A DNA stretch of 64,000 nt from Desertivirga xinjiangensis. Lineage in GTDB: Bacteria > Bacteroidota > Bacteroidia > Sphingobacteriales > Sphingobacteriaceae. The notes below the pieces were generated by a model. The model was not told the origin of the DNA and ran no database searches. It saw only the letters and a list, made by a program, of their open reading frames with translations. Positions 1 through 64,000 of this stretch are shown here, piece by piece. The first letter of the stretch is position 1. Every line of letters begins with the position of its first letter. Made by a program: the position numbers and the translations under genes. Location: positions 868,001 through 932,000 of the forward strand of contig NZ_JAFMZP010000001.1 in NCBI RefSeq assembly GCF_024436435.1, read 5' to 3'.

Positions 1-417
1 GTTTCTGAGGAAAGCTTTCAATCCATCGATGGTTCCGCACAGGCCAATTCCGTTCATCAGGAGGAGAAGTGTGTCGAACTTTGCAGCTTCATAATCGAAA
101 ATGTTCGTATTAATTACTTTCTTTACGCCCCTCAGTTCCATTACATGGCATGCTGTAGATGAAAGCTCTATTGCAGATACGTCAAACTTGTGCTGCTGTA
201 ATAGAAGTGCATGGCTACCAGCTCCGGCGCCTATATCCAGGATTTTTCCTTTACAGTTTTCAAGAGCCAGGAGTTCGATATCGGGCATTTCATCCTGAGA
301 TCTGAAGAATACGTCGACAGGCATTTCTTCCGCTTCGGCATAGGAGTTATTAATCCATAGGGTATCGGTAAACTTGTTGTTATAATAATCACTAAGCGCC
401 TGTCCGTAAATGTCCAT
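1..417 (-). CDS. Class I SAM-dependent methyltransferase (3' end outside window)
   Basis: Reading the minus strand from an ATG at 417 gives 139 open codons running off the window edge, so the C-terminus is missing. The N-terminal part reads as a methyltransferase: residues near 56-68 contain ILDIGAGAGSHALLLQ, the glycine-rich motif I that binds S-adenosylmethionine, followed by an acidic residue at the end of the next strand (AIELS), and later DTLLLLMNGIGLCG, which resembles motif IV. No substrate can be assigned. It lies downstream of htrA on the same strand but is separated from it by a 266-bp repeat carrying a terminator, so it is probably transcribed independently. Confidence 0.75.
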   Translation of the reverse strand, partial: MDIYGQALSDYYNNKFTDTLWINNSYAEAEEMPVDVFFRSQDEMPDIELLALENCKGKILDIGAGAGSHALLLQQHKFDVSAIELSSTACHVMELRGVKKVINTNIFDYEAAKFDTLLLLMNGIGLCGTIDGLKAFLRN

Positions 418-473
418 AAGAGCAAAAGTACGAAATGTAGGTTTGTCTGTGGTGCACGAAAAGTTCGTTTATT

Positions 474-739
474 AGCACACGCGGCACCCGTGCGCTCAAT
501 GTCGTTATTTAAGCTTTTGTCTGTCCTTAGGAGTTCCGGAGGAGCTCTAAGGATTCAGAAATAAAAAGGAGTCTCAGACTCCGTTAAAGCGCTATAAAAA
601 CGCCTGAGGAGTCAGAGACTCTCTTTTATTGGTTGATCCTTAGTCCCTGGCGCGCTTAAGCCCCGGCTACAGACTAAGGACAGCGCCGGACAGCGCCGAA
701 CTAACCTTTTTTATTAAATAACGACCTTGCGCTTGTGCT
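474..739. repeat. MITE-like intergenic repeat, copy A
   Basis: This stretch fills the gap between htrA and the methyltransferase and has no gene. Most of it is a close copy of the segment at 15535-15769. It contains three hairpins: CCTTAG(g)AG/CTCTAAGG near 525-552, a 14-bp stem with one mismatch at 569-582/608-621, and CCTTAGTC/GACTAAGG near 638-680. Its ends carry an approximate terminal inverted repeat, AGCACACGCG at 474-483 and CGCTTGTGCT at 730-739 (one mismatch). No target duplication is evident. What is seen is repetition and dyad symmetry. That it is a miniature transposable element is inference. Confidence 0.6.
561..630. terminator. Bidirectional terminator inside repeat A
   Basis: Stem 569-582 pairs with 608-621 (GAGTCTC-a-GACTCC with GGAGTC-a-GAGACTC). 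It is flanked by an A-rich left arm (ataaaaa) and a T-rich right arm (tcttttatt), so it can terminate transcription from either side. The natural user is htrA, which ends at 754 on the minus strand. Confidence 0.6.
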
Positions 740-753
740 GAAATCTATCCCGT

Positions 754-2277
754 TTAAGCTCCGAGCGGGAAATTAAATACGAATCGCATGCCGTCAGGAG
801 TTATACCTTCTATCCGCGCCATTCCGTTTGAGGATAAGGCAAGTGCAGCATCCAGCTCTGCGGAGCTGTTTACCGCGCGGCCGTTAACCCTGGTGATAAC
901 CGTGTTCCTGGGTATCCCGGCTCTATCAAAGAAACCACCACTGACTACAGCCGTTACAAGCAGGCCTGCATTAAGTCGGTAATACTGTTTTATGTTTGAA
1001 GGTAGCGGTCCGAAGCTTGCACCAAGTTTTTCCTGTAAAGCACCAGCATTATTGCCAGAGAGCTTTGCGGAGGCTTCCGCCCCTTTCAGGGTCACATTGG
1101 CGTTGCCGGTCTTTCCATTCCGGAGAAAAGACAATTGTATCTTATCTCCGGGACGATGCCTGGCTATGCGCTCTGAAAACTCTGCGGAGGAAGCTACTTT
1201 TGTACCGTCGATGCTTTGGATGACATCCCCTGCTTTTAAGCCTGCAGAGGCAGCAGCACTACCTGCCTGGACCCCGGTGATATACACGCCCTGTATAGAC
1301 GCGGGATTGATCCCTTGTTGTCTAAGCAGTTGTTCTTCTGCCGAAGGAGCCGGGAAGCTTACACCGAGGTAACCCCGTCTTACTTCTCCGTAGCTTCGCA
1401 GATCGTTTACCACTTTCTTGGCGAGGTTAGCCGGAATAGCGAAGCCATAGCCTGCATAACTCCCGGTTTGTGAGGCAATGGCAGCATTGATGCCAATGAG
1501 CTGGCCTGAGGCATTTACCAGGGCTCCGCCACTGTTTCCTGGGTTTATGGCTGCATCTGTTTGAATGAACGATTCAATAGCGGTACTTGCGCCGGCATTA
1601 TCCGAAGAATTGCCAGGCTCCCGCTGGCCGAGAATTCCTATACTTCGGCCTTTAGCACTGATAATACCTGCTGTGACCGTAGAATTTAAGGAGAGGGGGT
1701 AACCAACGGCTAATACCCATTCGCCCACTTGCACCTCGTCGGAATTTCCCATTCCTATTACAGGGAGGTTGTTGCCCTCAACTTTAATAAGTGCAAGGTC
1801 GGTGCTTGGATCCCGGCCGATCAGCTTTGCCTGGAATGACCGGCGATCTGTAAGAGAAACATTGATGTTTGTAGCATTTTCTACTACATGGTTATTAGTA
1901 ACGATATAGCCGTCTGGCGATATAATAACTCCGGATCCGGAGGCTCTTGATGGGCTGCTGCCCTGCGGAGATCCAAACAATTCTTCCAGCGGGTTCCTCG
2001 AACCTGATGAGCCTGTATAGGTTGTTTGAATGTGAACCACAGCGGGTGTGGCGGAGGCTGCAGCATGCACAAAGTCAGGATTTACGGCGGATAGATCAGA
2101 TGTTCTTTGGTTGACGAAGCTTAACTTTGCGTTTTCTTCCGGAAGCAGGTAAGTCTCCTCTTTCTCCATGCCGTCAAAATAACGATATGCGCCAATGGCA
2201 ATAAGTGCGGAAATAAGTGCAGATACCAGCATGAGTCCCCCGTATACCAGAAACTTTTGTTTGTTTATCTTTGTCAT
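754..2277 (-). CDS. degQ: HtrA/DegQ-family periplasmic serine endoprotease
   Basis: A 507-residue protein of the HtrA family, which degrades or refolds misfolded envelope proteins. Residues about 10-30 form a single N-terminal membrane anchor or uncleaved signal. The trypsin-like domain shows the full catalytic triad: H130 in VTNNHVV, D160 in STDLALIKV and S249 in INPGNSGG. Two PDZ domains follow, the first near residues 295-400 (RRGYLGVSF start) and a more divergent second one at the C-terminus. Length and order are typical of DegQ/DegP. It is divergently placed with the amidase gene across a gap of about 115 bp and ends beside repeat A, which supplies its likely terminator. The family assignment is firm. 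Whether it is the DegP or DegQ functional type cannot be told from sequence alone. Confidence 0.93.
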   Translation of the reverse strand: MTKINKQKFLVYGGLMLVSALISALIAIGAYRYFDGMEKEETYLLPEENAKLSFVNQRTSDLSAVNPDFVHAAASATPAVVHIQTTYTGSSGSRNPLEELFGSPQGSSPSRASGSGVIISPDGYIVTNNHVVENATNINVSLTDRRSFQAKLIGRDPSTDLALIKVEGNNLPVIGMGNSDEVQVGEWVLAVGYPLSLNSTVTAGIISAKGRSIGILGQREPGNSSDNAGASTAIESFIQTDAAINPGNSGGALVNASGQLIGINAAIASQTGSYAGYGFAIPANLAKKVVNDLRSYGEVRRGYLGVSFPAPSAEEQLLRQQGINPASIQGVYITGVQAGSAAASAGLKAGDVIQSIDGTKVASSAEFSERIARHRPGDKIQLSFLRNGKTGNANVTLKGAEASAKLSGNNAGALQEKLGASFGPLPSNIKQYYRLNAGLLVTAVVSGGFFDRAGIPRNTVITRVNGRAVNSSAELDAALALSSNGMARIEGITPDGMRFVFNFPLGA

Positions 2278-2362
2278 ATTAAGCAGCTTGTTGGTTGTAT
2301 ACTAAAATAAAAGGATAGCCTTAAATGTTTTAAAATTGAGCCTAACTCTCCATTCATAAATC

Positions 2363-2370
2363 TATTTTTG
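2363..2370 (+). promoter_or_regulatory. Candidate Bacteroidetes -7 box for the amidase gene
   Basis: TATTTTTG matches the TAnnTTTG consensus and lies 21 nt before the ATG at 2392. A TTG at 2336-2338 is further upstream than the usual -33 spacing, so the -33 element is weak or absent. The box also argues that an in-frame TTG at 2368 is not the translation start. Confidence 0.35.
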
Positions 2371-2391
2371 ACCTTCTTCTTTCTACTAAAA

Positions 2392-3039
2392 ATGAAACAT
2401 CTCTTCACATTCGTTCTCATATGCTGTTCCTGGCAGCTGGTAGCCTCCATTTTTCCGCCCCCAACCTTAAACTTTGTAGTTGTGCTCGACCCAGGGCATG
2501 GCGGTAAAGACAGTGTAACCAAAGCAAACGGTGTTTATGAGAAGGATCTTGTACTGACAATTGCCAGGGAAATAAGAGATCATTTGCAGCAGCAAGGTTT
2601 TGAAGTGATCATGACACGCGACAGCGATGTATTTGTTCCCCTGTCTGAAAGAGCTAAGATTAAAGGCGATGTATTTATTTCACTTCATGCTAATAGTGTA
2701 GCTGATAGTATTGGACCCAGTGTTCGGTCGATGATAAAAGGTATGGAAATTTATACGGAGCGATCAATGGAGAACAATCCGTATTTAGTTAGCCAAAGTA
2801 ATATACTAGCCGAAAATTTTAAGAAACACTTATCAGTATTTAAGGGGCTTAACCTGAGAGCCGTAAGGCAAAAATCGCTGGCTGTATTATATCAAAATAG
2901 GTCTCCCGCTATTATGATTGAGCTGGGTTTTTTGACAAATGAGGAAGATATGGGTTTCCTCACCAACAAGGAAAACTATAAGGTGCTTTCCAAAGCTTTC
3001 GCCAATGCTATAAAGGCATACCGGGCGACATTGAAATAG
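2392..3039 (+). CDS. N-acetylmuramoyl-L-alanine amidase (Amidase_3 family)
   Basis: Zinc-dependent amidase that cleaves the bond between N-acetylmuramic acid and L-alanine in peptidoglycan. It acts in the periplasm, typically in daughter-cell separation or wall turnover. I start it at the ATG at 2392 (215 residues), because this gives a clean signal peptide (residues 1-19) and the further-upstream TTG overlaps a promoter box. Zinc ligands are visible as H36 in LDPGHGG, E50 in VYEKDL and H99 in FISLHAN. The catalytic glutamate is E177 in AIMIELGFLTN. There is no LysM or AMIN domain, so the protein is a minimal catalytic unit. It is monocistronic, divergent from htrA. Confidence 0.92.
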   Translation: MKHLFTFVLICCSWQLVASIFPPPTLNFVVVLDPGHGGKDSVTKANGVYEKDLVLTIAREIRDHLQQQGFEVIMTRDSDVFVPLSERAKIKGDVFISLHANSVADSIGPSVRSMIKGMEIYTERSMENNPYLVSQSNILAENFKKHLSVFKGLNLRAVRQKSLAVLYQNRSPAIMIELGFLTNEEDMGFLTNKENYKVLSKAFANAIKAYRATLK

Positions 3040-3128
3040 TTTAATATATTGACTAAAATAATTAGCAAATTGTTTAAGTTTGTACTAAGTAAGCAATAGC
3101 AATTTCAGTAAAGCTTTTTCTAAATTTA

Positions 3129-4499
3129 ATGTACGCCATAGTAGATATTGAAACGACAGGGGGGCATGCCAGTGGAAATGGAATTACAGAAATTGCTATT
3201 GTTCTGCATGATGGGAAAGAGGTTGTGCATCAGTATCAGACTCTTATAAATCCGGGGATTCCTATTCCTTTGTATATCAGTGCTCTTACAGGTATCAATA
3301 ATGCAATGGTTGAAAATGCTCCATCATTTTCAGAGGTGGCTGGCGAGATTTATGAGTTGCTCCGGGATAAAGTCTTCGTTGCACATAATGTAAATTTTGA
3401 CTTTTCATTTGTGAGGCATCACCTTAATGCGGCTGGTTATGATCTGCAGTGCAAGAAACTATGTACAGTACGGCTGGGCCGCAAAATACTTCCGGGATAT
3501 CCCTCATACAGTTTAGGAAAACTTTGTAAATGTCTCGATATTACTATTGAAAACAGGCATCGGGCCGGAGGGGATGCACTGGCGACAGCCAGGCTATTCT
3601 CTTTAATGCTTGGAAAAGACGAGGAGGGACATATTCCGCAGTTCTTAAGCCGTAACTCAAAGGAACAGCAACTTCCCTCTAACTTAAAAAAGGCTGACAT
3701 TGAAAGACTGCCTTCATTGCCTGGGGTATATTACTTTCATGATCAGAAAGGGAAAGTTATTTATGTAGGCAAGGCAAAGAATATTAAAAAAAGAGTGCTC
3801 TCGCATTTTACCGGCAATAACCCGGGCAGGCAGAGACAAGAGTTTATGCGTAACATACACTCGGTTACCTATCAGGACTGTGGAACAGAGTTAATGGCAT
3901 TTATTCTGGAAGCTTCTGAAATAAAGCGCTTATGGCCTGCGAATAACCGGGCTTTAAAACGTTTCGACCTTGCTTATGGGCTGTTCATGTATGAGGATCA
4001 GCGAGGTTATCTGCGTTTAATGATCGATAAAAAGAAAAAGTTCTCTAAACCTCTTTATAGCTTTAGTCAGATATCTGAAGGACATAACCTTATCCAGCTT
4101 CTATTAAAAGAGTACTCTTTATGCCCCAAATTGTGCTTCATTCAGCGTAATAATGACAGCTGTATCGGAATGGCTCATGGGCATTGCTATGGGGCCTGTG
4201 AAAGCACTGAACTCCCTCCAGAATATAATAACAGGGTTCAGCAGGCAATAGCGGGAATGAAAGCGGCTTTACCATCGTTTGTATTGCTCGATGCCGGTCG
4301 CACTAATGATGAAAAAAGCATTGTCCTGATGGAAAAAGGCGAATTAAAAGGGATGGGATATGTTCAGGAGCATACCGATGTGGCTACTGTTGCACAAATG
4401 AAAGACATTTTAACGCCTTATCTTTCAAATGATTATACCTGTAATCTGGTCCACAGTTTTGCCCTTAAAAATCCTGAAAAAATGCGGAAGCTGGACTAG
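3129..4499 (+). CDS. DnaQ-like 3'-5' exonuclease fused to UvrC-type GIY-YIG nuclease
   Basis: A 456-residue two-domain nuclease. Residues 1-165 are a DEDDh exonuclease of the DNA polymerase III epsilon type: D6 and E8 (VDIETTG), D91 (HNVNFDF), H144 and D149 (HRAGGDA). Residues about 195-280 are a GIY-YIG endonuclease like the N-terminus of UvrC and the Cho nuclease: GVYYF, IYVGKAK and the conserved arginine R222. The rest is a poorly conserved tail with several cysteines. Fusions of this kind are known in bacteria and are usually annotated as epsilon-like or Cho-like. They are proposed to act in DNA repair, incising and then trimming. It stands alone, between the amidase and an MFS gene on the same strand, with gaps of about 90 bp on either side. 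Confidence 0.87.
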   Translation: MYAIVDIETTGGHASGNGITEIAIVLHDGKEVVHQYQTLINPGIPIPLYISALTGINNAMVENAPSFSEVAGEIYELLRDKVFVAHNVNFDFSFVRHHLNAAGYDLQCKKLCTVRLGRKILPGYPSYSLGKLCKCLDITIENRHRAGGDALATARLFSLMLGKDEEGHIPQFLSRNSKEQQLPSNLKKADIERLPSLPGVYYFHDQKGKVIYVGKAKNIKKRVLSHFTGNNPGRQRQEFMRNIHSVTYQDCGTELMAFILEASEIKRLWPANNRALKRFDLAYGLFMYEDQRGYLRLMIDKKKKFSKPLYSFSQISEGHNLIQLLLKEYSLCPKLCFIQRNNDSCIGMAHGHCYGACESTELPPEYNNRVQQAIAGMKAALPSFVLLDAGRTNDEKSIVLMEKGELKGMGYVQEHTDVATVAQMKDILTPYLSNDYTCNLVHSFALKNPEKMRKLD

Positions 4500-4597
4500 T
4501 CTGATATAGTTATAAAAAATTGTAACATCGTTGATACCAGGGCGTAAAAATTCTCGAAAAGTAAAGACAACGCTCATCTGCTGAAAACAGAGTATCT

Positions 4598-6085
4598 ATG
4601 AAATTTTTATCACCAACGACAAAACTTACAGAAGCACAAACCCAAAGCGGGCTTCGATATATTGTAAAAGAGAGCCTTGCTGGAGAGGTGATGGTTAATT
4701 TGACAGGAGGGACTTTCCTGGTTTCAATGGCTGTATTTATGGGCGCCAGTAATTTCCAGATAGGTCTACTCGCTTCCTTACCCATCTTTACGAACGTTTT
4801 TCAACTCTTATCTATCTGGTTGGTTCAAAAGTACAATAACCGGAGGGCTATAGCGGTGTACACTTCGATTGTAGCAAGGGTTGCTTTATTGGTAGTAGGA
4901 TTCCTCCCTTTTCTATTTGGAAAAAGCGTCAACGTAAATATCCTTATTGGTTTGCTTACCATTCATTATTTCTTTGGTTCACTTGCATCTGCAAGCTGGA
5001 ACTCCTGGATGAAAGACCTTGTGCCGGAGAAGATGCTGGGGCAATACTTTTCCTACCGGACAAAGCTTATGCAGATACTTAGTGTGAGTACCAGTTTACT
5101 GGTTGCCTTTTTCATCGACTTCATGAAATCACATTATCCTCAAAATGTAGAAACGGCCTATTTTGTAATGTTCCTTTTGGGGGCAGCAGTCGGGATGCTT
5201 GGGGTTTACCTGCTTTCAAGAGCTGCGGAACCACAGGCGGAACTGGAGAAGGTACACGTTCTTAAGTCATTTCGTAAGCCTTTAAAGGACAAAAATTTCC
5301 GTAAGCTTATTACCTTTAATTCTTTCTGGACCTTTGCCCTTGATCTTGCAGTGCCATTCTTTGCGGTATACATGATGAAGACGATTGGTCTGCCTTTATC
5401 TTATGTGATGGCTTTTACCATCATTGGCCAGTTGAGCAGTATCGCTTCTATTAAAACCTGGGGGAAGTTCACCGACCGTTATAGTAACAAGACCATAATC
5501 AGGATCTGCGCTCCTGTATATTGCGCCTGTATTATAGCTATGGGATTTACAGCGCTTCCCTCTGATAAATATTCCAGCATAGCACTGCTGGTTGGTATTA
5601 ATATCTTAAGTGGAATTTCGACCGCAGGGATTAACCTGGCCATCGGCAATATCGGATTAAAACTGGCTCCCAAAGAGGATGCGATGACCTATCTTTCGAT
5701 AAAAAATATCATCGTTTCTTTCAGCGGTGCAATAGCCCCTCTGGCAGGAGGATTGATGGCAGACTTTTTCTCTAGTCACCAGTTGGAGTGGAACTTAGCC
5801 TGGCAGGGTGCAGAAGGTGTTACGGTTATTCATCTCCTGAACCTTGAAGGACTTAATTTTTTCTTTGTGATCGGTGGTTTGCTCGCCTTGTTTTCACTTC
5901 GCTTATTACAAGATGTAAAAGAAAAAGGGGAAGTGCAAAAAGAAAAAGTGGTGGTTTTCATGAAAATGAAAGTTCGTTCACGCATCAGGACCAACCCGGC
6001 TTTTCAAAGAGTAAGTACTTACCGCCCAGGTGATATCTCAAGATCATTAAAGCGGAAATTGGCGGGAAGTAGTTTCTTTCTGTAA
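4598..6085 (+). CDS. MFS transporter
   Basis: A 495-residue integral membrane protein with about 12 hydrophobic segments in two halves. A cytoplasmic loop in the middle (about residues 210-235) is followed by KDKNFRKLITFNSFW, the usual start of the second half in this MFS type. It has an unusual basic C-terminal tail of about 40 residues after the last helix (RSRIRTNPAFQRV onward), likely cytoplasmic. No substrate-defining motif was recognised. It ends immediately before a perfect palindrome and is convergent with the B12 locus. Confidence 0.82.
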   Translation: MKFLSPTTKLTEAQTQSGLRYIVKESLAGEVMVNLTGGTFLVSMAVFMGASNFQIGLLASLPIFTNVFQLLSIWLVQKYNNRRAIAVYTSIVARVALLVVGFLPFLFGKSVNVNILIGLLTIHYFFGSLASASWNSWMKDLVPEKMLGQYFSYRTKLMQILSVSTSLLVAFFIDFMKSHYPQNVETAYFVMFLLGAAVGMLGVYLLSRAAEPQAELEKVHVLKSFRKPLKDKNFRKLITFNSFWTFALDLAVPFFAVYMMKTIGLPLSYVMAFTIIGQLSSIASIKTWGKFTDRYSNKTIIRICAPVYCACIIAMGFTALPSDKYSSIALLVGINILSGISTAGINLAIGNIGLKLAPKEDAMTYLSIKNIIVSFSGAIAPLAGGLMADFFSSHQLEWNLAWQGAEGVTVIHLLNLEGLNFFFVIGGLLALFSLRLLQDVKEKGEVQKEKVVVFMKMKVRSRIRTNPAFQRVSTYRPGDISRSLKRKLAGSSFFL

Positions 6086-6132
6086 ATCAATACGTCAGGC
6101 ACACGCGGCACGCGTGTGCCTGACGTATTGAT
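6086..6132. terminator. Perfect 22-bp-arm palindrome, bidirectional terminator
   Basis: Arms 6086-6107 and 6111-6132 are perfectly complementary with a 3-nt loop (gca). It starts at the first base after the MFS stop codon and sits between convergent genes. The core GGCACACGCG-gca-CGCGTGTGCC is shared with the palindrome at 63744-63768 and resembles the end repeats of the elements at 474-739 and 15535-15769. There is no long T tract, so terminator function is inferred from position and stem stability. Confidence 0.65.
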
Positions 6133-6146
6133 CATCTCTTCATAAA

Positions 6147-7259
6147 CTATTTTACCAGGCTCAAATCAGCCACACCTGTAACTTCTGTTGACAATTCTCC
6201 TAACCAGCCCAGGCTAGCCTGAATGCCAGTCTGGATCTTTATGAAGTCTATACCGTAGAGTTTTACAGTCTTTCCTTCTGCATTTATCGCATTTTTGATG
6301 TCCAGCTTATCGGATCCTGCTATGTTATCTGCATAACCAAACTCAAATGGTGCGCTTTTTATAAAATTAGGATTGCTCATATCAATATTGCTTGAGGGCA
6401 GCAAAGAACCAGTAAGGGTATATTCATTTTCTGCGATCCACTCCGGGTAATAGGCCTGTTTATGAAAATTATTGGTTTTTACAACCCCCGTATTTCCTTT
6501 GCTGTCTCTCCAGGGAATATCTGCTGTCGCCGGATTAGGCCTGGTGTAAGTAACCGAATAGTTTCTTTCGTAACCGGGAGAGTTGTATGCGCTTCCGCTT
6601 AATTCATACCAGGTGTCATCCGCAAGGCCATTTTTATTGTCATCACGCATCACGTATACAATCCCGGGCTCTGCCGAGGAACTCGATCCGTTGCCGTAAA
6701 CTATGATATCTTCTTTGTCTGCCACATCGAGCACAGTGTGGTCAAAGCCCAGAACGATGTATCCGCCATATGCACCCAGGGAGACTGTTCCCTTTTTACC
6801 TACGATGCTGTTAGCGCTTTCCAGATTTCCCGGAGCTTTGTTGATAAACTGGCCAGGTGCAGGTTTGTATACCACAAGACTGGTTACATAGGCATTGCTT
6901 TCCGGACTTACCGGCCTGCCGGGACTAAAAACAACCGTAATGGTATATGTTTTTGAAAACTCACCGGCATCATTTATAGCCTTGTATTTCAGGCTATACA
7001 CACCTTCATCCCCGGCAGTAAAATTGTATTCATTGGCAGTGCTTACAAGCTCGTTATTAAGTAACCATTCGCTCTTATATTGGCTATCCGACACGGAAGC
7101 GGTGATCTTGAAAATTTCGCCAGGGCTAAGTGTTAACTGATCAGTTTCCAGTGATAAGCTTACCTGCGGTGGTAATTCAGCAGTTTCATTTTCTTTACCG
7201 CAAGAAAATAACGAAAGGGCGGTAATAAGGAGGAGATAGTGATACTTGATATTCATCAT
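6147..7259 (-). CDS. Surface lipoprotein of the B12 locus (PKD-like domain)
   Basis: A 370-residue predicted outer-membrane lipoprotein. The signal peptide ends in a lipobox with C20 (LSLFSC). Residues about 30-110 look like an Ig/PKD-type fold (SLETDQLTLSPGEIFKITA, ending TYTITVVF). The remainder is a domain rich in aromatic and Gly/Asn residues that I do not recognise by name. It is the last gene of the riboswitch-btuB-btuG unit, 49 bp after the BtuG-like gene. By position it probably helps capture or process corrinoids at the surface, comparable in placement to accessory B12-binding lipoproteins of gut Bacteroides. That role is inference. Confidence 0.7.
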   Translation of the reverse strand: MMNIKYHYLLLITALSLFSCGKENETAELPPQVSLSLETDQLTLSPGEIFKITASVSDSQYKSEWLLNNELVSTANEYNFTAGDEGVYSLKYKAINDAGEFSKTYTITVVFSPGRPVSPESNAYVTSLVVYKPAPGQFINKAPGNLESANSIVGKKGTVSLGAYGGYIVLGFDHTVLDVADKEDIIVYGNGSSSSAEPGIVYVMRDDNKNGLADDTWYELSGSAYNSPGYERNYSVTYTRPNPATADIPWRDSKGNTGVVKTNNFHKQAYYPEWIAENEYTLTGSLLPSSNIDMSNPNFIKSAPFEFGYADNIAGSDKLDIKNAINAEGKTVKLYGIDFIKIQTGIQASLGWLGELSTEVTGVADLSLVK

Positions 7260-7308
7260 GTTCGAGTTAATTATTTATATATGACTAAAATTTAATGGCT
7301 TAGTAGTT

Positions 7309-8457
7309 TTAGTAGTAATGGAAAGCTATGTGGGCGGGTATGTCACCGGTAGTTACCTGCCATTTCTTCTTTCCTTCTTTGCTGAAGCAGTAAAGGGTGC
7401 CGGGGCTGACATAGTCTTTGGCATCGGTTATAAAAACATCTTTAGTTACAGGGTGAACAACGATGCCCTGAGGGGTTTTGATATGGTACTCTGTTCCGTC
7501 AGTAATAAAGCGGCCATCCAGCATTGTTTCGTCTTTGACATTGATCATTTTATAGCTGACCTCGTTCTCGCCGGTCTGGTAACTGAATTCCGTGCTGTAG
7601 AGGTAAGCAGTATCCTGATCAATACAGAAATTACTCACTGCTGTGTTGAACACTTTTTTAACTCTGTCGTCTTTTGTATCGATAACGAATAGTCTGGAAG
7701 GGATGTCGAAATAGTCGCCGCGAGACGATACATACAGATCGCCGTACTTGTCCTTTTTAAGGCGGTGTAAGTTAATAGCAACTTCGATTCGCTTTAATTC
7801 TGTAAAAGAGGAGAGATCTATTACTGATATAGTGCTTTCATAATCTGGTGGGCTGTAGCCTCCGGAGTTAGCCACATATAGCTTGTCGGCCACCACAGCC
7901 ATTTCTTCTGGCTGCCGGCCGACAGTTACCTCCCTGGTGATTTGAAGGGCCGCCGTATCCACTTCTGATACCTTACCTGCCGGAGCTTTAGGATCTCCTA
8001 CTACTCCCAGGTAGGCACTTACGTAGGCTCTGCCTTTGTGGAAGGTAATATAGCGGCAATTGGCGATATCTATCTGTCTGATCCTTTTACCGCTTTTAGC
8101 GTCCAGCACTTCGACCTTGTTGGATACATTTACAACTACATAAAGCTTTGATCCATATATGCCGATATCATTGCCCACATCTCCGAGGCCTTTGGTAATT
8201 TCCGGGTTAGTTTCATTGTAAATATTCCGGCGATAAATTCCGCTATTAAAATCAAAGTAGTCTAAGGAGGCTTTGTTCATGTTCAAATTCCCTTCATTCA
8301 GAAGGTAGAAGCCCCTGACTTCTGTGCTTTGCCCGTTTGGGGGGACTGTTTCTTCCTGCTCTGGTATAACTGCAGGATCTTTTCTGCAAGAAAAAACAGA
8401 ACATAGCAGGGTAGAGGAGATTAGAAAAACCGATACAGTGGATTTGAGATTCTTCAT
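7309..8457 (-). CDS. btuG: BtuG-like B12-binding surface lipoprotein (DUF5074/YncE-type beta-propeller)
   Basis: A 382-residue lipoprotein with lipobox cysteine C24 (CSVFSC). The body consists of repeated beta-propeller blades such as GSKLYVVVNVSNKVEVLDAKSGK and DKLYVANSGG, the YVTN/YncE pattern. The opening GFYLLNEGNLNMNKASLDYF is characteristic of the DUF5074 family that includes BtuG. In Bacteroides, BtuG binds cobalamin on the outer face of the outer membrane and hands it to BtuB. Here its start codon overlaps the btuB stop by 4 nt (ATGA), implying translational coupling, and the unit follows a cobalamin riboswitch. Assignment is by family plus context. Confidence 0.85.
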   Translation of the reverse strand: MKNLKSTVSVFLISSTLLCSVFSCRKDPAVIPEQEETVPPNGQSTEVRGFYLLNEGNLNMNKASLDYFDFNSGIYRRNIYNETNPEITKGLGDVGNDIGIYGSKLYVVVNVSNKVEVLDAKSGKRIRQIDIANCRYITFHKGRAYVSAYLGVVGDPKAPAGKVSEVDTAALQITREVTVGRQPEEMAVVADKLYVANSGGYSPPDYESTISVIDLSSFTELKRIEVAINLHRLKKDKYGDLYVSSRGDYFDIPSRLFVIDTKDDRVKKVFNTAVSNFCIDQDTAYLYSTEFSYQTGENEVSYKMINVKDETMLDGRFITDGTEYHIKTPQGIVVHPVTKDVFITDAKDYVSPGTLYCFSKEGKKKWQVTTGDIPAHIAFHYY

Positions 8458-10511
8458 AATTTATAGCTAAGGGTTAATCGATAATTGCGGCCCGGCATCG
8501 GAAAATTTGCAATGACATCATAGTGCTGGTTGAGCAGGTTATTGATCTCAGCATTTAATTTTAGTTCATTGCCGTTCAGTGTTGTTTTATAGAATGCACT
8601 GAGGTCATGAGTATACCAGGGCTGCATATAATTGTATATGTTGTTGGCAGCTTGATTGTATCGTTCGCCGGTGTAAATGAAGCTGTAGTTTAAGCCAATA
8701 CGCCGGTAATCTGCACCGGCAAGTAAAGAACCGCTGTGAACCGGGATATAGGGGATCTGATCGCCGTAATTTTCATTTGGAGCAGGATTCGCATCTGTTG
8801 CCTTTTGATAGGTATAAACCATTGATGCACTTATAGAAACTTCCTTGGAAAGCTCCCATGATGATTTTATGTTAAGGTCCAGGCCTTTTATATGAACAAG
8901 ACCCAGGTTTCTCATACTCCAAATCGCGATATTATTGCCCGGCTGGGCGATGATCTTGTTTTTTACTTCGTTATAGTAGGCATCGGCCTGCAGGCTAATT
9001 GCAGAAAGCAGGATGTCGTCATAAGTCTTAGAAAAGGTGATCCCCAGGTCATATTGCCTGGTGTATTCGGGTTTAAGGAACCTGTTGCCGATTTGTGTAA
9101 AGTACAGGTCGTTAAAGGTGGGCGTCCTGAACATGGACTTGTAAAAGCCCCTGAGCCTCAATTGATCTGAAGAGAATGGCTGCCAGGAAGCCATAAAAGT
9201 GGGGTTGAATTCTTGTTTGCTCCCTGGAGCTGCGCCTTCCTGAACCTGATCGCTCAGGCTGGTGCTTAGCACGTTAAGTTGAAGATCTAATTTTTTGATT
9301 TTGAGTTGGGTTGCCAGGGCAGCTAAAACCGTGTGCCTTTTCGGGTGAGGAAAGCGGTAAAGATTGGCATCCATAGTATTGTACCTGTAGTCAGTGGAAA
9401 TAGCTATTTGCCAAAAAGATGTTAAGTAATAGGAGTTAGCCATAGAGAAGTATAGTTCCTGCTCATGATATTCGTTTTCCAATAAGCCATTAAGATTGGT
9501 TATCTCCGGATCGAGATAGCGTAACCGGTCGTTAGCATATTTTGAATTGATGAGAATGCTGTATTTTTTGTTAACGTTGTGTCTTACAGATGATTGAATA
9601 AAGAAGTTCTTATCCCATATCCGGTATTTATAATCAAAGCGGTTGCCAACCGTTGCTCCTGGCAGACCACGCTCAGATTGGTAATTGTAGAATTTGATAT
9701 TCCATGTGCCTTCATCTGACAGTTTGCCATAAAGTGCCGCTTCGATCCTGTTGGAGAGGACATCACCATTACTTCGTATGGCACTAGTATCGTATGTTCC
9801 ATTGGTATAGCGGAATTTGTATTTGCCGTTTGCGTTTGTAAGGGAAGTGTTAAGGCTGCCGTAGATCTGATCACTGATCTTATATTGCAGCAGGGCAGAG
9901 GGATTGATCAGGCCAAATGAGCCTGCTTTCAGGTTTAAGCCGGCATTCAATTTAGTTCCTGTCTTGAATCGGGGACTCAAAGTCTTAAGATATACAGAGG
10001 CTGAGGAGGCAACACCAGTTGCCGGTTGAAGAAGATCCGTTCTTTGGCCGTTATATAAGGTTATCTCCTCAATATTGTCCAGTGAAAACTTACCAAGATC
10101 TATTTGGCCGTTCTGTGCATTGCCGAGCTGCAAGCCATCGTAAAATACGGAGGTATGGTTGGTTCCCATGCTTCGCACGTTGATGGTTTTTAGGCCGCCT
10201 ATCCCTCCATAATCCTTTAACTGAACACCAGACAGGTATCTCATGGCGTCTGCTACGGAAAGACTGCTGGTTCTCTTAAGCTCTCCTCCGCTTAGTACCT
10301 GAACAGGTACTGGTGATTTATTCGTTGAGCTTATCCTATGGCTTTTTACTTCAACTTCCTTTAGCTTATGAGCTTTAATCGAATCATTAAGGGGTATTTT
10401 GAACTTATCATCGGAATCTTGAGCAGATACCAGTACAGGTACAGCCATGACTATGAAAAGCCAGAATATTTTCTTTAGATAGATACCAGGATCCCTGAAC
10501 AAAAATGTCAT
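8454..10511 (-). CDS. btuB: TonB-dependent outer-membrane cobalamin receptor BtuB
   Basis: A 685-residue TonB-dependent receptor. An N-terminal signal peptide (residues about 12-31, ending VSAQ) is followed by a likely TonB box (LKEVEVKSH). A plug domain of about 120 residues comes next (RTSSLSVADAMRYLSGVQL, IRSMGTNHTSVFYDG-type sequence), then a 22-strand-type barrel ending in an aromatic/hydrophobic strand (YRLTLSYKL). The start is the ATG at 10511, about 107 nt downstream of a cobalamin riboswitch, which fixes the substrate as a corrinoid with good confidence. The gene overlaps the next one by 4 nt. No btuFCD inner-membrane importer is present in the window. Confidence 0.92.
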   Translation of the reverse strand: MTFLFRDPGIYLKKIFWLFIVMAVPVLVSAQDSDDKFKIPLNDSIKAHKLKEVEVKSHRISSTNKSPVPVQVLSGGELKRTSSLSVADAMRYLSGVQLKDYGGIGGLKTINVRSMGTNHTSVFYDGLQLGNAQNGQIDLGKFSLDNIEEITLYNGQRTDLLQPATGVASSASVYLKTLSPRFKTGTKLNAGLNLKAGSFGLINPSALLQYKISDQIYGSLNTSLTNANGKYKFRYTNGTYDTSAIRSNGDVLSNRIEAALYGKLSDEGTWNIKFYNYQSERGLPGATVGNRFDYKYRIWDKNFFIQSSVRHNVNKKYSILINSKYANDRLRYLDPEITNLNGLLENEYHEQELYFSMANSYYLTSFWQIAISTDYRYNTMDANLYRFPHPKRHTVLAALATQLKIKKLDLQLNVLSTSLSDQVQEGAAPGSKQEFNPTFMASWQPFSSDQLRLRGFYKSMFRTPTFNDLYFTQIGNRFLKPEYTRQYDLGITFSKTYDDILLSAISLQADAYYNEVKNKIIAQPGNNIAIWSMRNLGLVHIKGLDLNIKSSWELSKEVSISASMVYTYQKATDANPAPNENYGDQIPYIPVHSGSLLAGADYRRIGLNYSFIYTGERYNQAANNIYNYMQPWYTHDLSAFYKTTLNGNELKLNAEINNLLNQHYDVIANFPMPGRNYRLTLSYKL

Positions 10512-10617
10512 TGTTATTTCGCTGATTTACAGCAAACAGGGCATAGTACCACAAATGGAAATACACAGAAAGGTATCCTCATTCCAGCTTCAATCCCCGA
10601 AAGCTATGAATTTATGT

Positions 10618-10800
10618 TGCGATGGCAGGTCTTCTGACTTGCTCCCCTTTGCCCTGCCTTCCCATCCTGGTTTTAGCAGGACAGTGGCTTTAAGAATGGG
10701 CTTTGGTTATGGAGCTTACAGCTGCGGGACAGTTCCGGATTTACACCGGATTCCCTTTTAATCCTTTCCTGATGAAACAGGAAAGGAACCAAAAGCAGGT
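10618..10800 (-). ncRNA. Cobalamin (adenosylcobalamin-type) riboswitch
   Basis: Read on the minus strand this shows the class hallmarks in order: GCACCTGCTTTTGGTTCC and an AT-rich stem (CCTTTCCTG/CAGGAAAGG), then GGGAATCCGGTGTAAATCCG and the B12-box region ACTGTCCCGCAGCTGTAAGC, and finally GGAGCAAGTCAGAAGACCTGCC. It is directly upstream of btuB in the same orientation and should repress the receptor operon when B12 is plentiful, probably by sequestering the translation start or by premature termination. Confidence 0.93.
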
Positions 10801-10801
10801 G

Positions 10802-10809
10802 CAAAGGTA
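10802..10809 (-). promoter_or_regulatory. -7 promoter box of the B12 riboswitch operon
   Basis: Minus-strand TACCTTTG is an exact TAnnTTTG match placed just upstream of the riboswitch, so the transcript would start at about 10796, at the base of the aptamer. No clear -33 TTG was found. Confidence 0.55.
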
Positions 10810-10982
10810 TTCATTTAGGTTATAAGTTGCGAGTTGTAAGTAAAAGAAAAAAAGAAGCTAACTCTTCACCTGCAGTCAGATTCATCTAAACAAATGAAGG
10901 ACCTATTTGCTTATTTAGGTCTATAGTTGTAGCAAATCTTTACCAACATGGTCAATAGACATCATACAGCCCGCTAAGTTTT

Positions 10983-12347
10983 ATGTTCTCAGGAAGACTA
11001 AGAATTTTATCCATTGGTTTTATAGTGCATTTGATGCTTACCACACCTTTGATGATTACGGCACAATCCAAACAGGATACAGCAGCACTCACTGGTACTA
11101 AAGCAGTGTGGAACCTGCAACAATCGCTCGAATATGCCCGGCGGAATAATATACAGATCAACACTCTCAGGCTAACAGAACGTTCTGCAAATCAGCAACT
11201 GCTTTTGTCGCGGTCAGCATTACTTCCAGACCTTTTTGCCTCAGGATCACAAAATCTGAATCACAGGAGAAACCAGGGTAACACCATTACCGGAGCTTAT
11301 AACTTAAATTCTGGCTGGACGCTTTACAGAGGCGGCTACTTACGCTCAGATATTCGCCAAAAGGATCTGGCTGTGCAATCCGCTAACCTGAGGGTTCTTG
11401 AGGAAGATAACAATATCACTTTGCAGATCACCTCGGCATACCTGAATATCTTGCTTGACAAAGAAAGTATAATTTATGCCGAAGATCTTGTGAAAACCTC
11501 TAAATCTCAGCTTGAACAGGCACGGCGACAATACGCAGCCGGCAGCATCGCCCGAAGGGATGTAGTTCAGTTTGAGGCTCAGCTGGCAAACGACCAATAT
11601 ACCCTGGTTACCTCGCAGAATGCAGAAAGGCAGGACCTGCTTAATCTCAGAACCCTTTTGCAACTGCCAGCAGGTACTAATTTTGATATCGTTGAGCCGG
11701 ATACAGTGTTGTCGGAGCTTGTCATTACCCCTTTACAAGAGGTACAGCAATACGCTTTACAAAACCGGCCGGAGATAAGGAACAGTGACCTGAATGTACA
11801 GATAGCGGAACTTGACCTTACAAAAGCCAGAGCCGGGTACCTGCCTACTCTAAGTGCGTCTGGCAGCCTTGGAACCACCACGGGGGGGAACAATACAGTG
11901 ATTATCAACAATAATGCGTTTAGCTCAAATACCGGTCAGTTCGGCCGGAACTTTTATCAGCAGGCGGGCATAACACTTTCTATCCCTATATTCGCCAACC
12001 GGACCAACAAAACTAATGTAGAGCTCGCAAAGATCAATATTGAACAGGCCGAGCTTGACCGCCGCAATGCGAGTATAACACTTTCTCAGGAAGTGGAACA
12101 GGCATATATCAATGCGCTGAATGCTCAGGGACAGTACAATGCCGCACGGGAGCAGTTTAGGTACAATCAGGAAGTATTCCGGATATCCAATGAAGAATTA
12201 CGCCTGGGAGCGGCCAATATTTTTACCTTTTACCAACAGCGCAACTTATATGTTCAGGCCTTGCAAAACTATATACAAGCTAAATATAATGCCGCCCTAT
12301 CGGTGAGCATTTATAATTTTTATTCAGGCATTCCTATAACATTATAA
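10983..12347 (+). CDS. TolC-family outer-membrane efflux protein
   Basis: A 454-residue outer-membrane channel of the OEP/TolC family. It has a signal peptide (to about residue 28, ITAQS) and two repeats of the coiled-coil/beta-barrel unit, the first near residues 40-225 (WNLQQSLEYARRNNIQIN) and the second near 240-440 (ALQNRPEIRNSDLNVQIAELDLTKARAGYLPTL). It is the first gene of a four-gene export operon and ends 2 nt before the adaptor gene. It should provide the outer-membrane exit duct for the MacAB-type pump encoded downstream. Confidence 0.93.
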   Translation: MFSGRLRILSIGFIVHLMLTTPLMITAQSKQDTAALTGTKAVWNLQQSLEYARRNNIQINTLRLTERSANQQLLLSRSALLPDLFASGSQNLNHRRNQGNTITGAYNLNSGWTLYRGGYLRSDIRQKDLAVQSANLRVLEEDNNITLQITSAYLNILLDKESIIYAEDLVKTSKSQLEQARRQYAAGSIARRDVVQFEAQLANDQYTLVTSQNAERQDLLNLRTLLQLPAGTNFDIVEPDTVLSELVITPLQEVQQYALQNRPEIRNSDLNVQIAELDLTKARAGYLPTLSASGSLGTTTGGNNTVIINNNAFSSNTGQFGRNFYQQAGITLSIPIFANRTNKTNVELAKINIEQAELDRRNASITLSQEVEQAYINALNAQGQYNAAREQFRYNQEVFRISNEELRLGAANIFTFYQQRNLYVQALQNYIQAKYNAALSVSIYNFYSGIPITL

Positions 12348-12349
12348 TT

Positions 12350-13558
12350 ATGACTAAAAGAAGATTAACATGGATACTGGGAGTGCTTGTTGGACTTGTG
12401 CTCATCTGGTACCTGTTTTTCAGAAAGAAAGAACAGCCTTTAGTGCTTCAAACTGAAAAAGCTCAAAGGGGTAATATCACTGAAAGTGTAACTGCAACCG
12501 GTACGGTTCAGCCCGTGGATACCACATCTGTCGGTACTCGCGTTTCGGGAACTATAGAGGCTATTTATGCTGACTTCAATTCAACGGTGAAAAAAGGTCA
12601 GCTACTGGCAGTTCTTGATAAATCATTATTACAAGCCACGGTTGATCAGACCAGGGCGGCGCTTTCAGAAGCAAAGAGTAATCTTAGTTACCAGTTGAGT
12701 AATTTCAACAGGCAAAAGCAACTGCTGGAAACCGGATCCATCAGTCGTGCGGAGTATGAACTTGCATTAAATAATTACCGCTCGGCCGCAGCAGGCGTAA
12801 AGAATATAGAGGCACAGCTCAGATCAGCGGTGCAGAACATTGCTTTTACAAACATCTATTCTCCGGTTAACGGGGTGGTGTTAAACCGCTCAGTAAATGT
12901 AGGCCAGACTGTTGCGGCTAGTTTCAGCACTCCTACTCTTTTTGTCATAGCACGGGATATCACCCGGATGCAGGTTCAGGCAGCGGTAGACGAAGCCGAT
13001 ATTGGCAGTGTGGACGATGGACAACGGGCTACTTTTACGGTCGACGCTTTTTTAAACGATGTGTTTAAGGGAACGGTACAGGAAATTCGCTTAAGACCAA
13101 ACCGCACCTCGAATGTGGTCACCTATACCACCATTATTAATGCACCAAATAAAGAGTTGAAACTCAAACCGGGAATGACCGCCAACATTACGATCTATAC
13201 TAAGGAAGCGAATAATGTGTTGCTGGTGTCTACCAGGGCGCTGCAGTTCCGGCCGGATTCGAGTATGGCCAAAGAGTATACGATCACACCATTACCAAGA
13301 AATGCAAAGACCAATGTTTCATCTGCACCGGGAAGCGAAGGAGCCGTTAAGGACGCAAATTATGTATGGGTGTTAGAAGGCAAGGTGCTGAAGCAAAAAA
13401 AGATCGAAACCGGATTGAATAATAACACACAGGTTCAGGTACTGAGTGGTTTGTCTGCGAATGAATTGGTTGTTACCGGTATTGCTCCTGCTGCGGGAGA
13501 GGAAGCTGGCCAGCAATCAAGTCCTTTTGTTCCTAAACGGGGAGGAGGAAGGCGATGA
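12350..13558 (+). CDS. macA: MacA-like periplasmic adaptor (HlyD/RND membrane-fusion family)
   Basis: A 402-residue membrane-fusion protein. One N-terminal transmembrane segment (residues about 5-24) anchors it in the inner membrane. A biotinyl-lipoyl-like half-motif follows (GTVQPVDTTSVGTRVSGTI), then an alpha-helical hairpin with heptad-like sequence (residues about 90-160), the second lipoyl half (TNIYSPVNGVVLNRSVNVGQ) and beta-barrel domains. The tail is Gly/Arg rich. It links the TolC channel to the ABC transporter. The stop overlaps the ATPase start (ATGA, 4 nt), so the two are translationally coupled. Confidence 0.92.
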   Translation: MTKRRLTWILGVLVGLVLIWYLFFRKKEQPLVLQTEKAQRGNITESVTATGTVQPVDTTSVGTRVSGTIEAIYADFNSTVKKGQLLAVLDKSLLQATVDQTRAALSEAKSNLSYQLSNFNRQKQLLETGSISRAEYELALNNYRSAAAGVKNIEAQLRSAVQNIAFTNIYSPVNGVVLNRSVNVGQTVAASFSTPTLFVIARDITRMQVQAAVDEADIGSVDDGQRATFTVDAFLNDVFKGTVQEIRLRPNRTSNVVTYTTIINAPNKELKLKPGMTANITIYTKEANNVLLVSTRALQFRPDSSMAKEYTITPLPRNAKTNVSSAPGSEGAVKDANYVWVLEGKVLKQKKIETGLNNNTQVQVLSGLSANELVVTGIAPAAGEEAGQQSSPFVPKRGGGRR

Positions 13559-14301
13559 GCAAGATCTTAGAGATACATGACCTGAAACGGGAATTTAAAG
13601 TCGGATCTGAGATAGTCCGCGCGTTAAAGGGTGTGTCGTTTGACGTAGGAACCGGGGAGTTTATAACGATCATGGGTACCAGCGGCTCGGGAAAAAGTAC
13701 GCTTTTAAATGTCCTGGGCTGTTTGGATAAACCGAGTTCAGGAACCTATCTGCTAGACGGGGTAGATTTGAAGAGTCTGAACCGTAACCAGCTTGCACAG
13801 TTCAGAAATACAAAGATCGGCTTTGTCTTTCAGGCTTATAACTTGCTGCCCCGGACTTCTGCGCTGGAGAATGTAGAACTGCCTTTGTTGTATAATCCTT
13901 CGATAAATACGAAGGAACGGCGGGAGAGGGCGATTCAGGCGCTGGAAGCGGTGAAGCTCGCCGACAGGTTTGATCATACCCCTAATCAGCTTTCGGGCGG
14001 ACAGCAGCAGCGTGTTGCAATCGCCAGGGCATTAGTGAACGAACCGGTAATGATCCTTGCCGATGAGGCTACTGGCAACCTGGACACCCGCACCTCCTAC
14101 GAGATCATGTCGCTGATGCAGGAGCTAAACCAGGTGCAGAAAAAGACTATTGTGTTTGTTACCCATGAACCGGATATTGCTTCTTTTAGCAGCCGGACCA
14201 TTATGCTTCGCGATGGAAAAGTGCAGAAGGATACTCCTAATGAGAATTTGCAATCGGCCAGGGAAGCGCTTAACTCATTACCGGTAACGGAAGATTATTA
14301 A
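13555..14301 (+). CDS. MacB/LolD-type ABC transporter ATPase
   Basis: A 248-residue ATP-binding subunit. Walker [11 protein letters not shown]-loop in [14 protein letters not shown], signature [15 protein letters not shown], Walker [10 protein letters not shown] and the H-loop in VFVTHEP are all intact, so it should be an active ATPase. The sequence type ([19 protein letters not shown]) is that of the MacB/LolD/FtsE group, which powers mechanotransmission rather than classical import. In this genome the ATPase and permease are separate genes, whereas enterobacterial MacB is one fused polypeptide. Confidence 0.93.
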
Positions 14302-14310
14302 CGACATCTC

Positions 14311-15528
14311 ATGAACGCACTTAATTTGTTAAGGATTGCTGTAAAGGCACTGCAAAGAAATAAGCTTCGGGCCTTTCTTACCATGCTGGGAATTATTATC
14401 GGTGTGGCCGCTGTAATTACGATGATGTCAATAGGAGAGGGATCCAGGCGGAGTATAGAGTCTAACCTGACCAGTATGGGTTCAAATATGATCACCATAT
14501 CTCCTTCAAGCAATTCGCCCGGTGTACGTATGTCGGGCAGCAGTATTCAGAGCCTCACTGTAAATGATGTGATAGCGCTTCGGAATCAGGCAACTAACCT
14601 TACTGCCGTCTCGCCAATGGTATCGGCAAGCGGACAGGTGATTAAAGGCGCGCTAAACTGGTCGACAAGTATACAGGGAGCCAGTCCGGAGTATCTGGAC
14701 ATTAGGAAGCTGGAAGTAAGTGAAGGAATCAGTTTTGATGAATCTGATGTTCGTTCTTCTGCTAAAGTCTGCTTGCTCGGAAAAACGGTCATAGACAACT
14801 TGTTTCCCAACGGCGAAAATCCGGTGGGGCAGATCATTCGCTTTAATAAGATCCCATTTCAGGTTATAGGGGTTCTGGCATCAAAGGGTCAAAGTGGTTT
14901 CGGCCAGGATCAGGACGATATCATTATTGCTCCCTACACCACGGTGCAAAACCGGGTGCTTGCAAGTACCTACTTTCAAAGCATTTTTACATCTGCAATA
15001 AGTGAAGCAGCATCTGAAGCAGCCTCAGAAGAGATCACACGTATCCTGCGGGAAACGCACCGGCTAAGAGCAACCGAAGAAAATGACTTCTCTGTACGAA
15101 CCCAGGCTGAACTGATCAATACGCTCAATACTACCATGGGCATGCTGACGGCCTTACTTACCTCTGTGGCCAGTATTTCCCTGGTGATAGGTGGCATAGG
15201 AATCATGAATATCATGTATGTATCGGTGACCGAAAGGACCAGAGAAATAGGGCTGCGGATGTCGATCGGAGCCAGGCCTGTTGATATATTGATGCAGTTT
15301 TTAATAGAAGCTATTTTGATCAGTATTACGGGTGGGGTGATAGGTGTTATTATTGGTGTATCGGCTTCTGTGCTGGTGTCGGGAATATTGAACTGGCCAA
15401 CCGTTATTTCTGAACCTTCGATTGTTATATCCTTCCTGGTTTGTGCTTTAACAGGAGTTTTTTTTGGATATTATCCTGCACAAAAAGCTTCAAGGCTGGA
15501 TCCTATTGAGGCGTTGCGGTATGAGTAG
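14311..15528 (+). CDS. MacB-type ABC permease (MacB_PCD plus FtsX domains)
   Basis: A 405-residue permease. TM1 lies near residues 20-43 (RAFLTMLGIIIGVAAVITMMS), then comes a large periplasmic MacB_PCD domain (about residues 45-270), followed by three C-terminal helices of the FtsX type (ASISLVIGGIGIMNIMYVSVTERTREIG and beyond). The ending YPAQKASRLDPIEALRYE is the usual MacB permease terminus. With the adaptor and TolC protein it forms a tripartite pump for macrolides, peptides, lipids or signalling molecules. The substrate cannot be deduced. Transcription likely ends in the terminator inside the repeat just downstream. Confidence 0.93.
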   Translation: MNALNLLRIAVKALQRNKLRAFLTMLGIIIGVAAVITMMSIGEGSRRSIESNLTSMGSNMITISPSSNSPGVRMSGSSIQSLTVNDVIALRNQATNLTAVSPMVSASGQVIKGALNWSTSIQGASPEYLDIRKLEVSEGISFDESDVRSSAKVCLLGKTVIDNLFPNGENPVGQIIRFNKIPFQVIGVLASKGQSGFGQDQDDIIIAPYTTVQNRVLASTYFQSIFTSAISEAASEAASEEITRILRETHRLRATEENDFSVRTQAELINTLNTTMGMLTALLTSVASISLVIGGIGIMNIMYVSVTERTREIGLRMSIGARPVDILMQFLIEAILISITGGVIGVIIGVSASVLVSGILNWPTVISEPSIVISFLVCALTGVFFGYYPAQKASRLDPIEALRYE

Positions 15529-15534
15529 ACACCA

Positions 15535-15769
15535 GGACACACGCTGCACGCGTGCGCCAGCGCCCAATGTCGTTATTTAAACTTTTGTCTGTCCAGAGAG
15601 TTCCGCAGGGTCTCTGGATTCAGAAATAAATAGCAGTCTCTGACTCCGTTAAAGCGCTATACAAAACGCCTGAGGAGTCGGAGACTCTTTTTTATGGGAT
15701 AACCCTTAGTCCCTGGCGCGCTTAAGCCCCGGCTACAGACTAAGGGCAGCCTTAAGTGCTGCGTGTGCC
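15535..15769. repeat. MITE-like intergenic repeat, copy B
   Basis: Fills the gap between the MacB-type permease and the convergent GNAT gene. It is closely similar to 474-739. The first hairpin has arms CCAGAGA/TCTCTGG, where copy A has CCTTAG(g)AG/CTCTAAGG, so both arms changed together. The second (15635-15647/15674-15686) and third (near 15704-15744) hairpins are conserved. The ends form an imperfect terminal inverted repeat: 15535-15549 (GGACACACGCTGCAC) against 15756-15769 (GTGCTGCGTGTGCC), differing by one gap and one mismatch. No transposase lies nearby. Confidence 0.62.
15635..15694 (+). terminator. Rho-independent terminator inside repeat B
   Basis: Stem AGTCTC-t-GACTCC (15635-15647) pairs with GGAGTC-g-GAGACT (15674-15686) and is followed by CTTTTTT. 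It is positioned to end the tolC-macA-ABC operon. Confidence 0.7.
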
Positions 15770-15783
15770 TTATGAAGTATTTT

Positions 15784-16080
15784 TTAGCCCTTCCTATCTT
15801 CCGTAAGGTGATTCCACTCCGGGTGGCGCTTAAGGAAAGTTTGTGTATAAGAACAAAGAGGGACAAGCCTTAACCCATGTGTGTCTAGAAATCGAAGGGC
15901 TTTTTCAACCATTGCAGCTGCAACACCACGGCCTTCCAGTTCTTCTGGAACTTCGGTATGTAAGATATACACGGTGTTATCGCGTTTTTTGTAGTCGATA
16001 AAGGCACGACTCCCATCAATCCACAACTCAAAATTATGGATATTTTCGTTATTGATCAGTTCAATTTCTTCGTGTTTCAT
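15784..16080 (-). CDS. Small GNAT-family N-acetyltransferase (YjdJ/NATD1 type)
   Basis: A 98-residue protein matching the short Gcn5-related acetyltransferase subfamily. Seen are LWIDGSRAFIDYKKRDNTVY (beta strands), the VPEELEGRGVAAAMVEKAL acetyl-CoA binding loop (usual pattern E-G-x-G-x-A/G), and LVPLCSYTQTFLKRHPEW, which corresponds to the family's C-x-F/Y...hinge and H-P-E end. Substrate unknown. It is divergent from the hybrid kinase gene across a 158-bp region that contains two dyads. Confidence 0.85.
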   Translation of the reverse strand: MKHEEIELINNENIHNFELWIDGSRAFIDYKKRDNTVYILHTEVPEELEGRGVAAAMVEKALRFLDTHGLRLVPLCSYTQTFLKRHPEWNHLTEDRKG

Positions 16081-16142
16081 TTAAACAAATTTACTACCGG
16101 TACCAGCTTCTTAAATTGATGCATGTTAAGATTAACCAGATT

Positions 16143-16198
16143 CTTGTAGAATTGTTACTACAAGTAATTAGAAGTCTCATTACAAACCGCCTTGTAAT
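16143..16198. promoter_or_regulatory. Two inverted repeats between GNAT and hybrid-kinase genes
   Basis: CTTGTAG-N8-CTACAAG lies at 16143-16164 and ATTACAA-N6-TTGTAAT at 16179-16198, both perfect 7-bp arms, with centres about 35 bp apart. Downstream, TACCTTTG at 16206-16213 is an exact TAnnTTTG -7 box for the kinase gene. The dyads share a TTGTA core and look like operators. No cognate regulator can be named. Confidence 0.4.
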
Positions 16199-16238
16199 TA
16201 TGATTTACCTTTGAGCCGCAACATAATTCCCCAGATGG

Positions 16239-18371
16239 GTGTCTATTGTGAAAAGAAAACAAAGTTGGAAGGCCGGATATCGCCTTATTTTAATTGCCGT
16301 TTTTACATTTGCGATCCTTATTCTCTCATTGCTGGCGATCAGGAAAAAAGGGGTGTCTGAAGATCTTGAGAAGATCACCGATAACTTAGGGAGGAAGAGC
16401 CATTTAATCGATCTGACCGACGCTAGTATCGAGAAGCTTTATACCGTTGAAAATTTTCTCAGGCTGTATACCACTACCAGTGAAGAACGGTATAAGTCAG
16501 CGTATGTGTCGGGACTAGACGAACTCAAAGCCGCATTTGAGGTACTGGAGAAAGAGGATAAGAGTTCTTCTCCGGATCATGACGACTTGAACTCATTGGG
16601 CAAACTTCTGGCTGAGAAAAGGGCACGGACGGAGATCTTCGCCCGGCTTAAAAACATAAATGACTCATTGATCCTGGCGACAGTGGCTTTAAATGATACA
16701 GCGAGCACTAAAAGCGTTGGGTATACTCCATATAGTTTAAAAGATGCCCGGCAGTTTGTGAAGCAAAGCCGCAGCGTTTTTCCTGCCGAAGAAAAAAAGA
16801 AAAAAGGTGTTTTCAAAAGAGTTGCAGACGCCATAGCAAATAAAAATACGGGTGAGACAAAGATTATCAATGTCACAGAAACACATAATTATGAGCTTCA
16901 GCTTCGCGCGACACAAAGAGCATTGAATAAGCTGTTGAGGAAATCAGTAGAACGTCTTGCGGTAAATAACCGCGATCTTAGAAACAAAGAGCTTAATTTG
17001 TTGTCAAGCAATACGGAGCTGATATCCAGGTTATCATCTATCCTCAGGGAATTGAAGAAATCACAACAGATAACTGAAGAAGCCAGGATCGAACTGCTAA
17101 ATGTACGGGCCGACAGAACTCTTCAAGAGCTGACAGATATTACCGAGTGGATGATTGCTATCGGTTTTATACTGGCATCTATAATTTTATTCAACGTCTG
17201 GCGTCTTTATCAGCATGATAAAGAGTTGGTTGAAGCAAAAAATGCTGCAATACGGCAAACTCACCTGAAGGGAGATTTTTTAGCTCATATGAGCCACGAG
17301 ATACGAACGCCATTGAATTCTATCCTGGGATTTTCAGAACAACTGGATAGAACTTTTCTGACCATCGAACAAAAACAACAGGTTGCAGCCATCCGGAACT
17401 CTTCGGAGGTTCTGTTAACCGTAGTTAATGATATTCTGGACCTTTCAAAGCTGGAAACAGGGAAGCTGGTTTTGGAAAATGCCGACTTTATGCTTTCTGC
17501 TACCTTCGAGAGCGTTGTTTCTTCTTTAAAGATACTTGCTGAAAAGAAAAGTATAAGGTTGGATTATCAGCTCGATTTTAAGGAGAATCTGGTTGTATCG
17601 GGCGATGAGCACCGCCTCAAGCAGGTGCTGATAAACCTGGTTAATAATGCAATAAAGTTTACAGCCAAAGGTTCTGTTACCTTAAACGCTCGTCTTAGTA
17701 AAGGGGAAATATTAGAGTTTGAAGTGATTGATACAGGAAAAGGAATCGCGAAGCAGTACTTAAAAGGAATATTCGAAGAATTTACACAGGTTCCAGGAGA
17801 CTCCAATAAGCAAAATGGAACTGGATTAGGTCTGCCTATTTGCAAAAAAATTGTGGAAGCTCAAAATGGAACCATCAGTGTCTCGAGTGAGGTAGGTAAG
17901 GGCTCTGTTTTTAGCGTTAAAATACCTTTCCGGATTTCAGAGATAGTTACAGAGCCTGAGGTCAAAGAGGTTAGGATGGATCAGGACCTTTCGCTTCTCT
18001 CATCAAAACGAATCCTGATCGCCGAGGATGATAAAATGAATGTTATGCTTTGCAAGATGATCTTCAAAAAATGGAAGGTTGATTTGGATATTGCCGAAAA
18101 TGGGAATAAGGCTTTTGAAATGTTCAAGGACAACAGGTATGATATTATTCTAAGCGATATTAACATGCCGGAACTGGACGGCATCCGTTTAACTGAAAAA
18201 ATAAGAAGACATGGGGATAAAACCAGGTCGGGAATACCTATTCTTGCAATAACGGCACACGCCATGAAAAAAGACCACGATCAATACCTTTCAGCTGGCA
18301 TGAATGATTATGTGGTGAAGCCTTTTTCAGAAGAAGAGCTCTTCCAAAAGATCGTAAAGTATATTTCGTAG
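16239..18371 (+). CDS. Hybrid sensor histidine kinase / response regulator
   Basis: A 710-residue membrane hybrid kinase. Order: TM1 (about 15-34), a long extracytoplasmic helical region (35-300) rich in coiled-coil-like sequence, TM2 (304-323), HisKA with H353 in FLAHMSHEIRTPLNS, HATPase_c with N-box NLVNNAIKF (about 466-474) and G-boxes DTGKGI and GTGLGL, and a C-terminal receiver with phosphoacceptor D640 (DIILSDINMPELDG) and a VVKPF lysine. All catalytic residues are present. There is no ATG near the start, so translation probably begins at GTG 16239 or GTG 16248. The LuxR-type regulator 81 bp downstream on the same strand is a likely partner, though a hybrid kinase may need a phosphotransfer protein that is not seen here. 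Confidence 0.92.
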   Translation: MSIVKRKQSWKAGYRLILIAVFTFAILILSLLAIRKKGVSEDLEKITDNLGRKSHLIDLTDASIEKLYTVENFLRLYTTTSEERYKSAYVSGLDELKAAFEVLEKEDKSSSPDHDDLNSLGKLLAEKRARTEIFARLKNINDSLILATVALNDTASTKSVGYTPYSLKDARQFVKQSRSVFPAEEKKKKGVFKRVADAIANKNTGETKIINVTETHNYELQLRATQRALNKLLRKSVERLAVNNRDLRNKELNLLSSNTELISRLSSILRELKKSQQITEEARIELLNVRADRTLQELTDITEWMIAIGFILASIILFNVWRLYQHDKELVEAKNAAIRQTHLKGDFLAHMSHEIRTPLNSILGFSEQLDRTFLTIEQKQQVAAIRNSSEVLLTVVNDILDLSKLETGKLVLENADFMLSATFESVVSSLKILAEKKSIRLDYQLDFKENLVVSGDEHRLKQVLINLVNNAIKFTAKGSVTLNARLSKGEILEFEVIDTGKGIAKQYLKGIFEEFTQVPGDSNKQNGTGLGLPICKKIVEAQNGTISVSSEVGKGSVFSVKIPFRISEIVTEPEVKEVRMDQDLSLLSSKRILIAEDDKMNVMLCKMIFKKWKVDLDIAENGNKAFEMFKDNRYDIILSDINMPELDGIRLTEKIRRHGDKTRSGIPILAITAHAMKKDHDQYLSAGMNDYVVKPFSEEELFQKIVKYIS

Positions 18372-18452
18372 TGCCCTGCCTTTATTCTGCTAATCAGAAG
18401 ATGTTGAAGAACGTTTCAAGGCAATGCATTTTTTGTACCTTTCCAGAATCTA

Positions 18453-19109
18453 ATGAGTTTAGGAAATTTGCCCATGAGTGCTAAAACAAGGAGGATTCTT
18501 ATAACAGACGATCATTTGATCATTCGTTACGGGACCATCCGGCTTATCAAAGAATTTATGCCTGATGCGATTTTTTTTGAAGCGAGCACATTAAATCAGG
18601 CAAAAGCAATTATATCAACAGAGGATATTGACCTGTTGATTCTTGATATTAACATTCCGGGTGGCGATAACATTAAAATGGTTGAAGCGATTAAAGTTAA
18701 ATGGCCTGGTATCAAAGTTCTTATGTTTTCCGGTTACCCTGAAGAAGATTATGCAATGAGATATATCCAGGCAGGGGCAGATGGTTATGTTCACAAAGAT
18801 ACCTCGATAAACGAGATTCAAAGGGCTGTTGAGCTTGTTCTTGCCGGAAAAACTTTTATGAGTGAGCAAGTAAAGGAACATGCAATCAACACCTTAATTA
18901 GCAGGGATAATCCCGGCAGGAGAATAGATACCCTCTCCAATCGCGAACTGGATGTTGCCAGGCATCTAATTAATGGCCGCGGAACCATCGAAATTGCTGC
19001 AGCTCTAAATCTTCAAATGTCAACCGTCAGCACTTATAAAAAACGCTTGTTCGAAAAATTGCAGGTTAAAAATATTATAGAGCTTATAGATAGGTTCCAG
19101 GAAAGCTGA
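18453..19109 (+). CDS. NarL/LuxR-family response regulator
   Basis: A 218-residue two-domain regulator. The receiver domain (residues about 12-130) has the acidic pair in ITDDH and phosphoacceptor D65 (DLLILDINIPGG). The C-terminal HTH_LuxR domain (about 150-215) includes LSNRELDVARHLINGRGTIE and STVSTYKKRLFEKLQVKN. Two starts are possible, ATG 18453 or ATG 18474. The second is closer to the receiver fold. It is probably the output of the upstream hybrid kinase. A strong stem-loop follows the gene. Confidence 0.92.
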   Translation: MSLGNLPMSAKTRRILITDDHLIIRYGTIRLIKEFMPDAIFFEASTLNQAKAIISTEDIDLLILDINIPGGDNIKMVEAIKVKWPGIKVLMFSGYPEEDYAMRYIQAGADGYVHKDTSINEIQRAVELVLAGKTFMSEQVKEHAINTLISRDNPGRRIDTLSNRELDVARHLINGRGTIEIAAALNLQMSTVSTYKKRLFEKLQVKNIIELIDRFQES

Positions 19110-19116
19110 TACGCTG

Positions 19117-19161
19117 TTAGCTATCTGATAGGTAACCAGATAGCTAATTGAGTTTCTTTTT
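19117..19161 (+). terminator. Terminator after the LuxR-type regulator
   Basis: An 11-bp perfect stem, TTAGCTATCTG (19117-19127) with CAGATAGCTAA (19137-19147), has a 9-nt loop and is followed by ttgagtttcttttt. Confidence 0.75.
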
Positions 19162-19200
19162 GTTCTTAAGAAAAAAGACTGCCAGATAGACAAGTTTATT

Positions 19201-19410
19201 TTACCTCCAGCCAATTGTATCCATAGCTCTGGAGGTAATTTTCAGATCTGAATTATCCAGATGAATTTCCGGCCCGGCTGACAACAGGCTGTTAAGCGTA
19301 GCATCTTCTTTTATAGCAGTACTGACAACCAGTTTTGCGGCTCCTTGCTGAAATTGTGGAGCATCACCAATGCTCCACTTAAGAAGGAATAGAAAGCAGG
19401 GGAATAGCAC
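19201..19410 (-). CDS. Possible small protein after usp (hypothetical)
   Basis: An open frame of 69 codons begins at a GTG inside the end of the universal stress gene (32-bp overlap) and ends before the convergent LuxR terminator. The composition from residue 11 on (KWSIGDAPQFQQGAAKLVV, SLLSAGPEIHLDNSDLKIT) looks protein-like rather than random, and the space would otherwise be empty. No family was recognised and the start is uncertain. It could be a translationally coupled small gene or chance. Confidence 0.28.
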   Translation of the reverse strand: MLFPCFLFLLKWSIGDAPQFQQGAAKLVVSTAIKEDATLNSLLSAGPEIHLDNSDLKITSRAMDTIGWR

Positions 19411-20203
19411 TTTTAAACACCATCTCCCGGGTTTTGCTTTTGTGGAACAGCGAACTCCAGAAAGAGTATTTGTGCGGCGACATCACCAGTATATCGGCCT
19501 TAAACTCCCTTATGCCCTCTTTTAAGCCCGTAATGATATCTTTGGCATCCACATCCCGGTAGGTATGATTTAAAGTACCAATCGAATCTTCCAGCTGACT
19601 TAATACAGCTTTTTTAAGTTCGGCACCTGCTGCAGCCAGTGCCGGTGATTTCCATACATGAAATACCTGCAGTTCAGATCCGAAGGTGGTGGCTATTTCT
19701 TTTAACTCTGTTAAATGATCTTCTTTCGGCACCGAATGGTAATCGCAGGCATATAAAACCCTTTCCGGCAGCTTTATTTCTACGCCTTCAGGGACGATTA
19801 AGACCGGCAGGCAAACATTGCTTATAATGGTGGCTGATGTGTTGCTGTGTACATGGGGCCAGTCTGCATTCTCTTTCATGCCCATAACGATCATCCCTGC
19901 GTTTAACTTTTTAGCTAGTTCTTCCAGCGATTCCTCGGTCATGGAGGTAAGGGTACAGGTACTCAGTGGAGTTCCATATTTTTCCGATAACTTTTCGGCA
20001 TACTTTTCCAGACGATGCCGGTTTTCTTTAACAAGTGTGTCCATGGCGGAAGCACTGATCCGACCGTTTAGAGCATGAATATTAAAATTATAATTGTTAA
20101 AAAGTACAATTTTGGCTTTTGTGAAACGTGCTATAAATGCCACGTATTTTAACGCTGTTTCAGCACTTTCAGAATAATCTGTTGCGACTAATATTGTTCT
20201 CAT
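19379..20203 (-). CDS. Universal stress protein with tandem Usp domains
   Basis: A 274-residue protein with two UspA-type domains. The first is residues 1-140: TILVATDYSESAETALKYVAFIARF at the N-terminus and GMKENADWPHVHSNTSATIISNVCLPVLIVPEG, with the G-x-(9)-S/T nucleotide-site pattern degenerate. The second is residues about 145-274, ending FKSAIPLLSIPS. Such tandem proteins are cytoplasmic and commonly induced by oxygen limitation or energy stress. A CRP/FNR-like dyad lies upstream at 20284-20295 and fits that. It follows the YeeE/YedE pair on the same strand but is separated from it by 122 bp, enough for its own promoter. Confidence 0.9.
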   Translation of the reverse strand: MRTILVATDYSESAETALKYVAFIARFTKAKIVLFNNYNFNIHALNGRISASAMDTLVKENRHRLEKYAEKLSEKYGTPLSTCTLTSMTEESLEELAKKLNAGMIVMGMKENADWPHVHSNTSATIISNVCLPVLIVPEGVEIKLPERVLYACDYHSVPKEDHLTELKEIATTFGSELQVFHVWKSPALAAAGAELKKAVLSQLEDSIGTLNHTYRDVDAKDIITGLKEGIREFKADILVMSPHKYSFWSSLFHKSKTREMVFKSAIPLLSIPS

Positions 20204-20228
20204 ATCCTATTGGCTTAATCTCTTGCTT

Positions 20229-20236
20229 TAAAGATA
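20229..20236 (-). promoter_or_regulatory. Candidate -7 box of usp
   Basis: Minus-strand TATCTTTA differs from TAnnTTTG at one base. It is 59.5-60.5 nt from the centre of the dyad at 20284-20295, which would put that dyad near -65. Confidence 0.35.
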
Positions 20237-20283
20237 AGAAATATTGCAGACAGTTGGGAATGACTAAAGTGGTGCTCATCAAG

Positions 20284-20295
20284 TGACTTAGGTCA
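20284..20295. promoter_or_regulatory. CRP/FNR-like dyad upstream of usp
   Basis: TGAC-ttag-GTCA, embedded in GTGACTTAGGTCACA, is a symmetric GTGA-N6-TCAC site as bound by the CRP/FNR superfamily. It is the most CRP-like of seven such dyads in the window. Confidence 0.5.
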
Positions 20296-20325
20296 CAGGG
20301 GAGAGGGGCAAAACAGATGAATTGT

Positions 20326-20739
20326 TCAATGAGGGAGTTTCTTTTGAAACACTCCATAGAGATACGTTCCGAGCAACGCACCGGTCACCACGATGATCAT
20401 AGACCAGTAGCCGTAACCGATGTTTACAAACATGGGGCCCGGACAAGCGCCTGTAAGCGCCCAGCCTAATCCAAAAATAGAACCGCCGATCAGATACCTT
20501 CTCCAGCCTTGTTCTTTATTCGGGATGGTGATTGGCTGACCTTCGGTGTCTTTTAATCCTAGTTTTTTAATGAAAAAAACCGCAACTATACCCAGGAAAA
20601 CGGCTGTGCCAATGATACCATACATATGAAAGGATTGGAAACGGAACATCTCCTGAATACGGTACCAGGAAACTGCTTCCGATTTTACCATGATCACACC
20701 AAATACTAAACCTGTCAGAATATATCGTAAGCCTTTCAT
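20326..20739 (-). CDS. YeeE/YedE-family half transporter, second subunit (DUF6691)
   Basis: A 137-residue membrane protein with about four helices. It contains GWALTGACPGPMFVNIGYGYW, the conserved cysteine motif of the YeeE/YedE (TsuA-like) family associated with uptake of reduced sulfur compounds such as thiosulfate. Full-length family members carry two such halves on one chain. Here they are split over adjacent genes only 3 bp apart, so the two proteins probably assemble into one transporter. Substrate assignment is by family only. Confidence 0.85.
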   Translation of the reverse strand: MKGLRYILTGLVFGVIMVKSEAVSWYRIQEMFRFQSFHMYGIIGTAVFLGIVAVFFIKKLGLKDTEGQPITIPNKEQGWRRYLIGGSIFGLGWALTGACPGPMFVNIGYGYWSMIIVVTGALLGTYLYGVFQKKLPH

Positions 20740-20742
20740 GCT

Positions 20743-21300
20743 TTAAAAAATTAAGGGTAATAAAAGGTGAGTCATTAGAAGGCCGCCAATAAAAAATCCA
20801 ATAACTGCAACCAGGGAAGGTATCTGTAAATTTGACAAGCCGCTAATAGCATGGCCTGAAGTGCAGCCCCCTGCATAGCGGGTACCGAAGCCAATTAATA
20901 TTCCGCCAGCTAACAACAATATCGCATTTTTGAATGAAGTGCCAGACTCCCATCCGAAGATCTGAGCGGGGTTCAACTTGCCATCGAAGATAATTCCTAG
21001 CCCTTTAAGGTCCTGGATTGTAGCGGTGGAAAGTTGTAAGGGCTCATCGTTTTTCAGTAAACTGGAGGCCAGGAATCCGCCCAGTAACGATCCGGACAAA
21101 AAGAGCAGGTTCCATCTTTTTGTTCTCCAATCGAAATCAAAAAACTCTACTGTTTTCCCCGCACCCATGATGGTACATATAGTTCTGAGATTAGAGGAAA
21201 ATCCGAAGGTCTTGCCGAAAAGCAAGAGTGTGATCATTATGGCTGCGATTGCCATGCCTGATGTGTACCAGGGCCAGGGTTGTTTTATTAGCTCGAGCAT
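20743..21300 (-). CDS. YeeE/YedE-family half transporter, first subunit
   Basis: A 185-residue membrane protein, the partner of the next gene. About five helices are visible, and the conserved cysteine motif is GTRYAGGCTSGHAISG near residues 140-155. It starts at the ATG at 21300, divergent from the FAD oxidoreductase gene with a 71-bp gap, and is followed directly by the second half. In Bacteroidetes this pair often sits with sulfur-handling genes such as rhodaneses, but none is present here. The neighbours are a stress protein and copper genes. Confidence 0.85.
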   Translation of the reverse strand: MLELIKQPWPWYTSGMAIAAIMITLLLFGKTFGFSSNLRTICTIMGAGKTVEFFDFDWRTKRWNLLFLSGSLLGGFLASSLLKNDEPLQLSTATIQDLKGLGIIFDGKLNPAQIFGWESGTSFKNAILLLAGGILIGFGTRYAGGCTSGHAISGLSNLQIPSLVAVIGFFIGGLLMTHLLLPLIF

Positions 21301-21371
21301 TGGTTGTAATTATATCTTTTAAAATAGTAAGTTTAAGGTTTATAGTACACAATTTAAAATAAAAGAAGGAA

Positions 21372-22820
21372 TTGAGTTATAGGGAATATGATGCTGTTGT
21401 AGTAGGTTCGGGGCCAAATGGCCTGGCGGCTGCAATTACTCTCCAAAAAGCGGGGCTGTCTGTTTTGCTTATTGAAGGAAAAGATGAAATTGGAGGGGGC
21501 ATGCGTTCGGCTGAACTGACTCTGCCTGGCTTCGTACATGATATTTGTTCTGCCGTCCATCCGATGGCTGCTGCATCTCCGTTCTTTAAAACATTACCCT
21601 TACATGAGCATGGATTGGAGTTCATCTATCCGGAAATAGCTGCCGCACATCCTTTTGATGACGGTAAGGTCGCCATTTTAACGGAATCGATCGATAAAAC
21701 AGCCGGGTCTTTAGGCGAAGATAAGCATACCTATTTAGACTTGATGAAACCGCTGGTCGAGGCCTGGCCATCTATTAATAAAGATGTTTTGGGACCGCCC
21801 TTAAGCATTCCGTCTAATCCCATTGCAATGGCAAAATTCGGATTGAAGGCCATGACCTCTGCTTTGCAGTTATCCAAATGCTTTTCCACAAAAGAGGCTA
21901 AAGGCTTATTCGCCGGTATGGCTGCTCATTCTATTCAGCCGCTTTCAAACCTGGCGACCTCTGCTATCGGACTTGTATTAAGTGCCGCCGGACATTTGGG
22001 TGGCTGGCCAGTTGCTAAAGGTGGTTCCGGTGAAATTGCAAAAGCATTAGCCTCTTATTTTGAATCCCTTGGCGGGAAGATAGAAACAGGGTTCTATGTG
22101 ACATCATTAAGTCAGTTGCCTTCGGCTCGTGCTTTATTGTTTGACCTAACACCTAAACAGTTGCTGGAAATTGCCGGGCATAAGTTTTCGTCAATTTATA
22201 AATGGCAGCTGCAGCGTTACCGTTATGGCATGGGCGTTTTTAAGGTAGATTGGGCATTACACGAACAAATTCCTTTCAGTGCAGAGCAGTGCAGGAATGC
22301 CGGAACGGTACACCTTGGCAATACTATTGAAGAGATTGAACTCAGTGAACGCACATCCGCCAGCGGCAAAATTCCTGAGAACCCATTTGTGCTCCTTGCT
22401 CAGCAAAGCTTATTTGACCCAGGCAGGGCACCCGCCGGAATGCATACGGCCTGGGCTTATTGCCATGTGCCAAATGGCTCGAGGGTAGATATGACCGAAG
22501 CTATCGAGAAACAGGTGGAGCGCTTTGCACCAGGCTTCAGGGAACGGATCCTGGCCAGGCATGTTTTTAATTCCATGGAAATGGAGGCGTATAACCCCAA
22601 TTATATTGGTGGTGATATTAATGGCGGGGTGATTGATCTAGGTCAGCTTTTTACCCGACCGGTAATTTCGCTTTCTCCTTATAAAACCTCAGCAAAGGGA
22701 ATTTATATCTGTTCATCTTCAACACCTCCAGGAGGAGGCGTTCATGGAATGTGCGGTTACCATGCTGCCAAAAAAGCATTAAAAGAAACGTTTAATTTGT
22801 CTGTTAGGACGCTTCTATAG
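21372..22820 (+). CDS. FAD-dependent oxidoreductase of the phytoene-desaturase/PYROXD2 type
   Basis: A 482-residue flavoprotein. The N-terminal dinucleotide-binding motif is VVVGSGPNGLAAAITLQKAG with the following acidic residue in LLIEGKDEIGG, as in amine-oxidase and carotenoid-desaturase-like enzymes. The C-terminal FAD motif region is GIYICSSSTPPGGGVHGMCGYHAA. The PNGLAAA variant fits the PYROXD2-like NAD(P)/FAD oxidoreductases, whose substrates are mostly unknown. There is no carotenoid cluster nearby. No ATG exists upstream of the FAD motif, so translation should begin at TTG 21372. AGAAGGA just before it is a plausible ribosome-binding site and supports that choice. Confidence 0.85.
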   Translation: MSYREYDAVVVGSGPNGLAAAITLQKAGLSVLLIEGKDEIGGGMRSAELTLPGFVHDICSAVHPMAAASPFFKTLPLHEHGLEFIYPEIAAAHPFDDGKVAILTESIDKTAGSLGEDKHTYLDLMKPLVEAWPSINKDVLGPPLSIPSNPIAMAKFGLKAMTSALQLSKCFSTKEAKGLFAGMAAHSIQPLSNLATSAIGLVLSAAGHLGGWPVAKGGSGEIAKALASYFESLGGKIETGFYVTSLSQLPSARALLFDLTPKQLLEIAGHKFSSIYKWQLQRYRYGMGVFKVDWALHEQIPFSAEQCRNAGTVHLGNTIEEIELSERTSASGKIPENPFVLLAQQSLFDPGRAPAGMHTAWAYCHVPNGSRVDMTEAIEKQVERFAPGFRERILARHVFNSMEMEAYNPNYIGGDINGGVIDLGQLFTRPVISLSPYKTSAKGIYICSSSTPPGGGVHGMCGYHAAKKALKETFNLSVRTLL

Positions 22821-22895
22821 CTATAATTAGTTCCTCCTGATATTTGCTGTATTTCCTGCGCAATCAAAACTAATTTTCTTCTGTTGAGAGAAAAA

Positions 22896-22907
22896 TGATC
22901 GTTGTCA
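22896..22907. promoter_or_regulatory. CRP/FNR-like dyad upstream of the copper ATPase
   Basis: TGAT-cgtt-GTCA within ATGATCGTTGTCAT. It is about 95 bp before the start codon, further away than in the fermentation promoters. TTACTTTG at 22979-22986 is the likely -7 box, so a direct class II arrangement does not apply here. Confidence 0.4.
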
Positions 22908-23001
22908 TATAAGCTTGTTTTTAATAAAATTTATAACTCTTTCAGATAATTATATAAAGATTGGATCCTGATTACCGCTTACTTTGCAATAAATAATTGT
23001 T

Positions 23002-25257
23002 ATGTCAGTGAACCAAGAGTTATCTAACAGAAGAAAGACTCAAAACCATATAAAAAAAACATTTCCGGTTACAGGAATGTCCTGTGCCGGATGTGCTGTA
23101 AGCGTTGAGTCGATGTTGAAATCAGCTGCAGGTGTGTCTGCGGCAGGAGTCAACTTTGCAAATAATACGGCCTGGGTGGAGTATGATCAAGCTCTTACAT
23201 CGCCGGAAGAGCTTCAAAAAGCAATTCGTTCGGTTGGCTACGATCTTATTGTGGACGCCGAAGATCCTCTGGCAAAACAGGAGGACTTGCAGCTGAAACA
23301 CTATAGAGAAGTAAAGTACCGAACAATATGGGCTGCTATACTTTCCCTTCCGGTTGTGATCATAGGAATGTTTTTTATGGATATGCCCTATGGAGCCTGG
23401 ATTTCGATGGCGTTAACAGCCGTAGTTCTTTTCTGGTTTGGGAGAAATTTCTTCTTGAACGCATGGAAACAGGCAAGGCACGGCAAAGCCAATATGGATA
23501 CACTGGTAGCACTGAGCACGGGTATCGCTTTTCTGTTCAGTACCTTTAATACCCTGAATCCTGAGTTCTGGCATAGCAGAGGCATCCATCCGCATGTATA
23601 TTTTGAAGCAGCAGCAGTGATCATTGCTTTTATATCTCTTGGGAAGTTCTTAGAGGAAAAAGCCAAATCTAATACCAGTTCAGCTATCAGGAAGCTGATG
23701 GGCTTACAGCCTAAAACCGTTAAAGTGATGATAGGCGATTCCGAGCAGGAGATTTCAATTGCGTCAGTTGTAAAAGATCAAGTAATTATTGTCAGGCCTG
23801 GGGAAAAACTGCCGGTTGACGGTGCTGTAATTTCAGGCTCGTCGTTTGTGGATGAGAGTATGATCACTGGCGAGCCTGTTCCGGTTCAAAAATCTAAGGG
23901 AGATAAAGTTTTTGCGGGGACAATAAATCAAAAAGGCAGCTTCCAGTTCATAGCTGAAAAAGTAGGCAGTGACACTTTGCTGGCTCATATTATAAAAATG
24001 GTTCAGGAAGCACAGGGAAGTAAAGCACCGGTACAGAAGCTTGTCGATAAGATCGCCGGGATCTTCGTTCCGGTAGTTATAGGCATTGCAATATTAACCT
24101 TCCTCACCTGGATATTGATAGGAGGTGAAAACGCTTTTACACATGCTTTGCTAACTTCAGTAACCGTTCTTGTGATAGCTTGTCCCTGTGCTCTGGGCCT
24201 GGCAACGCCCACAGCAATTATGGTAGGAGTAGGAAAAGGAGCCGAAAACAACATCCTGATCAGAGACGCAGAGAGCTTAGAACTTGCTCATCAGGTAAAT
24301 GCTGTAATTCTCGATAAAACCGGTACCATCACTGAAGGAAAGCCTGTAGTAAACAAAATTAACTGGCTTGATGAAACAGTGAACACCTTGGAGCTGAAAA
24401 GTATCCTCTACAGCCTGGAAATCCAGTCGGAGCACCCTCTGGCCGAAGCGATCGTTAAAGAGCTGAAAAACGAAGGAATTGGCTCAAGTAAGCTGGACCA
24501 TTTTGAAAGCATTACCGCCAGGGGGGTGAAAGGAAGCTATTTGGGAGAAACCTATTTTGCCGGTAACCGCAACCTGATCCGGGAAAATTCAATTAAGATC
24601 AATGAAAAGCTTTCATCCTTTGCGGAAGGATTGCAACAAAAAGCAAATACTGTGATTTATTTTGCCGACACCAGTAAAGTATTGGCTATAATAGCTATCG
24701 CGGATAAAATAAAAGCCAGCTCCAAGGCAGCGGTTGATGCGCTGAAGAGTATGGATATTAGCGTGTACATGCTCACTGGCGATAATAAAGAAACTGCTGC
24801 AGCGGTTGCGGCGGAGCTTGGGATCTCAGAGTTCGAAGCAGAGGTTCTGCCTTCGCAAAAAGCCGATTTTCTAAAAAAACTTCAGGAGCAGGGAAAAACA
24901 GTCGCTATGGTTGGCGATGGAATTAATGATTCGCATGCGCTGGCTCAGGCTGATGTGAGTATAGCTATGGGAAAAGGTTCGGATATTGCTATGGATGTAG
25001 CCAAAATGACCTTAATTACGTCAGACCTGCAATCAATTCCAAAGGCGCTAAAGCTGTCAAAGAGAACTGTCAAAACTATCCGTCAGAATCTGTTTTGGGC
25101 CTTTGTTTATAATGTGATAGGGATTCCGGTAGCTGCAGGCGCGTTATATGCCTTTAACGGATTTTTACTAGATCCAATGATTGCAGGTGCGGCAATGGCA
25201 CTGAGTTCCGTCTCGGTGATAACCAACAGTTTACGGTTAAAAGCACTTAAACTTTAA
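23002..25257 (+). CDS. copA: Copper-translocating P-type ATPase (P1B-1)
   Basis: A 751-residue heavy-metal ATPase. There is one N-terminal HMA domain with metal-binding C28 and C31 (GMSCAGC), then membrane helices from about residue 105, the actuator domain with MITGEP (about 287), the metal-transport motif CPC at 394-396, phosphorylation site D438 in DKTGT, the HP motif in SEHPLAEA, and the hinge [12 protein letters not shown] plus [13 protein letters not shown] with one HMA domain indicates Cu(I). It acts in the inner membrane, either detoxifying copper or supplying a cuproenzyme. The small HMA protein 30 bp downstream is its likely chaperone. Confidence 0.93.
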
Positions 25258-25287
25258 TCAACATATTTTTAAACAGAATATACAACA

Positions 25288-25500
25288 ATGGAAAATTTAA
25301 AATTTAAAACAACGATCAAATGTGGCAACTGCTTAAATGCGGTTACGCCAGCTTTAAATGAAACTGTGGGAGAAAATTACTGGAACGTAGATCTTTTGGA
25401 TCCATCAAGGATCTTAAGCGTTTCAAGTGAAAGTACTGCTGACGCTGATGAAATCATAGCAGCCGTTAAGAAAGCGGGCTTTGAAGCTGAAAAGATATAA
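25288..25500 (+). CDS. Small HMA-domain metal-binding protein (CopZ-like)
   Basis: A 70-residue protein with the ferredoxin-like HMA pattern. It has a CxxC motif at C12 and C15 (KCGNCLNAV) in place of the classical MxCxxC, followed by a typical ending (IIAAVKKAGFEAEKI). Proteins of this size deliver Cu(I) to P1B ATPases. It is 30 bp after copA on the same strand, so it is probably co-transcribed and functionally linked. The missing methionine before the first cysteine and the CGNC sequence make it a divergent member. Confidence 0.8.
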   Translation: MENLKFKTTIKCGNCLNAVTPALNETVGENYWNVDLLDPSRILSVSSESTADADEIIAAVKKAGFEAEKI

Positions 25501-25653
25501 GCAAGGAATCAGAAAGAAAGCAGCACCGGGTTGGCGAATAATATCCTGGTTAGAAATGGAGTACATTCCGGAAAATCACAATTCTAAAACTTATTTATAA
25601 TTTACTTGTATTTTATCTGTTTGTGGATATACCGCATTTTTTAGCGAAGATTT

Positions 25654-26022
25654 ATGAGTAAGAATATACATGTGGTGGAGGATGATGAGTCGATTTGTGA
25701 GATAGTTGAGTTAATTTTGAGGGAAGAGGGGTTCTCTGTGGAAACTTCTTCTTCAGCTACTGAATTTTCAAATTCTATATTTTCTTCTCATGACGTTCCG
25801 GATTTAATTTTACTTGACATTATGTTACCCGACGGTGACGGGAGAAAGTTATGTGAAATGGTCAAGCAAAGCGATTCAACCAGCCAAATCCCGGTAATTT
25901 TGATGTCGGCTCATGCAAACTCCGCAGAAGTTATTAAGGATGGCTATGCGGACGCTTTCATTTCCAAACCTTTTGATATTTATTATCTCGTTAATGAAGT
26001 GAGACGGAATTTGAGGATGTGA
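25654..26022 (+). CDS. Stand-alone receiver-domain response regulator
   Basis: A 122-residue single REC domain. Visible are the acidic cluster VVEDDES at the N-terminus, phosphoacceptor D55 (LILLDIMLPDGDG), the conserved S/T region VILMSAHA, and the switch lysine in FISKPFD. There is no output domain, so it must act through protein contacts or as a phosphate relay or sink. No dedicated kinase is adjacent: the LytS-type kinase 390 bp downstream is an unlikely cognate because that class usually pairs with LytTR regulators. Confidence 0.88.
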   Translation: MSKNIHVVEDDESICEIVELILREEGFSVETSSSATEFSNSIFSSHDVPDLILLDIMLPDGDGRKLCEMVKQSDSTSQIPVILMSAHANSAEVIKDGYADAFISKPFDIYYLVNEVRRNLRM

Positions 26023-26088
26023 GGATAAGACAATTAGCGGATCAAATTAACAGCCATCCGGATTTCTCTTACCACGCTTTTATACGGC

Positions 26089-26192
26089 GTCTACATTCCT
26101 AATGACCTCCTACCGACTTCTCTCTGAGTTTCTTCTACGCTGGTTCGAGAATTGTCGAACAAGTGTAGAAGCAGCTCAGAAGGAGAGTAGAC
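26089..26192. repeat. Nested palindromic element in a 390-bp intergenic region
   Basis: A large imperfect cruciform. Outer arms are GTCTAC (26089-26094) and GTAGAC (26187-26192), middle arms CTCTCTGAG (about 26120-26128) and CTCAGAaGGAGAG (26175-26186). The inner stem is CTTCTAC (26132-26138) with GTAGAAG (26165-26171), closed by GTTCGA/TCGAAC around a short loop. The remaining 26193-26413 holds only short repeats (CCATCTCA twice, CCATC/GATGG hairpin) and presumably the promoter of the kinase gene. No open frame of note is present. Confidence 0.5.
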
Positions 26193-26413
26193 AGAGATCA
26201 TACTGAGACTAGGATCCTCCATCTCAAAGGGATCTCATAGCCATCTCAATAGATGATGGAAGACTGTTCAGAAGATGGTCAGACTGTGATTAGAAGAAAT
26301 TCATTCAGGGAAGTTGTCACGGGAAAAATTCCAGTGTTATGATATAATACTTATTGGAATGAGTAATAAACTAAGACAATCTATTTCTCTAGTTTTGTCC
26401 TGCAAACATTTCT

Positions 26414-28018
26414 ATGAACAACCGCAAATATTTACTTCTTATTGCTTTTTTGATCCTTGGAAGTTTCGTCAGCATAGCTTTCTTTATCAATGATCGCTTA
26501 AGTAAGACAGTTAGTGATATTTCGGCTTCATTAACGGGGTATCAACATCAACAGAAGGCAGCATTCTATCGTGACCAGTTCAATGTATCTGTAGAAACAA
26601 TAACCACAGCCGAAAATCTGCTTCGGGAGGCTGAAACTGTGAAAGATGTATCTCTGCTTTATCCGGCCTTAACAAGTACCCTTTTTTCAGATAAAAAAAT
26701 AGTAAAAATTTGGTATTCAGTCATCTCTGGAAGAGACAGTTCTTTCAAGAGCTTCAAGCGGGATACTTCAGGTTCCGTTGTGCCTGTACAATCTGATTTT
26801 GTTAAAAGCTGGGTTGACAGAGTATTGGTAAACCCTTTAGCCAGGAATGATACAAATTCGGAGTTTTTAAATTTCCAGGGACGTCTGCATTGGTTACTAG
26901 GGCGAAGACTACTATTAGCAGACGGCACTCAAATCGCATTTGGATTCGATATTGACCTGCTTGAGTTACAGAATTACTTCAGACAGACCGATTATATATG
27001 GCAATCTTATGCTTTTATAACTACTTTAAATAACCTCTGCATTTCTCATCCGGACGAGCAAATGATCGGCCGCAAAATATTGACCCGACTCTCCGTGCCG
27101 GAGTTAATGAGACGATTGAAAAAAAATTACAGAATTAGCGACACCGTCGTTTCGAGTTATTTAAACGTGCCGGTAATCCGGTATTACAGTTTTTTAACTG
27201 TGGGTTCAGAACAATGGCTGTTTGTAATGGACACGCCGGTTTCGGTGATCGACGAAGATGCCAGGGAAATCAGGAACTATATCCTGGCAATTGGCATCTG
27301 CTGTGTATTCCTGGTGATTACGATAGTGATACTTGCTCAGAAACGCTGGCAAAGGCAATTCCTGCTAAGGCAGCAGGCTGAAAATACTCAAAAGGAACTT
27401 GTGCTTGAAAATCAAGTGCTCGAAATTATATCAGAAAAGCAACAAAAAGAAAATGCACTGCTTCAGCTCGGAAAGCTTAAAGAGAAGATCAATCCCCATT
27501 TCTTGTTTAATTCATTGCTTTCTTTGAATGGCTTGATCAGTCAGGATCCTGAGCAGGCTAAGGAATTTGTAGTACGGCTATCGAAAGTCTACCGCTACGT
27601 ATTGAACGATTTCCCGGACGGGCTGTCAACCTTAGATGAAGAGATCCGCTTTGCCGAGCAGTATAGCTTTTTGCTACAAATTCGCTTTGGTGAAGCCTTG
27701 CAATTGCATCAGGCAGATCTCCAGCATATAGGGCCGGCCAAAATCCCATTTTTAAGCATCCAATCTGCCATAGAGAACGCGGTTAAGCACAATATCGTAT
27801 CTAGGTCTAACCCTCTCACTATTACTGTCACTAAAGAGGGGGATTGTCTGGTCGTATCGAATAATTTGCAACTGAGAAAAGACAAAGGCGATTCTTCCGG
27901 ACAGGGCTGGGCCTATATAGAAAACATCTACAAGCATTATGGGATTGAGCACTTTAAACATGGTATGGAGGGCAATACGTATAAATGCTATCTTCCCCTG
28001 ATTTATTACAAAGAATGA
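26414..28018 (+). CDS. LytS/YehU-type membrane sensor histidine kinase
   Basis: A 534-residue kinase. TM1 lies near residues 7-24, then a periplasmic sensor region to about 285, TM2 near 293-311, a short coiled coil, and the His_kinase domain with phosphoacceptor H362 in LKEKINPHFLFNSL. The ATPase part has a clear N-box (IQSAIENAVKHN) but a divergent G-box (SGQGWAYIENIYKHYG) and a short C-terminus. Kinases of this class signal to LytTR-domain regulators. The only LytTR gene in the window is at 35625, on the far side of the protease and SusCD genes, and is the best partner candidate. Confidence 0.9.
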   Translation: MNNRKYLLLIAFLILGSFVSIAFFINDRLSKTVSDISASLTGYQHQQKAAFYRDQFNVSVETITTAENLLREAETVKDVSLLYPALTSTLFSDKKIVKIWYSVISGRDSSFKSFKRDTSGSVVPVQSDFVKSWVDRVLVNPLARNDTNSEFLNFQGRLHWLLGRRLLLADGTQIAFGFDIDLLELQNYFRQTDYIWQSYAFITTLNNLCISHPDEQMIGRKILTRLSVPELMRRLKKNYRISDTVVSSYLNVPVIRYYSFLTVGSEQWLFVMDTPVSVIDEDAREIRNYILAIGICCVFLVITIVILAQKRWQRQFLLRQQAENTQKELVLENQVLEIISEKQQKENALLQLGKLKEKINPHFLFNSLLSLNGLISQDPEQAKEFVVRLSKVYRYVLNDFPDGLSTLDEEIRFAEQYSFLLQIRFGEALQLHQADLQHIGPAKIPFLSIQSAIENAVKHNIVSRSNPLTITVTKEGDCLVVSNNLQLRKDKGDSSGQGWAYIENIYKHYGIEHFKHGMEGNTYKCYLPLIYYKE

Positions 28019-28170
28019 GATCAGACCATTGCGTCGTGCCGTCCTGAGTTTGTTTTACCTACACTCCTGGAAACAGCGCATTCGCACCGTTAATCGATGG
28101 CTTCACTCTTCTATTGTTTCAAAAATGTTAAGTTTTCATCATCTTTCAAGTAAATATCGAAAGAAAAGGA

Positions 28171-30825
28171 ATGGTGGAATGCTTTTTTCATAATAAAGTC
28201 AGGTTTTGTGTTGCTATAATTGCTACTTTTCTTATAGGTTTTCCAGCCTTCGCTCAGAAAAAAGGAGCAGGTGCCGTGATTGTCAAGGAAACCGGAAAAG
28301 ATTCAGCAGGTGACTCCTCTAAAGACTCTCTCAAAAACGACAAAAAGAAGAATTATGCTCAGATTTTAAAAAAGGCAAGCTCAAGTAAGGGTCTTTTCAC
28401 AGTACACCTGGTTGAAAACGATTATTACTTTGAGATTCCGTTGAGTTTGTTCAACCGGGATTTTTTACTGGTAAACAAAATATCATCAGTTCCGCTTGCA
28501 ATTAACGAAGCCGGAATTAACAAGGGAATGAATTATGAGAACAAAGTCATTCGCTTTAATCTCAATAAAAGATCAGGTACACTTTGGGTGAATACGATCG
28601 TCCCACAAGTAGGATCACCGGAAAATGATGCTATCACTCGTTCGGTGAAAGATAATTTCACAGGCTCGGTGATTGAAAATTTTAAAATTGAAGCCTACAA
28701 CTCCGATTCTACCACTGTTCTAATTAAAGTAAATAAGGTTTTCGACGGAACAGAGAACAGCTTCAATGATGTATTCAATAGTATTGGTCTGGGCGGTAGT
28801 CCGAAGTCGGCACTTTCTGCCATAGAGGTGATAAAAGCTTTTCCTGAAAACCTGGTAGTGCGTTCATTGCTTACCACTACGGTCACGGAAGGCAAAACCA
28901 CTATGCCGGTGAGTATCACCGTAACATCAAACATCCTGTTATTGCCCGAGAAGCCGATGGTTCCCCGCTTTGCAGATGCCAGGGTTGGTTACTTCAGCAC
29001 CCCAAGATGGTATTTTTCTGATGAACAGCATCAGATGGAAAAGAAGGAGCTTATCACCCGCTGGCGTTTAGAGCCGGCTGCTGCGGATATCGCGAAGTAT
29101 AAAAGGGGAGAACTGGTGGAACCGAAGAAGCCGATAGTTTTTTATATCGATCCTGCAACCCCTCCTCAATGGCGCTCTTATATTAAGGATGGAATCAGGG
29201 ACTGGCAAAAAACTTTTGAGCAGGCTGGTTTCAAAAACGCCATTCAGGCCAGAGAGGTAACCGATACTGCTGACTTCGATGCAGATGACGTACGTTATTC
29301 AGTAGTGACTTACGCTGCTTCGCCAAAGTCGAATGCCATGGGACCTGCGGTGGTCGACCCGCGTTCTGGTGAAATACTGGAATCTGACGTCATCTGGTGG
29401 CACAACGTAATGGGCTCTTTACAGAACTGGATGCGTGTGCAAACCGGTGTGATCGATGAAACGGCACGGGGAAACAAGTTTTCGGACGAGCTGATGGGTA
29501 ATGCTATACGTTTTGTGTCCTCGCATGAGATCGGGCATACCCTGGGTTTAAAACATAATATGAGTGCTTCTCATGCCTTTCCGGTAGACTCGCTGCGTTC
29601 GGCTTCCTTTACAAAACGTATGGGAGGAACAGCTTCTTCGATCATGGATTATGCACGCTTTAACTATGTGGCCCAGCCGGGCGATAACGTGACTGAAATA
29701 ACTCCCCAGATAGGTGTGTATGATAAATACGCCATTGCATGGGGCTATCGCTGGTTAGATACCCGCGATCCCCATGAGGAGTTTGAAACACTTTCTGCCT
29801 GGATCAGAAAACATGAAAATGACCCGCTGTATCACTACGGTGAACAGCAAAGCTCTATGGAAGTTATTGACCCTCGGGCACAGTCGGAGGACCTGGGTGA
29901 TAATAATGTGAAGGCAAGCTTTTACGGCATGGAAAACCTTAAGCGCCTGATCCCTCAAATCCTTTCCTGGTCGGCAGAGACTGACCGTAACTACGAAAGG
30001 TCAGGGAGACTATATTCTGCCGCATTAGGTCAGTGGAAAACCTATATGGAGCATGTGTTGTCGAACATTGGCGGTTTTTACCTGGAAAAACCTGTAAAAG
30101 GTGATGGTAAAGATGCCTATACGCCGGTGTCTGTGGCACGGCAGACCGAGGCTTTTGACTTTTTCAGCAAGGCTTTGTTGCCGATGCCTGAGTGGCTTTT
30201 CAATAACGATCTGTTGAAGAAAAGCTTTCCGTTGAGAGATTCCCCCTTGGGTTATTTTGAAGATGGCCCGTATAGCCTGAGACGCGCCTGGCAGTATGAT
30301 TTGATGTACAATATGTTATCCGACGATCGTTTATTAAGAATGCTGGAGACCGAGCTTATGCTGGGGAGGGAAGATACATTTACAGCATCGCAACTGTTGG
30401 AGAAAACAGCTGACTTGGTGTTTAAACCAACTTCTAAAGGTCATTCACTTTCCATTCTGGAGCGCATGGCACAGCAGAATTTTGTAGATGCGCTTCTGGT
30501 AAGTTCAGATAAATTGCTGGAGAAGATCTCAAAAAAAGCAATCAGGGAAGAGCAGCCTTTAGGCTGCAGCTATATGCTGGAACCTGCGAGTTTGGCGGTT
30601 AACACTCATAAACACAATGGAGCTGGACATAGTGAGTCTGCTGATCTGCGCAATTTCTATTTCAGCGCAATGAGCAGAACGTCTGATGTTGGTGTAATAA
30701 AGCGCGGCCAACTGATAAGAACAGTATCACTTTTAGAAAAAAAGAGTAAAACAGGCGATGAGATCACCAGAAGCCATTACCAGGATCTTATATTAAGGAT
30801 TAAACAAAGTCTTAAAATGAATTAA
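28171..30825 (+). CDS. Secreted zinc metalloprotease (DUF5117/DUF5118/DUF4953, metzincin type)
   Basis: An 884-residue protein with a signal peptide (hydrophobic to about residue 28, ending AFAQ). The catalytic zinc site is H452-E453-x-x-H456-x-x-G459-x-x-H462 (HEIGHTLGLKH) and a Met-turn follows in ASSIMDYARFNY, both defining metzincins. The N-terminal part (about 55-260) and the C-terminal part match the large Bacteroidetes family that carries DUF5117 and DUF4953. Its substrates are not known. It ends one base before the SusC ORF region, with the SusC ATG 25 nt beyond its stop. It is therefore probably co-transcribed with SusCD, suggesting peptide or glycoprotein degradation coupled to uptake. 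Confidence 0.9.
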   Translation: MVECFFHNKVRFCVAIIATFLIGFPAFAQKKGAGAVIVKETGKDSAGDSSKDSLKNDKKKNYAQILKKASSSKGLFTVHLVENDYYFEIPLSLFNRDFLLVNKISSVPLAINEAGINKGMNYENKVIRFNLNKRSGTLWVNTIVPQVGSPENDAITRSVKDNFTGSVIENFKIEAYNSDSTTVLIKVNKVFDGTENSFNDVFNSIGLGGSPKSALSAIEVIKAFPENLVVRSLLTTTVTEGKTTMPVSITVTSNILLLPEKPMVPRFADARVGYFSTPRWYFSDEQHQMEKKELITRWRLEPAAADIAKYKRGELVEPKKPIVFYIDPATPPQWRSYIKDGIRDWQKTFEQAGFKNAIQAREVTDTADFDADDVRYSVVTYAASPKSNAMGPAVVDPRSGEILESDVIWWHNVMGSLQNWMRVQTGVIDETARGNKFSDELMGNAIRFVSSHEIGHTLGLKHNMSASHAFPVDSLRSASFTKRMGGTASSIMDYARFNYVAQPGDNVTEITPQIGVYDKYAIAWGYRWLDTRDPHEEFETLSAWIRKHENDPLYHYGEQQSSMEVIDPRAQSEDLGDNNVKASFYGMENLKRLIPQILSWSAETDRNYERSGRLYSAALGQWKTYMEHVLSNIGGFYLEKPVKGDGKDAYTPVSVARQTEAFDFFSKALLPMPEWLFNNDLLKKSFPLRDSPLGYFEDGPYSLRRAWQYDLMYNMLSDDRLLRMLETELMLGREDTFTASQLLEKTADLVFKPTSKGHSLSILERMAQQNFVDALLVSSDKLLEKISKKAIREEQPLGCSYMLEPASLAVNTHKHNGAGHSESADLRNFYFSAMSRTSDVGVIKRGQLIRTVSLLEKKSKTGDEITRSHYQDLILRIKQSLKMN

Positions 30826-30850
30826 AATGTCAAATAATAACTATATCATA

Positions 30851-33800
30851 ATGAATAAATTTTTACTTCTTCTCTTCCTGCTCGGTGCCGGCTTGAACAG
30901 CTTTGCACAGGGACAGGTGAATGTAAAAGGTCAGGTCATCGCCAAGGATGACGGCAAGCCGATCCCTGGTGCCTCTGTTTTTGTGGATAAATCCACAATA
31001 GGAGAACAGACAAACGTGCCGGGCGTAATCCAGAATTCGGCGATTGGAACGGTTACTGATGTCAACGGACGCTTTTCTTTGAACGTTCCTGAAGGCACAA
31101 CTTATATCAGAGTTAGTTTCCTTGGTTTTGAATCGCAGCTGGTAAACATTCGCAATAGATCGAATGTGAATGTTGTTCTGGAAAGCGGCGATAATAAACT
31201 GAATGAAGTGATTGTTACCGGTTATAACGATATCCATAAGCGTAAAAATACAACAGCATCTTCGGTAGTTGATTACGCGAAGATCAGGCAGGCAGGTGTT
31301 TCCGGGGTAGATCAGATGCTTCAGGGACAGGTTGCGGGTGTTGCGGTTACTACGACCAATGGCGGTCCTAATGCAGCTCCAAAGATCCGTATTCGTGGTA
31401 CAGCTTCTCTTCAGGGTTCACAGGATCCTTTATGGGTACTTGACGGGATTCCTTTGGAAGGAACTAGTTTTCCTGGTTTGAATCTTAATGAAAAAGATCA
31501 GATTGATCAATTGAGAAATTTTCCGATTGCAGGTCTGAATCCTGATGATATTGACAATATTAGTATCCTAAAAGATGCTGCAGCTACCGCGATCTATGGC
31601 GTACGGGCTGCTAATGGTGTAATTGTGATCACTACCAAAAAAGGTAAAAAAGGTCCGATGCAGGTTGGGTTCAGTGCAAATACCTTTATTGGCCAGCGTA
31701 CTGATCTTGGCAAATTGAACCTGATGAATTCTGCTGAGAAAGTGGATTGGGAGTTAGGATTAGCGGCTAGAGAGGACCTTACCTACAGAAGTTCTATGGG
31801 CGGTGTTTCGCGGATCCTGGATCAATATAATGAATTGAGCAACTTTCGTCAGAATGGTTTCGCAGGATTAAGTCAGCCAGCTCAGGACGCGATCAATGCT
31901 TTAAGAAACACGAATACCAACTGGGGTAAAGAGTTGTTTCAAACTACGGTTAATCAGCAGTACTCAGCTAGTTTATCAGGTGGTTCAGATCAGGCGAATT
32001 ATTATTTCTCGGGTGCTTACTATGATGAGAAAGGATCGACGATCGGTACTGGTTTAAAAAGGTATAACGTTACCTTGAAAACTGACTTTAATCTGTCTTC
32101 TAAGTTAAAAGCAGGCGTAGCGTTATTTGGAACATCTGCTGATCGTTCCGGGTATCTTACTGAAACATCAGCGTTTACTAATCCGTCAAAATATTCAAGA
32201 ACAGTAAATCCATATTTGAGCATCAGGGATGCTAATGGAGCTTTCGCATACGATCCGGATATTGCTGGAGGGACAACTGCTTTAGAAGATATTTATCTGC
32301 CCTTCAATGCTATCGAAGAGAGAGAAAATACAGATTATTCCTTAAACAATAAAAGCCTTAAAGGCTTGTTTGATTTGAGCTGGCAGATTCTTCCATCTCT
32401 TAAAGCAAGGACCGAACTGGGCTTGCAATTTGAGGACAGTCGCACAAACCGCTACGGTGGGCAGAACAGTTATTATAATCGTAAAATCCGTTTTGGCTCA
32501 TATTATCGCGATGGGGGAGTGTTGAAATACTTTTTGCCTGAAGGAGGTATATTAGAAAATACCGATCAATCGTTTTTTCAGTATAACTGGAAGGGTATAG
32601 TGGAATACGAACGTACCTTCAATGAAAAACACGAATTGGAATTACTGGGGGGATCTGAGCTGCGTCGTACCAACAGCGATAGTTTCTTGTCAAGAGGTTT
32701 TGGTTATAATCCACTAACCCTTACAACCAAGCCCATTATATTCCCTGAGGGAAGTGGCAGTACTGATGATGCAATCTACAGAGGCCAGGTAAGAACAAAG
32801 CAGGAAAATGCATTTGCTTCATTTTATGGGATAGCGTCGTACACGTACGACAGTCGTTATACGGTCTACGGAAGCCTTCGCTATGATGGCTCTGACTTTT
32901 TCGGAGTAGATCCCAAATATAAATGGCTGCCCGTTTATTCAATTTCAGGTGCCTGGAATGCAAAAGAAGAAAGTTTTCTTAAAGATAAAAACTGGCTTTC
33001 TAACTTGCGTTTAAGGAGTTCGTATGGTATCCAGGGAAATATCGATAAAACGACATCCCCATACTTAATAGGTAACTATGAGAATCAAACTATTCTTCCC
33101 GGATACCCTGAAACGTCGCTGACAGTAAGCTCGCCTCAGAACGATAAATTACGCTGGGAAAAAACCTCAACATTTAACAGTGGTTTAGATTTCGGTATAT
33201 TTAGAAACGCCATTCAGCTTACCGTTGATTATTACCGTCGTGATAGTGAAGACCTGATAGGTGCTCAGGAGCTGTCGCCAGAAACAGGGTTCAGTTTTAC
33301 CAGCCGGAACTGGGCGAGAATAAGAAACAGTGGTATTGAACTTTCTTTATCAACAAGAAATATCAATACTCCTAAATTTAGCTGGTCAACTGACTTTAAT
33401 TTCGCGCATAATAAAAGTGAGGTAATCAGGGAGGATGTGAGGGACGATTCATTGACACCATCAAGAGAAGGGTATCCTGTAAACTCTTTGTTCGTCATTA
33501 AGACTGCAGGACTGGATGCACAGGGCTATCCTCAATTTACGAAAGATGGACAAGTATTGTCTTATGAAGATTTCTTCAAGTTATACGATCCGTGGGCAGA
33601 TTTCGCCCCCGGTTATTTGGTGGAATCAACAATGGCTACCAGTGAGTATAAAAACCTGTTTACTTATGCAGGCAATCTGGATCCGAAATATACGGGCGGT
33701 TTCATCAATCGTTTCAGATACAGTAACCTTGACCTGACCGTGACCACCAGCTTCAGCCTTGATCAAATGGTGTTGCGTTCAGACGCCTATAATCCGGCGC

Positions 33801-34210
33801 TGGTAGACCGGGGTGAAAATCGCAGCCGTGAAATTCTTAATGCCTGGTCTCCCCAAAATACAAATACTACACTTCCGGGTCTGATTGGAGCCGGTACAGC
33901 TGACGGAAGCCGCTATATGGTAAATATTTGGATGAACGGAAACGATGCATTGAATTCATACAGATATTTTGATTTCTGGGCGAAGTCCATGAGTTATTTA
34001 AGAGTAAACAGCATGCGATTGGGTTATACCCTTCCTTCTGTAATAGCAAAGAAAATCCGCGCTAACAATTTAAGAATTAGTGTGGAGGGTAATAATCTCT
34101 TTGTGATCGGAAAGAATCATGACGGATACTTTGATCCGGAAACCTACGGTAATATCTACGCACAACCGATAACTAAATCAATCAACTTTGGTATCAACGC
34201 TAGTTTTTAA
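30851..34210 (+). CDS. SusC/RagA-family TonB-dependent outer-membrane transporter
   Basis: About 1119 residues from the ATG at 30851, which gives a good signal peptide ending SFAQG. An upstream in-frame ATG at 30827 adds eight polar residues and is less likely. The N-terminal carboxypeptidase-regulatory-like domain (VNVKGQVIAKDDGKPIPGAS, GTVTDVNGRFSLNVPEG) is followed by the SusC plug (IRIRGTASLQGSQDPLWVLDG, DAAATAIYGVRAANGVIVITT) and a large beta barrel ending GINASF. It imports oligomers, glycans or peptides, under a SusD lid. Its stop is 4 bp from the SusD start. Protease next door suggests a peptide-type substrate, but this is inference. Confidence 0.93.
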   Translation: MNKFLLLLFLLGAGLNSFAQGQVNVKGQVIAKDDGKPIPGASVFVDKSTIGEQTNVPGVIQNSAIGTVTDVNGRFSLNVPEGTTYIRVSFLGFESQLVNIRNRSNVNVVLESGDNKLNEVIVTGYNDIHKRKNTTASSVVDYAKIRQAGVSGVDQMLQGQVAGVAVTTTNGGPNAAPKIRIRGTASLQGSQDPLWVLDGIPLEGTSFPGLNLNEKDQIDQLRNFPIAGLNPDDIDNISILKDAAATAIYGVRAANGVIVITTKKGKKGPMQVGFSANTFIGQRTDLGKLNLMNSAEKVDWELGLAAREDLTYRSSMGGVSRILDQYNELSNFRQNGFAGLSQPAQDAINALRNTNTNWGKELFQTTVNQQYSASLSGGSDQANYYFSGAYYDEKGSTIGTGLKRYNVTLKTDFNLSSKLKAGVALFGTSADRSGYLTETSAFTNPSKYSRTVNPYLSIRDANGAFAYDPDIAGGTTALEDIYLPFNAIEERENTDYSLNNKSLKGLFDLSWQILPSLKARTELGLQFEDSRTNRYGGQNSYYNRKIRFGSYYRDGGVLKYFLPEGGILENTDQSFFQYNWKGIVEYERTFNEKHELELLGGSELRRTNSDSFLSRGFGYNPLTLTTKPIIFPEGSGSTDDAIYRGQVRTKQENAFASFYGIASYTYDSRYTVYGSLRYDGSDFFGVDPKYKWLPVYSISGAWNAKEESFLKDKNWLSNLRLRSSYGIQGNIDKTTSPYLIGNYENQTILPGYPETSLTVSSPQNDKLRWEKTSTFNSGLDFGIFRNAIQLTVDYYRRDSEDLIGAQELSPETGFSFTSRNWARIRNSGIELSLSTRNINTPKFSWSTDFNFAHNKSEVIREDVRDDSLTPSREGYPVNSLFVIKTAGLDAQGYPQFTKDGQVLSYEDFFKLYDPWADFAPGYLVESTMATSEYKNLFTYAGNLDPKYTGGFINRFRYSNLDLTVTTSFSLDQMVLRSDAYNPALVDRGENRSREILNAWSPQNTNTTLPGLIGAGTADGSRYMVNIWMNGNDALNSYRYFDFWAKSMSYLRVNSMRLGYTLPSVIAKKIRANNLRISVEGNNLFVIGKNHDGYFDPETYGNIYAQPITKSINFGINASF

Positions 34211-34214
34211 TAGA

Positions 34215-35534
34215 ATGAAAAGAATTTTAATATCAGCACTTTTGCTGGCAGGGCTTTCATTAAGCTCCTGCGATAAATACCTTGATGTTGAACCTGTGGG
34301 CCGGGTACTTCCGAAAACGACAGAAGACTACAGGGGCTTGTTGACATCAGCTTATTCCTACTTTCCTCAACATAAAAGCTTGCTTGCTTTGAGGACGGAC
34401 GAACTGATTCTGAATGACTTTTCAGAGCAGTTCGTTTATAACAGGGATATCTACTTTTGGAAAGATACCGATTTTGATCCCGTTACAACCCCGTTTCCTT
34501 ACCAGTTCTTTTACCAGGTAGTCTTTTATACGAATAACATCATTGCATCTGCTGAAGCTGATGCAGGGAAATCAGTAGAGGTTGACCAAATTGTGGGTGA
34601 GGCTTACCTTCTGAGAGCATATAGCCATTTTGAGTTGCTGAACTTGTTTGCTAAGCCTTATAATACTGCAACCGCGGCTACAGATCGCGGAGTTCCGATT
34701 TCTACAGAGATCGATTTGGAACAGGATTACAAGCCGGCAAGCGTAGAAGCAGTTTATGAACAGATATTCAAAGATATTGAGGCTGGCGAACCACGTCTAA
34801 GTGTCAATAGCTACGAATTAGGTAAAAATTATCGTTTCACCAGACGGGCCGCTTTGGCTTTGAAAGCACGCATACATCTATACCGCTCTGAATGGAAAAA
34901 GTCTCTCGATGCAGCACAAAAGGCCTTAGATATGGACAGTCGTTTGGAGGATTTTAATTTGACAGACAGTAAACTTCCAAACCACTTTCAATCTGTTGAA
35001 AGTGTAATGTCCCTTGAGCATACGTTCCCGACCAGTGTTTCTGGATCTGTTTATATTTCTCCTGATTTTATTAATCGATATGCTGAAAATAAAGATTTGA
35101 GAAGAACGAGGTTTTTCAGAAGAAGTGGCAGTCGCTATAGTTCGATAAAAGGCGGGGAAGAGTTTGTAGTTAGTTTCCGTAATGCGGAGCTATATCTTAC
35201 CAAGGCTGAAGCCGCTTATCACGAAAGTAACGAGCCTCTTGCAAAAGAAACCCTGTTGGCTTTAAAAGCAAAACGCCTTACTCCGGACTTCTATTCAACA
35301 GAGTCTGTACGTATAAATGCTTTGAGCGGTGCTGCTTTATTAAACGAGATATTGGAAGAGCGGGCTTTAGAACTTGCTCTTGAGGGGCACCGCTGGTACG
35401 ATCTGCGCCGTAATGGTCAGCCGCAAATTATTCACACCTATGATGGAGAACAATATATTCTTCGTCAGAATGACCCAAGATATACGCTGCCTTTCCCAAG
35501 GGAAGCAGTATCTCTAAATCCTGATTTAAGATAA
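34215..35534 (+). CDS. SusD/RagB-family surface lipoprotein
   Basis: A 439-residue lipoprotein starting at the ATG at 34215, with lipobox cysteine C19 (LSLSSC). The SusD-like TPR fold is indicated by GEAYLLRAYSHFELLNLFAKPY and FTRRAALALKARIHLYRSEWKKSL. The RagB/SusD C-terminal signature is LLNEILEERALELALEGHRWYDLRRNG. At 439 residues it is on the short side for the family. It forms the substrate-binding lid of the SusC barrel encoded just upstream and is followed by a strong terminator. Confidence 0.92.
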   Translation: MKRILISALLLAGLSLSSCDKYLDVEPVGRVLPKTTEDYRGLLTSAYSYFPQHKSLLALRTDELILNDFSEQFVYNRDIYFWKDTDFDPVTTPFPYQFFYQVVFYTNNIIASAEADAGKSVEVDQIVGEAYLLRAYSHFELLNLFAKPYNTATAATDRGVPISTEIDLEQDYKPASVEAVYEQIFKDIEAGEPRLSVNSYELGKNYRFTRRAALALKARIHLYRSEWKKSLDAAQKALDMDSRLEDFNLTDSKLPNHFQSVESVMSLEHTFPTSVSGSVYISPDFINRYAENKDLRRTRFFRRSGSRYSSIKGGEEFVVSFRNAELYLTKAEAAYHESNEPLAKETLLALKAKRLTPDFYSTESVRINALSGAALLNEILEERALELALEGHRWYDLRRNGQPQIIHTYDGEQYILRQNDPRYTLPFPREAVSLNPDLR

Positions 35535-35563
35535 CCCGCTAATACTACACCTAGTAGTGATCA

Positions 35564-35597
35564 ACTCCGGCTTTTTTTAAAGACCGGAGTTTTTTTT
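35564..35597 (+). terminator. Rho-independent terminator after susCD
   Basis: ACTCCGG (35564-35570) pairs with CCGGAGT (35584-35590) and runs into eight Ts. It separates the protease-SusCD unit from the LytTR regulator. Confidence 0.85.
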
Positions 35598-35624
35598 ATA
35601 CATTCATCCCCGGGGGTACCAGCG

Positions 35625-36392
35625 ATGAATGTTTTAATAGTTGAAGATGAAGAGCTGGCTGCCAGCGAACTTCAAAATATGCTTAAGCAGATAGACTCGA
35701 ATATTGAGGTTCTCGCTATTCTGGGCACTATAGAATCGGCGGTCGATTGGTTGAATAAAAATTCGCCAGATATCATCTTCATGGATATCCATCTCGGTGA
35801 TGGTGAAAGCTTTGAGATCTTTCAGCAAACCAGTGTAAAATGCCCTGTGATCTTCACTACGGCATATGATCAGTACGCCCTTGAGGCTTTCAAGAATCAA
35901 GGAATCGATTATTTGTTAAAGCCTTTTGATAAATCGGATGTGGAGCAGGCGCTTAAAAAGTATTCCGGTCTGACCAGCATTTCTTCGGGTATCTCTGTTG
36001 GAATTGCTTCGCCTTTAGCTGCTAAACCTGCTGCCCAGCCTGGCAGAGAGCGAAACCGTTTTATGGTTAGTCTGGGCAGCCGTTTAAGGACAGTAGACGC
36101 AGAAGAAATAGCTTACTTCATGGCTGAAGGAAAATATCTTTATCTGTTTACGCGCAATGGAGAATCCTATATCCTGGAAGAAACAATTACCAGCCTGGCT
36201 CCTCAACTCTCAATGAAAAATTTTTTTAGGATAAACCGCAAGTTTATCATTCATATTCAATCTATTAAAGAGATGCTCAAACTTTCGCGGAACCGGATAA
36301 GGATCCAGCTTTCGCCTCCTCCGCCGGGAAATATTATGGTGGTAGTGAGTGAAGACAGGGCAGAAGAGTTTAGGTCGTGGTTGAATTTGTGA
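35625..36392 (+). CDS. LytTR-family response regulator
   Basis: A 255-residue regulator. The receiver domain (1-120) has the acidic pair in VEDEE and phosphoacceptor D54 (DIIFMDIHLGDG), with the switch lysine in YLLKPFD. A proline/alanine-rich linker follows (about 125-145). The C-terminal LytTR DNA-binding domain (about 148-250) includes VDAEEIAYFMAEGKYLYLFT and FFRINRKFIIHIQSI. It probably pairs with the LytS-type kinase at 26414 and may control the protease-SusCD unit that lies between them. Confidence 0.92.
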   Translation: MNVLIVEDEELAASELQNMLKQIDSNIEVLAILGTIESAVDWLNKNSPDIIFMDIHLGDGESFEIFQQTSVKCPVIFTTAYDQYALEAFKNQGIDYLLKPFDKSDVEQALKKYSGLTSISSGISVGIASPLAAKPAAQPGRERNRFMVSLGSRLRTVDAEEIAYFMAEGKYLYLFTRNGESYILEETITSLAPQLSMKNFFRINRKFIIHIQSIKEMLKLSRNRIRIQLSPPPPGNIMVVVSEDRAEEFRSWLNL

Positions 36393-36676
36393 GCGTCTAT
36401 GATTTGACCGGGCGTCGGGAATGGTGCTTTAACGAGTCTGAACCCACAGAGCGCTACGCTAACTCTATGACAGGCCTGGGGACAGGCGAGTCTATGGACA
36501 TGCACTGGAATGGTTATTAAATAACAGGTACCTGACCCCTACCAAGCCCGTACCAAATTCGGGAAATTGCCATAAAATCACGTGTTGAATAGCTGTTAGT
36601 TAAAAGTTGTTTTCAGCCGCTTCCCGGATAGCTTAAAGCCCTCGCAATACTCTCATCCGTGCTTAAATCTATAAAC
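36393..36676. other. Gene-free stretch before the FGE-like gene
   Basis: No convincing reading frame on either strand. The only structure noted is a small hairpin, GCCTG (36474-36478) with CAGGC (36483-36487). It may hold the end of the regulator transcript. Confidence 0.4.
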
Positions 36677-36718
36677 TTGTCGTTTACTAATATTAGTTAC
36701 ATTTGAATAAATATTAGT
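36677..36718 (+). promoter_or_regulatory. Promoter with embedded palindromic operator
   Basis: TTG at 36677-36679 and an exact -7 box TACATTTG at 36698-36705 are separated by 18 nt, good Bacteroidetes spacing. A perfect 12-bp palindrome, ACTAATATTAGT, occupies 36686-36697 between them, and a second AATATTAGT half-site lies at 36710-36718 over the likely start of transcription. This layout suits a repressor. Transcription would begin only about 10 nt before the FGE-like start codon. Confidence 0.6.
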
Positions 36719-36722
36719 CGCG

Positions 36723-37808
36723 ATGAAGATACTTTCCTGCAAAGCAGTAAGCTATATATTATTTACCGGATTGATCACCGTGCTTATTTCATCATGTGGT
36801 GAGTCTGGAAAGGCATCACAGCAATCAGGTGCGTCGGATTCTGTTGCTGTTAATACAGAAGGTAAGACCGATTCGCTTCATATAGGAATGGTGTGGGTTG
36901 AAGCAGGGGAGTTTGAGCAGGGCGGGGACAATGATCAGGCATCAGCCGATGAGTTTCCGAAACATAAGGTAAAATTGAAAGGGTTTTGGATCGATGCCAC
37001 AGAAGTGACCAATGCACAGTTCGCAAAATTTGTTAAAGCAACCGGCTATGTTACTACTGCTGAAAAGAAACCGGACTGGGAAGAGCTTAAAAAACAATTG
37101 CCTCCCGGAACTCCAAAGCCTGACGAGAGTGTGCTGGTAGCATCTTCATTGGTGTTTAATGCTCCCAAAACCCCAGTTCCCTTAAATGATTTTTCACAGT
37201 GGTGGGAATGGAAAGCTGGGGCAGACTGGAAGCATCCTGGCGGACCGGGAACTAATATCGAAGGAAAAGAGAATTACCCTGTGGTTCATATCTCCTGGTA
37301 CGATGCTCAGGCTTATGCTAAATGGGCTGGCAAACGCTTGCCTACCGAGGCCGAATGGGAATATGCTGCTCGGGGTGGCTTAAGAAATAATATTTATCCC
37401 TGGGGCAATGAATCAGTAAATACAGGGAAACCCAGAACAAACTTCTGGCAGGGACATTTTCCCGATAAGAATAGTCTTATGGACACGTATTATTTATCAG
37501 CACCGGTAAGATCTTTCGCTCCTAATGGGTATGGTTTGTACGATATGGCTGGTAACGTCTGGGAATGGTGTGCCGATCTCTATCATCACACTTATTATGA
37601 AGAGGTAAAAAATGGAGTGATCGATCCCCAAGGGCCCTCTACAAGTTTAGATCCGGACGAACCGGAGGCCAGCAAGAGAGTGTTACGAGGCGGTTCATTT
37701 TTATGCAATGATAGTTACTGCTCAGGATACCGGGTTGCCAGGCGCATGAAGAGCACGGAAGACAGCAGCATGGAGCATGTAGGTTTTCGATGCGTGACAG
37801 ACAAATGA
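36723..37808 (+). CDS. Formylglycine-generating-enzyme-like (SUMF1) lipoprotein
   Basis: A 361-residue lipoprotein (lipobox cysteine C25, VLISSC) with a full FGE-sulfatase domain from about residue 55: GMVWVEAGEFEQGGD, FWIDATEVTNAQFAKF, LPTEAEWEYAARGG, GNVWEWC and RVLRGGSFLCNDSYC. C328 and C333 in CNDSYC occupy the places of the two catalytic copper-binding cysteines of true aerobic FGEs. Many FGE-fold proteins in Bacteroidetes lack them, so this one may really oxidise a cysteine to formylglycine in sulfatases. No sulfatase gene is in the window. The CLC gene starts 6 nt after its stop, indicating co-transcription. Confidence 0.87.
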   Translation: MKILSCKAVSYILFTGLITVLISSCGESGKASQQSGASDSVAVNTEGKTDSLHIGMVWVEAGEFEQGGDNDQASADEFPKHKVKLKGFWIDATEVTNAQFAKFVKATGYVTTAEKKPDWEELKKQLPPGTPKPDESVLVASSLVFNAPKTPVPLNDFSQWWEWKAGADWKHPGGPGTNIEGKENYPVVHISWYDAQAYAKWAGKRLPTEAEWEYAARGGLRNNIYPWGNESVNTGKPRTNFWQGHFPDKNSLMDTYYLSAPVRSFAPNGYGLYDMAGNVWEWCADLYHHTYYEEVKNGVIDPQGPSTSLDPDEPEASKRVLRGGSFLCNDSYCSGYRVARRMKSTEDSSMEHVGFRCVTDK

Positions 37809-37814
37809 TTATGA

Positions 37815-39197
37815 ATGGATAAGGCGACATCAACGAAATCAGTAAAAGAAAACCTGGGCGAACAGCTAACTATTTTAAAGAACTTATTGAAATGGACCTT
37901 CCTGGTGATTCCGGTTGCGATAGCGTCGGGGGTTATGGTTGCCCTGTTTCTTACCTTATTACATGCAGCCATTGCATACCGCTTCAGTAATACCTGGCTA
38001 CTGTATTTACTGCCGCTTGCGGGAGTGCTGATCCATTTTATTTATCAAAAAGCAGGGAAGTCCTCAGAAAAGGGCAATAACCTGATAGTTGACGAGATCC
38101 ATGAGCCGGGCGCCGGAGTGCCAAAAAGGATGGGAATCATCATCTTAATCACTACGGTGATCACTCACTTGTTTGGCGGATCTGCGGGAAGGGAAGGTAC
38201 AGCAGTACAGATCGGAGGAAGTGTTGCATCGATGTTTTCCTCCTGGTGTAAGCTAAAATTCCCAGATACAAAGATTTTACTGACAGCGGGCGTTGCAGCT
38301 GCTTTTGGAGCAGTGTTTGGTACTCCGCTCACGGGTGCCATTTTTGCAATTGAAGTCTTGGCAATAGGTAGAATACAGTATTCAGCGCTGCTCCCATGTT
38401 TGATCGCCGGTATTATCGGCGACCTTACGGTGACTGCCCTGGGCGTACATCACACCACTTATCACATTGATATCATTCCTGCTGTTCCACATCTTTTTCT
38501 GGATTACTTTTCGTTAGATCTTTTATTGTTGGCAAAGATCTTCATTGCCTCCATAGGTTTTGGTCTGGCTAGCTATTTTTTTTCTGAACTTACTTATGGC
38601 ATTAAGAATTTGTTCCTGGAGCTTATCTCCAGGAAATGGTTGATTCCTGTTTTGGGTGGCGGGATCATCATTGCACTGACCTTTATACTGGGAAAACCCG
38701 ACTACCTGAGCCTTGGAGTTGATGCTGAATATTCAGGGGCGGTTACTATCAGCTCTGCATTCAAAGCCGGAGGAGCAGATTGGTGGAGCTGGTTCTGGAA
38801 AAGTGTTTATACCGCAATAACTTTAGGCAGCGGCTTTAAAGGGGGGGAAGTAACGCCTTTGTTTTATATCGGTGCAACTCTTGGAAATACTTTGTCTGAG
38901 ATTCTGAATGCGCCAACCAGCTTGCTGGCAGCTCTTGGTTTTATTGCCGTTTTTGCCGGAGCGACAAATACTCCCCTGGCATGTACCCTTATGGGAATAG
39001 AGCTTTTCGGGGGAGAATATGCTTTGTTTTACGCGGTTGCCTGTTTTACAGCCTACTATTTTAGCGGGCACTCTGGTATTTATACCTCTCAACGCATTGC
39101 GGTTTCTAAATCTAATGAAGGAGGTTCCCGATATACCACCCTGGGTGATATTATTAAACACAGAAGGAACCGAAGAAAAAACTGGTTTAAAAGATAA
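37815..39197 (+). CDS. CLC-family anion transporter (possibly fluoride type)
   Basis: A 460-residue membrane protein of the CLC family, with about ten or more helices. The gating-glutamate motif is [15 protein letters not shown] with E127. The later conserved region is [20 protein letters not shown]. Here the usual GREGP reads GREGT and the first selectivity segment is GAGVPKR, variations I associate with the CLC-F fluoride/proton exchangers rather than chloride types. This subfamily call is tentative. It follows the FGE-like gene by 6 nt and converges with the LysR gene at 7 bp. Confidence 0.87.
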
Positions 39198-39204
39198 TTT
39201 TTTG

Positions 39205-40101
39205 CTATTTCCGGTTGCGGAATAAATTTGAGAACTTGATAAATATGTCGGAAAGTCCGTCGACCATCCCATGTAAATGGATGAGATAAAAGAAACGGTC
39301 TATATTTAATCCTGCCACGTCGATGATCCGAAGTTCTCCAGAGTTTAACTCCCGAAGTATGGCATGAATAGAGATGAAGGCCACGCAGCTGGAATGAGAT
39401 AGATAGGATTTAATGGCTTCAGTACTTCCCAGCTGCATCTCTATTTGAAGGTCGGATAACTTTAATTTTAAGGGCTCCAGAAAATGTTCAAGTACTTCCA
39501 GGGTTCCTGAGCCTCTTTCTCTGAGGATCAGCGGTATTCTTTGCAATTGTTCCAACCTTATTTCTGCTGATTTAGCTAATGGGTGCTTATTGCTGCAAAC
39601 CAGCACTATTTCATCTTTTACGAATTCAGAATAACTGATCTGCGGGTTTTTGGTATGACCTTCTATTAAGCCGAGATCGATTTCTTTCTTGATAAGAGCT
39701 TGCTCAATAAGTTCGGTATTTCCATTGATCAGGTTGATTCTGATCCCCGGAAATTTATCGTGAAATTGCGCCAGCAGGGGCGGGATAAGGTATTGCGAAA
39801 TAGTAGTGCTTGCTCCAAGGCGGAGAATTCCATTGCTGCGATTGCTGATCGTATTAATTTCGAACTTTGCCTGGCGATAGATGGAGAATATCTGCTCGGT
39901 ATGCTTCAACAAGATACTTCCTGCCTGTGTGAGGGCGATACGATTTCCATTTCGTTCAAATAACTTTGCCTGGTACTCTTCTTCTAATTCGTGAATGTGT
40001 TTCGTTACTGCCGGCTGTGTGATGAAAAGCTCGTGTGCAGCCTTAGTGAAACTTAAACGCCTGGCAACAGTGTAAAATACTTCTAAGCGGAAATCGGCCA
40101 T
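39205..40101 (-). CDS. LysR-family transcriptional regulator
   Basis: A 298-residue LTTR starting at the ATG at 40101. The N-terminal winged helix is FRLEVFYTVARRLSFTKAAHELFITQPAVTKHIHELE. The effector-binding domain (about 90-298) follows, with typical segments such as LRLGASTTISQYLIPPLLAQF. A TTG nine bases upstream is in frame but overlaps a TAnnTTTG box (TAACTTTG, minus strand 40108-40115), so ATG 40101 is preferred. The sequence resembles the CysB/CbbR-like branch, but no target can be named. It is adjacent to, and reads in the same direction as, the FGGY kinase operon, after a 54-bp gap. Confidence 0.9.
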   Translation of the reverse strand: MADFRLEVFYTVARRLSFTKAAHELFITQPAVTKHIHELEEEYQAKLFERNGNRIALTQAGSILLKHTEQIFSIYRQAKFEINTISNRSNGILRLGASTTISQYLIPPLLAQFHDKFPGIRINLINGNTELIEQALIKKEIDLGLIEGHTKNPQISYSEFVKDEIVLVCSNKHPLAKSAEIRLEQLQRIPLILRERGSGTLEVLEHFLEPLKLKLSDLQIEMQLGSTEAIKSYLSHSSCVAFISIHAILRELNSGELRIIDVAGLNIDRFFYLIHLHGMVDGLSDIFIKFSNLFRNRK

Positions 40102-40155
40102 TTGCGACAAAGTTAGTAATAAGTAACAAGTTGTGAGCTTTAGAGATTAACCATG

Positions 40156-41670
40156 CTAAATGGTTATCTGCTCATTATTAGAACTTACAACTTTTTTCCA
40201 TTCCCCATACCAATTCTCCATTCCCTCTGCGTATTTGCCTTTGCTAACGGCAGATTTATGCCTATACAATGTTTTGATTTCTTCAAGACTGCTAAATACA
40301 CCTGAGCCGAGGCCTGCGAGGTAGGCGGCACCCAGGGCCGATACATCGGGCATTTGGCTATTGATAAGGGCATTGTCCAGGAGGTCGGCCAGGAAGCTTA
40401 AAACGAAATTATTGGAGGTCATTCCGCCATTAACCATAAGCTCTTTAATCTCAATTCCGGTATCTCCTTCCATAGCCTCTAAGACGTCTTTAATCTGGTA
40501 AGGAATACATTCCAGGGCAGCCCGGACGATATGATTTTTTGTGCAATTGAATGTTAAACCATTGATCGACGCTTTCCTGCTCATGTCCCAGTGCGGCGCT
40601 CCTAATCCGCTGAAGGCTGGTATCAGATACACTCCGTTATTATCGGTTACAGAAATGGCCATCTCTTCTGTCTGACGGCTGTCGGAAAAAAGTCCCAGTT
40701 CGTTCTTCAACCATTCGATACCTGAGCCGCAGGATACAATAACGCCTTCCAAAGCGTAATCGACCCTTTGCTCCGTACTCCAGCAAATGGTAGTGATCAT
40801 GCCCTGGGCTGAAGTTTTCGCCTCTGACCCAATATTCATCAGGACAGAGCAGCCGGTACCTAAAGTTGCTTTGGCTGTTCCTGGTAAAAAACAACCTTCT
40901 CCAAAAGCGGCTGCATGCGAATCTCCGATCATGGCAGCTATAGGCACGGCCTGACTAAACAGACCTTCAAAAGAAGATTCCCCGTACTGAAAAGCAGAAG
41001 GCTTAATGCCAGGGAGGTTGATACCTGCCAGGCCGAAGCTGTCAATTAACTGTTTGTCCCAATCGAGACTTTTGAGGTTAAAAAGCAAAGTTCGTGAGGC
41101 GTTGCTATGATCTGTAAGGTATTGTTCGCCACCTGTTAATTTGTATAGGAGCCAGGTATCTATCGTTCCAAAAAAAGCATCCCCTGACTGAATAGCCTTT
41201 TGAACGGTTTCATTATTCTGATTTAGCCAGATGAGCTTACTTCCTGAGAAATAGGGGTCGATAATGAGGCCGGTTTTGCTTTTGACCATTTCTTCCAATC
41301 CCTGCGCTTTAAGCTCAGAACAGATTTGGATAGAGCGCTTACATTGCCATACTACTGCATTATATAAAGGTTTTCCGCTTTTATCCCAAAGGACAAATGT
41401 TTCTCTCTGGTTGGAAATGCCGCAGGATTTGATCTCGGATAGGTCACCACCATTACCTTCGAAGGTCTTAAGGCAGGCCTGTACGGAGTCGATGACATTT
41501 CGGTAAATATCCTCTGGGTTTTGCTCCACCCAGCCACCTTCCAGGTAATGGGTTTTAAGAGGTACAGTAGCTTTGGCTAAAACCTGGCCTGTATGATTAA
41601 AAACAATTGTTTTTGTACTGCTTGTGCCCTGGTCAATGGCCAGGATTAAAGAATTTGTTCTTTTTGTCAT
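40156..41670 (-). CDS. FGGY-family carbohydrate kinase (glycerol-kinase-like)
   Basis: A 504-residue sugar or polyol kinase. The N-terminal phosphate motif is LAIDQGTSSTKTIVF, then GISNQRETFVLWDKSGKPL, the FGGY domain break near residue 255 (GDSHAAAFGEGCF), ALEGVIVSCGSGIEWL, and the C-terminal signature VNGGMTSNNFVLSFLADLL. It resembles glycerol kinase most, but its operon (isomerase, transketolase halves, sugar ABC importer) points to a ketose substrate. The start ATG shares its A with the TAA stop of the ABC permease gene, so translation is coupled. It is the last gene of a nine-gene minus-strand unit. Confidence 0.88.
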   Translation of the reverse strand: MTKRTNSLILAIDQGTSSTKTIVFNHTGQVLAKATVPLKTHYLEGGWVEQNPEDIYRNVIDSVQACLKTFEGNGGDLSEIKSCGISNQRETFVLWDKSGKPLYNAVVWQCKRSIQICSELKAQGLEEMVKSKTGLIIDPYFSGSKLIWLNQNNETVQKAIQSGDAFFGTIDTWLLYKLTGGEQYLTDHSNASRTLLFNLKSLDWDKQLIDSFGLAGINLPGIKPSAFQYGESSFEGLFSQAVPIAAMIGDSHAAAFGEGCFLPGTAKATLGTGCSVLMNIGSEAKTSAQGMITTICWSTEQRVDYALEGVIVSCGSGIEWLKNELGLFSDSRQTEEMAISVTDNNGVYLIPAFSGLGAPHWDMSRKASINGLTFNCTKNHIVRAALECIPYQIKDVLEAMEGDTGIEIKELMVNGGMTSNNFVLSFLADLLDNALINSQMPDVSALGAAYLAGLGSGVFSSLEEIKTLYRHKSAVSKGKYAEGMENWYGEWKKVVSSNNEQITI

Positions 41671-42644
41671 TACTCTGCTTTGGAGTTTACTTTATCAATA
41701 ATTACAGCCAGAAGGATCACAAATCCTTTTACCACCTGCTGCCAGAAGGGCGATACGTCAAGAAGTACTAATCCATTGTTTAGTACTCCGATAATGATTG
41801 CGCCAAGAACGGTTCCCATGATGGTTCCTCTTCCCCCGGAAAGGGAAGTGCCCCCAATTACCACCGCTGCAATAGAATCGAGTTCATAACTCATACCGGC
41901 GTTCGGTTGGGCTGAATCCAATCGTGAGGTAACCATGATTCCCCCGACAGCGGCCAGGGCTCCGGCTATCGTATAGACAATGATTTTAACTTTATTGATG
42001 TTGATTCCGGAAAGGCGCGAGGCATTTTCATTGCCTCCAATAGCATAAATGTAGCGTCCAAGGGAAGTTTTGTTGGTGAGAATGATGGAGGCTGCGATGA
42101 TGATCGCTGCAATCCACACCAAAACCGGGATGCCTAAAAACCATCCGGTGCCAATATAACCGAATTCATTTCCAAGGCTGGAAATAGGGTAACCTTTTGT
42201 CCATAACATGGTCAAACCACGGGCAATGGTTAACATAGCGAGGGTGGCAACAAAGGGCGGCACTTTAAATTTTGTAATTACCCAGCCGTTAAAGAAACCC
42301 AATGCTGAGCCGGTTAAAATTCCTGTAACTATAGTGCCCAGTATAGTAAAACCTATATACAGATCGTTGTCGGGCAGTTCAATGCCAAACTTCAAAAGGC
42401 CGGCTGCAATGGCACCACTTAAAGCCAGCATGGAACCTACAGAAAGGTCGATTCCTGCAGTAAGAACCACCAGGGTCATACCTACAGAAATACAAATGTT
42501 TACCGAGATCTGGCGTAACACATTCCATCCGTTATCTACAGTCAGAAATTTGTCTGAGAGTAAGCTTAACGCAAGGCAAAGTAAAAAGAGAGCTATGGAT
42601 GATTGGAATTTTGTGAGTGTTGAACGGTATTTAGAAATACTCAT
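41670..42644 (-). CDS. Sugar ABC transporter permease (RbsC-like)
   Basis: A 324-residue inner-membrane permease of the BPD_transp_2 / monosaccharide (CUT2) class, with about 8-10 helices. Characteristic segments are VGMTLVVLTAGIDLSVGSMLALSGAIAAG and the EAA-like loop GGNENASRLSGININKVKI. It partners the duplicated ATPase encoded directly upstream (11-bp gap). Ribose, xylose, autoinducer-2 and related small sugars are imported by this class. Confidence 0.92.
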   Translation of the reverse strand: MSISKYRSTLTKFQSSIALFLLCLALSLLSDKFLTVDNGWNVLRQISVNICISVGMTLVVLTAGIDLSVGSMLALSGAIAAGLLKFGIELPDNDLYIGFTILGTIVTGILTGSALGFFNGWVITKFKVPPFVATLAMLTIARGLTMLWTKGYPISSLGNEFGYIGTGWFLGIPVLVWIAAIIIAASIILTNKTSLGRYIYAIGGNENASRLSGININKVKIIVYTIAGALAAVGGIMVTSRLDSAQPNAGMSYELDSIAAVVIGGTSLSGGRGTIMGTVLGAIIIGVLNNGLVLLDVSPFWQQVVKGFVILLAVIIDKVNSKAE

Positions 42645-42655
42645 TTTAATATCTG

Positions 42656-44161
42656 TTAAATGGTTTTAGGGATTGCTGCCTTTAAAATATTGTCTTCGTT
42701 TGCTTCAGAAGAACTGAATTCAGCTGTGATCTTACCCTCCGACATCACCAGGACCCTGTCTGAGACAGCCAGGATTTCAGGCAATTCTGAGGACACTACA
42801 ATGATACCCAGTCCGGCTTCAGATAGTTCCATAATCAGTTTGTAAATCTCGTTCTTGGCGTTCGCATCTATTCCCCGGGTTGGTTCATCAAGCATCAGCA
42901 CTTTAGGTTTTGTGGCAAGACACCTGGCCAGAACTACTTTTTGCTGATTTCCGCCGCTCAGATTTTTTACCTGCTGATGGGGGGACGGGGTTTTGATGCA
43001 AAGCGATGCTGTGTATTTTTCAGCAAGCTGCATTTCTTTCCCTTTACTCAGTAAGCCAGCCTGCTGTATGTCATGAAGTGTACTGAGGCTGATGTTTGTT
43101 TTTACATCCAGGCCTAAAACCAAACCATCTTTTTTACGATCTTCCGGCACCAGTACAATGCCGGCTTTGATGGCCTGCTGCGGGCAATTTATTTTTAAAG
43201 GCTGGCCTTCCATAGTTATCACCCCATTGCTGGAGCTGTTATGTAAGCCGAGAATAGTCTCTAATAATTCTGTTCGTCCGGCTCCCATTAAACCAAAGAT
43301 GCCTAATATCTCACCGCTGTTCAGTTTTAATGAAACGTTATCAAGCAATACTTTTTTTGTGCCATTTTGGGTTGCGAGGCTCAGGTTACGGATATCCAGT
43401 AGTTCTCCCGTTGCGGATTCCCGGTGCACCTTGCTGATCGTTTTGATCTCACGGCCAACCATTTTTTTGATGATGGTGTCGTGATTTACCTCATCCATGC
43501 TACCACTTTCAGTAACCTGCCCGTCGCGGAGCACAATGTAACGATCGGCAATGCGGAACAGCTCATCCAGCTTATGCGAGATGTAAACAACAGCCCTTCC
43601 TTCGTTTCGAAGATCTTCGATAATACTGAAAAGGATCTCTACTTCGTGATCACTAATGGCGGATGTAGGCTCATCCATGATAATTACCTCCGAATCTGTA
43701 AGCAGTGCTTTTGCAATTTCCACAACCTGCTGCTGTCCTACTTTGAGATCCCGGATAAGGGTATCCGGACTAACATTTAATTTTAGTTTGTTTAGGAGCT
43801 CCTGCGTTTTTTGCTGCATAGCTTTTTTATCGAGGATATCCCAGCTGTTTACTATTTCCCTGCCCAGGAAAATATTTTCCCGGATACTAAGATCGGGGAT
43901 AAGGTTCAGTTCCTGATGGATAATTCCTATGCCGAGCTGCTGCGCTTCTTTCGGATTGGCAAAATGTACTTCTTGCCCCTTAAATATGATCCTTCCTTCA
44001 TAGTCAGGATATACTCCCGAAAGGATCTTCATCAAGGTAGATTTCCCTGCGCCGTTTTCCCCGATTATTGCAGTCACCTTTCCGCCTGGTAAATCCATGC
44101 TGACGTTGTTCAGGGCAATCACCCCCGAAAATCGTTTACCTATGTTTTCTGCTACTAACAT
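42656..44161 (-). CDS. Sugar ABC transporter ATPase, two cassettes (RbsA-like)
   Basis: A 501-residue duplicated ATPase. Cassette one has Walker A GENGAGKST, signature-like LKVGQQQVVEIAKALL and Walker B VIIMDEPTSAI. Cassette two has the degenerate Walker A GLMGAGRTE, intact signature LSGGNQQKVVLARCL and Walker B VLMLDEPTRGID. Asymmetric cassettes of this form define the CUT2 monosaccharide importers. It is co-directional with the permease and the DUF2291 protein. Confidence 0.93.
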   Translation of the reverse strand: MLVAENIGKRFSGVIALNNVSMDLPGGKVTAIIGENGAGKSTLMKILSGVYPDYEGRIIFKGQEVHFANPKEAQQLGIGIIHQELNLIPDLSIRENIFLGREIVNSWDILDKKAMQQKTQELLNKLKLNVSPDTLIRDLKVGQQQVVEIAKALLTDSEVIIMDEPTSAISDHEVEILFSIIEDLRNEGRAVVYISHKLDELFRIADRYIVLRDGQVTESGSMDEVNHDTIIKKMVGREIKTISKVHRESATGELLDIRNLSLATQNGTKKVLLDNVSLKLNSGEILGIFGLMGAGRTELLETILGLHNSSSNGVITMEGQPLKINCPQQAIKAGIVLVPEDRKKDGLVLGLDVKTNISLSTLHDIQQAGLLSKGKEMQLAEKYTASLCIKTPSPHQQVKNLSGGNQQKVVLARCLATKPKVLMLDEPTRGIDANAKNEIYKLIMELSEAGLGIIVVSSELPEILAVSDRVLVMSEGKITAEFSSSEANEDNILKAAIPKTI

Positions 44162-44177
44162 GTTGTCATTTGATAGC

Positions 44178-44795
44178 TTACTTTACTTCGAGAATAAGAG
44201 GGATCACCTCAATCGTATCGGGCAGGCTTCTGGCTTGATTCAATTCAATACATCCGGTAAAATCAACGATATCGCCTTGTTTCGCTTTCGCTTCAAAAGG
44301 CGGCAGTACCTCGGCTCTGATTAGTTTATTAAGCTCTTCCGAAACCGTATTCATATCCATGGTGGTGGTAAATTCGTCTACGGAAATAATGCCTGAGCCA
44401 TCCCGTGCGGCATTGCCTATGATATATTCGGTGGCAAGCGCAATTTGTGCGGAGCTGCCAGGAAGCGAGAGATAAGTATTGCTGTCATCGATCCTGGTAA
44501 TTTGCCCCTTACCTTTGACCATAAAAAAGCGGATGTCGCCGTTGTTTTGTGCGTGGGAATTGGAAAATGCCTGGCGTGGATTGTTTTTGAGATCTGCAAG
44601 AAGCTGGCTTAGGTCTAAAGCCTTATCTTTTCCGGCCGGTACCTTTTTGTACAGGAAGTCCTTTGCGTATGCATAGGCATCAAAAGCTTTTTCTTCAGTT
44701 TTTTTCATATCACTTAGCTTTTTCACATAAACTGAGTTATAGGCAAGTAATACAAAGCAGACAGCTATGAGCAGGTATTTAATTCCTTTCTTCAT
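44178..44795 (-). CDS. DUF2291-family membrane-anchored periplasmic protein
   Basis: About 205 residues from the ATG at 44795; a further ATG at 44804 is also possible. One N-terminal hydrophobic segment (residues about 4-22, without a lipobox cysteine) anchors the protein. The rest is soluble, with KVPAGKDKALDLSQLLADL and FTGCIELNQARSLPDTIEVIPLILEVK. I assign it to DUF2291, a family often found inside sugar ABC-transporter operons and of unknown function. Its place between the binding protein and the ATPase genes supports an accessory role in uptake. Confidence 0.75.
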   Translation of the reverse strand: MKKGIKYLLIAVCFVLLAYNSVYVKKLSDMKKTEEKAFDAYAYAKDFLYKKVPAGKDKALDLSQLLADLKNNPRQAFSNSHAQNNGDIRFFMVKGKGQITRIDDSNTYLSLPGSSAQIALATEYIIGNAARDGSGIISVDEFTTTMDMNTVSEELNKLIRAEVLPPFEAKAKQGDIVDFTGCIELNQARSLPDTIEVIPLILEVK

Positions 44796-44807
44796 ATGTA
44801 GCATCGT

Positions 44808-45743
44808 TTAGTCTTTTTTTCCGTAAGCAATAAATTTGTCGATGTTTTCGGTGGTTACTACTTCCACGGGAATAGGTAGTTTTTTGGGGAAGTCTGTCTT
44901 TCCTTTGAAGAATTCGTCGGCATAAGTAGCTGCCAGTTCAGCAATTACTTTAGGGAACTGCATAGCAGTTGCCGTTAACTTTCCTTCTTTGATAGAGTTA
45001 ATAGCATCTTCAGCACCATCGAATCCATAAACCTTAACTTTATCGGCTTTTCCCGCTGCAACCAGAGCCTGGTAGGCGCCCATTGCCATGGCATCATTTC
45101 CGCAAAACACGCCGTCGATATCCGGATGCGCCTGTAAAATGGATTCCATCACCTCCATTGCTTTGTTTCGGTCGAAATCAGCGCTTTGCTGTGCAACCAT
45201 CTTTAAGCCGGGGTAATTATCTACCACGCTATGGAACCCCTTTGAACGGTTCCAGGTGTTGTTGTCAGAAACGATCCCCAGGAGCTCTACGTAATTTCCT
45301 TTTTGGTTTAATGATTTTACGAAGAGTTTACCGAGTTCTATGCAGGCTGAATAACTGTCAGAGAGAATTTGGGAAGCAGCGGCATCTTTAGAATTTATTT
45401 CCCTGTCCATGCAAAATACTGCCACTCCAGCCTTTTTCGCTTTGGTAACGCTTGCCACTGATCCGGCAGCATCAGTAGGATTAAAGAGGATGGCATCATA
45501 ACCAGCGGCAATAGCGTTCTCAAAATGATCGCTTTCGAGTGCTGTGTTATTCTGCGAATCGAAGATCTTTGATTCGTATCCGAGTTCTTTGGCTTTTTTT
45601 GCTGCGGTTTCCGCCAGAAAAACAAACCAGGGGTTGTTCAGCGTGGAAACAACTATGGCAATTTTATTTGGTTGCCTGGTTTTATCGGAAGAGGAGCAAG
45701 CTGCCAGCACAAGGACCAGCAAGACTGCTGTGATTAGTTTCAT
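44808..45743 (-). CDS. Sugar ABC transporter substrate-binding lipoprotein (RbsB-like)
   Basis: A 311-residue periplasmic-binding-protein-fold (type I) protein. Unlike the soluble RbsB of enterobacteria it has a lipobox (LVLAAC, C16), so it should be tethered to a membrane. The first lobe begins [29 protein letters not shown], the sugar-binding region includes [10 protein letters not shown], and the second lobe contains [17 protein letters not shown] and [17 protein letters not shown]. It captures the sugar for the RbsA/RbsC-type importer downstream. The 73-bp gap before it is the largest inside the operon and might contain a secondary promoter. Confidence 0.92.
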
Positions 45744-45816
45744 AATGGTTGTATGTTGGTTGGTTTAATAGGTTTATTGGGTTTGCGACGCTTTTCGGTG
45801 TCTATTTATATTTTTT

Positions 45817-46788
45817 TTACATTTTTCCTAATAGTTTTAATGCTGTATTGCTCAGGCCCTCTTTAGAAATGCCATAGTGATCCAGGATCTCTACCTGGGA
45901 GCCGGTGACCGTATATTCATCAGGTATTCCTACAATTTTGAAGGGCTTGTTGTATTGATTTTGCAGCAGGAAGGATGCACAGGCTTCCCCAAGTCCCCCG
46001 TAAATACTATGCTCCTCTACGGTGATGATAGCGCCTGTACTCTCCGCAATCTCTTGTAATAAAACCTTATCCAAGGGTTTAATCGTATGCATACTGATGA
46101 CAGTAGCTTCAATGCCCTGTTCGTTCCTTAACTTTTCTGCTGCCTGAAGAGCCGGGTAAACGGTTTCCCCGCAAGCAATAAATGTCAGATCAGAACCCTT
46201 GCAGATCACTCTGCCTTTACCAAATTGAAAGGGAACCTCTTCATCTGTTGTTAGCAATGGCATATTCTTTTTGCCGAAACGCAGGTAAAGCGGCTTATTG
46301 CTTGCTGCAGCCAGTTTAATGGCCTGTTCGGTTTCATAATTGTCGGCAGGAGCTGCAACAATAAGATTATTGATGGCGCGGAGTGCAGCGTAATCGTGCA
46401 AGCTATGATGAGTTGAACCCAAGGCTCCGTAACTTACACCCGCACTGATACCGATCAGCCTCACCGGGTTGTCTGAGTAGGCCACATCGTTTTTTATTTG
46501 CTCCAAAGCCCGGGCAGTAAGGAAGCAGGCTGGCGAAACAGCGAAGGCTTTTTTGCCAGCAGAGGCGAGTCCGGCTGCAACACCCACGAGGTTTTGTTCT
46601 GCAATTCCTATTTCAACGATCTGCTTCGGGTATTTTTTTCCGAATGGTACTAGTTTTCCTGATCCCCGCGAATCGCTGGTAACAGCTACAATATCTTTGT
46701 CTGTTTCAGCCAGTTCCTGTAAAGTAGAGGAGAATACTTCGAGATTAGGTTTTGCACCTACTTGACTTTCAACAAGGGGACTTCCCAT
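45817..46788 (-). CDS. Transketolase, C-terminal subunit
   Basis: A 323-residue protein equal to the pyrimidine-binding and C-terminal domains of transketolase: DIVAVTSDSRGSGKL, FPKQIVEIGIAEQNLVGVAAGLAS-type sequence, GVSYGALGSTHHSLHDYAALR and TITVEEHSIYGGLGEA. With the next gene it makes a two-chain transketolase that moves a C2 ketol unit using thiamine diphosphate. Split transketolases occur both in general pentose metabolism and in dedicated sugar pathways. Its location in a sugar-import operon supports the second use. Confidence 0.92.
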   Translation of the reverse strand: MGSPLVESQVGAKPNLEVFSSTLQELAETDKDIVAVTSDSRGSGKLVPFGKKYPKQIVEIGIAEQNLVGVAAGLASAGKKAFAVSPACFLTARALEQIKNDVAYSDNPVRLIGISAGVSYGALGSTHHSLHDYAALRAINNLIVAAPADNYETEQAIKLAAASNKPLYLRFGKKNMPLLTTDEEVPFQFGKGRVICKGSDLTFIACGETVYPALQAAEKLRNEQGIEATVISMHTIKPLDKVLLQEIAESTGAIITVEEHSIYGGLGEACASFLLQNQYNKPFKIVGIPDEYTVTGSQVEILDHYGISKEGLSNTALKLLGKM

Positions 46789-46813
46789 AATAATTATCTT
46801 TAATGGTTAATAT

Positions 46814-47629
46814 TTATAACGCTTCGCTTAATTCTTTAAGGGCATCTGCATACTGTTCTTTGGATGGTACGCCATGGTGCCAGCTGATCTGGTTTTCCAT
46901 GAAGCTTACTCCTTTGCCTTTCACCGTATGCGCGATAACCAGACTCGGTTTTCCCGCTTCAAAAGGGAGGCTGTCGAACGCTTCTTTCAATGCTTTGAGG
47001 TCGTGGCCGTCGACATGTTTAACGGCCCATCCAAAGCTTTCAAATTTTTCGTCTATGGGATCGGTATTGCATACGTCGGCCGTGGAGCCAGTTATCTGAA
47101 GCGAGTTTTTGTCAATGATGGCACAAAGGTTATCCAGCTTGTAATGTGCTGCTGTTAAAGCAGCTTCCCAGTTTGAACCTTCAGGAAGTTCGCCGTCGCC
47201 CATAAGTGTGAACACGCGGAAATCCTTTTCATCCATTTTAGCGGCGAGGGCATTACCTACACTAATGGGTAATCCATGCCCCAGTGCACCGGTATTCTGC
47301 TCTACGCCTTTAACTTTTTTGGTAGGATGGCCTATGTAGTGCGATTGATATTTACAAAGGGTGTTTAAGTCCTCCTCAGGGAAGAAGCCTTTGTCGGCGA
47401 GCACTACGAAAAGCGCTTCCACACAATGTCCTTTACTTTGAATGTAGCGGTCGCGGTCTGGCGATGAAAAGTTTTGCGGGCTGACATTCAAGGTGTAGTT
47501 GTATAGTACATTGAGGATATCTATACAGGATAAGCTTCCGCCGGTATGCCCTGCATTAGCACCAACAATATATTTCAATATCCGCTGCCGATATTGATTG
47601 GATTTTTGAGCCAGTTCGTTTTCAGTCAT
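46814..47629 (-). CDS. Transketolase, N-terminal subunit
   Basis: A 271-residue protein with the thiamine-diphosphate-binding half: GANAGHTGGSLSCIDIL, GHGLPISVGNALAAK and the TPP motif GDGELPEGSNWEA ending LDNLCAIIDKN. It is separated by 25 bp from the C-terminal subunit and by 14 bp from the isomerase gene. Both catalytic halves look complete. Confidence 0.92.
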   Translation of the reverse strand: MTENELAQKSNQYRQRILKYIVGANAGHTGGSLSCIDILNVLYNYTLNVSPQNFSSPDRDRYIQSKGHCVEALFVVLADKGFFPEEDLNTLCKYQSHYIGHPTKKVKGVEQNTGALGHGLPISVGNALAAKMDEKDFRVFTLMGDGELPEGSNWEAALTAAHYKLDNLCAIIDKNSLQITGSTADVCNTDPIDEKFESFGWAVKHVDGHDLKALKEAFDSLPFEAGKPSLVIAHTVKGKGVSFMENQISWHHGVPSKEQYADALKELSEAL

Positions 47630-47643
47630 AGTGTAAATGTTAA

Positions 47644-49053
47644 TTATTTATGATGGTATACTTCCCAGCCCATATAATTTCCAAGGGCTTCCTCTAAAAT
47701 CCCTGCTGTTTTTGAAGCGTTCATCACCACATGGTGTTCAAACCCGTTGCGGCAAACATATTGCATTAAACCTTGCAGATCTTGTATCTGAGCCACGGCC
47801 CGGTTTCCGAAAGTGTTCAGCGCATCGTCTGTAAGGAACCCCTCGCCGATATAGGCTTTAATGATTCCTTTTGGATCGTCTGTGCTGATGCGGCCATAGG
47901 TAAGGGGCGAAGCCGGGGTCCGGCCGTCCAGTGCACCGTAGGTGTTTTCGACGCCCACGGTGGTCCCAAGGATTGGTGCGTTGCTGATCTGAATATCCGG
48001 CAGGAAGGATTTGGCCCAGTTTCCGCAATGGAATAGCACACATTTGCTGTCATCATCAGCATAGTTGTTGTTCCAGTCGACCAGGGCGCTTGGCGAACCC
48101 GATGCCAACTGCATGGCGTACATGCTCAATGTTCCTGTTACATCTACTTCGCAGGCACTCGGGAGCATGTTTTCGCTCATGATACTCATGCTGGTGCATA
48201 CATTGCATCCATAATTCTGTTGCAAGGATGTCCAGCATTGTATGGCAGTAGCGTCAAGGTAATTTTCTTCCATAAACTGGTTGAGTACCACATCGAGTTT
48301 GGCAATCTGGATCAGCGCCTCGTCGGGAGTGTTTCCCCTGGATGCGTATGCAAGTACTTTATCCAGGTGAGCTTTAACCTCAGTATGGTCTTTGTCTAGT
48401 TTATTCGCCCTGCCAAGAATTTCAGAAAGGTCGACTGTAGTAACTGATATGCCATTTCGTTGAAGGATCTTTTCGCTGTATCTAACGGTGTTAAAGCCTC
48501 CTGGCCTTGCACCAACGGCCCCAATTCGTACTTTTCGTAAGCCTCTTACTACTCTGCAGACAGCAACGAAGTTCAGTAACTCCTGCGCAAAAGCAGGATC
48601 TTTTGGGTGAATCACGTGTTTTTCAGTGATGGTGTATTTAATACCATACTGATAAAGGTTGTTACAAACGGATATCTTGCCACACCATGAATCTCTCCGG
48701 CGGGCTACATCGAGCTTATTCAATTCGTCAGGATATGCCTGAATAAGTACAGGAACATTTAAACCTGAAAGCTTTAAAGTTTCAGCCACACCCCGTTCGT
48801 CGCCAAAGTTTGGAAGGATCACCAGTACTCCGGTTATCTCATCTTCGTGTTTCTTGAATAAAGAAGCGCATTTTTGTGCGTCTCTGAACGTTTCCACACC
48901 TCCGAGTTTAGTCTCAAACTCGTCGAGGATCACGTAGTTCAGGTTTAATTTCTCAAATTGTTCAATAATATCCAAACGTGCCTCAGATACTAACTTATCG
49001 GGAAAAAAGTCTCTGTTTCCGATAATGATCCCGATGCTTGCCTTTTCTTTCAT
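47644..49053 (-). CDS. L-fucose/L-arabinose isomerase-like protein
   Basis: A 469-residue member of the fucose-isomerase fold family. Key segment: PSACEVDVTGTLSMYAMQLA, which carries acidic residues expected to hold the catalytic metal, followed by ALVDWNNNY and CVLFHCGNWA. An N-terminal Rossmann-like half includes GVLVILPNFGDERGVAETL. Enzymes of this fold interconvert aldoses and ketoses. In this operon it would make the ketose that is phosphorylated by the FGGY kinase and then split by the transketolase. It is shorter than classical FucI (about 590 residues) and its substrate is unknown. Confidence 0.82.
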   Translation of the reverse strand: MKEKASIGIIIGNRDFFPDKLVSEARLDIIEQFEKLNLNYVILDEFETKLGGVETFRDAQKCASLFKKHEDEITGVLVILPNFGDERGVAETLKLSGLNVPVLIQAYPDELNKLDVARRRDSWCGKISVCNNLYQYGIKYTITEKHVIHPKDPAFAQELLNFVAVCRVVRGLRKVRIGAVGARPGGFNTVRYSEKILQRNGISVTTVDLSEILGRANKLDKDHTEVKAHLDKVLAYASRGNTPDEALIQIAKLDVVLNQFMEENYLDATAIQCWTSLQQNYGCNVCTSMSIMSENMLPSACEVDVTGTLSMYAMQLASGSPSALVDWNNNYADDDSKCVLFHCGNWAKSFLPDIQISNAPILGTTVGVENTYGALDGRTPASPLTYGRISTDDPKGIIKAYIGEGFLTDDALNTFGNRAVAQIQDLQGLMQYVCRNGFEHHVVMNASKTAGILEEALGNYMGWEVYHHK

Positions 49054-49059
49054 ATAGGT

Positions 49060-49824
49060 TTATTTTGCTAGAATTAATTCAATTTCATTGTCTTCGAAAA
49101 GCTCTTTGTTGCGCTCACTGATGCCTGAGTCGGTAATGACGTAGTTGATCAGCGATAATGCGCCAAGGCTTGCGAAAGAAGTTTTGCCGATCTTTGTAGA
49201 GTCGGCTACCAGGAATGTCGTTTCCGCCGCTTCAATCATAGCTTTTTTAACTACAATATCACTGATGCTCGGATAAGTGAGTCCTGCTTTGAGCGACAGT
49301 CCAGCGGTTGCCAGGAATAGTTTCTGGACGTTAAGGCCCTGGAAAAAGTCGGCTGCTTTTTGTCCGGTAAGAGACAAGGTGGGAGGCTTAAATTCCCCGC
49401 CGGTGACGATCAGGTCTATCCCTGGTTCTGCGCCGAGCATCATTGCAATGTTTAATGCATTGGTGATCACCCTGAGGTTTTTAAATCCCTTCAGCTTTTT
49501 GGCGATCTCTGTGGTAGTAGATCCTGAATCCAGGATAATGCTGTCGCCGCTTTCAATATACTCGAGGCACTTGGTGGCTATCCTTTCTTTTTTATCAAGA
49601 TTATCCTGGTGGCTTAATGAAAGGCTGCGCACCTGATCTTCAATGTTCTTGAGATGAGCACCTCCATGTTCACGAAACAACAAGCCATCTTTTTCCATTT
49701 TTTCCAGATCCTGCCTGATCGTTACCTCTGTCACCTTAAATACTTTGGCGAGGTTGATCACTTTAGCAGAACCGTCTTCTTTGAGAAGTTCCAGTATTTT
49801 ATCTCTTCTTTGGTTAGGAAGCAT
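49060..49824 (-). CDS. DeoR-family transcriptional regulator
   Basis: A 254-residue regulator starting at the ATG at 49824. The N-terminal HTH_DeoR is RRDKILELLKEDGSAKVINLAKVFKVTEVTIRQDLEKMEKDGLL (residues about 6-49). The DeoR C-terminal sensor domain, an isomerase-like fold that binds phosphorylated sugars, includes SIILDSGSTTTEIAKKL and VTGGEFKPPTLSLTG. It is the first gene of the sugar operon, only 6 bp before the isomerase, and most likely represses the unit until a sugar phosphate appears. A hairpin lies just upstream of its start. Confidence 0.92.
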   Translation of the reverse strand: MLPNQRRDKILELLKEDGSAKVINLAKVFKVTEVTIRQDLEKMEKDGLLFREHGGAHLKNIEDQVRSLSLSHQDNLDKKERIATKCLEYIESGDSIILDSGSTTTEIAKKLKGFKNLRVITNALNIAMMLGAEPGIDLIVTGGEFKPPTLSLTGQKAADFFQGLNVQKLFLATAGLSLKAGLTYPSISDIVVKKAMIEAAETTFLVADSTKIGKTSFASLGALSLINYVITDSGISERNKELFEDNEIELILAK

Positions 49825-49837
49825 ATATGTTGTTGTG

Positions 49838-49857
49838 ATTGCCGGCAAGCCGGCAAT
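49838..49857. promoter_or_regulatory. Palindrome upstream of deoR-type gene
   Basis: ATTGCCGGC-aa-GCCGGCAAT is a perfect 9-bp dyad 13 nt before the regulator's ATG on the minus strand. It could be an operator for autoregulation or an RNA hairpin affecting translation. A TTG start inside it (49848) is unlikely. Confidence 0.4.
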
Positions 49858-49877
49858 GTGTTTTTAAATGTTGCTGT

Positions 49878-49978
49878 CGTCATGCCAGTCCTGAATCAAG
49901 TTCAGGATTCGGCATCTCTTGAACTATGTGTAGCGCTTCAGCTTATTCAAGAGGTCCTGAAACAAGTTCAGGATGACG
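49878..49978. repeat. REP-like palindromic element
   Basis: A 101-bp element with outer arms CGTCAT (49878-49883) and ATGACG (49973-49978). Inside are two similar hairpins, TCCTGA-atcaag-TTCAGGA and TCCTGA-aacaag-TTCAGGA, and between them CTCTTGAA/TTCAAGAG. The elements of this kind are often multicopy in Bacteroidetes chromosomes. A second copy is not present in this window. The rest of the gap to ribBA (49979-50235) is AT-rich and shows no gene. Confidence 0.55.
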
Positions 49979-50235
49979 AAGAAATCAAATTTGGTTCTTA
50001 CTAAGTATTTGAAATTTTCGTTTTCTTTCGTTTATTTTTGGTTTTTCAAATATATCGAAATAAAAAGTTTTGTCAATGGCTAGGATGATTTTATTAAGTG
50101 CGGTTTGATCTTTGTAATTCAATGAAATATTCTTTTTCTTGATAAATCGTAAAAATTCGAAAGAAACTCTGGATATTTTCTCAATACTTCCCTGAATACT
50201 AAACTATATCTCATAAAAAAATTAGATTTGTTAAA

Positions 50236-51366
50236 ATGGAAAATATCTTAAACTCTATAGAAGAGGCTATAAATGATATTAAGCTCGGTAAGGTGGTGAT
50301 CATAGTCGACGATGACGACCGCGAAAACGAAGGTGATTTTATGGTCGCAGCTCGTTTTGCTACGCCTGAAGTGATCAATTTTATGGCAACACATGGCAAA
50401 GGTTTAATATGTGTACCTTTAACAGAAGAACGGTGTGACGAACTGGAGTTAGGGTTAATGGTCGGAAAAAATACAGCCACACACGAAACCAATTTTACAA
50501 TTTCTGTCGACCTGATCGGCAAAGGCTGTACCACTGGCATTTCAGCTTCTGACCGGTCCAAAACTATCAGTGCTTTAATTGATCCACAGACTGCTCCGGC
50601 CGAACTAGGGAGACCAGGACATATTTTCCCTCTCAGGTCTTTACATGGAGGCGTGTTAAGAAGGGCCGGACATACCGAGGCCACGGTGGATCTGGCTGTG
50701 CTTGCCGGCCTTGAACCTGCAGGAGTGATTGTAGAGATCATGAAAGAGGATGGAGAGATGGCCCGCCTGCCTGATCTTCTGGAAATAGCCCAAAAGTTTA
50801 AGCTTAAGATCATCTCCATCAAAGATTTGATAGCCTATCGTCTCCGCACAGAAACTTTGATTAAAAAGGAAGTGTCTGTAAAGATGCCAACTCAATGGGG
50901 TAATTTTGATATGGTAGCCTATACACAACTGGACAGCGGTGATCATCACATCGCCTTGATAAAAGGAGAGTGGGAACCTGAAGAACCGGTTTTAGTCCGG
51001 GTTCACCGATCTTGTATCGCGGGAGATATCTTTGGTTCGTGCCTGTGTAACTGCAGTAATCTATTGCATGAATCTATGGAACGGGTAGACAAGGAAGGTA
51101 AAGGCGTTGTCATTTATATGAACCGCGAAAGTTTTGGAGGCAGTCTCCTAAACAAACTATATAAATATAATGGCAAAGAGCACGGTTTTGCTGTAAATGG
51201 TGAAGCGCCCTCTGTTGATCAGAGAGACTACGGTATCGGTGCTCAGATATTACGAAGCCTTGGCATATCGAAGATGAGATTGCTTTCAGACAATCCCAAG
51301 AAAAGGGCCGGATTGAAGGGATATGGAATAGAGGTGGTGAGCATCGAGCCTATCACACAAAAATAA
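50236..51366 (+). CDS. ribB: RibBA: DHBP synthase with a degenerate GTP cyclohydrolase II domain
   Basis: A 376-residue riboflavin-pathway protein. The N-terminal 3,4-dihydroxy-2-butanone-4-phosphate synthase domain (1-205) looks intact: VDDDDRENEGDFM, THGKGLICVPL, GCTTGISASDRSKT, GHTEATVDLAVLAG. The C-terminal GTP cyclohydrolase II part keeps the zinc cysteines (C-x10-C-x-C in CIAGDIFGSCLCNC) and the D-x-R-D motif (DQRDYGIGAQ). The usual EGRGIG loop reads ESFGGS, the following segment is rearranged, and the protein stops about 25 residues early, without the P-N-P-H-N tail. I infer an active RibB and a doubtful RibA function. It stands alone, without other rib genes. Confidence 0.85.
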   Translation: MENILNSIEEAINDIKLGKVVIIVDDDDRENEGDFMVAARFATPEVINFMATHGKGLICVPLTEERCDELELGLMVGKNTATHETNFTISVDLIGKGCTTGISASDRSKTISALIDPQTAPAELGRPGHIFPLRSLHGGVLRRAGHTEATVDLAVLAGLEPAGVIVEIMKEDGEMARLPDLLEIAQKFKLKIISIKDLIAYRLRTETLIKKEVSVKMPTQWGNFDMVAYTQLDSGDHHIALIKGEWEPEEPVLVRVHRSCIAGDIFGSCLCNCSNLLHESMERVDKEGKGVVIYMNRESFGGSLLNKLYKYNGKEHGFAVNGEAPSVDQRDYGIGAQILRSLGISKMRLLSDNPKKRAGLKGYGIEVVSIEPITQK

Positions 51367-51437
51367 TTCCTGAGATAACGAACCTGAAACCGTTTATTTT
51401 GTTCCCGGCAATAACGGGGAAGGATCATGAACAAAAA

Positions 51438-51480
51438 TGACCTGAGTCATAGTATTCGGATCAGATGCTCCCGTAATTTG
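51438..51480 (+). promoter_or_regulatory. CRP/FNR-type site plus -7 box of pta-ackA
   Basis: Dyad TGAC-ctga-GTCA at 51438-51449. The 8-mer GTAATTTG at 51473-51480 occupies the -7 position, 35 nt from the dyad start, the same spacing as in the OFA, pflB and adhE promoters. The dyad centre would be near -41, the class II activator position. Confidence 0.6.
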
Positions 51481-51497
51481 CGCATAAGTTTAAGAGT

Positions 51498-53591
51498 ATG
51501 ACTAAAACAATTTTTATAGCATCAGCAGAGCCCTACAGCGGTAAATCAATTGTCGCTTTGGGCCTGGTCAATATGTTGCTGGGAAAGGCTCAGAAGGTTG
51601 GTTACTTCAAACCTATCATAAATCATGATCCCAGGGAGATTAAGGATGTCCATATCCAGACCATCATAGAACATTTCAATTTGCCGGTTAATTTCGATGA
51701 TGTTTATGCGTTTACGCGCCAGGAGGCGATGCAGCATCTCGAAAGTGAAAGTCAGGGGGAGATGATCGATACGATTATCAGTAAGTACAAAAAACTGGAG
51801 GAAAACTATGATTTCACCATCCTGGAAGGCAGCGATTTTGAGGGAGAAGGAGCGGCTTTTGAATTTGAAACCAATGTAAGGATCGCGAAAAACTTAAGTG
51901 CCCCCGCCATACTTGTGGTTTCCGGTGGAAAAAAAACTACATCACAGATCGTCAACGACGTTCTAAACATGTTGCGGAATTTTGAAGCGAGGGAAATTCA
52001 GGTGCTGGCTATTGTTGCCAATAAAATTGAGCAGGAGCAAGCCGACGATGTTCGGCGCTTGCTGGAGAGTCAGTTACCGGCAGGTACGATACTAGCCGTG
52101 ATCCCCTCTGATAAGGGGCTTGAAAGTCCAACAATTAAGGATATATACCAGGAACTAAATGGAAAATTGCTGTTTGGTGAGGAATATCTTTCCAACCAGG
52201 TGGATAACTTCGTTACGGGAGCCATGCACGTTCCAAACTTTTTGAATCACATTAAAGAGAATGTATTGATCGTTACTCCTGGGGACCGCGGTGATATTAT
52301 TATAGGGTCTTTGCAGGCCAATCTTTCAACCAGTTATCCAAAGGTTGCCGGCATTGTTCTTACTGCTGGATCTGAACCTGAAGAGCCTATTGTCCGTTTA
52401 ATAAATGGATTGCAGAATGTGGTCCCGATTATGTCTGTAAAAACCGGCACATTTCAAACGATTACTGATATAGCTGCTGTGAAACCGCGGATTACGCCGG
52501 ATAATGTGAAGAAGATCCAGCTCGCTATAGATACATTCAATAAACACATGGATGTTTCTTCTCTCGAAAAGAAGATTGTAACCTACGAATCGGAAGGAAT
52601 TACACCTCACATGTTCCAGTATCAGCTGGGTAAATGGGCGAAGCAGAAAATAAAAAACATTGTTTTGCCTGAAGGAGATGACGACCGTGTTTTAAAAGCT
52701 GCCGCGCGTTTGATTGCACAGGATGTGGTTACGCTTACGCTCTTAGGTAACCCGGTAGACATTGCTGCCTCGTTTAAACGACTGGGTCTTACACCGGATC
52801 CCGCTAAAATTCAGATCATCGATCCGGCAAATTCCGAGTACTATGATGATTATGTGAACACGCTTTACCATTTAAGAAAGGACAAAAACGTCACCCTCGA
52901 AATGGCGCGAGATTTAATGACAGACGTGTCTTATTTCGGAACAATGATGGTTTTCAAAGGCCATGCCGATGGCATGGTATCGGGGGCTACACACACTACT
53001 CAGCATACGATACGACCTGCGCTGCAGTTTGTAAAAACCAAACCCGGAATATCGACGGTTTCTTCAGTGTTTTTTATGTGCCTGGAGGACCGTGTTTCAG
53101 TTTTCGGCGACTGTGCGGTGAACCCCAATCCGACTGCGGAACAATTGGCTGAGATAGCCATCTCTTCAGCGGAAACGAGTAAACGTTTCGGTGTTGAACC
53201 TCGAATAGCTATGCTTTCTTATTCCTCGGGCACTTCGGGGGCAGGCGAGGATGTGGATAAGGTGCGCCGTGCCACGGAGATCGTAAAAGAAAAACGGCCG
53301 GATCTGAAGGTTGAAGGGCCTATCCAGTATGATGCGGCGGTAGATCCGGTTGTTGGTAAGCAAAAAATGCCTGACTCTCCGGTAGCCGGTCAGGCAAGTG
53401 TTCTAATCTTCCCCGATCTGAATACAGGAAATAATACTTATAAAGCCGTTCAGCGGGAAACAGGAGCTTTAGCAATCGGCCCTATGTTACAGGGCTTAAA
53501 TAAGCCTGTGAACGACCTGAGCAGGGGTTGTACTGTAGACGATATATTTAATACGGTTATTATCACCGCTATTCAAAGTCAGGAAGCTTAA
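51498..53591 (+). CDS. pta: Phosphate acetyltransferase
   Basis: A 697-residue long-form Pta that converts acetyl-CoA and phosphate to acetyl phosphate. The N-terminal P-loop domain related to BioD starts ASAEPYSGKS (residues 9-17). A DRTGG domain lies in the middle (about 220-330), and the C-terminal PTA_PTB catalytic domain spans about 370-695 with LPEGDDDRVLKAAARL, GMVSGATHTT and MPDSPVAGQASVLIFPDLNTGN. It is 14 bp upstream of ackA, with which it forms the acetate pathway that yields ATP during fermentation. Confidence 0.95.
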   Translation: MTKTIFIASAEPYSGKSIVALGLVNMLLGKAQKVGYFKPIINHDPREIKDVHIQTIIEHFNLPVNFDDVYAFTRQEAMQHLESESQGEMIDTIISKYKKLEENYDFTILEGSDFEGEGAAFEFETNVRIAKNLSAPAILVVSGGKKTTSQIVNDVLNMLRNFEAREIQVLAIVANKIEQEQADDVRRLLESQLPAGTILAVIPSDKGLESPTIKDIYQELNGKLLFGEEYLSNQVDNFVTGAMHVPNFLNHIKENVLIVTPGDRGDIIIGSLQANLSTSYPKVAGIVLTAGSEPEEPIVRLINGLQNVVPIMSVKTGTFQTITDIAAVKPRITPDNVKKIQLAIDTFNKHMDVSSLEKKIVTYESEGITPHMFQYQLGKWAKQKIKNIVLPEGDDDRVLKAAARLIAQDVVTLTLLGNPVDIAASFKRLGLTPDPAKIQIIDPANSEYYDDYVNTLYHLRKDKNVTLEMARDLMTDVSYFGTMMVFKGHADGMVSGATHTTQHTIRPALQFVKTKPGISTVSSVFFMCLEDRVSVFGDCAVNPNPTAEQLAEIAISSAETSKRFGVEPRIAMLSYSSGTSGAGEDVDKVRRATEIVKEKRPDLKVEGPIQYDAAVDPVVGKQKMPDSPVAGQASVLIFPDLNTGNNTYKAVQRETGALAIGPMLQGLNKPVNDLSRGCTVDDIFNTVIITAIQSQEA

Positions 53592-53605
53592 AATGAATCT
53601 TATAC

Positions 53606-54808
53606 ATGAATATATTTGTAATTAACTCAGGCAGCAGTTCCATCAAATACCAGTTGTTTAAAATGCCCTCGGAACAGCCCATCTGCAGCGGCCTCGTAGA
53701 GAGAATAGGACTGGAAAATTCCATCATTACCCATAAGGTATATGCAGATGGTTCAGAAAAAGTTATCAGCAGGGTTTTAGATTTGGCGGATCATGAGGCT
53801 GGTATGCTTGAGGTTGGACACCTGCTGACAGAGCCGGGAATAGGAGTTATACAAAATCCGGAAGAGATAGAGGTAGTAGGGCACCGGGTGGTGCATGGAG
53901 GAGAGAGCTTTTCGGAAACTACAGTTATTACACCACAGGTTAAAGAGGAGATAAAAAAGTTGTTTCCGCTTGCACCTCTGCATAATCCGGGGCACTATCT
54001 GGGGATCGAAGTAGCCGAAAAGATCTTCACAAAGGCTACCCAAATTGTTGTATTTGATACAGCCTTTCATCAAACCATGCCCGAGAAGGCTTATCGTTAT
54101 GCCATTCCGGAATCTTATTACACGGACTATGGTATCAGAGTGTATGGTTTCCATGGAACCAGTCATAAGTATGTATCGGGACAGGCGCTGCAATATCTGA
54201 ATAATCCGGATGCCAAAGTTATTACTATCCATTTGGGGAATGGCTGCAGCATGGCGGCTATTAAAGCCGGCGAGTGCATAGACACCAGTATGGGATTGGG
54301 TCCTCTGGACGGCCTGGTAATGGGTACAAGGAGCGGAAATATTGATGCTTCAGTGGTGTTCCACCTGGTGTCGCACCTGGGTTATGATATAGAACAGGTG
54401 AGCAATCTGCTTAATAAGCGCAGCGGTATGCTTGGTTTAACCGGGTATAGTGATATGCGGGATATTACTAAGTCGATGAATGAAGGCAATGACAAAGCAA
54501 GGCTGGCTTATGATATGTATGCTTACCGGATCAAAAAGTATATTGGATCGTACGCAGCAGCACTTGGCGGATTGGATGCCATTGTTTTCACAGCCGGTGT
54601 AGGAGAAAATGATGCCTATACCAGGGAATTAGTTTGCAGCGAAATGGAGTTCTTCGGTATTCAGCTGGATATCGAGAAAAATAAATTGCGTGGCCCGGGA
54701 ATTCGTGAAATTAGCGTTGAAAACTCTCCGGCAAAAGTTTTAATAGTTCCTACTAACGAGGAGCTTGAAATTGCGAATCAATGTGTTGAGCTGCTTTGCC
54801 AGGCATGA
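53606..54808 (+). CDS. ackA: Acetate kinase
   Basis: A 400-residue ASKHA-fold kinase that makes ATP and acetate from acetyl phosphate. Signatures are VINSGSSSIKYQLF at the N-terminus, VVHGGESFS, FDTAFHQTMPEKAYRYAIP, GFHGTSHKYVS, HLGNGCSMAAI, and the C-terminal FTAGVGEND. Length is exactly typical. It is co-transcribed with pta and followed by a strong terminator. Confidence 0.96.
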   Translation: MNIFVINSGSSSIKYQLFKMPSEQPICSGLVERIGLENSIITHKVYADGSEKVISRVLDLADHEAGMLEVGHLLTEPGIGVIQNPEEIEVVGHRVVHGGESFSETTVITPQVKEEIKKLFPLAPLHNPGHYLGIEVAEKIFTKATQIVVFDTAFHQTMPEKAYRYAIPESYYTDYGIRVYGFHGTSHKYVSGQALQYLNNPDAKVITIHLGNGCSMAAIKAGECIDTSMGLGPLDGLVMGTRSGNIDASVVFHLVSHLGYDIEQVSNLLNKRSGMLGLTGYSDMRDITKSMNEGNDKARLAYDMYAYRIKKYIGSYAAALGGLDAIVFTAGVGENDAYTRELVCSEMEFFGIQLDIEKNKLRGPGIREISVENSPAKVLIVPTNEELEIANQCVELLCQA

Positions 54809-54911
54809 TTTGATTTCTTCGATTGTTGTTTGCTTGAAGGCTGCTTCCGCTCGCGCACTTATGCCGCGTGTGTCCGAATAGCCAAAAATATTCACAAACC
54901 TTTTTATCACA

Positions 54912-54937
54912 GGCTGCCTTAGGGCAGCCTTTTTTTT
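54912..54937 (+). terminator. Rho-independent terminator after ackA
   Basis: GGCTGCC (54912-54918) and GGCAGCC (54923-54929) form a tight hairpin followed by eight Ts. Confidence 0.88.
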
Positions 54938-54977
54938 GAAAAATTTTTACAAAGAGAACTTTAATCAATTATTAACA

Positions 54978-55020
54978 TGACCAAGATCATTCCTTGTTTA
55001 TCAAAGGCTCTGTTACTTTG
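54978..55020 (+). promoter_or_regulatory. CRP/FNR-type site plus -7 box of the OFA transporter
   Basis: Dyad TGAC-caag-ATCA at 54978-54989 and 8-mer TTACTTTG at 55013-55020, again 35 nt apart start to start. A TTG at 54994-54996 is 16 nt upstream of the -7 box. Confidence 0.6.
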
Positions 55021-55039
55021 ATATCAATTAAAATAAGGT

Positions 55040-56320
55040 ATGACAAGAGTGAAGAACAGGTGGTTAATTGCCGCTTCTGCAGTTGGTATACATATAAGTA
55101 TCGGATCTGTTTACGCATGGAGTGTTTACACAAAACCTTTAATAGAGAAGCTGGGATGGGGATTAAAGGAAACACAATTTACATTTAGTTTAGCAATTTT
55201 TTTTCTGGGTATTTCTGCAGCCTTTCTTGGACGTTTCCTGGAGAAACAGAGTCCACGGAAATCGGGGTTGCTGGCTGCCATTTTTTTCGGTGCAGGTATA
55301 GCAGGTTCAGGTCTGGCCATCAAAATGGCCTCACTGCCACTTTTGTACCTGTCTTATGGCGTTTTAGGAGGTATAGGATTGGGTATCGGATACATTACAC
55401 CGGTATCCTCCCTTGTTAAATGGTTCCCCGACAAGCGGGGACTGGCATCCGGTCTTGCGATTATGGGATTCGGCTTTGCCGCGCTTATCAGCGGCCCCCT
55501 GGTGGTTAAGCTGATTCCAGCTGTTGGTATAGATAATACATTTTTTATAATGGGAGCAGCGTATTTTGTGGTTATCTTTCTTTCTTCCCGTTACCTTGCT
55601 GCACCCCCTGAAGGCTGGTCGCCCGGTGGGGGGCAGACTAAGGTTTTGTCAAAGAGTGGAACGGATAATGCAGCAGGCTGGCTGACGGCAAATGAAGCTA
55701 TCAAAACCAGACGCTTCTGGTATCTGTGGGCTATGTTCTTTATTAACATAAGCTGTGGGATAACGATCATTTCAGTGGCTTCACCTATGGCGCAGGATTT
55801 TGCTGGACTGAGTGCGGTTGCTGCAGCCGCCATGGTGGGTTTCATGGGAATATTTAATGGTGGAGGCCGTATAGGCTGGGCGACATTCTCTGACTTTATC
55901 GGCAGACCAAACACTTTTACCCTGTTTTTTATAATACAGATCATCGCCTATTTCTTCCTTCCGGGTATCCATCATCCTGTACTTTTTCAATGTGTTATAT
56001 TTTTGATCATTTCCTGTTATGGGGCTGGCTTTTCAACGGTTCCCCCATATATCGGCGACATGTTCGGTACTAAAGAGCTCGGAACAATACTCGGATATAT
56101 TTTAACCGCCTGGGCTGCTGCCGGGATGGCCGGACCCTTGCTGGCGGCCTGGATTCGTACAGCAACTAGTAGTTACAATGGAGTCCTGTATGGCTTTGCA
56201 GGGTTATTGTTACTAGGGCTTTTGATATCATTCCTGATCAGGTTAGAGATAAAACGTGCTGAGCTAAATTTGGGCGATAAGGAAAACGAAGATCTGAACG
56301 TTTCGGCTTTTGTCGATTAA
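55040..56320 (+). CDS. OFA-family (oxalate/formate antiporter-like) MFS transporter
   Basis: A 426-residue, 12-helix MFS protein. The opening WLIAASAVGIHISIGSVYAWSVYTKPL and GGIGLGIGYITPVSSLVKWFPDKRGLASG are typical of the OFA branch, whose members exchange small carboxylates. It lies between ackA and pflB and shares their promoter architecture, so formate (the PflB product) or a related acid is the reasonable substrate. This is inferred from context, not from binding residues. Confidence 0.87.
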   Translation: MTRVKNRWLIAASAVGIHISIGSVYAWSVYTKPLIEKLGWGLKETQFTFSLAIFFLGISAAFLGRFLEKQSPRKSGLLAAIFFGAGIAGSGLAIKMASLPLLYLSYGVLGGIGLGIGYITPVSSLVKWFPDKRGLASGLAIMGFGFAALISGPLVVKLIPAVGIDNTFFIMGAAYFVVIFLSSRYLAAPPEGWSPGGGQTKVLSKSGTDNAAGWLTANEAIKTRRFWYLWAMFFINISCGITIISVASPMAQDFAGLSAVAAAAMVGFMGIFNGGGRIGWATFSDFIGRPNTFTLFFIIQIIAYFFLPGIHHPVLFQCVIFLIISCYGAGFSTVPPYIGDMFGTKELGTILGYILTAWAAAGMAGPLLAAWIRTATSSYNGVLYGFAGLLLLGLLISFLIRLEIKRAELNLGDKENEDLNVSAFVD

Positions 56321-56363
56321 ATAAATGAATAAACGATTTCGGTTAGTTTGGTTAGTAAAAGTT

Positions 56364-56393
56364 CCCGGGCATCCCCAAAAGTCCGGGGCTTTT
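56364..56393 (+). terminator. Weak terminator-like hairpin after the OFA gene
   Basis: CCCGG (56364-56368) can pair with CCGGG (56383-56387), followed by gctttt. Short stem, so modest confidence. Confidence 0.4.
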
Positions 56394-56435
56394 CATTAAA
56401 GAACTCCTGTTTAGATCAAAGATCATCCCGGATCG

Positions 56436-56478
56436 TGATGCAGATCATTCTTATCAGGCCATTACCCCTGTATTTTTG
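56436..56478 (+). promoter_or_regulatory. CRP/FNR-type site plus -7 box of pflB
   Basis: Dyad TGAT-gcag-ATCA at 56436-56447, close to the FNR consensus TTGAT-N4-ATCAA, and an exact -7 box TATTTTTG at 56471-56478. Start-to-start distance is 35 nt. No -33 TTG is visible, in keeping with an activator-dependent promoter. Confidence 0.7.
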
Positions 56479-56499
56479 AAAATATAAAAACACAATAGT

Positions 56500-58734
56500 A
56501 TGGAAACAGATGTCACATGTATCCCTTTTCAATCCGGTGAATGGAATACAGCTATCAATGTTTATGATTTCGTAGTAAAAAATATTAGGCCTTATACCGG
56601 CGATGCTACCTTTCTTCGTGGGCCTTCTGAAAGAACAAACAGGTTATGGGAGGTAAGCAAACTCTCTTTATTGCAGGAAAGACAGAATAATGGAATTCTG
56701 GCAATTGATACTGAAACAATTTCAAATATTACGGCCTTTGGACCAGGATATATTAAAAAAGAGGATGAGGTAATTGTTGGTCTTCAAACCGATCAGCTGC
56801 TTAAACGCGCAATGAAGCCCTTTGGTGGTGTCAAACTGGTTGAATCAGCTGTAAAGGAACGAGGATTAAATGTTTCGGAACGTGTGCTAGACATATTCAC
56901 TTATGCAAAAAATCATAATGAGGGGGTATTTAGTGCCTACGACGCTGAGATCCGTGCATTTCGTTCTAAACACGTTTTAACCGGTTTGCCTGACAACTAT
57001 GCCCGTGGCCGTATAATAGGTGATTTCCGGAGGTTGGCACTGTATGGTGTAAATCAGATCGTCAAATTCAAAAAAGCTGATCTGGCTAAGGTTGAAGGTG
57101 AAATGACTGAGCATAAAGTACGTCTGCGCGAAGAAATTAACGCCCAGATCAGTGCTTTAAACGATATGCTAAAAATGGCTTCCTCTTATGGGTTTGACAT
57201 TAGTCGTCCGGCAGGAAATGCCGCAGAAGCCGTGCAATGGGTGTATTTCGCGTACCTTGCAGCGGTTAAGGAACAGGACGGTGCCGCCATGTCTTTGGGT
57301 AATGTTTCATCTTTCCTCGACATCTACATAGAGCGTGATATAGAATCAGGATTGTTAGATGAAGAAGGTGCTCAGGAACTAATAGACCAGTTTGTTATGA
57401 AATTACGGCTGGTTCGACACCTACGCCCTGCTTCTTATGACGAGATCTTTGGAGGCGATCCTACATGGGTAACTGAATCTATAGGCGGTACTTTCCATGA
57501 CGGACGCACTAAAGTGACACGGACATCATTCCGCTTTTTGCAAACTTTATACAATCTGGGTGCTTCTCCAGAGCCTAATCTAACAGTTCTCTGGTCGGAA
57601 AACCTTCCTGAAGGCTTTAAAAAATTCTGTGCTCAGGTGTCTATTGATACTTCTTCAATTCAATATGAGAATGATGATCTGATGCGCGGAAGCCGCGGTT
57701 CAGACGATTATGGTATCGCGTGTTGTGTTTCATATCAGGAAATAGGAAAGTCTATACAACACTTTGGCGCCAGGGCAAACCTTCCTAAAGCCTTATTGAT
57801 TGCATTGAACGCGGGCAGGGAAGAACATGATGGGGTTGAAGTGATCAAAAATATCCCGGTAATTCCTGATGGTGTTCTTGACTATGATGTTGTGTGGGAT
57901 GTATTCAAACGCACCTTGTCTGAGCTTGCACGGGTATATGCAAAAGCAATGTATATCATCCATTATATGCACGACAGGTATTATTATGAAAGAGCTCAGA
58001 TGGCCTTCGTGGATACAGACCCTCACATTGACATCGCATATGGCGCAGCAGGGATCTCCATAATTGCCGACTCTCTTGCAGCGATCAAATATGCTAAAGT
58101 AACTCCTGTTCGTAATGAAAATGGATTAACAGTAGACTTTAAAATAGAAGGTGAATATCCACAGTATGGTAATGACGACGATCGCGTGGACAATATAGCT
58201 AAGCAAGTAACCTCTTTCTTTATAACTGAGCTCAGGAAACATGCGACCTATAAAGATTCAACTCCAACGCTGTCTTTGCTTACAATTACTTCTAATGTGA
58301 TGTATGGCACAAACACCGGTGCTACTCCAGATGGAAGAAAAGCAGGCGCGCCATTTGCGCCAGGAGCAAATCCGATGCACGGCCGCGATTGCAGCGGAGC
58401 TATAGCCTCTTTAAATTCTGTTTGTAAACTGGATTATAATGATGCCCAGGACGGAATATCCAATACATTTTCAATGATTCCGAAATCACTTGGGGACAGT
58501 CGCGACGAGCAGGTAAATAATCTCACCCATACGCTGGAAGGTTATTTTAAACAAGGGGCTCACCATTTAAACGTTAACGTCTTAAACAGAGAAACGCTGA
58601 TGGATGCTTATGAACACCCTGAAAATTATCCGCAACTAACAATCAGAGTCTCTGGTTATGCGGTGAATTTCGTAAGGCTTTCAAGAGCTCACCAGCTGGA
58701 AGTAATTACCCGCACATTCCATGAAACTTTGTAG
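56500..58734 (+). CDS. pflB: Formate acetyltransferase (pyruvate formate-lyase)
   Basis: A 744-residue glycyl-radical enzyme that splits pyruvate and CoA into acetyl-CoA and formate without oxygen. The catalytic cysteine pair is C408-C409 in [12 protein letters not shown]. The radical glycine is G719 in [13 protein letters not shown] near the C-terminus. Length and both sites are those of true PflB rather than of a diol dehydratase paralogue. It needs the activase encoded next. Its promoter carries the most FNR-like dyad of the window. Confidence 0.96.
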
Positions 58735-58757
58735 GTAATGTTGTTTTTTAGTTCGAT

Positions 58758-58790
58758 AGAGTCAGGTCCTTAAACCGGCCTGACTCTTTT
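58758..58790 (+). terminator. Terminator between pflB and pflA
   Basis: AGAGTCAGG (58758-58766) pairs with CCTGACTCT (58779-58787) and is followed by TTTT. It may attenuate rather than abolish expression of pflA, which starts 29 nt later. Confidence 0.7.
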
Positions 58791-58818
58791 GTTATATTGA
58801 CCATAACATAATATAAAG

Positions 58819-59600
58819 ATGTATTTTCCCCTACAGGACATTGAAGCCGCCCGGCTGAATGTTAATGATCCGGAACACCTAAGAATACATTCTCTCGAAA
58901 CTTTTGGTACCCATGATGGCCCCGGAATACGAATGGTCGTTTTTGTACAGGGGTGCCAGTTTCGTTGTCTCTATTGCCAGAATCCCGATTCGATAGATGT
59001 GAAGGGTGGAACTCTTGTTGAAATAGAGGAATTAGTAAAAAGAGCTGTTCGCCAGAAGAATTACTTTGGCGCCGAGGGAGGTGTAACTGTATCCGGGGGT
59101 GAGCCGCTGCTTCAGCGGAGTAAGCTTACCCACTTTTTAAAGAACTACATAAGCAGGGGATTAACACCTGCCTTGATTCAAATGGCCGTTTAAATACGCC
59201 CGAGGTTCACGAACTTTTGGAACACACAGACCTGTTACTTCTGGATGTTAAACATATTGATGATAAGTGGCACAGGGAATTAACAGGGCAGTCAAATAAG
59301 AATACGCTTGCTCTTGCTGAGTACCGGGAATCTACGGGCAAAAGAATGTGGTTGAGGTATGTTCTGGTACCAGGATGGTCTGACCAGCTTGAATTTATTG
59401 AGCAGTGGGCACAGCGTTTTGCTGAATATAAAACTGTCGATCGGGTAGAGATAATTCCCTTTCATCAATTAGGTATGCATAAGTGGCAATTGATGAATCT
59501 GGAATATCCGCTAAAGGATACGAATTCCCCGTCTGAAGAAAGCAAACAGGTTACCAAAGCTATCTTTGAGAAGTACTTCAACAATGTTATTCTGAAATAA
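58819..59600 (+). pseudogene. pflA: PflB-activating radical SAM enzyme, coding region in two frames (-1 shift)
   Basis: The activase installs the glycyl radical on PflB. Frame one starts at ATG 58819 and includes the radical-SAM cluster motif C46-x3-C50-x2-C53 (CQFRCLYC) and the EGGVTVSGGEPLLQ region, but stops at 59193. Continuing in the -1 frame from 59142 gives ELHKQGINTCLDSNGRLN, DVKHIDD and IPFHQLGMHKW, a normal activase C-terminus ending at 59600. The joined product is 260 residues, a typical length. The join is at the heptamer T TTA AAG. Possible readings are a lost T in a T5 run (mutation or sequencing error) or programmed -1 frameshifting. The sequence alone does not decide. Both halves look under coding constraint. 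Confidence 0.85.
59136..59142 (+). other. Slippery heptamer T TTA AAG in pflA
   Basis: In the zero frame the codons are ttt tta aag, so the heptamer has the X XXY YYZ form used for -1 frameshifting. Slipping here exactly restores the activase frame (next codon gaa at 59142). Ten bases downstream a hairpin, GCAGG (59153-59157) with CCTGC (59167-59171), could act as a weak stimulator. Confidence 0.5.
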
Positions 59601-59610
59601 GCTTTATTGG

Positions 59611-59675
59611 TGATTACTATCATCTCAGGCTTTGATGTGTATCATACGCTTAGTGTATACTTTACACGAACTTTA
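59611..59675 (+). promoter_or_regulatory. Tandem CRP/FNR-type sites and -7 box of adhE
   Basis: Distal dyad TGAT-tact-ATCA at 59611-59622 and proximal dyad TGAT-gtgt-ATCA at 59633-59644, centres 22 bp apart (two helical turns). The 8-mer GAACTTTA at 59668-59675 sits at the -7 position, 35 nt from the proximal dyad start as in the other fermentation promoters. It matches the TAnnTTTG box poorly, which suggests strong activator dependence. The leader to the ATG is about 70 nt. Confidence 0.55.
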
Positions 59676-59752
59676 TAGAAGTAATAGTCAGTCACTCTAT
59701 GATTGCTTATACCCCAAATAAGTTCAGGCAGAGATGTCATTAATTCACAATT

Positions 59753-62380
59753 ATGAAAGCAAATAATTCAGACAAACTACTTCAGCAAATCGAAAAAATC
59801 AGAGAGGCGCAAAGACAATTTTCTACATTTTCCCAGGAACAGGTTGATGAGATATTCCGGCAGGCAGCTATTGCGGCCAATAATGCCAGGATTCAATTGG
59901 CAAAAATGGCTGTAGAGGAGACGGGTATGGGTTTGGTGGAAGATAAAGTGATCAAGAACCATTTCGCATCGGAATACATTTATAACCAGTATAAGAACGA
60001 GAAGACTTGTGGCGTTATAGAAAACGACGAAGCTTTTGGGATCGTTAAGATCGCGGAACCTATTGGTGTGATAGCAGCGGTGGTACCCACTACAAATCCA
60101 ACTTCTACGGCGATCTTCAAAGCCCTTATTGCTTTAAAGACACGTAATGGTATTATTTTTTCACCTCACCCAAGAGCTAAAGGTTCAACCATTGCCGCGG
60201 CAAAAATTGTGCTGGACGCTGCCGTAAAAGCCGGTGCACCGGAAGGAATCATTGGCTGGATCTCAGATCCTTCCGTCGAACTATCACAGATTGTTATGGC
60301 TCAGGCTGACTTGATCCTTGCTACCGGAGGTCCCGGCATGGTCAAGGCCGCTTATTCGTCCGGAAAACCTGCGATAGGTGTAGGAGCCGGGAACACTCCT
60401 GCCATCATTGATGAAACAGCGCATTTAAAAATGGCCGTAAATTCAGTTTTACTTTCGAAGACTTTCGACAATGGGATGATCTGTGCATCTGAACAGAGCG
60501 TAATTGTTGTTGAGAAAGTTTATGAGGAAGTTAAAAGAGAGTTTGAGGAGCGAGGTGCGTACCTGCTAAAGAAAGATGAAGTGAGTAAAGTTGGAGCTGT
60601 TCTATTGATTAATGGAATATTGAATGCAAACATCGTTGGACAATCTGCAGCTAAAATCGCCGCACTTGCGGGTATAACTGTGCCTGAAGAGACTAAGGTT
60701 CTTATAGGAGAGGTTGAATCGGTGGAACTTGAGGAGCCTTTTTCTCATGAAAAATTATCGCCGGTGTTAGCCATGTATAAGGCCAGAAACTTTGACGAAG
60801 CCCTGAATAAAGCAGTGAGGTTAGTGAAACTCGGAGGCTTTGGTCATACGTCGGTTTTATACACGGATGCTGTGGTCAGTCAGGGAAGAGTTGAAAAGTT
60901 TGGTGCTGCCATGAAGACAGGAAGAACTATCATCAATATGCCTTCTTCTCAGGGAGCGATTGGCGATATTTTTAATTTCAAACTATCACCATCATTGACT
61001 TTGGGTTGCGGTAGCTGGGGTGGTAACTCGGTATCAGAAAATGTTGGAGTTAAACATCTTTTAAATATAAAAAGCGTAGCAAAAAGAAGAGAAAATATGC
61101 TTTGGTTCAGGGTTCCGGAAAAAGTTTATTTCAAATACGGATGTCTTCCCGTCGCTTTGAGAGAATTAAAGGATCTGAACAGAAAAAGGGTATTTATAGT
61201 AACAGACAAGGTGTTGTATGAGCTAGGATTTATTGACCATGTTACAAAGGTGTTGGATGAGTTAGGCATTGAACATACTGTTTACTTTGATGTAGAACCA
61301 GATCCAACACTGGCTACTGCCAGAAAAGGGGCTGCTGAAATGGCTATCTTCAAGCCGGATACTATTATTGCTCTCGGTGGGGGATCTCCAATGGACGCGG
61401 CAAAAATTATGTGGGTCTTATATGAACATCCGCAAGAACGCTTTGAGGACCTTGCTATGCGCTTCATGGATATCCGAAAAAGGGTTTATTCCTTTCCGAA
61501 AATGGGAGGAAAAGCTCTTTTCGTAGCCATTCCTACTTCTGCTGGTACAGGTTCGGAGGTTACCCCTTTTGCGGTGATCACTGATGAGAATACGGATATT
61601 AAATACCCGTTGGCTGATTATGAGCTTACTCCGGACATTGCAATTGTCGATGCAGAATTGATGATGAACATGCCGAAGAGTCTAACCTCAGCATCAGGTA
61701 TCGACGCCTTAACTCATGCCCTGGAAGCTTACGTGTCAGTCCTGGCTTCCGAGTTTAGCAACGGTTTAGCGTTGGAAGCAATGCGCCTGATCTTTAAATA
61801 TCTTCCTGATGCTTATAACGAAGGGACAACTAATATAAAGGCCCGTGAGAAAATGGCTCATGCATCAACCATCGCCGGCATGGCCTTTGCCAATGCCTTC
61901 CTGGGAATATGTCATTCGCTCGCACATAAATTAGGGGCCACTCATCATGTTCCGCATGGAGTTGCAAATGGAATGCTGATCACTGAAGTGATTCGTTTCA
62001 ATGCTGTCGAAAATCCTCGCAAACAAGCAGCCTTCCCTCAATACAAATACCCGAATGCAAGATGGAGATACGCCAGGATCGCCGATTATCTGAACCTGGG
62101 AGGTACAACGGATGCGGAAAAAGTTGACTTGTTAATTAAGGCTATTGAGGACCTGAAAGTGAAGGTCGGTATTCCGCGCTCTATCAAAGCTTTCGGTGTA
62201 TCGGAAGCAAAATTCTATGCAAGTTTGGATGGTATGTCTGAACAGGCTTTTGATGATCAATGTACCGGAGCCAATCCGCGTTATCCTTTGATCAGTGAAC
62301 TTAAACAGCTCTATATAAAAGCCTTCGAAGGAACTGAAAGTCCGGCAGCAACAAAAGCAAAAAAGATGGAAGCATCTTAA
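59753..62380 (+). CDS. adhE: Bifunctional acetaldehyde-CoA/alcohol dehydrogenase
   Basis: An 875-residue AdhE that reduces acetyl-CoA to acetaldehyde and then to ethanol, oxidising two NADH. The N-terminal aldehyde dehydrogenase half (about 1-440) has the catalytic cysteine C244 in NGMICASEQS and the nucleotide segment VPTTNPTSTAIFKAL. The C-terminal iron alcohol dehydrogenase half (about 450-860) has GGGSPMDAAKIMW and the metal-binding HALEAYVS, HSLAHKLGATHHVPHG. Length and fusion are canonical. It works in redox balance with PflB. Confidence 0.96.
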   Translation: MKANNSDKLLQQIEKIREAQRQFSTFSQEQVDEIFRQAAIAANNARIQLAKMAVEETGMGLVEDKVIKNHFASEYIYNQYKNEKTCGVIENDEAFGIVKIAEPIGVIAAVVPTTNPTSTAIFKALIALKTRNGIIFSPHPRAKGSTIAAAKIVLDAAVKAGAPEGIIGWISDPSVELSQIVMAQADLILATGGPGMVKAAYSSGKPAIGVGAGNTPAIIDETAHLKMAVNSVLLSKTFDNGMICASEQSVIVVEKVYEEVKREFEERGAYLLKKDEVSKVGAVLLINGILNANIVGQSAAKIAALAGITVPEETKVLIGEVESVELEEPFSHEKLSPVLAMYKARNFDEALNKAVRLVKLGGFGHTSVLYTDAVVSQGRVEKFGAAMKTGRTIINMPSSQGAIGDIFNFKLSPSLTLGCGSWGGNSVSENVGVKHLLNIKSVAKRRENMLWFRVPEKVYFKYGCLPVALRELKDLNRKRVFIVTDKVLYELGFIDHVTKVLDELGIEHTVYFDVEPDPTLATARKGAAEMAIFKPDTIIALGGGSPMDAAKIMWVLYEHPQERFEDLAMRFMDIRKRVYSFPKMGGKALFVAIPTSAGTGSEVTPFAVITDENTDIKYPLADYELTPDIAIVDAELMMNMPKSLTSASGIDALTHALEAYVSVLASEFSNGLALEAMRLIFKYLPDAYNEGTTNIKAREKMAHASTIAGMAFANAFLGICHSLAHKLGATHHVPHGVANGMLITEVIRFNAVENPRKQAAFPQYKYPNARWRYARIADYLNLGGTTDAEKVDLLIKAIEDLKVKVGIPRSIKAFGVSEAKFYASLDGMSEQAFDDQCTGANPRYPLISELKQLYIKAFEGTESPAATKAKKMEAS

Positions 62381-62403
62381 TCTTAATACTTTATTGTTGA
62401 TAA

Positions 62404-62434
62404 CTGATATACCTTTCCTGAATAGGTATATCAG
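62404..62434. terminator. 11-bp dyad between adhE and thrE-type genes
   Basis: CTGATATACCT (62404-62414) and AGGTATATCAG (62424-62434) are perfectly complementary around a 9-nt loop. No T tract follows, so it may be a terminator of adhE or an operator for the exporter genes. Confidence 0.45.
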
Positions 62435-62459
62435 TCTAATAACTTAAAATAACAAAGCT

Positions 62460-63230
62460 TTGAAGGAAAAGGATAAAATAGATATAAACGCTCTTGGAGC
62501 AACTTTACTTGATGTCGGAGCCCTGTTAATGATCTCCGGCGCAAGTACCGGTAGAATACGGAATACCATTTCCCGGATTGCTGCCTCCTTTGGTTGTAAT
62601 GCGGATATGCTGATCTCCCAGCGGACCCTAATGCTAAATGTTCACAATGGAAAAGATGACCGTTTTTTTAACAGCCTGAAACGAACTTCAGTTCACGGCA
62701 TCAATTTTTCGGTCCTGTCAGGGATAAGCCGGATGAGCTGGTTAATTGCCGAAAAAAACTGGACAATCGCTGAGGTTAACCTGGAAGTGAAACGATTAGC
62801 GGGATTACCTCATTACCCCAGGGCCTGGGTTCTGATTTTGGTAGGCATAGCTGGTGCGGCTTTTTGCAGACTTGCTGGTGGCGGTCTGTTCGACATGTTT
62901 ATGGTATTTCTAGGGTCGCTTTTGGGCCTGGCTGTGAGGCAGAAAGCTGCCAAAATGAGGTTTAATCCTTATATCTGCGTGTATTTCGCTGCATTGACTT
63001 CCGCTCTTATAGCGGGCATCCCTCTGAAATTTGGTATAGGTGATGCTCAGGAACACGCTTTCGCCACATCTGTTTTATTTTTAATACCAGGAGTTCCCTT
63101 GATAAACTCTTTTTCTGATATGATTGATGGAAACCTTCAGAACGGATTAATACGTGGATTAAATGGATTCATGATCTCGTTTACTATTGCTTTGGGCTTA
63201 TTCACAGTTATGTTTATTTATCAGTTTTAA
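62460..63230 (+). CDS. ThrE-family threonine/serine exporter, N-terminal subunit (DUF1212)
   Basis: A 256-residue protein. The cytoplasmic N-terminal part (about 1-115) contains DVGALLMISGASTGRIRNTISRIAASFG, the ThrE domain hallmark. About five transmembrane helices follow, starting near residue 118. No ATG precedes this conserved start, so TTG 62460 is the probable initiation codon. Full-length ThrE combines this and the next protein in one chain. Here the second half starts one base after the stop (TAAcATG). Amino-acid export is the family function, and the actual substrate is unknown. Confidence 0.85.
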   Translation: MKEKDKIDINALGATLLDVGALLMISGASTGRIRNTISRIAASFGCNADMLISQRTLMLNVHNGKDDRFFNSLKRTSVHGINFSVLSGISRMSWLIAEKNWTIAEVNLEVKRLAGLPHYPRAWVLILVGIAGAAFCRLAGGGLFDMFMVFLGSLLGLAVRQKAAKMRFNPYICVYFAALTSALIAGIPLKFGIGDAQEHAFATSVLFLIPGVPLINSFSDMIDGNLQNGLIRGLNGFMISFTIALGLFTVMFIYQF

Positions 63231-63231
63231 C

Positions 63232-63723
63232 ATGGAATGGGTTCTTTTTTTTGAAAGAGGCTTTTGGTTCGGTATGGCTGCCGTTGGCTTTGCAGTATTA
63301 TTTAATGTGCCAGTAAGGACGCTGTTGGCAGTATTTATCATGGCCGCTGCAGGTGGTCTTACAAGGACGTTAATGCTTCAATATGAAGCCAACATTATAG
63401 TATCGACGCTGGTTGGTGCAATGTTGATCGGGGTTATGAGTATTTTGTTTGCGCATAAAAAACATGCGCCGCCTCCCGTCTTCGCAATTCCAGCCGTTAT
63501 ACCGATGGTGCCGGGTATTCTGGCTTACAAAATGACGCTAGGCTTGCTTAACCTGGCCGGTGATCTACATCAGGAAACCTACAGCCAAATTTTATCAGAG
63601 ACCGTAAATAATGGATTAAAGGTGATGCTTATTTTGATGAGTCTGGCAGGTGGAGTGAAGGTTCCGATGCTCTTAACCAGGAAAGAATCTGCGAAGGAAA
63701 TACGGTTTAAAAAGAGATTATAA
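63232..63723 (+). CDS. ThrE-family exporter, C-terminal membrane subunit (DUF3815)
   Basis: A 163-residue membrane protein with about four or five helices, the counterpart of the upstream gene. Conserved segments are GFWFGMAAVGFAVLFNVPVR, MLQYEANIIVSTLVGAMLIG and IPAVIPMVPGILAYKM. I start it at ATG 63232, one base after the previous stop, which implies tight translational coupling. An earlier in-frame TTG inside the preceding gene is less likely. Confidence 0.87.
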   Translation: MEWVLFFERGFWFGMAAVGFAVLFNVPVRTLLAVFIMAAAGGLTRTLMLQYEANIIVSTLVGAMLIGVMSILFAHKKHAPPPVFAIPAVIPMVPGILAYKMTLGLLNLAGDLHQETYSQILSETVNNGLKVMLILMSLAGGVKVPMLLTRKESAKEIRFKKRL

Positions 63724-63743
63724 TATATAATATCTAACGAGTT

Positions 63744-63768
63744 AAGCACACGCGACACGCGTGTGCTT
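63744..63768. repeat. Short palindrome of the CACACGCG family
   Basis: AAGCACACGCG-aca-CGCGTGTGCTT, perfect 11-bp arms with a 3-nt loop, located just after the exporter genes. The core matches the palindrome at 6086-6132 and the end repeats of the two MITE-like elements. Confidence 0.65.
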
Positions 63769-63783
63769 GATGATTCATCGATG

Positions 63784-63845
63784 AAAAAGAGTTTACGACT
63801 CGCCGGGCGTTAAGAACTCGCCTGGCAGGTCGGAAGCTCTTTTTT
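63784..63845. terminator. Bidirectional terminator between convergent genes
   Basis: AAAAAGAG (63784-63791) and CTCTTTTT (63837-63844) form the base of an extended imperfect hairpin with inner CGAC/GTCG pairing. A-rich and T-rich flanks allow termination from either side. The arrangement recalls the second hairpin of the repeats at 474 and 15535. Confidence 0.65.
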
Positions 63846-63846
63846 A

Positions 63847-64000
63847 CTACTTAATAGCAGTTTCAGGAGAAGCAATACCCGCATGCGAAGAGTCCGGAAC
63901 TGGTGTTTCGATTTTTACACTTTCCAGGGGCTGAATCAAATCAATATAATCCTGTAGCTTTCCGTCAGCGAGGCATAATTCTATGATCTTTCTTCCAAGA
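63847..64000 (-). CDS. C-terminus of an unidentified protein (5' end outside window)
   Basis: The minus strand is open from the window edge for 50 codons to a TAG at 63847. The sequence (LGRKIIELCLADGKLQDYID, then a Pro/Ser-rich tail ending PETAIK) looks coding and has the expected convergent terminator next to it. No family was recognised from this fragment. Confidence 0.5.
   Translation of the reverse strand, partial: LGRKIIELCLADGKLQDYIDLIQPLESVKIETPVPDSSHAGIASPETAIK

Follow-up and report, generated by a model that had tools for sequence, protein, structure and literature searches.

The window analysed here, a 64-kb stretch of DNA, carries four fermentation units: pta-ackA, a transporter gene, pflB, and adhE. 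Their promoters raise the question of whether an inverted repeat found ahead of each unit is the operator of a common regulator, and which protein would bind it.

Dyads and promoter boxes of the four fermentation units

TGAYN4RTCA dyads were present at 51438, 54978, 56436, and 59633, as an earlier note on this DNA had claimed. The claimed distance of 35 nt from the dyad start to an 8-mer was also true at all four positions, where the 8-mers were GTAATTTG, TTACTTTG, TATTTTTG, and GAACTTTA, respectively. Based on the six fixed letters of the Bacteroidetes -7 box TAnnTTTG, the fit was 6 for pflB, 5 for the transporter, and 4 each for pta and adhE. A second site or half-site stands exactly 22 nt upstream at all four promoters. 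This distal register was noticed after the fact and is new relative to the earlier note. All boxes and genes below are on the forward strand.

In the pta-ackA promoter, the proximal dyad TGACCTGAGTCA (51438-51449) is followed by the -7-like 8-mer GTAATTTG (51473-51480), with TAATTTGC starting one base further on. Its distal register (51416-51427) holds the half-site ATCA at 51424-51427 (GGGGAAGGATCA). The genes encode phosphate acetyltransferase (pta, 51498-53591; Pfam PTA_PTB, AAA_26, and DRTGG) and acetate kinase (ackA, 53606-54808; NCBIfam TIGR00016 over cut-off). The transporter promoter contains the proximal dyad TGACCAAGATCA (54978-54989), a distal register (54956-54967) with the half-site ATCA at 54964-54967, and the -7-like 8-mer TTACTTTG (55013-55020). 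The MFS transporter itself (55040-56320) is best named an L-lactate transporter of the SfMCT type, and the previous "OFA" label was replaced, since the protein scored 425.2 bits with NCBIfam NF049980 (cut-off 320) and 213.5 bits with the OFA model TIGR00890 (cut-off 374.85).

For pflB, the proximal dyad TGATGCAGATCA (56436-56447) lies between the distal register GATCAAAGATCA (56414-56425; half-site ATCA) and the -7 box TATTTTTG (56471-56478). Pyruvate formate-lyase (56500-58734; Pfam PFL-like and Gly_radical) is followed by pflA (58819-59600), which is broken into two reading frames. The adhE promoter has a complete distal dyad, TGATTACTATCA (59611-59622), before its proximal dyad TGATGTGTATCA (59633-59644) and the -7-like 8-mer GAACTTTA (59668-59675). 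This gene encodes acetaldehyde-CoA/alcohol dehydrogenase (59753-62380; NCBIfam NF010378 over cut-off).

About four such dyads per window had been estimated by chance, in agreement with the computed 3.86. The window contained 12, a number that none of 100 shuffles reached. Eight of them were absent from the earlier note. The dyad at 59611 precedes the proximal adhE dyad by exactly 22 nt and is part of the adhE promoter, and five (7247, 7536, 22634, 46446, and 63561) fall within listed reading frames. Those at 20284 and 22896 are intergenic and have no box at 35 nt facing a gene; 22896 was left out, since the strand that carries its composite pattern leads into no gene. The outer dyad bases were mostly R..Y or A..A in the fermentation and low-oxygen promoters examined.

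An excerpt of a study on Flavobacterium psychrophilum places the -7 box at -12 to -5 (PMC9723704). If the box lies at that place here, the dyad centre falls at -41.5 and the distal centre at -63.5. The class II CRP/FNR-type operator claimed previously is therefore probable in its position, as far as the excerpted F. psychrophilum box can be transferred, and it is conserved before orthologues. The TGA-N6-TCA inverted repeat of CRP/FNR operators was found at the window promoters and before pflB, adhE, and pta orthologues. The four fermentation units have in common a predicted CRP/FNR-type operator, probably at the class II position.

Conservation in orthologous promoters

The earlier note had made its proposal depend on dyads being conserved before orthologues, and in the family most orthologues of pflB, adhE, pta, and the transporter gene have retained the dyad and its spacing. 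The dyad and TAnnTTTG at 35 nt were kept in 10 of 11 pflB loci (at least 80% identity, own locus included), and TCA stood at the exact distal offset in 8 of 10 pflB promoters. For adhE, 6 full-length orthologues were examined out of 30 loci. Five of the six, counting our own, showed tandem dyads 22 nt apart, the distal half-site register was found in 5/5, and the box in the orthologues was CATCTTTA, TATCTTTA, or TACCTTTA.

For pta, 13 full-length orthologues (own included) were examined out of 29 loci, and in seven the dyad was followed at exactly 35 nt by TACCTTCG, TACTTTCG, or TATCTTCA. The rest had a less exact box (two, our own and L077), a dyad without a box there (two), or no dyad (two). 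Of 10 regions fetched, five carried the composite before the transporter orthologue and two more had it at the equivalent place before pflB, with no reading frame called there. Across orthologous promoters, the exact distance was kept although the intervening DNA differs.

The distal half-site was rejected as a general rule. It holds for pflB and adhE but fails for pta (1/9 promoters) and the transporter (1/8), where the window's own promoter was the single case. At three further sites of our own genome, the distal register held the left half only (one site) or neither half (two).

Genome-wide excess of the 35-nt spacing

The scan of its own genome that had been called for gave 14 composite matches against 7 for the reversed pattern, an excess in the expected direction but a modest one, too weak alone to settle the matter. 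With about 7.8 composite matches per spacing (194 over 25 spacings), these numbers could still be read as dyads and spacings matched by chance and chosen by eye in AT-rich intergenic DNA. However, six of the 14 matches cluster within about 25 kb, and across 150 related genomes the dyad plus TAnnTTTG box was about 3.7 times commoner at the exact distance than at other distances. These genomes were split into 91 of the family and 59 outside it and counted separately. At exactly 35 nt there were 337 matches in the family genomes, where an off-spacing averaged 104.4, and 317 in the other 59, where it averaged 72.0. Together with the fixed distance before orthologues, these counts contradict a chance origin, which was rejected and retains only a negligible probability.

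Two distances alone, 35 nt and 57 nt, stood out in a set of 80 named loci (34 and 120 matches, respectively; next highest 7). The exact TGAYN4RTCA was rare in these loci at 35 nt, with 5 matches compared to 34 for the looser TGAN6TCA. The claim of a spacing beyond chance is thus supported by the relatives, through both the pflB loci and the 91 family genomes. The earlier observation is confirmed and stands firmer than first reported.

Other genes with the same promoter design

Six more promoters of similar design were found within 31 kb outside the window, ahead of genes for nitric oxide defence, cytochrome c, cbb3 oxidase, D-lactate dehydrogenase, a stress protein, and a regulator. The set is therefore wider than the fermentation pathway to which it had been limited, and in our own genome the predicted low-oxygen genes form an island of about 43 kb. 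Site matches were traced to genes by reading 29 loci out of 44, 4 of the 29 being inside long reading frames, and the names of the genes behind them are judgements from sequence except where a family search is given. Our own genome also has sites before an iron-sulphur repair operon (C11:936096) and at C11:944646, with TTTG in place and no TA.

Candidate regulators

The genome encodes four CRP/FNR-type candidates. One is an FNR homologue, and the other three are response regulators that carry a FixK/FNR-like half as fusion partner. The gene of one fused regulator lies directly after a FixL-type kinase gene. The fused regulator has 352-355 aa with Response_reg, cNMP_binding, and HTH_Crp_2 domains, and its recognition helix was E-x-x-S-R in 74 of 75 read. 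Against the FixK model NCBIfam NF050806, it scored 100 bits, under the curated cut-off of 300. FixJ consists of a receiver and a LuxR/GerE-type output domain; the output of the fused regulator is cNMP_binding plus HTH_Crp_2 instead.

The PAS domain of the kinase matched FixL structures (E 8.7e-34), and the alignment covered the HDSYI and IIGIGR stretches. At the sequence level, MPEPDRSAHDSYINRY and IIGIGREV align to FixL at its heme-ligand His and nearby Arg. Upstream of the fused regulator, 74 of the 80 loci had a kinase with the His motif. Sites were found in the neighbourhood of the fused regulator itself, before D-lactate dehydrogenase and ccoN, and its gene was less than 90 kb from pflB in 6 of 10 family genomes having both.

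The FNR homologue (C19:701452-702192) is on another contig than the fermentation cluster. It has four N-terminal cysteines, C-x4-C-x2-C-x2-C. Scored by alignment, all four were kept in 16 of its 30 best homologues and in 5 of the 10 of those from pflB genomes. The recognition helix of cysteine-type FNR is E-x-x-S-R, and this protein reads E-T-V-F-R. Telling the two regulator types apart by the outer dyad bases was tried and given up, as the bases do not decide.

One activator or several

The earlier note had predicted one activator. Support for a single activator is only partial: four candidates are encoded, and a site excess is seen even where a genome has no close relative of either type. 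Sites were more numerous in genomes with the fused regulator (p 0.0002 in the family and 0.0006 outside, genome size not factored in). Yet 3.26 sites compared to 1.27 expected were counted in the 27 genomes from outside the family that lack the fused type, and 24 family genomes with neither type at the thresholds used had 1.79 compared to 0.76. The excess was smaller in genomes with neither type. Since each type is absent from some genomes with a site excess, we infer that both use the sites; the excess without known types indicates that further regulators exist or that the thresholds miss relatives.

It might be the cysteine FNR alone that activates the fermentation units, by means of an oxygen-labile iron-sulphur cluster, leaving to the fused regulators only cbb3, lactate dehydrogenase, and the like. 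Among the 91 family genomes, it was enriched in those with pflB (11/12 compared to 27/79 others, p 0.0002), and the fused type was not (10/12 compared to 49/79, p 0.20). Furthermore, G006 and G046, without a fused regulator at E <= 1e-50, keep rich TGATN4ATCA-like sets of 15 and 12 composite sites. Identified by sequence, the genes behind them are pflB, whose site G006 retains, a formate/nitrite transporter (Pfam 1.8e-6 with the first 60 residues, under cut-off), cbb3, and a cbb3-type ATPase. The cysteine motif of our own protein agrees with such a role, whereas its helix, its separate contig, and the incomplete cysteines of its relatives argue against it. In addition, six genomes that have this FNR and lack both the fused type and pflB showed no excess (1.17 compared to 1.24). 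We regard this explanation as possible but somewhat doubtful. Far less probable is a cAMP-CRP type regulator reporting carbon state instead of oxygen. GTGAN6TCAC is the CRP core, and G..C outer bases, which give this sequence, were counted at 42 of the 123 distal sites in the named loci. However, CRP-type proteins have R before the recognition E, and the four candidates have Y, Q, N, and I; the downstream genes are low-oxygen genes and the adjacent kinase is FixL-like, so this reading is very unlikely.

We consider it fairly likely that the dyads are FixK/FNR-type class II operators of a low-oxygen regulon, with the fused regulators and the cysteine FNR both probably using the site. The operators, centred at -41.5, would act at primary-sigma promoters, often with help from another site or half-site whose centre is at -63.5. 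The pta-ackA, lactate transporter, pflB, and adhE units would belong to one regulon with cbb3, D-lactate dehydrogenase, nitric oxide defence, and stress proteins. One kind of activator would be a receiver domain fused to a complete FixK/FNR-like protein, and the other the FNR homologue with four N-terminal cysteines. The candidate proteins are presumed to bind the sites and activate, with low oxygen as the signal. One of the fused regulators has its gene immediately behind that of a FixL-type kinase, so the sensing of oxygen and activation of the FixK type may be combined in one step.

A broader proposal, which we hold to be evenly balanced, is that many Bacteroidia have a one-step switch. A FixL-type heme kinase would phosphorylate a receiver-FixK/FNR fusion, which would bind tandem TGA-N6-TCA sites at -63.5/-41.5 and switch on high-affinity respiration and nitric oxide defence, along with mixed-acid fermentation in species that possess it. 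The cysteine FNR would share the sites, placing two oxygen sensors at one operator. If this account is right, ordinary genetics could work with a defined operator and two fixed promoter positions, with named candidates for the sensors, and with a list of targets.

Comparison with known systems

Oxygen control in Sphingobacteriaceae appears to be little described; no paper on Fnr and cbb3 in Pedobacter was found, and among the titles and abstract openings listed none dealt with such a system. The E. coli FNR site has a TGA-N6-TCA core with outer bases T..A. The core, the probable class II position, the low-oxygen gene set, and the four-cysteine homologue are alike here. In contrast, the outer bases are mostly not T..A, the box is the Bacteroidetes -7 box, the cysteine protein has the helix E-T-V-F-R, and its cysteines are not always kept in relatives. 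As in CRP class I and class II promoters, two positions are preferred, about -41.5 and -63.5. The class I position of E. coli CRP is -61.5, whereas here the step is 22 nt and both sites often occur together.

FixL-FixJ-FixK is the oxygen cascade of rhizobia. Two articles bear on this cascade (PMC9104804, PMC7888657). The system proposed here resembles it in the FixL-type PAS domain, the receiver protein, the FixK-like activator half, and a cbb3 oxidase among the predicted targets. It differs in that the targets include mixed-acid fermentation and that receiver and FixK/FNR-like activator are in a single protein, so a separate fixK transcription step would be unneeded. If true, the FixL-FixJ-FixK cascade would be reduced to two proteins.

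Dyad and -7 box in the four promoters

The earlier note had placed a shared dyad exactly 35 nt before a -7 box at four fermentation units, and all four pairs were present. The proximal dyads were TGACCTGAGTCA at 51438 for pta-ackA, TGACCAAGATCA at 54978 for an MFS transporter, TGATGCAGATCA at 56436 for pflB, and TGATGTGTATCA at 59633 for adhE. The 8-mers GTAATTTG, TTACTTTG, TATTTTTG, and GAACTTTA, respectively, started 35 nt after the first base of each dyad. In a distal register 22 nt upstream, a pattern spotted post hoc, all four promoters showed at least ATCA and adhE a full dyad. TGAYN4RTCA occurred 12 times in the window compared to 3.86 expected from shuffles. Two further intergenic dyads lack a box at 35 nt toward a gene; they lie at 20284 and 22896, close to genes for a stress protein and a heavy-metal P-type ATPase.

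The dyad followed by TTTG at the 35-nt spacing was matched 14 times in the whole genome, a modest excess over 7 for the reversed pattern and about 7.8 per spacing across 25 pooled spacings (194 matches). A stretch of about 25 kb on contig 11 holds six of these composites, and three of the six are past the window end. The dyad at C11:944646 (fetched locus L010:1501-1543), with TTTG at the correct distance, was assigned to no gene.

Spacing across related genomes

The pattern TGA-N6-TCA-N23-TAnnTTTG was compared to 17 off-spacings and a reversed control. In 91 Sphingobacteriaceae genomes, the exact spacing gave 337 matches; the off-spacings together gave 1775, a mean of 104.4, and the reversed pattern 78 (Poisson p ~1e-72, ignoring relatedness). 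In 59 genomes of other families in the class, 317 matches were obtained against 72.0 per off-spacing and 25 reversed.

In 80 loci around the fused regulator described below, spacings of 35 nt (34 matches) and 57 nt (120) alone stood out, the next highest having 7. The stricter TGAYN4RTCA gave 87 matches at 57 nt and only 5 at 35 nt. Three other palindromic patterns yielded at most 3 matches at any spacing with TAnnTTTG; with the looser TAnnTTT they yielded at most 10, and for none of them did the 35- or 57-nt spacing turn up in more than 3 of the displayed top lists. A passage on Flavobacterium psychrophilum places the TAnnTTTG box at -12 to -5 (PMC9723704). If this also applies here, the dyads would be centered at -41.5 and -63.5.

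Conservation in orthologous promoters

The pflB survey of 150 related genomes gave matches in 14, comprising 15 loci. TGA-N6-TCA with TAnnTTTG exactly 35 nt on was found in 10 of the 11 loci of at least 80% identity, the window's own included; the eleventh (L033) kept the box at 35 nt with one half-site broken. The four remaining loci (77%, 77%, 66%, and 29% identity) had neither dyad nor box. For adhE, five of six full-length orthologues carried a dyad pair exactly 22 nt apart, the near dyad being 35 nt from a TTTA box. Among 13 full-length pta orthologues, the dyad was present in 11 and missing from two promoters: seven had TACCTTCG, TACTTTCG, or TATCTTCA at exactly 35 nt, two (the window's own and L077) a less exact box at 35 nt, and two a dyad without box. 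Of the 10 regions fetched for the transporter ahead of pflB, five had the composite before this gene; two more held it at the equivalent place, where the script called no reading frame, and three lacked it. The dyad-to-box distance was constant across species, with divergent intervening DNA.

Genes behind the sites

Most of the site-bearing genes have low-oxygen or nitric oxide functions. In this genome, box CTCCTTTG accompanies the site of an operon that starts with an iron-sulfur repair (RIC) gene and also contains a NorB-type gene. The site of a small cytochrome c gene has box TACTTTTG, and one fused regulator gene has a dyad with CACCTTTA at 35 nt. Tandem sites precede a D-lactate dehydrogenase-like gene and a gene encoding 125 aa, after which comes one for a universal stress protein; cbb3 ccoNO has a site at the 57-nt position upstream of a start inferred from relatives. 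In the 80 loci, ldhA-like genes and ccoN had such sites ahead of them, as did a conserved gene encoding about 593 aa. This last gene, whose product has the N-terminus FHIPVLGLGYSIDTPLKVARY in relatives, is preceded by sites in many loci (e.g., L118, L122, and L124, about 2.8 kb in); the window organism's own gene (L016:10704-12485) had no Pfam match.

The transporter at 55040-56320, first called OFA, scored above the cut-off for an L-lactate MFS transporter and below that for OFA, and is best read as an L-lactate transporter. The pflA gene (58819-59600) is broken into two reading frames. Eight of the 10 regions fetched from relatives held an intact pflA of 260-261 aa, and none was found in the other two; either a sequencing error or a genuine lesion could account for the split.

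Candidate regulators

An HTH_Crp_2 search of the genome gave nine matches, five above cut-off, of which one was set aside as short with an internal stop. One of the four remaining candidates is a 247-aa FNR homologue (cysteine FNR) with C-x4-C-x2-C-x2-C and the helix E-T-V-F-R. The other three, of 352 to 355 aa, begin with a receiver and end in a CRP-type half; their helices read E-S-L-S-R, E-T-I-S-R, and E-S-V-S-R. A domain scan of two of these fused regulators gave Response_reg, cNMP_binding, and HTH_Crp_2. No solved chain spanned receiver and CRP half jointly, by best stretch, among the first 60 matches. Two fused regulators lie about 2 and 28 kb past the window end (L015:8899-9957 and L016:14955-16022), the first being the one with a dyad and CACCTTTA box before its gene. 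Directly ahead of the second is the gene of a kinase of 405 aa. Its PAS domain is similar to FixL (8.7e-34), and the stretches with the heme His and Arg align; a kinase with a FixL-type His motif was upstream of the fused regulator in 74 of the 80 loci. Two Adhaeribacter records (L101 and L102), presumably outside Sphingobacteriaceae, carry fused regulators 75% identical to those of the window organism, as close as the nearest Sphingobacteriaceae; transfer between lineages is possible from this similarity.

Candidate users of the sites

Presence was called at E <= 1e-50 for both the fused type and FNR. Of the 10 family genomes carrying both pflB and the fused regulator gene, 6 have the two no more than 90 kb apart, and sites were present in the regulator's own neighborhood. 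Family genomes with the fused type had 4.4 sites compared to 2.4 without it (p 0.0002, uncorrected for genome size), and outside the family the values were 7.2 and 3.3 (p 0.0006). The 29 family genomes with the fused type and no close cysteine FNR had 3.69 sites against 1.22 expected. For the cysteine FNR, presence tracked pflB (11 of 12 family pflB genomes compared to 27 of 79 others), and 15 and 12 sites were retained in two genomes that lack the fused type, one keeping the pflB site, with others ahead of ccoN. Against this protein, its cysteine set was incomplete in 14 of 30 relatives. The outer bases of the sites failed to discriminate between the regulators.

With evidence for each, both were taken as users of one operator. 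Such joint use is probable, with the FixL-coupled fused type placed first because of its linkage and distribution. The 24 family genomes with neither regulator at these thresholds had 1.79 sites against 0.76 expected, which speaks against the two types as a full account. The proposal of one activator for the whole pathway is partly supported: the shared operator is upheld, a single user is not.

Comparison with known systems

An operator at this position and an FNR/FixK regulon are both of kinds already known. One study connects MalR and carbon with CRP/FNR homologues in Flavobacteriales, Saprospiraceae, and Ignavibacteria (PMC8510549), and a passage on F. psychrophilum reports strong induction of cbb3 at oxygen limitation (PMC9723704). 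No description of a receiver-FixK/FNR fusion beside a FixL-type kinase was found among the listed titles and abstract openings of the open-licence papers searched. In FixLJ-FixK, the kinase, the receiver protein, and FixK are separate proteins, whereas here the receiver is fused to the FixK/FNR-like activator and adjoins a FixL-type kinase.
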